IMG/VR virus record: IMGVR_UViG_3300025646_000498
Span: 1 to 20,314 of that record
DNA length: 20,314 nucleotides
Strand: one strand, 5' to 3'
Source: a virus
Positions 1-20,314 of the stretch are shown piece by piece. The position numbers and the translations under genes are program-made. The first letter of the stretch is position 1, and every line of letters begins with the position of its first letter. Under the pieces are notes generated by a model that saw only the letters and a program-made list of their open reading frames with translations, was not told where the DNA came from and did not search any database.

Positions 1-340
1 GTATAAGCCCAGCAGCCGCAGCGCTGGGGGCGTCAACAGCAGCCGCAGCAGCCTCGGCACCACCCAGCAAGAACCCCGGCACAGCAGGGCGGGCCTGACC
101 CGTTGTGAACGCCTCAAAGCCAGACATACCCTCTGGAAATACCATGGGGGCGATTTCACCGCGCCGCAGACCAGCTTCTTCGTCGCTGCCACGCAAGCCT
201 TCAATAAAGTCAAAAATCCCCGCAAACGGGCTGTTTGCGCGGCGATACCTGCGCAGCATGTCATCACGCTGATCGCCAGTGTATCCCCGTTCAGCCAGAT
301 AAAGCTGAAAATCGCGGGGTGACATTTCAAAGGCGTTCAT
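1..340 (-). CDS. Hypothetical phage protein, C-terminus cut by window edge
   Basis: The reading frame opens at an ATG at 340 and runs off the left edge of the window, so only about the first 113 residues are seen. The start lies 4 bases after the stop of the gene upstream (345), with a purine-rich GATGAAGAG directly before it, so the two are probably translationally coupled. The product begins MNAFEMSPRDFQLYLAERGY, is charged for roughly 50 residues, and then becomes Gly/Ala-rich with runs of alanine near the edge. No family is recognised. Its place at the end of a late minus-strand run downstream of the terminase and a repeat-bearing protein suggests a virion or virion-assembly protein, which is inference. 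I am sure it is coding but not what it does. Confidence 0.75.
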   Translation of the reverse strand, partial: MNAFEMSPRDFQLYLAERGYTGDQRDDMLRRYRRANSPFAGIFDFIEGLRGSDEEAGLRRGEIAPMVFPEGMSGFEAFTTGQARPAVPGFLLGGAEAAAAAVDAPSAAAAGLI

Positions 341-344
341 CTCT

Positions 345-551
345 TCATCCCACCGATTTCTGACCCTTGCAGCCCCACGCTTTGCGCCGGACCTTAACCT
401 TGGGGGTGCGCTTCTGGCTCACCGTCCGCGCGCAGTACGCATCGCCGCGCTTCGTGCCGGGATACGACACGCGCTTGTGCGTCTTGCCCTCGCTGTCCTT
501 GTACGTCGTGCCGTCGGCATACTTTTTACTTGGACTTTGCTTTTTTCGCAC
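345..551 (-). CDS. Small basic phage protein (possibly DUF6321-like)
   Basis: This is a 68-residue, strongly basic protein with a Lys/Arg-rich start, a central YADGTTYKDSEGKTHKRVSY segment, then GDAYCAR and a basic tail ending WGCKGQKSVG with two cysteines in all. The GDxYCAR plus KxRRKxWxC pattern recalls small phage proteins filed as DUF6321, but I cannot confirm that from memory alone. The GTG at 551 is preferred as start because GAGGGGGAAG lies just upstream. A TTG at 569 in the same frame would add six residues. The 5' end overlaps the preceding 45-residue gene by 26 bases in another frame, so the two are probably made together. A nucleic-acid-binding or packaged basic protein is possible, but the function is unknown. 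Confidence 0.75.
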   Translation of the reverse strand: MRKKQSPSKKYADGTTYKDSEGKTHKRVSYPGTKRGDAYCARTVSQKRTPKVKVRRKAWGCKGQKSVG

Positions 552-663
552 CAGACTTCCCCCTCGCAACCTTCAGGTTCGACCACGCATTCGGATACTT
601 GACCCCACGCGCCTTCGACATCGCCTTGGCGCGGGACTTTTGGGATGATGTCAGCTTGGCCAT
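526..663 (-). CDS. 45-residue basic phage protein
   Basis: This short frame encodes a 45-residue protein (MAKLTSSQKSRAKAMSKARG at the start) with about a third Lys/Arg and a central KYPNAWSNLK segment. It starts 2 bases after the stop of the 400-residue gene (666) and overlaps the next basic gene (345-551) by 26 bases, in the middle of a tightly packed late run. The repeated Lys/Arg/Ala composition suggests a nucleic-acid-binding protein, such as a DNA-condensing or packaged protein, which is inference. Codon structure, the clean ATG and the neat spacing support a real gene despite its size. No family is assigned with certainty. Confidence 0.7.
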   Translation of the reverse strand: MAKLTSSQKSRAKAMSKARGVKYPNAWSNLKVARGKSGAKKAKSK

Positions 664-665
664 GG

Positions 666-1868
666 TTAGTAGCCCAGTGGGCGAAGGCCCATGCGCTGCC
701 GGAAATCATCGACGGTAGTGGGCTGCGGACGCGACGACTGGTAGTAAGGCAACCCATAAGGCTGCGACAGCCCAGAAGGTGGCAGAGTTCTTCCATAACG
801 GTCATCCATGGGAGAATATGACGCCTCTGCACCAAAGGAAGGTGCAGAGCCAGTTCGGGGAATACCGGGTAAGGCACTTGTATAAAGTGCGGTCTGCGCG
901 CTTGGGCTTGACCTCTGGTCTAGTATTTCAATTTCTCGCTGCGTTGGCTGGTCTCCAGCCCTTGCTTCATACTGGTCCGGGGAAACACCAAGCTGCGCGG
1001 CAAGGTAATCCACGTCCGACTGCGTCAGAAGCGAAGACGCACCCAAGGGCGCATAATCCTGCACAGGCACACCCGGCGCAGCCGTATTGTACGGGCCAGC
1101 TACCGCACGCTGCAGCATCTGCATGAACGGGTCAGTTGATGGCAACAAGGACGCCTCGACAGGAATTGGACCGCTCACAGGAAGCGTAACACCATAATCT
1201 TGCGCAGCGCTGGTCTCCCCGGCAGACGCAGCATTCAGCGCGGCATCCACCGCCCTCTGCGTACCACCAGTGCCGCCCAGAAGGCCCGCAGGGCGCATCT
1301 GTGGGCGCAGGGATGTCTGAGGTGCCAGATTGTCTTCAAGGCGCTGACGGTAGCCCGCAGGGCGCACACCAATGGCGTTCAGCAGCCCGCTGAAGGGGCC
1401 ACCCTGAAACGTGTCGCCGGAACGGCCCGGACCGCCGCCGTCAATCATGTCACGGCCAGCAGAAACCCACTGCCCCGTCTTGGGGTCAGTGTAGCCGTAA
1501 CCATTAAACCCACGCTGGCCCTGTGGGCCGGGTGCGGCAGCCATGCGCTCGGTGTAGCCAGCCGGGCGGACACCCATTGCGTTCAGTCCGGCGCTAAAAG
1601 GGCCGCCAACAAATGTCGGGCCAGAACGACCGGGGCCGCCACCATCAAACATGTCTCCAAAGGACGTGTAGCCGCCGCCACCGCCATCACCAGCCACGCC
1701 CAGCAAGCCAGCGCCCTCGCCCATGGAGACACCAGTCTGGCGGCCTATGCCGCCCTGACGCTTGTCTTCAATCGTGTACTTGCCAGAGTACCCTTGGTCA
1801 GACAGGTAATTCTCAACCTCACCAATGCTGCCAAACGACTGGCCGTCTACGCTATAGGTCGTAGCCAT
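666..1868 (-). CDS. Gly-rich structural-type protein with internal duplication
   Basis: A 400-residue product of unknown family. The N-terminal 35 residues form a small charged domain. It is followed by a Gly-rich stretch (about 50-70), a 38-residue block at about 72-109, a collagen-like GPQGQRG spacer, and a second copy of the block at about 140-177. The remainder is Pro/Ser/Ala/Gln-rich and ends MGLRPLGY. Low complexity, repetition and its place in the late run suggest a virion component such as a fibre, decoration or internal protein, which is inference. The ATG at 1868 is chosen because it overlaps the stop of the 33-residue gene upstream as TGATG. A GTG three bases earlier is the alternative. 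No signal peptide or membrane segment is evident. Confidence 0.8.
   Translation of the reverse strand: MATTYSVDGQSFGSIGEVENYLSDQGYSGKYTIEDKRQGGIGRQTGVSMGEGAGLLGVAGDGGGGGYTSFGDMFDGGGPGRSGPTFVGGPFSAGLNAMGVRPAGYTERMAAAPGPQGQRGFNGYGYTDPKTGQWVSAGRDMIDGGGPGRSGDTFQGGPFSGLLNAIGVRPAGYRQRLEDNLAPQTSLRPQMRPAGLLGGTGGTQRAVDAALNAASAGETSAAQDYGVTLPVSGPIPVEASLLPSTDPFMQMLQRAVAGPYNTAAPGVPVQDYAPLGASSLLTQSDVDYLAAQLGVSPDQYEARAGDQPTQREIEILDQRSSPSAQTALYTSALPGIPRTGSAPSFGAEASYSPMDDRYGRTLPPSGLSQPYGLPYYQSSRPQPTTVDDFRQRMGLRPLGY
1338..1655 (-). repeat. Duplicated 38-residue coding block within the 400-residue protein
   Basis: Two copies of a coding block lie at 1542-1655 and 1338-1451, separated by about 90 bases. Both carry D-M-x-D, GGGPGRSG, TFxGGPFS, LNAxGVRPAGY and a final R-x-x. 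Most positions are identical between the two copies at the protein level, so this is an in-frame internal duplication rather than chance low complexity. Confidence 0.85.
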
Positions 1869-1969
1869 CACTTACCGCCCTTCAGGCAGCGACCAGCCGC
1901 CATGCACTTGGACTTGCTCTTGCAGCCCGCGCAGGGCGTAAAACGCTTCGTGGTCGTGCCGTACTGCAT
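1868..1969 (-). CDS. 33-residue Cys-rich mini-protein
   Basis: This frame encodes 33 residues with four cysteines arranged C-x2-C-x5-C-x5-C at positions 13, 16, 22 and 28, embedded in Lys/Arg/Ser. That is the spacing of a small zinc knuckle, although metal binding is inferred. A strong Shine-Dalgarno, GGAGG, sits 8 bases before the ATG. The stop codon overlaps the start of the 400-residue gene as TGATG, which implies translational coupling. It is the first gene after a terminator that follows the terminase gene, so it may open a new late transcript. It is probably a phage gene conserved with its neighbour. The role is unknown. Confidence 0.75.
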   Translation of the reverse strand: MQYGTTTKRFTPCAGCKSKSKCMAAGRCLKGGK

Positions 1970-2020
1970 GCCAGCGGCCTCCAAAATTCCTCAAGGTGGT
2001 ATCACTATACCCCATCAGTC

Positions 2021-2056
2021 AAAATAAAAAAAGGCCGCGCAGTTTCCCGCACGGCC
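2021..2056 (-). terminator. Rho-independent terminator downstream of the large terminase gene
   Basis: Read on the minus strand, an 8-bp stem (GGCCGTGC with GCGCGGCC, one G-U pair) closes an 8-base loop, GGGAAACT, and is followed by TTTTTTTATTTT. It lies about 70 bases after the terminase stop and 50 bases before the Cys-rich gene. It should therefore end, or partly attenuate, the terminase transcript. Confidence 0.88.
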
Positions 2057-2123
2057 CTGACTTAACGGAGGAGGAAAGGGCGCATGGAGCACGCCCACAA
2101 CAAACCTACCAGATGGCTACAAA

Positions 2124-3551
2124 TCAGACAATCCCACGAATATTGCGCCGCAACGGCTTCTTCCAGCCGCCAGCCGCCGCCAAACCATACGCCATCGTCG
2201 TGTGATCGGTCGCCAAACTCAAACAAAACGCATCAGCACGGTCAGGCGACTTCAACCCACGCTTCTTCATGCTGTCCTTCGACTCAACCTGAATTTTACC
2301 ATTGCTGCTGAACGTGTACCTCGGAGCCGCCAATTCCGCGAACAACTGGTCATCTTTCGGCAACTGAACATCCCGGTTCTCCAGCCACTCCTTGGCCTTA
2401 AACCACAATTCACTGCGCAAATTGTTATACAAACCAACAGCCGCAGGACGTTCGCTCACATTCAAACCCCGCGCAGGTAAACCCAGTTCGCGCAACCGAT
2501 CCAGAACGCCAGACCCCAAGCCAATGCTATCAACAATAATCTCCACTGGCCGCTTGGCAGGCGGTGACGTGTCATACTCCACCTTCACAGCACCCACCAA
2601 CTGCATCAAATCCATCCCCTGCCACGTCTTCAAAGGATGAACCACCGGACCCTGCCGCTTACACAACACGCTGCTGTCATTCCCATGCCGGGCAACATCC
2701 AACCCCCAGATCGGCATCGTAAACTCATCAATCTCAACCTGATTGGCCATCGCATAGTCAATCAGATGCACAGGAATAACCGTGTCGTCCTCGGCAGGCG
2801 GGAAATTACCCAAGACACGCACATGGTACGCCGGGCTGTTCTCGCCGTAACGCAGCTTCATCTCTTCCACAAAGTCATCCGAAACTCGGGGGCTTTCCAC
2901 GCAGGACACATGCATCGTGTACCACTGGTCACGCAGCCGGTGGTGCGTCTCATAAAACAAACCACTGTTTCGCGTCGGGTTCCCAGTCAGGATCGTCGTC
3001 GCGCTGTGACCAGACATCGATCCCGCCGCGCTTTCAAAAACAGCCTCGGGGACACCACTGGCTTCGTCCGCAATCAGCAAGACGTGCGGGCTGTGAACAC
3101 CAGCCAAGGCTTCAGGCTGTTCCGCACGGCTGGTCCGACACGAAATAAAACAATCCGCATTCCGACCCTTCAATTCCACGCGGTCACTCTTGACCTCCAG
3201 AAGGTCGTGAAACGGCGGCTTAATCTCCCGCACCAGCCTCTTCACCTCGGCGAACAAGGCGTCGAATAACTGCGCAGATGTCGGGGCTGTCATCACCACC
3301 TTGCCGGGGACACGCCACAAGACATGCCAGATCGCAGCCATCGCAACTGCCGTGGACTTGCCAACGCCGTGGCCGGAACGGACGCTGATCCGCCGCTTCC
3401 TCGGGTCTGCAATGACGCGCAGGAATTCTTCCTGCCATTCGTCTGGCTGGATACCCAGCACCTCCCGCGCAAAAGTCACGGGGTCGTTACCATACCGCTT
3501 CGCAAGCTGCAGGAACGGGTTTTCGCTTGGGTTTGTGGCTGATCTCTCCAT
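2124..3551 (-). CDS. terL: Terminase large subunit (ATPase-nuclease)
   Basis: The large terminase subunit pumps DNA into the prohead with ATP and cuts the concatemer. With the ATG at 3551 the product is 475 residues, normal for the family. The N-terminal ATPase domain has Walker A SGHGVGKST (59-67), Walker B LLIADEAS with D162 and E163, and a coupling motif TGNPT (189-193). The RNase H-like nuclease domain has the expected acidic residues in GLDVA (D285), IIVDSIG (D341) and SPDRADA (D437, D440). The start is uncertain: neither the ATG nor an in-frame TTG at 3587 has a clear ribosome-binding site. The small subunit is 2.3 kb upstream on the same strand, split off by an opposite-strand cassette. 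A terminator follows at 2021-2056. Confidence 0.96.
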   Translation of the reverse strand: MERSATNPSENPFLQLAKRYGNDPVTFAREVLGIQPDEWQEEFLRVIADPRKRRISVRSGHGVGKSTAVAMAAIWHVLWRVPGKVVMTAPTSAQLFDALFAEVKRLVREIKPPFHDLLEVKSDRVELKGRNADCFISCRTSRAEQPEALAGVHSPHVLLIADEASGVPEAVFESAAGSMSGHSATTILTGNPTRNSGLFYETHHRLRDQWYTMHVSCVESPRVSDDFVEEMKLRYGENSPAYHVRVLGNFPPAEDDTVIPVHLIDYAMANQVEIDEFTMPIWGLDVARHGNDSSVLCKRQGPVVHPLKTWQGMDLMQLVGAVKVEYDTSPPAKRPVEIIVDSIGLGSGVLDRLRELGLPARGLNVSERPAAVGLYNNLRSELWFKAKEWLENRDVQLPKDDQLFAELAAPRYTFSSNGKIQVESKDSMKKRGLKSPDRADAFCLSLATDHTTMAYGLAAAGGWKKPLRRNIRGIV

Positions 3552-3606
3552 GCTGGCAGTTTTGCAGAAAATTTTTCTGGCAGGCAACTGAATTGATGAT
3601 CGTTAA

Positions 3607-3698
3607 GGGGGGGGTGGGTTACTCCTTGAATTTTAGGCGGATCAGTCTGTCGGAACCGCCTTAGCAATGACCCCGCCGCCGCGATCAAAGGGGGGGGG
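3607..3698. repeat. Two poly-G tracts (G8 and G9) upstream of terL
   Basis: The plus strand carries eight G at 3607-3614, followed by TGGG, and nine G at 3690-3698, in the non-coding stretch between the terL start and the cassette operator. A related C4-A-C6 run on the plus strand lies at 5827-5838, just after the terS stop, in inverted sense. The tracts could mark junctions of the inserted cassette, a packaging-site element or slippage-prone DNA. Nothing in the sequence decides between these. Confidence 0.7.
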
Positions 3699-3703
3699 TA
3701 TTT

Positions 3704-3718
3704 TGCTGCGCCGCAGCA
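3704..3718. repeat. Palindromic repeat, copy A
   Basis: TGCTGCGCCGCAGCA is a 15-base inverted repeat with 7-bp arms around one base. Its first 13 bases recur exactly at 5741-5753 and, with one change, at 3884-3896. There is no T-run on either side, so it does not look like a terminator. Confidence 0.6.
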
Positions 3719-3748
3719 CAAAACCCTGCCTGATTTGCGCCGTAATCG

Positions 3749-3816
3749 CATAATCGTGATTATGTTAAATCGGTTTCCTTTTGTTTTCAGTCACTTAGCA
3801 TTTTGCTTAACATAAT
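3749..3816. promoter_or_regulatory. AT-rich dyad operator/promoter region in front of the plus-strand cassette
   Basis: CATAATC-GT-GATTATG (3749-3764) is a perfect 7-bp dyad. In addition ATTATGTTAA (3759-3768) is matched by its exact reverse complement TTAACATAAT at 3807-3816, 38 bases later. CATAAT therefore occurs three times, in both orientations, in an AT-rich pocket within GC-rich DNA. CATAAT at 3811-3816 could be a rightward -10 element, but no good -35 is seen. The layout suggests a repressor operator. The HTH protein at the end of the cassette is the obvious candidate ligand, by inference. Confidence 0.6.
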
Positions 3817-3826
3817 ACCGGCCCAA

Positions 3827-4066
3827 ATGCGCAGGCGTTCTCCCTATGCGTGCGCCATTGCGGTCGCGCAGATGCAGCATCCATGCTGCGGCGCAGCGCT
3901 CCGGCGCGCGGGCGCAATCGCCGCCGGTGCGTGCGATTGCGTGGTGCGTTCATTGGCGGATGCAAATAAATACCTTGCATTGCGTTTGCCTTTGCAAATA
4001 GACTGGCAACAGGCGGCGCGCTTCGCGTCGTCGTATCGCGCGACCGGGAAAACCCGGCGCGCATAG
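3827..4066 (+). CDS. Doubtful small ORF at the head of the cassette
   Basis: An ATG at 3827 opens 79 codons encoding a basic protein with six cysteines (in the first half) and a C-terminal part resembling a short helical domain (LADANKYLALRLPLQIDWQQ). There is no ribosome-binding site. The ATG falls only about 11 bases after the possible -10 element CATAAT at 3811-3816, so a leaderless message is conceivable. Codon choice (TTG leucine, GCG alanine) resembles the genes that follow. Against it, the first half reads through a GC-rich inverted repeat (3874-3900), and an opposite-strand frame of similar length exists at 3844-4098. Apart from this ORF, the stretch 3552-4082 holds only the G tracts, the dyads and the repeats listed separately. 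Confidence 0.25.
   Translation: MRRRSPYACAIAVAQMQHPCCGAALRRAGAIAAGACDCVVRSLADANKYLALRLPLQIDWQQAARFASSYRATGKTRRA
3874..3900. repeat. Palindromic repeat, copy B (left side of cassette)
   Basis: GCAGCAT-CC-ATGCTGC is a perfect inverted repeat, continued by GGCGCAGCGCT. The whole 27 bases align to 5731-5757 on the same strand with only four differences, so the pair are direct repeats lying on either side of the cassette genes. They may be leftover ends of a mobile unit or dispersed REP-like repeats. Confidence 0.6.
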
Positions 4067-4082
4067 GCAAAGGGAAAAGACA

Positions 4083-4748
4083 ATGTTTCATCTGACAATC
4101 AAGAGCCGCAACCAAAAGACCGGGCCGATTCCGGTTTCCACATCCACCGCGATCACTTGCCCGGTGTCTTGTCCATTTAATAACGGTGGCGGATGCTATG
4201 CCGCATATGGTCCGCTTGCCCTGTTTTGGGCAAAGGTCACAAGCGGTGAAAGCGGAGATGATTTCGACCAGTTTTGCCGCCAGATTGCCGCTTTGCCAGA
4301 TGGTCAATTGTGGCGGCACAATCAGGCTGGTGATTTGCCCGGTGAAGGTGACGCGGTAGACGTAAAGGCCTTGCGCAAGCTTGCCAAGGCAAGCAAAGGC
4401 AAGCGCGGCTTTACATATACACACAAGCCATTGCGGAGAAAAGCGGAGCGGCAAGCGGTGGCGGATGCATGCGCAAGCGGCTTGGTCATCAATCTATCTG
4501 GCAACAATCTTGATCACGCGGACAAGCTTGCCGCGCTTGGCATTGCCCCGGTGGTGGCGGTGGTGCCATCTGACACCACCGAAAACACGAAGACACCGCA
4601 AGGCCGCAAGGTGGTGATCTGCCCGGCAACAATCCGCGACGATATCTCTTGCGCAACTTGCGGCCTATGCGCGCGCATGCGCGATGCAATCGTGGGATTT
4701 CCCGCCCATGGTCCGGGCAAGAAAAAAGCGGACAAGGTGGCGGCATGA
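4083..4748 (+). CDS. Cys-cluster protein, DUF7227/GP88-like
   Basis: A 221-residue protein with two cysteine clusters: C26-x3-C30-x7-C38 near the N-terminus (TCPVSCPF...GGGCYA) and C180, C190, C193, C196 near the C-terminus (CPAT...SCATCGLC). Between them lie LWRHNQAGDLPG, GFTYTHK and NLSGNNLDHADKL. The pattern resembles phage proteins of the DUF7227/GP88 type, whose biochemical role I do not know. The clusters suggest a zinc or iron-sulphur site, which is inference. The ATG at 4083 has AGGGAAAAGAC before it. It heads a plus-strand operon, and its stop overlaps the next start as ATGA. Leucine TTG/CTT and alanine GCG are frequent, unlike neighbouring phage genes, which favours separate origin. 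The gene is certain; the family name is less so. Confidence 0.8.
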   Translation: MFHLTIKSRNQKTGPIPVSTSTAITCPVSCPFNNGGGCYAAYGPLALFWAKVTSGESGDDFDQFCRQIAALPDGQLWRHNQAGDLPGEGDAVDVKALRKLAKASKGKRGFTYTHKPLRRKAERQAVADACASGLVINLSGNNLDHADKLAALGIAPVVAVVPSDTTENTKTPQGRKVVICPATIRDDISCATCGLCARMRDAIVGFPAHGPGKKKADKVAA

Positions 4749-4822
4749 TCCGCGACGCAATCGGCTTCACAATCTTTTGCGCGGCGTTTTATGCCGCGCC
4801 ATATCTGGCAACGATTTTCTGA
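4745..4822 (+). CDS. 25-residue hydrophobic peptide
   Basis: A tiny frame whose ATG overlaps the stop of the Cys-cluster gene as ATGA. It encodes 25 residues that are almost entirely hydrophobic or aromatic after an N-terminal MIRDA, with a single cysteine, enough for one membrane segment. The next gene starts 12 bases after its stop. Position and overlap argue for translation. The small size and absence of its own ribosome-binding site leave doubt. If real it is likely a small membrane peptide of the cassette, function unknown. Confidence 0.5.
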   Translation: MIRDAIGFTIFCAAFYAAPYLATIF

Positions 4823-4834
4823 AAGGGCAAAATC

Positions 4835-5110
4835 ATGACAATCAACAAAGCAATCCGCCACGCGGTCGCAACGGTCCGGATGCATCCATGGGGCGCGCGG
4901 TCGTATATCGTTGAAACATATTGCCCGGACCGGCACGCATGGATGACAAGCCCGCAAATGCCATTCCACGCGGCGCGGGAATGCATGACGGAAAAGCGTC
5001 ACGCGGTCGCGCTTGTCGCGCTTGGCTGGACAAAACGCAACGCAGAAAACGCGGCATATTATTGTGCCGGACCGTTGCGCGACCGGGTGACGGCAAGCCT
5101 AAAAAATTGA
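4835..5110 (+). CDS. Hypothetical cassette protein, 91 residues
   Basis: A 91-residue protein with no recognised family. It contains WGARSYIVETYCPDRHAW and, later, GWTKRNAENAAYYCAGPL, with three cysteines in total and no signal or membrane segment. The start ATG at 4835 is preceded by GAAAGGG at a usable distance. It follows the 25-residue peptide by 12 bases and shares the cassette's TTG/GCG-rich codon use. Its stop codon lies inside the outer arm of a long two-tier inverted repeat (5107-5157), so the end of this gene and the structure are superposed. A small, standalone orphan protein in a moron-like cassette makes it a candidate host-interaction factor, by inference only. Confidence 0.75.
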   Translation: MTINKAIRHAVATVRMHPWGARSYIVETYCPDRHAWMTSPQMPFHAARECMTEKRHAVALVALGWTKRNAENAAYYCAGPLRDRVTASLKN

Positions 5111-5157
5111 TTGCAGCAAAGCGCGCCCGGCATGCGGGCGCGTCATGGTGCAATCAA
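5107..5157. repeat. Two-tier perfect inverted repeat between cassette genes
   Basis: The outer arms TTGATTGCA (5107-5115) and TGCAATCAA (5149-5157) pair perfectly over 9 bp. The inner arms CGCGCCCG (5122-5129) and CGGGCGCG (5135-5142) pair over 8 bp around the loop GCATG. The two stems are separated by symmetrical 6-base internal loops. No T-run follows, so it is not a simple terminator. It lies between the 91-residue gene and the ribosome-binding site of the 57-residue gene. It may control expression of the downstream pair or serve as a processing or binding site. Confidence 0.8.
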
Positions 5158-5175
5158 ATGAAAAGGAGACACCAA

Positions 5176-5349
5176 ATGAAAACAGTTTTTACCGGCAGCG
5201 AATTGAAAGCGCTTTACGAAATAGTGACGCAAGATATTGAGTTTTCGCAACCATGCGGCGCGGATTTGGCGGACGTGGAATATACGCGCTTTTTGGCATA
5301 TCGTGCGAGCGCTTACCAAAAGCTGCGCGAAGCGGTGGGCGCGGCATGA
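5176..5349 (+). CDS. Hypothetical cassette protein, 57 residues
   Basis: A 57-residue mixed-charge protein starting MKTVFTGSELKALYEIVTQD, with the look of a small helical fold and one cysteine. The start at 5176 has a strong ribosome-binding site (AAAAGGAGACACC). The stop overlaps the start of the HTH gene as ATGA, so the two are translationally coupled. It is separated from the upstream cassette genes by the two-tier hairpin at 5107-5157. No family is recognised. An antitoxin-like partner or a small inhibitor encoded next to its regulator are both conceivable, but the sequence alone does not decide. Confidence 0.75.
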   Translation: MKTVFTGSELKALYEIVTQDIEFSQPCGADLADVEYTRFLAYRASAYQKLREAVGAA

Positions 5350-5552
5350 CGCCTGACGACATAAAACGCGCGCGCGGCGCGCTTGGCCTAAGCGCTGCCG
5401 ATTTAGCGGCAATGTTGGAGACTGACGAAAACACATTGCGGCGCATGGAAATGCGTCGCGATACCAAAAACGCGCGGGAACCGGCGCGGCGCATGGCGCG
5501 TTTGCTTTCCGCATATCTAGACGGTTGGCGTCCGCCAGACTGGCCAGAATAA
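5346..5552 (+). CDS. Small HTH (XRE-type) DNA-binding regulator
   Basis: A 68-residue protein: MTPDDIKRARGALGLSAADL begins a helix-turn-helix of the XRE/Cro type (about residues 5-40: ALGLSAADLAAML, then TDENTLRRME), followed by a helical tail ending LSAYLDGWRPPDWPE. That tail style is familiar from small alphaproteobacterial HTH proteins, so it hints at the host clade. It is the last gene of the plus-strand cassette, coupled by ATGA to the gene before it, and is followed 25 bases later by a terminator. A likely role is repression of its own operon at the dyads at 3749-3816, by inference. Size and last-gene position match anti-CRISPR-associated (Aca) regulators, which fits the cassette but is not proof. 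Confidence 0.85.
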   Translation: MTPDDIKRARGALGLSAADLAAMLETDENTLRRMEMRRDTKNAREPARRMARLLSAYLDGWRPPDWPE

Positions 5553-5577
5553 ACCGCCAGACAATCAAAACAGAAAA

Positions 5578-5607
5578 CCCGCCCGGCAATCGCCCGGCGG
5601 GTTTTTT
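5578..5607 (+). terminator. Terminator of the plus-strand cassette
   Basis: CCCGCCCGGC and GCCCGGCGGG form a GC-rich stem with one mismatch around the loop AATC, followed directly by TTTTTT. It lies 25 bases after the HTH gene stop and should close the cassette transcript, shielding terS from convergent transcription. Confidence 0.9.
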
Positions 5608-5841
5608 CGTGCGCATTGGCAAGCGCAAATTGCCGCGCGTGGCATTGCGCGCTTGTATGCATGACGCGCCGGGCGGAATTGAATTGCGCCGCGCGCCGAT
5701 ACAATCACACGCAAGACGATATTCGCATTCGCAGCATTCGTGCTGCGCCGCAGGGCTGTGGACCGCCTCCCATGACGAAATCTTGTCTGGGAATCTGAAA
5801 ACTGAAAATTCGGAACGGGTTTCAAAACCCCACCCCCCATC
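5608..5841. other. Non-coding stretch between cassette terminator and terS
   Basis: No convincing gene is seen on either strand. The stretch contains palindromic repeat copy C (5731-5757) and a short tandem CTGAAAA (about 5797-5808). It ends with a C4-A-C6 run next to the terS stop. Its base composition left of about 5750 resembles the cassette; to the right it resembles the phage genes, so the right-hand junction of the insertion may lie near there. Confidence 0.5.
5731..5757. repeat. Palindromic repeat, copy C (right side of cassette)
   Basis: CGCAGCA-TTCG-TGCTGCG is a perfect 7-bp hairpin (5730-5747), continued by CCGCAGGGCT. The 27 bases match copy B at 3874-3900 at 23 positions in the same orientation, and share TGCTGCGCCGCAG exactly with copy A at 3704-3716. 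Confidence 0.6.
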
Positions 5842-6312
5842 TTAGTTTTCGGCATCCTCTTCCTCAACATCGGTCACGTCTTCGTACACCGCATCGATGA
5901 CCGCACGTTCAGCCTCTTGGCTTATCAGAGCCGCCGCTTGGCTATGCAGGTCTTCCACCCGGAGCGTCACGGTCGTCTCTTTCTGCCGCGTGTCGTAGAC
6001 CGTATTCAGCTTGCTTGCGATCCACTTGTCAGTATCCACCTGCAGCCGCGCCACGTTCACGGTCTCTGGCGTGGCCATCTGCGCCGTCTCCACGGCCCTC
6101 TGGGCGTATGCATGGCCAGCCAGCTTCAGCGCCTCATCGTACCGCGCCTTACGTCCCTCTTCGTTCTCCAGCCACTTGTACCATGTGCGCCAGCCCAGAC
6201 CCCACTCAAGGATCATCTGGCGCACGGGACGGCCAGATATGATTTCTTCGAAAATCACATCTTCACCAATTTCGTCCAACTGCTTGATCCGTTCTTTGGT
6301 GATCCGTCCCAT
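5842..6312 (-). CDS. terS: Terminase small subunit
   Basis: A 156-residue protein with the layout of Sf6-like small terminase subunits, which recognise the packaging site and hand DNA to TerL. A helix-turn-helix region occupies about residues 18-50 (EEIISGRPVRQMILEWGLGW, then WYKWLE). A central helical, oligomerising region follows, with ARLQVDTDKWIASKLNTVYD (about 88-107), typical of the family's VDxxKWxASKL motif. The C-terminus is very acidic and ends EEEDAEN, suiting contact with TerL. The ATG at 6312 overlaps the stop of the DUF6378-like gene by one base (TGATG). TerL normally follows directly. Here a plus-strand cassette intervenes, so TerL either has its own promoter or relies on read-through. 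Confidence 0.88.
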   Translation of the reverse strand: MGRITKERIKQLDEIGEDVIFEEIISGRPVRQMILEWGLGWRTWYKWLENEEGRKARYDEALKLAGHAYAQRAVETAQMATPETVNVARLQVDTDKWIASKLNTVYDTRQKETTVTLRVEDLHSQAAALISQEAERAVIDAVYEDVTDVEEEDAEN

Positions 6313-6581
6313 CAGACCTTGCCCTTCAGTTCAGCGGCCAGCGCCGCATATCCAATCAAATCAATCACGCTGTCTTCTGTGTACCCCTCAGCCAACCGCG
6401 CGATCTTCACGTCGGCCATCATCACGCAGACTTGCCACGGCTCCACATCCACCCGCAGCAACTGCGACCATCGGTCAGCGATCCGCTGGAAATTCACCTC
6501 AGGTGGGCCGTAGTCCTTGTTGCGGTCGCCATGGATCAGCGTGGATGCCTGATCCAGCGCGTTCTGTCGCACTGTCGTCAT
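6312..6581 (-). CDS. DUF6378-like phage protein
   Basis: An 89-residue protein with the hallmark GDRNKDYGPPEVNFQRIADR (about 18-37), then MMADVKIARLAEGYTEDSVI and DLIGYAALAAEL near the end. This matches my memory of DUF6378, a small domain common in phage genomes. The GD-x-YG-P and KxAR-x-D-x-GYAA pattern also recalls all-alpha NTP-pyrophosphatase-like (MazG-type) folds, so a nucleotide-related role is possible but unproven. It overlaps the upstream 58-residue gene as ATGA and the downstream terS as TGATG, so all three are translated as a coupled block. Confidence 0.85.
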   Translation of the reverse strand: MTTVRQNALDQASTLIHGDRNKDYGPPEVNFQRIADRWSQLLRVDVEPWQVCVMMADVKIARLAEGYTEDSVIDLIGYAALAAELKGKV

Positions 6582-6754
6582 TGTATGGTCTCTCCATCCT
6601 GTTCGGCGATCATCGCTATCGCATGCAGCATGCCTCGCATCAGATCGGCCAGATCATGTCCGTCGTTCTGGAAGTGGTCAAAATAATCCAGTGCCAGATC
6701 GACCTCTTCACTGACATCGCTGTCAGCCTTGAATATTATCTGAAAGTCCTGCAT
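6578..6754 (-). CDS. 58-residue acidic phage protein
   Basis: A 58-residue acidic protein (MQDFQIIFKADSDVSEEVDL at the start), followed by a helical segment containing HDLADLMRGMLHAIAMIAEQ. A good ribosome-binding site (AAAGGGGGT) precedes the ATG at 6754, and the stop overlaps the next ATG (ATGA). No family is recognised. It sits in a coupled block with the DUF6378-like protein and terS. The pattern of charged and hydrophobic residues suggests a compact helical protein. Confidence 0.75.
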   Translation of the reverse strand: MQDFQIIFKADSDVSEEVDLALDYFDHFQNDGHDLADLMRGMLHAIAMIAEQDGETIQ

Positions 6755-6799
6755 GTCGGCACCCCCTTTGGCTGACCATGCAAGTCTACCATCGGTCCG

Positions 6800-7408
6800 T
6801 CAGAACGGAATAGGGTCATCAACGTCTTCGCCGTCGATCCTGACGCCATCCACGTCCGCATTCGGGAAAGCCAGCTTGGCCGCGTCAACCATCTCGCCCA
6901 GCTTCGTCTTGCGGTACACCCTGATCGCCATGGCCACCTCACGTCTGGTCAGCAGCTTCATACCCGGATGCTTGTCCTGCGCCCTCTGCCAGCCTCTGTC
7001 GTCCAGCAGAATGCCAAACTCATGCCCATCGACCTCGACCAGCAGGACGTTGTCAGATGCAGGCGTGTGGCCCGCCTGAACGGCCTCTGCGTCCATCACT
7101 GCCAGACCTCTCATGCAGACCGCCGCTCTGGCTGCCACGACATCTGGCTTCTCCTCCTCGATGGCGGCATTCAACTTGGCCAGCGCGCTGCCGTACTTTT
7201 CAGCCGTCTCGGGACTAACCAGATCGGGCAGCCTATCCACCCCCCACTTGTAATCCATCTCGCGGGCCATCTTGTCGAACGGTCCTACCGCCATGTCGCA
7301 CCTCAGTTGCTCTGCCCTGACTGCCTGATGCAGCAGGATGTCATCCAGTTTTTTGCGCTTGGGTCTGGGCTTTGCTTGACCACCAGCTTTCTTCTTCACG
7401 ACTGCCAT
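6800..7408 (-). CDS. Unknown DNA-metabolism-region protein with SSB-like acidic tip
   Basis: A 202-residue protein with a basic N-terminus (VVKKKAGGQAKPRPKRKK), a helical middle (about 75-115), a possible beta-rich segment (VLLVEVDGHEFGILLDDRGW, about 121-140), a Lys/Arg-rich helix (LLTRREVAMAIRVYRK) and a C-terminus ending DGEDVDDPIPF. The final DDPIPF closely resembles the conserved tip of bacterial SSB proteins (DDDIPF), which docks repair and replication partners. The ATG at 7408 has GGAGAAGAA upstream. It follows the Prim-Pol/helicase gene after the TGTCCGG repeat cluster. It could be a second single-strand-binding or replisome-docking protein. The tail is seen; the role is inference. 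No named family is recognised. Confidence 0.8.
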   Translation of the reverse strand: MAVVKKKAGGQAKPRPKRKKLDDILLHQAVRAEQLRCDMAVGPFDKMAREMDYKWGVDRLPDLVSPETAEKYGSALAKLNAAIEEEKPDVVAARAAVCMRGLAVMDAEAVQAGHTPASDNVLLVEVDGHEFGILLDDRGWQRAQDKHPGMKLLTRREVAMAIRVYRKTKLGEMVDAAKLAFPNADVDGVRIDGEDVDDPIPF

Positions 7409-7434
7409 TTTCTTCTCCGTTTTGGCTGCTTGGC

Positions 7435-7647
7435 TGTCCGAGTGTCCGGTGGTGGGGTTCTAAAGAAACCCCCCCAGCCAGACAGGCACACTTTGGCGTT
7501 TATCTTTACTGGGTGTCCGGCGGCCTCCGGACAGCCAAGCCATTGATTTACTGAACAAAAAACGGCCTCTGTCCGGCAACTGTCCGGCGAAGTGGCTGGT
7601 AAAAGATTGAACGTCTTCCTGAAGGCCGCCGGACACCCCGCCGGACA
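7435..7647. repeat. TGTCCGG repeat cluster (possible origin or regulator binding region)
   Basis: TGTCCGG or its complement occurs at 7443, 7514, 7527, 7570, 7581, 7629 and 7641, with a one-base variant (TGTCCGA) at 7435. That makes eight copies in about 210 bases. Two pairs are head-to-tail at 11-12 base spacing (7570/7581, 7629/7641), and one is an inverted pair with a 6-base gap (7514-7533). An AT-rich segment lies inside at about 7543-7563. The cluster fills the otherwise gene-free gap 7409-7648, next to the Prim-Pol/helicase gene. Iterons of an origin or multiple operator sites are the natural readings. Confidence 0.7.
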
Positions 7648-7648
7648 G

Positions 7649-9676
7649 TCATTCACCGGCATTTTGAGCCTCCAAATAATCGCGTCCGCCGTCCGTCAGA
7701 ACGTATGTTTTGGCGTACCGCTTGATGAGTTTTTCGTCCTTGGCGGTCTTCACAATCTGATCCATCCGCCAGCGCGAAATCATAAACCGCGCCGCGCCTT
7801 CTCTGACGGACACTGGCTGCCCGGCTTCCACGGTCAGCAGGTAGTCTCGCAGGACGTGGTCATTCACTGCCTCGCGGCTGCTACGCTCTGACACCGTCTC
7901 TGGTCTGCTGACTGGCAGCTTCAACGGGGTGCCATGCACGTCAGTCAGGTGGTCGAACTGCCTGACCTCCATGACCCATTCCATTGGGTCGAAGCCAGCG
8001 CCTCTGAACTTCTGGGAATGGTGCAGCGTCTGGCTGGATGCGTCCTGCGACCAGACTGTCAGGTTGCCATCGATCTCGTTCAGAAACGCGCCACCGCCGC
8101 GTGGGACTAGGTTGTCTTTCTGTGGTGTCTTTCCAGCCGGGTGGGCGATGATGATCTGCGCGGGCCGCTGTGGGATGTCGCACAGCCTGCGCATCTTGTG
8201 GGCCATTTCCACCATCTGGGTGTTGTCGTTGTCATTGTCGCCTTCGAAGAACGCCTGCAGGCTGTCCACGATGATTAGCTTCAGGTCTGGCATGGCTGCC
8301 AGCTTGGCCCGCAACACATCTGTCCACTCCTTGATGCTGAACCTGCCTTGCACAAAATAGATCGGCACGTCGGCGGGTTTTAAATCTCTGGCTGCCAAGG
8401 CTGCGGCGTACTGCCACTTCACATTGTGCGGGTTCTCGCCCGCCAGAACTAGCACGCTGCCTTGGCTGGTGTCCCTGTCGGAGAACATCTCGCCTGTGGC
8501 GACACTCAGTGCGAACTGCAGGGCGAGGGTGGTCTTGCCGTGGCCTGCGTAGCCTGTGAGGCTGTATGTGACGCCAGTGGGCAGCAGGCCGTCGATCAGG
8601 TACTCCAGTGGCTTCAGGTCGGCTAGGAACGCCTCGCTGCTGTCGATGGGGAAATCCTGAATGGTTGTCGGCGTGACTGGCTGCGGGTCCGGTATTGGCT
8701 CCCTGGCGCGCTGTGCGTCCGTCCGATGCTTCCTACCTATCTCTGACAGGTCGGCCCCATATTCCCGTGCGTAGTGGAAGATCGTACTGTACGATACGCC
8801 ACTGCCTTTGAACGACCGCCACTTTGCTTCGACCTCTCTGGCATTGTATCCTGCGTAGCTGGATGACCAGTCTTGCGCGACGTACAGCCCGGCTGTCGAT
8901 CCGTTGTAGTAGTCGTGCAGGGCCATCAGCACTTGCACCCAGTCGTCGTGGCTGAGGTCTGCTGGTATATACGACAGGGCTTCCTTGACGGCCTCTTCCT
9001 TTGGTGGGCCGTCGTTCAGACCTGCGTAGCTGCCAAGGTCGATCTTGAATGTTGGTTCCTGTCGCGTCAGCAGTGGCTCCTGCCGGTCATCCACACCCGC
9101 CCATTCCTTGATCTGCTGGTCGGCCCAGTCGCGATATTCCTGTACCTCCCATTCGCCAATCATGCGCAGATCGCTGATGGGTGTTTCCCATAGCTGCTTG
9201 CCCGGCCAGTGGTATGGCTTGCCTGTCTTGGGGTGCAGCCCATACGCCACAATTTGGCCAGACTTTGTTCTCACCTCGACTTGGGCCTCAAGGTCGCCCT
9301 TCTTGGCTTTATCCGTATTCCTTATCGTGTACGGATTGTCGGGCAGCCGAAACACGAAGGCCGTCTTGGGGGCTTGGCCGACGCGTTCCAGCGTGTTGGG
9401 GAACCTGCTGATCCATTCGTCCCGCAGCTTGGCGGCCAGTTCTGGGCAGTACACATCGATGTCCACGGCACCGAGGTTGTCGTGCTTGATCCCGATGACG
9501 ATGCCCTGCGGTGGGAAATCACGGTTGATGGCTTCCGGCGTGGCTTCGTACTGTTCCCACTTTGGGAACCGTGGGCCTTTGCTGCCCGGCTGGATAGGCA
9601 CCGGGTGGTATCCCAGTTCAGCGATCCTGTGCGCCAACGCTGTCATATTTTGTGGCTTGCTGAACACCTTATCCAT
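7649..9676 (-). CDS. Bifunctional primase-polymerase / RepA-type helicase
   Basis: A 675-residue fusion protein that should prime and unwind DNA at phage replication. The N-terminal Prim-Pol domain (archaeo-eukaryotic primase type) has the catalytic VDIDV (D72, D74) and a later AYGLHPKTGKPYHW with H148. A PriCT-like linker domain spans about 225-310 (YIPADLSHDDWVQVLMALHD, then W286-SFKGSG). The RecA-like ATPase domain has Walker A TGYAGHGKTT (374-383), Walker B LIIVDS (D471) and the motif QIIIAHP. A C-terminal winged-helix-like segment (about 605-670) could bind DNA. The ATG at 9676 follows GGGGGTACAATATC. It is downstream of the SSB-like gene and upstream of the TGTCCGG cluster, so it forms the replication core. 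Confidence 0.93.
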   Translation of the reverse strand: MDKVFSKPQNMTALAHRIAELGYHPVPIQPGSKGPRFPKWEQYEATPEAINRDFPPQGIVIGIKHDNLGAVDIDVYCPELAAKLRDEWISRFPNTLERVGQAPKTAFVFRLPDNPYTIRNTDKAKKGDLEAQVEVRTKSGQIVAYGLHPKTGKPYHWPGKQLWETPISDLRMIGEWEVQEYRDWADQQIKEWAGVDDRQEPLLTRQEPTFKIDLGSYAGLNDGPPKEEAVKEALSYIPADLSHDDWVQVLMALHDYYNGSTAGLYVAQDWSSSYAGYNAREVEAKWRSFKGSGVSYSTIFHYAREYGADLSEIGRKHRTDAQRAREPIPDPQPVTPTTIQDFPIDSSEAFLADLKPLEYLIDGLLPTGVTYSLTGYAGHGKTTLALQFALSVATGEMFSDRDTSQGSVLVLAGENPHNVKWQYAAALAARDLKPADVPIYFVQGRFSIKEWTDVLRAKLAAMPDLKLIIVDSLQAFFEGDNDNDNTQMVEMAHKMRRLCDIPQRPAQIIIAHPAGKTPQKDNLVPRGGGAFLNEIDGNLTVWSQDASSQTLHHSQKFRGAGFDPMEWVMEVRQFDHLTDVHGTPLKLPVSRPETVSERSSREAVNDHVLRDYLLTVEAGQPVSVREGAARFMISRWRMDQIVKTAKDEKLIKRYAKTYVLTDGGRDYLEAQNAGE

Positions 9677-9726
9677 GATATTGTACCCCCGTCATGGTCT
9701 TCTTGTCCTGATGTCTCTCTGTTACT

Positions 9727-9763
9727 GCCCCCGGCGCTGCTGACGCCGGGGGCTTTTTCTTTT
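9727..9763 (+). terminator. Plus-strand terminator inside the minus-strand replication operon
   Basis: GCCCCCGGCG and CGCCGGGGGC form a perfect 10-bp stem around CTGCTGA, followed on the plus strand by TTTTTCTTTT. On the minus strand, the direction of all nearby genes, the T-run is upstream, so it would not terminate there. It therefore faces against the operon, or else acts as an RNA hairpin between the SSB-like and Prim-Pol messages. Confidence 0.85.
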
Positions 9764-9768
9764 GCGGA

Positions 9769-10401
9769 TCAGAATTCCATGTCGTCGATGACGGCAGGCT
9801 GGATCGGCGCAGGCTGCGCGACCGGTTGGGGTGCAGGCTGCGGTGCTGGTGTGGGTTCCAGCGCGATGCCTGCCGCAACGCCTTCCTTCAGACAGTCGGG
9901 GCGATCCACCCACTGGGCGACTTCCAGCACGGGGACGACGGTCGATCCGCGTTTGAACTGCAGAAGCTGCGCCTGCGTCATCTTCACCAGAGGCAGCTTA
10001 TTCGGATCGGGCCGCTGCGACAGCGCGGGAACCAGACCAGTCAGCGCCTGCCAGACAGCCGCGCCTGATTGTTCCCACGTTGCTACCTGACCGCCGCCGA
10101 TGGCGCACTTGACGGACATGCCCTTCTTCCACTCTTCGCCGGGGCTGGCCATCATCTGGCTGGGGGTTGGGTTCCACTTCCATTCGGGAGCGATCCCTGC
10201 GATGCCTTCAGACTTCTGCCAGCCTGTCTTCAGGCTGTCGATGTCCATGACGAAACCTTTCGACATGTCGTGCGCGCGCTTGTTGCTGCCGTCGCGCACA
10301 AAGAACGACTGCGCAGGCACGCTGCCGTCTTGGGTTCCGCGTGCGGACCACGCGAGGTATGGGCCGGATGCTCCGTCGTTGCCGAGATCGATTGCAAACA
10401 T
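9769..10401 (-). CDS. SSB-like single-stranded DNA-binding protein
   Basis: A 210-residue protein whose layout is that of an SSB. A folded N-terminal part of about 170 residues (beta-rich, with repeated Trp and Lys) leads into a Pro/Gln-rich linker of about 25 residues (repeats of PAPQP), then an acidic tip ending IDDMEF. The body starts MFAIDLGNDGASGPYLAWSA and has no strong match to classical SSB, so the assignment rests on architecture and location. It lies directly upstream of the Prim-Pol/helicase and downstream of the RecB-type nuclease. The ATG at 10401 has AAAGGACAAG in front. It would coat single-stranded DNA during replication and recombination. An annealing-type recombinase accessory protein is an alternative. 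Confidence 0.7.
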   Translation of the reverse strand: MFAIDLGNDGASGPYLAWSARGTQDGSVPAQSFFVRDGSNKRAHDMSKGFVMDIDSLKTGWQKSEGIAGIAPEWKWNPTPSQMMASPGEEWKKGMSVKCAIGGGQVATWEQSGAAVWQALTGLVPALSQRPDPNKLPLVKMTQAQLLQFKRGSTVVPVLEVAQWVDRPDCLKEGVAAGIALEPTPAPQPAPQPVAQPAPIQPAVIDDMEF

Positions 10402-10477
10402 TTTCTTGTCCTTTGTCGTATTGGCCGTTTGGGCCGATTGGATGCCGCTGTAGCCCAGCGGTCAGGCATTCACGGGG

Positions 10478-11224
10478 TTAGCCGTAGAATTGATCGCGAA
10501 GGTTTTCCGCGCCGCGCCAATAAAAAGACGATGGGTTGTGCGGGACGATCAACCGAGCGGTTTCCTTGTCTGTGTGACGCAGGAACGCTTCGATGCGGGT
10601 GATCTGTTTCTTTGCGGCGGCCAAGGTGGTTGCCACGTCGCCGTCTTCCAGCATGGCTGTCTTCTTCGCGCTGACGTACAGGAATTTGACACCCATATTG
10701 CCCTTTGCCCTTTGATAGATCGCCCGCTGAAGCTGGTGTTCAGCGGACATTGACGACGGTATCCTCGTCGTTGTCTTTAAGTCAATCACGACGCCGTGCT
10801 GCGGGAAGACCAAGTCCAAGTACCCGATGACCGGGATTTCCCAACCGTCGCCTTTGGCGGTGATGCTGATTTTTTCCTGACCGCCTTCCTCTGGAAATTC
10901 GGGCCTGCCGTATTCCATCAGTTCTTCAATGGCCAGCTGGATCATCGGCTGGATCAGTTCGCGCTCTTTGGTGGTCGCGTCATCGCCAATCAGGAACCGC
11001 TTGTCGAATTTCTCCAGCGCCATCTTGATCGCGTCTTGTTCTGATCCGCCTTGCAGCGTGGCAACCACCGCGTCCTCGACGCAGATGCCACGCCACGGGG
11101 CTGGCCCAATTGGGGTGCGCAGGCCGTGTAGGTATTGCATGACCCAAACGTCCGGTGCGTTTGACCAGAGATTGATCGACGATGCCGACAGGTGGTCGAT
11201 GTTGTGCTTTTCGAAACCGTTCAT
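10478..11224 (-). CDS. PD-(D/E)XK exonuclease, RecB/Cas4-like
   Basis: A 248-residue nuclease with the RecB-family motif series: an N-terminal LSASSINLW (12-20), a central GYLDLVF with the metal-binding D137, VIDLKTT with D148 and K150, and HQLQRAIYQ (163-171) as the QxxxY motif. An acidic residue at E50 or D51 fills motif I. It lacks the cysteine set for the iron-sulphur cluster of true Cas4, so it is better called a RecB-like phage exonuclease. It probably processes DNA ends in recombination-coupled replication. Its ATG overlaps the stop of the 360-residue gene upstream (TAATG), and it precedes the SSB-like gene in the same operon. Confidence 0.9.
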   Translation of the reverse strand: MNGFEKHNIDHLSASSINLWSNAPDVWVMQYLHGLRTPIGPAPWRGICVEDAVVATLQGGSEQDAIKMALEKFDKRFLIGDDATTKERELIQPMIQLAIEELMEYGRPEFPEEGGQEKISITAKGDGWEIPVIGYLDLVFPQHGVVIDLKTTTRIPSSMSAEHQLQRAIYQRAKGNMGVKFLYVSAKKTAMLEDGDVATTLAAAKKQITRIEAFLRHTDKETARLIVPHNPSSFYWRGAENLRDQFYG

Positions 11225-12306
11225 TATGCCTCCGCATATTCTGCGAGGACATCGACCACTTCAGCCTGTGTCATCCCGCCATTTGTTTCGTTGATGCCTT
11301 CCTGAGCGGCGGCCTTGAAGTCAAACATGCTGACGCTTGTCAGACCATTTAGGCCGATTGAGACATGGTATCCGTTCCAGTTGAACTTGCGCAAACCTCT
11401 AAAGTGCGACTTAACCCACGTCCCGTTGCTGCGTTGATGTGTCCGCACAATGTGGAAGATGCGCTTGGTGCTGCCATTTTCATTAACCGTCTTGTCTCTG
11501 TCGGCGAAGAAATATGGCGTGCGCTCCATGTCCACGGCAAAGGCGACTGTGCTGTCTCCATTATTGACGCGGACAGTTAGGCCGTTGTCTGTGTGGCGCG
11601 AGAAATTGACTGTAGACCAGAACAGAAAGTTAGCCATTTCTTCATGCGTGTAACCGTTCTTTTCGGCCATCTCCATGAACGCGGCAGGCAGGCTCCATTT
11701 CATGCGGACGGCTGGAGTGGTTGATGGCTGTCCACGCCGTTTTCTTTTCTGTGGAAATTGAACCAAGTGCGGCGCGCATTCTTTCAATGGGCGACATGCG
11801 CCATCGTCTCCAACCGCTACGAAGACACGATGGAATTGCAGCTTGTCGTCGTACATGTAAAAGAAACCGACCTCAAACGTCTGGTTGTTTGTTTGCTGGA
11901 CGTTGTATGGCCGATTTATTTTTCGGAAATATCTAAATTTTACTTTGATAAAGGTTTCGTCTTTTTCCTTTTCTACGCCGCAATGAACCGCACCAAATGC
12001 TGGTAATCCAGACATAACAGCGCCAGCGCTGGGGACGCACTCGCCTAGCGCTGCGGAATTAGCAACTGCACAACCAATTTTATGCAGATCGCAATAGGCA
12101 TCCGGTGCTTTCTTGCGCATGATGTCAAACGCGCTGAATGCGTCGTCCAGATTTTCAAGCAGGTCGCCCAAGTAATAGTGACCGCCCCAGTGCGTGTCTT
12201 CTTTCCGCTGCGGCTTTTTTCTTGTCACTGCTTGCGGCGCTACTGGCTCTTCTGGCTTTTTGAAAAGCGCCAAGAATTTTTCGATCATGGTCTTGATGAA
12301 CTTCAT
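11224..12306 (-). CDS. Hypothetical phage protein, 360 residues
   Basis: A 360-residue protein of no recognised family. It starts MKFIKTMIEKFLALFKKPEE, amphipathic and basic, followed by a Lys/Arg/Pro-rich linker. The body is a soluble alpha/beta-looking domain with several aromatic-rich strands (KFRYFRKINRPYNVQQ, EVGFFYMYDDKLQFHRVF) and a second half (MKWSLPAAFMEMAEKNGYTH, LTVRVNNGDSTVAFAVDMER). The codon use is noticeably more AT-rich than its neighbours, hinting at later acquisition. A strong Shine-Dalgarno AAAGGAGAGAG overlaps the end of the resolvase gene, and its stop overlaps the nuclease start. Being sandwiched between a resolvase and an exonuclease suggests a DNA-metabolism role. No catalytic motif is evident. 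Confidence 0.85.
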   Translation of the reverse strand: MKFIKTMIEKFLALFKKPEEPVAPQAVTRKKPQRKEDTHWGGHYYLGDLLENLDDAFSAFDIMRKKAPDAYCDLHKIGCAVANSAALGECVPSAGAVMSGLPAFGAVHCGVEKEKDETFIKVKFRYFRKINRPYNVQQTNNQTFEVGFFYMYDDKLQFHRVFVAVGDDGACRPLKECAPHLVQFPQKRKRRGQPSTTPAVRMKWSLPAAFMEMAEKNGYTHEEMANFLFWSTVNFSRHTDNGLTVRVNNGDSTVAFAVDMERTPYFFADRDKTVNENGSTKRIFHIVRTHQRSNGTWVKSHFRGLRKFNWNGYHVSIGLNGLTSVSMFDFKAAAQEGINETNGGMTQAEVVDVLAEYAEA

Positions 12307-12318
12307 CGTCTCTCTCCT

Positions 12319-12789
12319 TTAGATTAGCATCTCCTGCGCATACAGCGCGATCAGCGCCGCTTCCGCGCGGCCATCGTCCTTGGCCCGCTTGAACATGTCG
12401 GCCCGTTCAGGGAACCTCTGCATGGCCAGCCCGCGCGACACACCCTTGTCTCTGGTCAGACCAAAGTGGGCCTTCCACTTGCTGGGCGTCACGAACTGCG
12501 TGGGTATCTTGTGGCCTGCCAGCGCCATCTGGATGGCACCGTAGCCCTGCCCGAAACGGAACATAGACACCACGCCCTGCCCGCGCATAGCGCCGACCTG
12601 TTCAACGACTGCCATGTGCGGGCCGTCATCTTCTGGTGCCAGCAGGTCGAACAGCGTGTGCAGGTCTAGTTCGACCTTGCCCTTGCTGTTTGGGATCGTT
12701 GGCATGTCGTACAGGTGCAGCGCGCGGACGGCTGGTCGCCAGATCGCGATGGCACCCGAATAGCCGGGGTCGATGCCGTAGATCACCAT
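12319..12789 (-). CDS. RuvC-like Holliday junction resolvase
   Basis: A 156-residue RNase H-fold resolvase. It begins MVIYGIDPGYSGAIAIW with catalytic D7 in the GIDPG motif, has MAVVEQVGAMRGQG with E63, and near the C-terminus KDDGRAEAALIALY with D138/D139 and E143, as expected of RuvC-like enzymes. The length is right for the family. Such enzymes cut four-way junctions made by recombination or during concatemer processing before packaging. The ATG at 12789 is chosen because it overlaps the RHH gene stop as TGATG and begins exactly at the conserved beta-strand. The frame extends upstream without homology-like content. Confidence 0.93.
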   Translation of the reverse strand: MVIYGIDPGYSGAIAIWRPAVRALHLYDMPTIPNSKGKVELDLHTLFDLLAPEDDGPHMAVVEQVGAMRGQGVVSMFRFGQGYGAIQMALAGHKIPTQFVTPSKWKAHFGLTRDKGVSRGLAMQRFPERADMFKRAKDDGRAEAALIALYAQEMLI

Positions 12790-12920
12790 CAGTTTTCGGC
12801 CTCCAAGGCCACCATGCGGACGTAGGCCGAGATGGTCAGCCCCAGCTTCTCGGCCTTGGCCTTGATCGCCTGATATTGCTGCTGGGTGCAGCGCAGTCGT
12901 ATTTCCTCTGTGCTTGACAT
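12789..12920 (-). CDS. Small ribbon-helix-helix / MobC-like DNA-binding protein
   Basis: A 43-residue protein, MSSTEEIRLRCTQQQYQAIK then AKAEKLGLTISAYVRM. The pattern is one of a short N-terminal strand (IRLRC) followed by two helices with the G-L-(T/S)-x-S-x-Y-x-R turn typical of ribbon-helix-helix and MobC-like proteins. These bind operator DNA as dimers. The ATG at 12920 has AAAAGGAGCGACAC before it. It is the first gene of the minus-strand DNA-metabolism operon and is coupled to the resolvase by TGATG. The spaced GTACAT/ATGTAC dyad just upstream (12944-12969) is a natural autoregulatory site, by inference. Confidence 0.8.
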   Translation of the reverse strand: MSSTEEIRLRCTQQQYQAIKAKAEKLGLTISAYVRMVALEAEN

Positions 12921-12943
12921 GTGTCGCTCCTTTTCTGGTGGGT

Positions 12944-12969
12944 GTACATTGCGCGGAGAAAAAATGTAC
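12944..12969. promoter_or_regulatory. GTACAT-N14-ATGTAC dyad (probable operator) in the divergent region
   Basis: A perfect 6-bp inverted repeat with 20-bp centre-to-centre spacing lies between the minus-strand operon (RHH first) and the plus-strand cassette. A minus-strand TTGACG (12974-12969) overlaps its right arm, so binding there would block a leftward promoter. No good leftward -10 is visible. Confidence 0.55.
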
Positions 12970-12988
12970 GTCAAGGGAAAGATTGTAG

Positions 12989-13016
12989 TTGACGCGGTGC
13001 CGCGCCCGGTAATAGT
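12989..13016 (+). promoter_or_regulatory. Sigma-70-like promoter for the plus-strand leader and cassette
   Basis: TTGACG (12989-12994) and AATAGT (13011-13016) are separated by 16 bases, five of six and four of six matches to consensus. Transcription would begin about 13022-13024, directly in front of the two-hairpin RNA. Confidence 0.6.
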
Positions 13017-13022
13017 CTGGCT

Positions 13023-13110
13023 GCACGGACGCGGTTTTCCTCCCTACTTTTGCCGCCGCGTCCCAACTGCCGGGGAGATGTCCTCCCGCGTCTCCCCGGC
13101 TTTTTTATTT
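13023..13110 (+). ncRNA. Candidate small RNA or attenuated leader with two hairpins
   Basis: From the predicted start near 13023, the RNA folds into a first hairpin with a perfect 8-bp stem, GGACGCGG (13027-13034) with CCGCGTCC (13056-13063), and a 21-base pyrimidine-rich loop. A second hairpin (13069-13100) has a perfect 10-bp stem and is followed by TTTTTTATTT. Promoter, structured body and terminator together define a transcript of about 85 bases with no coding potential. It may be a stand-alone phage small RNA, or a leader where termination is relieved to express the plus-strand cassette starting at 13121. No known RNA family is recognised. Confidence 0.6.
13069..13110 (+). terminator. 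Strong rho-independent terminator before the plus-strand cassette
   Basis: GCCGGGGAGA (13069-13078) pairs perfectly with TCTCCCCGGC (13091-13100) around a 12-base loop and is followed by TTTTTTATTT. It lies between the promoter at 12989 and the first gene at 13121, so the cassette needs read-through or antitermination. Confidence 0.92.
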
Positions 13111-13120
13111 GGAGATGACC

Positions 13121-13219
13121 ATGACACCGAAAGCACTGATCCTTGATTTCATCGCCGCGCTGGCGCTGTTCACGATCCTTGGTGGTCTGCCGCTGATACT
13201 GTGGGGTCTGGCGCAGTGA
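13121..13219 (+). CDS. 32-residue single-pass membrane peptide
   Basis: A 32-residue frame, MTPKALILDFIAALALFTIL then GGLPLILWGLAQ, which is one long hydrophobic segment with a short charged N-terminus. The ATG at 13121 has GGAG seven bases upstream, just after the terminator T-run. The stop overlaps the GTG start of the next gene as GTGA. It resembles small inner-membrane peptides of phage early regions. It is too short for an ordinary holin, and the function is unknown. Confidence 0.7.
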   Translation: MTPKALILDFIAALALFTILGGLPLILWGLAQ

Positions 13220-13410
13220 CACCGCAGGAAAAGATCGACCGCATCGCGGCGCTGAAGCACCAATTGGAAATCAAGAACGCTGCCTACGACAGCCTTGCCG
13301 CCCGCTACAGCGGTGTACGGCCAAGCTGGGTCAGTAGTGATCTGAGCGAACTGGGTCAGTACATCTGGCGCTACAGACAGGAACTGAAAGAATTGGAGGG
13401 TGAACAGTGA
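13216..13410 (+). CDS. 64-residue coiled-coil-like phage protein
   Basis: A 64-residue charged protein (TPQEKIDRIAALKHQLEIKN) with heptad-like leucines at both ends and a middle of SLAARYSGVRPSWVS. The GTG at 13216 overlaps the membrane peptide stop by four bases, and its own stop overlaps the next GTG in the same way (GTGA). No family is recognised. Both neighbours are translationally coupled to it. It may form a dimeric coiled coil. Confidence 0.75.
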   Translation: MTPQEKIDRIAALKHQLEIKNAAYDSLAARYSGVRPSWVSSDLSELGQYIWRYRQELKELEGEQ

Positions 13411-13790
13411 AAATCGACTTCGACAAGATCACCAACGACCGATGGATAAAGGTCGCGCGGGCGTTGGAAGCCAATGGCTACTGCGCGACCGCAGCGGCCA
13501 ATGCCCTTGGGTGGCACAGGCAGCAAATTTACGATGTCGTCCACCGGCTGAAGCGGCACGGCCTGATCGAAAAGGGTGTCATCGTCAGCGGCTACGTCGG
13601 CACGCAGGCCCGCACTGGTGGGCTGCGCCTTGGCAAGATCACAGAGGTGTCGCGGGAATATGACCTGAACTTCCAGCGGTGGCTGGTCAAGCAAGTGCCA
13701 GAAGAGGCGTCCTTGGCCGACTTGCTGCTGTCAATGGCATACGACGTGTACATGGATGAGGTTGAAGAAAAGGCCCGCAAGGCCGCATAA
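13407..13790 (+). CDS. HTH / winged-helix DNA-binding phage protein
   Basis: A 127-residue protein with a helix-turn-helix-like N-terminal half: IKVARALEANGYCATAAANA, then LGWHRQQIYDVVHRLKRHGL and IEKGV, reading as helices plus a beta wing (about residues 14-60). The second half has a helical tail ending DEVEEKARKAA. The GTG start at 13407 overlaps the previous stop (GTGA), with GGAGGG upstream. It may regulate the cassette or the middle genes, or act in replication initiation. The motif is seen; the role is inferred. Eleven bases and a strong AAGGAGAGAG site separate it from the next gene. Confidence 0.8.
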   Translation: MKIDFDKITNDRWIKVARALEANGYCATAAANALGWHRQQIYDVVHRLKRHGLIEKGVIVSGYVGTQARTGGLRLGKITEVSREYDLNFQRWLVKQVPEEASLADLLLSMAYDVYMDEVEEKARKAA

Positions 13791-13801
13791 GGAGAGAGAG
13801 C

Positions 13802-14467
13802 ATGAAGACGTTTCAGGACTTGGCGAAGAAGCTGAACGGCGGGACGGACCAGCAGACGCGAATGGCAAAGATGGTCACGACGCTGGCAGAGCCAAAGAAA
13901 TGCCGTGGCATCATTACCAACCGCAACAACGACTTGGCGTGGGCGATGGTCGTCGGAGAGGGTCGTCAGGCATTTATTCCGACTGGGCTGACGCGAAAGC
14001 ACAGCCTTCGCGCTGGCGACGTTGTGGACATGACTATTGTTGAAAACGACTATGGCCATCGCGACAAGACACCGTACCGCGCGATCATGCTGGATAAGGT
14101 GAAGCCGGAAGTGCAGCCTGCGCCCACGCCTGCTTCGCAACCCGTGGCAGCGCCTGAACCCCGCCTGCCCCGCTTTGAGGGCATCAAGGTGGGTAGTGAG
14201 ACGGAGAAGGTGGCGTCTATGCTGGTTGACGCCATGCGGCCCGGTGAGATTTACCGGACGACGCAGTTTGTGGCTGTCGTCGGCGAGGACAATGCCCGCC
14301 AGATCACCAAAATTTTTGATGCGCTGCACAGGTGCGGCCATGTGAACCGCATTCAGGTCACGACCAGTGAGGAACGCCGTGCTGGCCGTGTGTACTGGTC
14401 GCTGCCGGGTGCGGCGTTTACGGTTCTGGATGCTGCCTGCTACGACGGGGAGATGACCAATGGCTAA
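13802..14467 (+). CDS. Two-domain protein: OB-like N-terminus, winged-helix C-terminus
   Basis: A 221-residue protein. Residues about 33-98 look like an OB/cold-shock-type barrel (CRGIITNRNNDLAWAMVVGE, RQAFIPTGL, GDVVDMTIVEN, TPYRAIML). A Pro/Ala linker (about 105-124, VQPAPTPASQPVAAPEP) joins it to a helical C-terminal region (about 130-205) with a helix-turn-helix-like EIYRTTQFVAVVGEDNARQI, then KIFDALHRCGHVNRIQV. The start has a strong AAGGAGAGAGAGC site. Single-strand nucleic-acid binding plus duplex recognition would suit a transcription or replication modulator. The fold reading is by eye, and no named family is claimed. Confidence 0.8.
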   Translation: MKTFQDLAKKLNGGTDQQTRMAKMVTTLAEPKKCRGIITNRNNDLAWAMVVGEGRQAFIPTGLTRKHSLRAGDVVDMTIVENDYGHRDKTPYRAIMLDKVKPEVQPAPTPASQPVAAPEPRLPRFEGIKVGSETEKVASMLVDAMRPGEIYRTTQFVAVVGEDNARQITKIFDALHRCGHVNRIQVTTSEERRAGRVYWSLPGAAFTVLDAACYDGEMTNG

Positions 14468-14642
14468 GTGGAACATGACGCTTGTGGATATGCACAGGGC
14501 CGAGGTGCAGGCGTTGCGTGACGCAATGGCTAACCTGCTGGGCGGCGCTGAGACTGTGCTTGAGGCATGGGATCGCGGCGATGAGGCCGACTTTAGACAA
14601 GCCATCGAAGAGATGCGCGCAGATGTGGAGGCTATGAAATGA
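14460..14642 (+). CDS. 60-residue acidic helical phage protein
   Basis: A 60-residue protein, mostly helical by composition (EVQALRDAMANLLGGAETVL, then EADFRQAIEEMRADVEAMK), acidic and without cysteines. GGGGAGATGACC precedes the ATG at 14460, which lies 8 bases inside the end of the two-domain gene. The stop overlaps the next start as ATGA. No family is recognised. Confidence 0.75.
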   Translation: MAKWNMTLVDMHRAEVQALRDAMANLLGGAETVLEAWDRGDEADFRQAIEEMRADVEAMK

Positions 14643-14818
14643 GTGATCACGATCTTGACCCAGACCTGCCCGCGCAGCTTGAAGCGGTGGCCCACATGGC
14701 CGCCGTTTCCGGCCTGCACATTGAAGGCAAGCGCGTCATGCCCGCAGCGGGTGTCGCCGACATCATCTATGAGGCGCTGTTCGAAATCAAACGACACAGG
14801 GGGATTGAAGATGAGTGA
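14639..14818 (+). CDS. 59-residue phage protein
   Basis: A 59-residue acidic protein starting MSDHDLDPDLPAQLEAVAHM, with a hydrophobic core region ending DIIYEALFEIKRHRG. Its ATG overlaps the previous stop (ATGA). It overlaps the next gene by 8 bases, and its stop lies within that gene's first codons. The region would otherwise be an unexplained 170-base gap in a dense cassette, which supports it. Function unknown. Confidence 0.75.
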   Translation: MSDHDLDPDLPAQLEAVAHMAAVSGLHIEGKRVMPAAGVADIIYEALFEIKRHRGIEDE

Positions 14819-15008
14819 CGATCTGGTGAAGCGGCTGCGTGACGATAGCGGCGATTGGCTTACTGACCTTGCAGCCGACCGCATCGAGGAACTTGAGGCC
14901 AAGGTGGCGAAGGCGGTGGAGTTTGCAGAAATCGTTGAACGGTGTGGACATGGGGCGTTGTGGGACTTGGCCCGCACCACCCTCGCAGAGATCAGAGGAG
15001 AAGATTGA
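14811..15008 (+). CDS. 65-residue phage protein with coiled-coil-like middle
   Basis: A 65-residue protein starting MSDDLVKRLRDDSGDWLTDL, with the stretch ADRIEELEAKVAKAVEFAEI forming a probable short coiled coil, then CGHGALWDLARTTLAEIRGE. AGGGGGATTGAAG precedes the ATG at 14811, which is why this start is chosen over upstream in-frame codons. The stop overlaps the next ATG as TGATG. Similar short proteins with an LxxRIxELE core are common in phages. The function is unknown. Confidence 0.75.
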   Translation: MSDDLVKRLRDDSGDWLTDLAADRIEELEAKVAKAVEFAEIVERCGHGALWDLARTTLAEIRGED

Positions 15009-15286
15009 TGAATAACTGCCCATCCTGTCGTGAACCACTGGACTATCCCTCTGGGGACGGATGCGCTGCTATGACGAAACACAAACCCAATCGCGGGGTC
15101 AACGCCGCCCTTCGCCGGGCCGGGTACAAATGCCTGCCAGACTGGTGGGTCACGGAAGCAGAGTTTGACGTGATCTGGAGAATGGCGCACAATCATGAGG
15201 AGCACATCAATGAGATACGCGCATTCTACCGCAACAGAGACAGCTACGATGCCACACCATCAGTACCTGACGGGAAGCCAGATTGA
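15008..15286 (+). CDS. 92-residue phage protein with N-terminal Cys residues
   Basis: A 92-residue protein with C4-x2-C7 and C19 near the N-terminus (NNCPSCREPL, then GDGC), like half of a zinc ribbon. A basic segment (TKHKPNRGVNAALRRAGYKC) and an aromatic stretch (LPDWWVTEAEFDVIWRMAHN) follow, with a polar tail. The ATG at 15008 overlaps the preceding stop (TGATG). An internal ATG at residue 22 would drop the Cys motif. It shares its last 77 bases with the next gene in another frame, an unusually long overlap. The role is unknown, and metal binding is inferred. Confidence 0.7.
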   Translation: MNNCPSCREPLDYPSGDGCAAMTKHKPNRGVNAALRRAGYKCLPDWWVTEAEFDVIWRMAHNHEEHINEIRAFYRNRDSYDATPSVPDGKPD

Positions 15287-15455
15287 TGTCATTGCAAAGC
15301 TGATGCCTCGGGTGCAGTACCTGCAAGGCCGTGGCCTGACCACACGTCAGATTATTGACACTCTAGTGATTGGCGAAGGGTGGTCTCACGGGGCCGTGAT
15401 GGACACTCTGGATCGCATCAAGCGGACAAGCCCCAGTCGAAACAGGCCCACTTGA
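15210..15455 (+). CDS. 81-residue phage protein, HTH-like core
   Basis: An 81-residue protein. The core LTGSQIDVIAKLMPRVQYLQ, then GRGLTTRQIIDTLVIGEGWS and HGAVMDTLDRIKR, reads as consecutive helices with a TTRQI turn, like a small HTH domain. GAGGAG sits 7 bases before the ATG at 15210. An internal ATG at 15249 would start closer to the core and shorten the overlap with the upstream gene from 77 to 38 bases. It is the last plus-strand gene of the cassette and overlaps the convergent minus-strand gene (15418-15609) by 38 bases. A GC hairpin at 15467-15484 follows, but without a T-run. Confidence 0.65.
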   Translation: MRYAHSTATETATMPHHQYLTGSQIDVIAKLMPRVQYLQGRGLTTRQIIDTLVIGEGWSHGAVMDTLDRIKRTSPSRNRPT

Positions 15456-15609
15456 CCACAAAGGTTCCCGGCGGCAGCGCCGGGGCCAGCGCATTGGCGA
15501 TGTAGTTCTCTGTCGCCATTTCGCACGCTTCCAGCGTTTCGAACGCTGGGGCAGGGGGCGTATGGCATTCCCCTGACATGACGCAGATCAGGATCACCGG
15601 GCTGAACAT
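15418..15609 (-). CDS. 63-residue small protein with hydrophobic N-terminus
   Basis: A 63-residue protein starting MFSPVILICVMSGECHTPPA, so a short hydrophobic N-terminus that could be a signal or anchor, then FETLEACEMATENYIANALA and a C-terminal PPGTFVVKWACFDWG. The total of four cysteines suits an exported, disulphide-containing peptide. It begins 12 bases after the PD-(D/E)XK gene stop. The last 38 bases overlap the end of the convergent plus-strand gene. Small phage proteins of this look are common, but I know no function. Confidence 0.6.
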   Translation of the reverse strand: MFSPVILICVMSGECHTPPAPAFETLEACEMATENYIANALAPALPPGTFVVKWACFDWGLSA

Positions 15610-15621
15610 ACCCCAAGGGTA

Positions 15622-16008
15622 TCACGTTTCTGGCTTTCCACCAAATGTTTCGACCAGCCGGGCTATGTCGGCTGCTTGGTTGTCAGGTGTAAACCGGGCG
15701 GGGCCGTAGCTGATTTCGCCTGACGCACTCAGTTCGCTGGTCATTCTCAGACGCATAAGGCCAAGGTCTAGCGCAACGAATGCATAAATATCAGCGTCTC
15801 GATTTTCTACATAATATCGATACAGGTTCCGCGCATTTGTCTTTTTGGACGACGCCTTGACCTCCATTCTGACCAGCGCGCCGTCAATGTTCAGGATAAG
15901 GTCAAAATCACCATCGACACGGTAGGCTTCAATGCCAGCCGTTTCGAGGATGTGGGCTGCAAGGTATTCCCCGGCGCGCCCGATGCTTGTCTGTTCAGAT
16001 CGGCCCAT
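15622..16008 (-). CDS. PD-(D/E)XK endonuclease-like protein
   Basis: A 128-residue protein with the nuclease core of the PD-(D/E)XK superfamily: GRAGEYLAAHIL (E14 as motif I), DGDFDLIL with D36, then RMEVKAS with E49 and K51. The order, spacing and the strand-turn-strand around FDLILNIDG fit small archaeal-resolvase-like or restriction-like enzymes (PF11645-type). The C-terminal half holds further strands (ADIYAFVALDLGLMRLRM) and a helix. The ATG at 16008 is chosen since it lies within the end of the preceding 58-residue gene (coupling). A TTG at 16047 would add 13 residues. It may cut host or competitor DNA, or resolve junctions; a separate RuvC-like enzyme exists in the same genome. Confidence 0.8.
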   Translation of the reverse strand: MGRSEQTSIGRAGEYLAAHILETAGIEAYRVDGDFDLILNIDGALVRMEVKASSKKTNARNLYRYYVENRDADIYAFVALDLGLMRLRMTSELSASGEISYGPARFTPDNQAADIARLVETFGGKPET

Positions 16009-16171
16009 TGTATCGCTGCCAGCTATTTCGGCAGTGTCGCTTGCCAAAGATGTAGACCAGCGGGGCGGCTCGGCCTTCTAAATGTTTTTCCCACGCGGCG
16101 GCGCACCAACTGCAATCGCGGCCTGTGACGGCCCAGTGCGTCAGGCGAGAAAGGTCTAATATCCAGCGCAC
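15995..16171 (-). CDS. 58-residue Cys/His protein preceding the nuclease
   Basis: A frame opening with GTG at 16171 and encoding 58 residues (RWILDLSRLTHWAVTGRDCS, then WCAAAWEKH and YIFGKRHCRNSWQRYNGPI). C20-x2-C23 and H47-C48 could form a zinc site. Several Trp and basic residues give it a nucleic-acid-binding look. Its stop lies 14 bases inside the nuclease gene (start 16008), a coupling overlap like others here. An in-frame stop just upstream limits the start to this GTG, with AAGG about 9 bases before it. It fills an otherwise empty 160-base gap. Function unknown. Confidence 0.5.
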   Translation of the reverse strand: MRWILDLSRLTHWAVTGRDCSWCAAAWEKHLEGRAAPLVYIFGKRHCRNSWQRYNGPI

Positions 16172-16186
16172 ACCCCTGCACCTTCA

Positions 16187-16228
16187 GTTGCCTAGTAATG
16201 TTTCTGGAAATAACATAGCATAGGCAAC
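16187..16228. promoter_or_regulatory. Nested inverted repeat between divergent genes (operator/promoter)
   Basis: The outer arms GTTGCCTA (16187-16194) and TAGGCAAC (16221-16228) are perfectly complementary. Inside them ATGTT (16198-16202) pairs with AACAT (16212-16216). The structure occupies the gap between the minus-strand nuclease pair and the plus-strand AT-hook gene. TTGCCT (16189-16194) and TAACAT (16211-16216), 16 bases apart, could be the rightward promoter, so a repressor here would control it. Confidence 0.6.
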
Positions 16229-16243
16229 AGTTTGGAGACAGCC

Positions 16244-16429
16244 ATGACTGACGAACAGCTAGACACACTGGTCTATGAACTGACCACCCTGCACCGCATC
16301 AACAACCCACGCGCCGTGCATCGCATCTGCGACAACGCGCGGGACGCCATCATCGAACTGCGGGCGAGGCTTGATGACAAGCCCCGCCGTGGCAGGCCGC
16401 CGAAAGTGGTTACTGAGACCCACCCATAG
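16244..16429 (+). CDS. Small AT-hook protein
   Basis: A 61-residue protein, MTDEQLDTLVYELTTLHRIN at the start, a helical middle (DNARDAIIELRARLDD) and a C-terminal KPRRGRPPKVV, which is a clear AT-hook (core GRP flanked by basic residues) for minor-groove binding of AT-rich DNA. The ATG at 16244 has TTTGGAGACAGCC in front, a good ribosome-binding site. It stands alone on the plus strand behind the nested inverted repeat, and its last 20 bases overlap the end of the convergent virion gene. A regulatory or nucleoid-associated role is likely, by inference. The helical N-terminus could dimerise. Confidence 0.75.
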   Translation: MTDEQLDTLVYELTTLHRINNPRAVHRICDNARDAIIELRARLDDKPRRGRPPKVVTETHP

Positions 16430-18077
16430 AAGCCAGCGGGCCATAGACGGCCATGCGGGTGGACAAGGGCAGGTAGTCTGGCTGCCCCAGAAGCTGATTG
16501 CGCAGGTATGCCTGCCCCAGAGGGTCTTGCGCCATAGCACGCTGCGCGGGCCGCGCCATGCGCGCCAAGATCGCCATGATAGCGCTAGGGCCACCACCGC
16601 CACCAATGGTGGCCATTGTTTCAGCGGTTTGACCAGCGGCAACCTCTGGTATGGATCGCACGCCACCAGCGGAAACAGCAGGAGCAGTGCGCAGAACCTG
16701 TTCACCAGCGCGCGCTAGGTCTCCAAACAACCCTCTTTCGCCTGCAACGTACTGCGTGCCGCCTTGCTGCCGCAGCGCCTGCGCCAGCGCCTGTGGGCTG
16801 ACAGTGTTTTCCAGTCCCGCCTCGCCAGCGCGTGTCGCGGCAGTTTGGAACGCCAAGTAATCACGCCACTGCTGCCGCGCAGTATTCAACTCTGGTATGA
16901 GGTCGGCCTGCCCTGCGTTGCGAAGGCTGGAATCAATAACACCATCCAGTTCGCGAACAAGGGCGACAGCCGCCTGATTGGTCGCGGGGTCAGTTGTGGT
17001 CGCTGCAGTGCGGCTAAGCTGGCTGCGGAAGCGCAGCAGTTCTTTTGATGTGATCTGCCTGCCGCCACTTAGGGCTTCATCGAAATACTTTACGAAATCA
17101 TCAATCAGGTTGATCCGCGCGCCTGCCTGAACGCCACGCCCATATACGGTTGCAATGTCCTGAAGGCGAGACACGATCTCGGTTGGGTTGCTGGCCGGGG
17201 ACGTACTGGTCGGATCAACACGCAGCCCGGCTGTCACATCGTCAAACTTGTCGCCAATCCGGCTCTGCTGCGCCCGCAGCACCCTTCCGATGTCGTCGCC
17301 GGGCTGGCCGCCAAAAGACTTAACCACCGCATTGGTGAAGCTGCGAAGCTGTTCGGGTGATGCTGCTAGGGAATCCTCCAGCATCTGCAGGCCGGGGTCG
17401 CCAACAACTTGGCCGGATTTTAGCGGAATGCCTTGCTCTTCAAGCAGCTTGACGCGCTCCAAGCGCTGCTGGCTGACCCCGCCGTATGGGGACGCCAGCC
17501 GCTGCAAGCCACCAAGCGCTGTCGGTCCCAGAATGCTGCCAGCAATGCGCCCAACGGTCTGGCCCGTCTCGCCGAATTCCAGTGCCTCCGCTGCGCGTTC
17601 GCCCGCCTCAGCGCCAACTGCCGGGGCAAGGACACCGTATGCGGTCTTGGCCGCTGCGCCGCCGGGGGTCAGGAAATAGCCGGGGGCCATTTCCCCGGCT
17701 GTTTTGGCGAACTTGCCAGCGGCGGTTTCCGGCTGGTATCCCATCATCTGTCTGACCGCTTCAGGCATACTCTGCTGGAGTACCTGCACGCTGGGCTGCT
17801 TAGGCTCTACGTCGGCCCCGACGATGCGGCGGCCAATCCGAGATGGCAAGTCAAGGATGTCGCCGCCCATACCGAAAAATCCTGTCGCGCCGCCAATCAA
17901 GCCAGCCGCTCCACCTCGCGCCACATCCTCGACCATGCCCCGCGCCCGCTGAAACTCTGGGCTTTCGGCAGGCTGTACGGAAAGCATCTCCTCAATGGCC
18001 GCCGCCGCAGCCTCTGCGCTGGGTGCTTCCACGCGGTACATTTTGCCGTCAGCGCCTTGGACGCGAAAGTTGGCCAT
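16410..18077 (-). CDS. Probable internal virion / ejection-type protein
   Basis: A 555-residue protein rich in Ala, Gly and Gln. It starts MANFRVQGADGKMYRVEAPS, a small N-terminal domain with a conserved-looking GADGKxYxVEAPS motif. It has glycine-rich hydrophobic stretches (GGAAGLIGGATGFFGMGGDI, about residues 54-73) and APGYFLTPGGAAAKTAYGVL, then long helical, charged regions (about 230-480). No enzyme motif is seen. It lies directly downstream of the transglycosylase-domain protein, as internal virion or DNA-ejection proteins do in many phages, but that role is inferred. The ATG at 18077 has GAGGACTGA before it; an in-frame start 38 codons upstream lies inside the previous gene and is unlikely. 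Confidence 0.75.
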   Translation of the reverse strand: MANFRVQGADGKMYRVEAPSAEAAAAAIEEMLSVQPAESPEFQRARGMVEDVARGGAAGLIGGATGFFGMGGDILDLPSRIGRRIVGADVEPKQPSVQVLQQSMPEAVRQMMGYQPETAAGKFAKTAGEMAPGYFLTPGGAAAKTAYGVLAPAVGAEAGERAAEALEFGETGQTVGRIAGSILGPTALGGLQRLASPYGGVSQQRLERVKLLEEQGIPLKSGQVVGDPGLQMLEDSLAASPEQLRSFTNAVVKSFGGQPGDDIGRVLRAQQSRIGDKFDDVTAGLRVDPTSTSPASNPTEIVSRLQDIATVYGRGVQAGARINLIDDFVKYFDEALSGGRQITSKELLRFRSQLSRTAATTTDPATNQAAVALVRELDGVIDSSLRNAGQADLIPELNTARQQWRDYLAFQTAATRAGEAGLENTVSPQALAQALRQQGGTQYVAGERGLFGDLARAGEQVLRTAPAVSAGGVRSIPEVAAGQTAETMATIGGGGGPSAIMAILARMARPAQRAMAQDPLGQAYLRNQLLGQPDYLPLSTRMAVYGPLASMGGSQ

Positions 18078-18081
18078 GATG

Positions 18082-19821
18082 TCAGTCCTCGAATACTTGG
18101 ATGCCGCTGGGGCTGGTGTAGACAGGGGTTTTAGCTGCGCCGCCTTCAGCCGCAGTAATTGACTTATGCGGGATCGGCTTTCCCTCCGCACGGGCCAGAG
18201 CGTTTTCGTAAACGCGCTGCAATTCAGTCAGGGCCTTGTTGTAGTCTTCCTTTGTCACGCGGCGATTACCGAGGCGCTGCAGCGCTGCTGTGGCTGTCTG
18301 ACCTTCAATCACTGTGATTTGCCCGCCACCTTTGAGCGTCTCAAACGCCTCAAGGAACGTCTGCGCGGTAAGCTGATTGATCTTACCAAGGACATCGGCC
18401 TCATCCTCATTAAGGAACGCAGTGTCCATTGCGCGCTGATACCAAGTCGGGCCGCCCTCTGCTGTGGCACCGCCAGTCAAGGAGCCGCCAAGCTGCCCAG
18501 AATAGCGACCAAGAACACCCTCAAGGTTGGGGTCTTCCTTGACCTGTTTGATCTGGTCAATCGCGCTGCGCGCCTTCAGTGCTTGGTCCTCATCCGCCAA
18601 GGCTTTTTCAGCGGCCTTTACGCCAGCAGCTTGTGCATCTGTGATCTGCCTGTTGACCTGTTCAAGTTCAACCTGGAGGACGCGCATTGATGTCGCATCG
18701 CTACCGGTTGCCGCCAGAGCGCGCCGCTGATTCGTAATTTCGTCACGCCGCTTGATTAAATCAGCGATCTGCGCGCCTTCATCGGACACTGGCGCAGCAT
18801 CTGTAGCGGTCACTGTCGGACCGGCAGCGACACGCGGCTCTGCGACCGCTGGGGCTTCTGGCAGCGGCGACACGTCCACAGCCGGAGTTGGCGCAACGCC
18901 AGTAGGCACGACATCAGGCTCCATCGGGATAGCTGCAACACCGCCAGTCGCTGGCGCAGATACAGGCGTAACCTGTGCCGGTTCGCCGCCTTGCAGTCCG
19001 AATGCCACGCGGCTTGCCATCTGGTCTAGCTGTGCAAGCTGTTGCCTGTCAGCGTCGGAGACTGGCATCCCAAATGCTTCTTGGCGGGCAATCCTTTGCG
19101 CGATGCTGTCGCGGAGAACACTGATCCCCTGCAGCGCCTGAACTTGGTTCTGCAGGATGCCCTGCTTCCGCAGCCGTTCCCGTTCCTTGGCCGCTTCAAA
19201 CCCACCCAGTGCCTGCTGGAAATACCCACCTTCCTGACCCTGCAGGGCAGCCGCAGCATCCCGCAGCGCGGCAAATCCCAACATGGTCCGCTGGGATCGG
19301 GACAGGTTGGCAAAGGGGTCTGTCTCCACACTGGCTGCCGTGTCTTCCTGCATGCCCGGAAAGAGGCGGCTGAAGAGGCCGCCACGCGGCTGCGGATCAG
19401 GTGTCATCGTCATAGTGGTCGATCCTTGTGTGCTGACACGCGGCTGGTATTCCATGCTGGTGCGCCCCATGACCTTGGGGACATAAGCCTGCGTTTCCTT
19501 GTATGGCGGGATGCCGCCGTATTTCTGAACAGCGCCCGGACCAGCATTGTAAGCGGCCAGAGCCAGTGGCCACTGCCCAAACGTATCATACTGCTGGCGC
19601 AGGTACTTTGCGCCGCCGTAGATGTTTTGCTGAGGGTCATAGGGGTCAACGCCAAGTTCTTTTGCCGTTCCCGGCATAAGCTGCGCGGGTCCAATGGCAC
19701 CCGCGTCGGACACAACATCCGGCTTCCAGCTACTCTCCTGCTGGATCAGGCTGAAGAACAGGTCTTGCGGGATGCCGTACTGCGCCGCCGCTGCCGTTGC
19801 TATGTCCTGCAGGCTACTCAT
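18082..19821 (-). CDS. Virion protein with lytic transglycosylase (SLT) domain
   Basis: A 579-residue protein. Residues about 5-120 form a lytic transglycosylase domain: catalytic E29 in [26 protein letters not shown] (41-57) and [12 protein letters not shown] (87-98), the classic Slt motifs. It would cleave peptidoglycan glycan strands during infection. The rest has a helical region (about 170-265), a Pro/Val/Ala-rich linker (about 280-345), a coiled-coil region (about 350-410) and a C-terminal helical part. No signal peptide is present, so it acts from the virion, likely opening the cell wall for DNA entry. It overlaps the S74-type gene upstream by four bases (ATGA) and precedes the probable internal virion gene. 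Confidence 0.9.
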
Positions 19822-20314
19822 GCCGCCGCACCAGCCTCCGCATTCAGACCTGCGTAATCGACCCGCAGGTAGCCGTCAGCGCCGCGCCGCACCAAGTGCG
19901 GGTGCGTCTGCATCAGTTCGTCTGCCATGACGCCATAGGTTGGGTGGCCTTCCACGCCGATTGCGCGAGCGGTGTTGTTCCAGTCCCATGTGTAATAGCT
20001 GATGCCGTTGCGCCTGCCTGCCGGTCGGACGTTTACCTTCAGGCGGCGGTCGGACGGGGGGAACGTCGCCAGCGCCTGACCGGCAGATGCGACCGCACCC
20101 AAGATTTGCCCAAAGCCGGGCTTGTTGCTAGTCGTCTGCGACTGGCCAATCGCACCGGATGTACCGGCAGCCCCGCCCGTCAGGGCTGAGAGGATGCCAA
20201 GGTCGTAGCCTTGCTCTCGCAGGAACTCATTAAATCGAGCCTCTAGTTCAGCCTGATTTGTGGTCTGCTGCAATGCGCCAATCTGCTGCAATCCACTTGC
20301 GGCAGCGCCAGCAG
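19818..20314 (-). CDS. S74-type tail-fibre/virion protein, N-terminus beyond window
   Basis: The frame is open to the right edge, so only the C-terminal 165 or so residues are seen. A Gln/Gly/Ala-rich linker leads into a domain starting [11 protein letters not shown], then [28 protein letters not shown] and [20 protein letters not shown]. That is the pattern of Peptidase S74-type intramolecular chaperone domains: SDRxLK, then a YxW strand, then GVxAxE and a PxxVxxxxDGYxxVxY motif. Such domains help trimerise fibres and are often self-cleaved. The usual Ser/Lys dyad can be proposed (S and K of SDRRLK) but not proven. An in-frame TTG at 20291 exists, but the upstream continuation is coding-like. 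Overlap ATGA with the next gene. Confidence 0.82.

Follow-up and report, generated by a model that had tools for sequence, protein, structure and literature searches.

Phage morons and acr-aca operons, of which AcrIF1-Aca1 of JBD30 is an example, are self-contained operons set among virion genes; their small genes vary, an HTH gene comes last, and they have a terminator of their own. The locus described here resembles them in all these respects; it differs in that its HTH protein has no useful similarity to Aca1, its leader comes from a predicted Fe-S enzyme family, and the operon adjoins a dif-like site. A second set of relevant systems is formed by phages which exploit the host XerCD recombinase, namely CTXphi/VGJphi, XacF1, Jorvik, and the PM2-like and gokushovirus prophages. 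They resemble the phage group of our window (the whole stretch analysed, 20,314 nucleotides of IMG/VR record IMGVR_UViG_3300025646_000498) in having a dif-like attP and no integrase of their own. However, those phages are filamentous, tailless or small ssDNA phages, whereas in the window group the site is flanked by tailed-phage terminase genes and the records reach up to 39 kb. Phage P1 carries its loxP-Cre system together with pac. As in P1, a recombination site near the packaging region could circularise the genome of the window group; unlike P1, these phages would use host XerC and XerD, no phage tyrosine recombinase having been found, and the position of the genome ends is one that we infer. 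Use of XerCD is documented for filamentous and tailless phages (PMC10589892, PMC2731167), and the literature searched, which covered few subscription journals, yielded no tailed phage that has a dif beside its terminase genes.

The DUF7227 (PF23872)/phrog_2554 and GP88 (PF17338) phage proteins are all uncharacterised, and no paper on DUF7227/phrog_2554 was found in the literature searched. The lead gene of the window is a clear member of DUF7227 (299.6 bits against the PF23872 profile, with a cut-off of 27), but here it belongs to a swappable dif-side cassette, and this supplies the family with a setting. We consider it likely that a moron operon occupies a hotspot of the window next to a site for host XerCD, and that this site may serve to circularise or integrate the genome. 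We infer both the action of XerCD at this site and the biochemical function that the cassette may have.

A moron operon gained, lost and swapped between terS and terL

Five plus-strand genes, spanning 4083-5552, split terS from terL in the window. The cassette and its flanks are as follows.

2124-3551, minus strand: terL, large terminase, left flank (phrog_2, E 1.9e-44; Terminase_6N)
3945-5841, no strand: inserted stretch, as judged from the empty site of L002 (blastn of L002: homology stops at 3945 and restarts at 5870, inside terS)
3975-4004, plus strand: candidate promoter TTGCAT-18-TAGACT, with the direct repeat TTTGCCTTTGC in its spacer as candidate HTH operator (conserved motif)
4083-4748, plus strand: lead gene, DUF7227 Cys-cluster protein of 221 aa (PF23872, E 1.9e-89)
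4745-4822, plus strand: hydrophobic peptide of 25 aa, ATGA-coupled to the lead gene
4835-5110, plus strand: orphan of 91 aa (no significant match in Pfam, PHROG or NCBIfam)
5176-5349, plus strand: orphan of 57 aa (no family match)
5346-5552, plus strand: HTH regulator of 68 aa, last gene (phrog_14076, E 8.2e-17)
5578-5607 (about), plus strand: rho-independent terminator (folding energy -25.7 kcal/mol, z -4.76, ending in T6)
5842-6312, minus strand: terS, small terminase, right flank (PF20901, E 6.6e-14; phrog_1482)

The preliminary description of this DNA had proposed five small plus-strand genes with a Cys-cluster leader and a terminal HTH gene, coupled by ATGA at both ends and closed by a strong terminator, and all of this is borne out: the reading frames are as described, the overlaps lie at the first and last cassette junctions (4745-4748 and 5346-5349), and the terminator folds stably, as listed, without being reported by a simple consensus scan. 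Codon use deviates as well. Leucine is encoded by CTG in 9% of cases in the cassette versus 53% in phage genes, and the codon chi2/df of the cassette (3.0) exceeds that of most phage genes (1.2-1.6), but this is not unique to the cassette, as TerL deviates more (4.3) and primase reaches 2.8. For terL itself, ATG 3551 is a more likely start than TTG 3587, because stop codons of the relatives sit upstream of ATG 3551. No tRNA gene that could be an insertion target is present in the window, and an Rfam search gave no match reaching the gathering score. The phage of the window is of marine type.

TerL relatives were gathered from IMG/VR. One of them, L002, whose TerL is 100% identical to that of the window, has no cassette, and its terS-terL spacing is only about 410 bp. 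As the homology to L002 breaks at 3945 and resumes at 5870, the cassette is either an insertion of about 1.9 kb in the window or a loss in L002. On the TerL tree, presence and absence of the cassette require at least six changes of state, also across well supported branches, and tree neighbours of opposite state are found repeatedly (window/L002, L007/L008, L017/L013, and L019 beside L018/L021). The DUF7227 cassette occurs also in L003, L004, L005 and L011, while L007, L012 and L017 lead with a different Cys-rich gene (about 320 aa), as does L019 (237 aa); phrog_2554 is matched by the lead genes of L007, L017 and L019 and by the window lead protein. The HTH gene is kept with 82% identity in L003-L005, L007 and L011, 75% in L012 and 54% in L019. 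With presence and absence alternating and the lead gene swapped, the locus behaves as a moron slot and not as a set of packaging genes. The relatives thus do not all carry the same five genes, L002 being empty and the alleles of others exchanged, and the cassette genes, missing from some relatives, are not conserved packaging genes. The idea of a mobile accessory unit between terS and terL is in this way supported by empty sites, allele swaps and interleaved presence and absence: as an accessory (moron) operon with a terminator of its own, the cassette has been acquired, lost and exchanged for other alleles at a single terS/terL hotspot.

A dif-like site in the phage backbone

Between terL and the cassette lie two further elements.

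3743-3770, plus strand: dif-like XerC/XerD site of 28 bp (XerC arm 3743-3753, centre TCGTGA 3754-3759, XerD arm TTATGTTAAAT 3760-3770)
3805-3815, minus strand: inverted XerD half-site TTATGTTAAGC, dyad partner of 3760-3770, with no XerC arm; kept in L002

Within 3743-3770 the sequence reads AATCGCATAA-TCGTGA-TTATGTTAAAT. The dif layout consists of an 11-bp XerC arm, a 6-bp centre and an 11-bp, well conserved XerD arm (PMC2731167), and the window site has this 28-bp layout. Its arm TTATGTTAAAT is identical to the XerD arm printed for many beta- and gamma-proteobacterial dif sites (PMC2731167), and the core ATAA-N6-TTATGTTAAAT had 0 matches in 100 shuffles. Of 67 terS-terL gaps that are complete, 62 contain a dif-like site, each time on the other strand than terL, and it occurs nowhere else in 748 kb; the other five gaps are without the strict motif. 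Exactly one copy was seen in 18 of 20 records, the reversed-pattern control giving 0. In the 20 records, some of which are fragments, no PF00589 integrase was detected, in a search that covered the tyrosine type. Among 41 non-redundant sites conservation begins at dif position 5 and ends at 28, with the centre free, in a set of related records, some selected by the motif itself, and with a search pattern which had fixed most of ATAA and TTATGT[AT]A beforehand; the A at dif position 17, invariant in the 41 sites, is outside that pattern. When viral contigs were scanned by the motif first, the TerL family of the window appeared at 21 of 80 loci among the matches listed.

It might be argued that the 28-mer is a phage operator or promoter element and not a recombination site. 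The inverted repeat is rich in AT, is placed before terL and keeps to a single strand, which would agree with this, and an AT-rich operator or promoter could be conserved likewise, which would count against a recombination site. Nevertheless, the arms are asymmetric, the 6-bp centre is variable, the borders match those of dif, the XerD arm is the one printed for many beta- and gamma-proteobacterial sites, and in several relatives with 57-59% TerL identity the order is dif-terS-terL, so that the site lies upstream of terS and not directly before terL. We regard an operator or promoter as unlikely.

The same stretch had been taken for an AT-rich dyad belonging to the cassette, and 3749-3816 for the operator of the HTH protein. 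Neither proposal survived. The dyad is phage backbone, 93% kept in the cassette-less L002, and 3749-3816 is the stretch of the dif-like site, which relatives lacking the cassette have as well; the dyad was rejected as HTH operator because L002 retains it with no HTH gene. A better candidate for HTH binding is 3975-4004. A promoter/operator motif of this kind (TTGnnn, 17-18 bp, TAGAnn or TATATA, with TTTGCnTTTGC repeats in the spacer) occurs once each in the window, L003, L004, L005, L007 and L011, all five of these relatives having an HTH gene 82% identical to that of the window, and is missing from all empty sites that were inspected. In the window, the candidate promoter lies about 80-110 bp ahead of the lead gene. 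A simple sigma-70 consensus scan of the window did not list it, and for this reason its promoter activity is only putative. Transcription would start from the cassette's own promoter at about 4010, and the HTH protein, by binding the TTTGCnTTTGC repeats in the -35/-10 spacer, would limit its own operon.

The dif-like site is therefore not a part of the cassette: it belongs to the phage backbone, and the cassette hotspot is about 175 bp away. This bears on another explanation. For pdif modules of Acinetobacter plasmids, movement by XerCD between two sites has been proposed, and the cassette, adjoining a dif-like site at a hotspot, could be such a module. However, the window has a single complete site, with none at the terS-side end, and in L002 the break in homology falls about 175 bp away from the site. 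A two-site dif module was hence rejected on account of the one complete site, and we hold it to be most improbable.

Possible roles of the dif-like site

The site could have any of three roles: a genome with terminal repeats may be circularised there, dimers may be resolved, or integration at the host dif may take place. In the proposed mechanism, host XerC and XerD would recombine the dif-like site. If the terS-terL gap lies inside a terminal repeat, the linear genome would have two dif-like copies, one per end, and recombination between them by XerCD would close the injected DNA into a circle, in the way that Cre acts at loxP of P1. In another version, the one copy would serve as attP at the host dif.

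Circularisation has in its favour that in phiM5, the closest isolate, a 357-bp terminal repeat ends 36 bp before terL, and the segment upstream of terL which is common to the window and L002 is similar in size to this repeat. Against a XerCD site in these phages, the phiM5 region that was read, including the terminal repeat, had no dif-like match. Of three records checked, two are circularly closed, their ends overlapping by 59 and 99 bp. As to integration, a TerL-profile search of 84,980 species genomes returned only three relatives, which sit on MAG contigs 10-35 kb long, and this scarcity speaks against common lysogeny. No junction with a chromosome was seen in these three contigs, and no integrated copy, as would be expected of an integrative element using Xer (IMEX), turned up in a search with limited peptide seeds.

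Members of one species share the same dif centre, which differs from species to species (PMC2731167), and because of this the site would offer a handle for host assignment. The subset of the motif with centre NNNBNA was present in only 38 of 398 genomes of one phylum, among which the centre hexamer pointed to no clear group as host.

Such a close copy of the site with which bacteria separate their chromosomes suggests that these phages, in which no tyrosine integrase was found, borrow the recombination enzymes of their hosts. If true, use of XerCD would extend from filamentous and small tailless phages to an abundant group of tailed phages with no tyrosine integrase found, and the site would mark a place in which to seek new accessory, possibly counter-defence, genes. 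A wider proposal is that a broad integrase-less group of tailed phages has exactly one dif site at the packaging genes, that host XerC/XerD circularise, resolve or integrate their genomes there, and that the flank is a hotspot for exchangeable accessory operons led by Cys-rich radical-SAM-like proteins; we see this as evenly balanced between right and wrong.

The lead protein and the possible function of the cassette

DUF7227 is widespread in phages, including PAK_P1-like phages and cyanophages, and seven Cys are invariant across 54 homologues. An AlphaFold model of the lead protein had a pLDDT of 97. With this model, Foldseek found nothing with an E-value of 0.001 or below, and the PDB fold search gave no family at Z of 8 or more; in VIA-align the first ten matches were all radical-SAM enzymes, with Z up to 6.6, a value below 8 that a shared barrel alone might explain. 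The canonical radical-SAM motif CX3CX2C is absent, the invariant motif being CX3CX7C plus a second Cys set. That the lead protein is a radical-SAM-like, Cys-rich barrel is thus put forward with moderate strength only, given the Z of at most 6.6, the lack of a Foldseek match and the missing CX3CX2C.

One function of the operon, proposed by the preliminary description, is counter-defence, anti-CRISPR in particular, with the last gene an Aca-type repressor. The layout fits: there are small orphans and a terminal HTH gene, the genes vary while the regulator at the end is constant, and a conserved candidate operator lies inside the promoter. The HTH protein was compared with one Aca, Aca1 of JBD30, and is not usefully similar to it, and a PDB search with it gave no match to an Aca. 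Moreover, PADLOC and solved structures give nothing beyond weak generic HTH matches, and the largest gene belongs to the large Cys-rich phage family PF23872. An anti-CRISPR or other counter-defence operon is therefore not supported and seems rather unlikely to us.

Toxin-antitoxin or superinfection exclusion is another explanation, with the 25-aa peptide or an orphan being toxic or protective and the HTH protein acting as antitoxin-repressor. On one hand, a hydrophobic micropeptide is coupled to the lead gene, and the HTH protein weakly resembles regulators of the MqsA, Xre and CapH types. On the other hand, no toxin family was found, there are five genes with an enzyme-like leader, and the slot is occupied by differing small proteins. 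We consider such a function very unlikely. The 91-aa orphan has a single viral relative (L318, 76%), while a hydrophobic 25-mer occupies the same slot in L083/L084, L007 and L017.

Returning to a Cys-rich enzyme as leader, the DUF7227 protein might be an Fe-S, radical-SAM-like enzyme working with a small membrane peptide. Among 79 DUF7227 loci, 10 have a short hydrophobic ORF next in line; for control ORFs the figure is 7 of 200 (p 0.0065, the loci not being independent). In another relative, L252, the dif-adjacent lead gene is GP88.

Arms of the dif-like site

An additional TTATGTTAA, in inverted orientation, lies about 27-36 bp from the dif-like (XerC/XerD-type) site in the TerL relatives L006, L009, L010, L072, L073, L075, L079 and L081, and the window likewise carries an inverted TTATGTTAA at a similar spacing from its own site. 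In one TerL lineage (L013, L014, L017 and L023) the dif-like site is degenerate at most, ATATGTTCAC being found in place of TTATGTTAAA.

Repeated sequences around the cassette

The near-palindrome TGCTGCGSCGCAG was found at three positions in the window (3704-3718, 3884-3896 and 5741-5753), as against a chance expectation of 0.01 occurrences. Two of these copies lie close to the ends of the five-gene cassette, and L002, the cassette-free relative with an identical TerL, retains both terL-side copies. In the terS-terL gaps of L004 and L007, tandem repeats that translate as AQRPKGP-like runs are located between the HTH gene and terS.

Neighbouring genes

Window 6312-6581, DUF6378 gene, adjoining terS, 89-aa product
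L252:6080-6922, opposite strand, GP88 gene (PF17338), adjoining the dif-like site of a distant relative

PHROGs labels the family of the DUF6378 protein as phosphofructokinase, which, for a product of this size, looks like a misannotation. GP88 is another phage family with Cys, besides that of the cassette's lead gene. As to codon use, terL (window 2124-3551; chi2/df 4.3) deviates more from the other phage genes than the cassette does.
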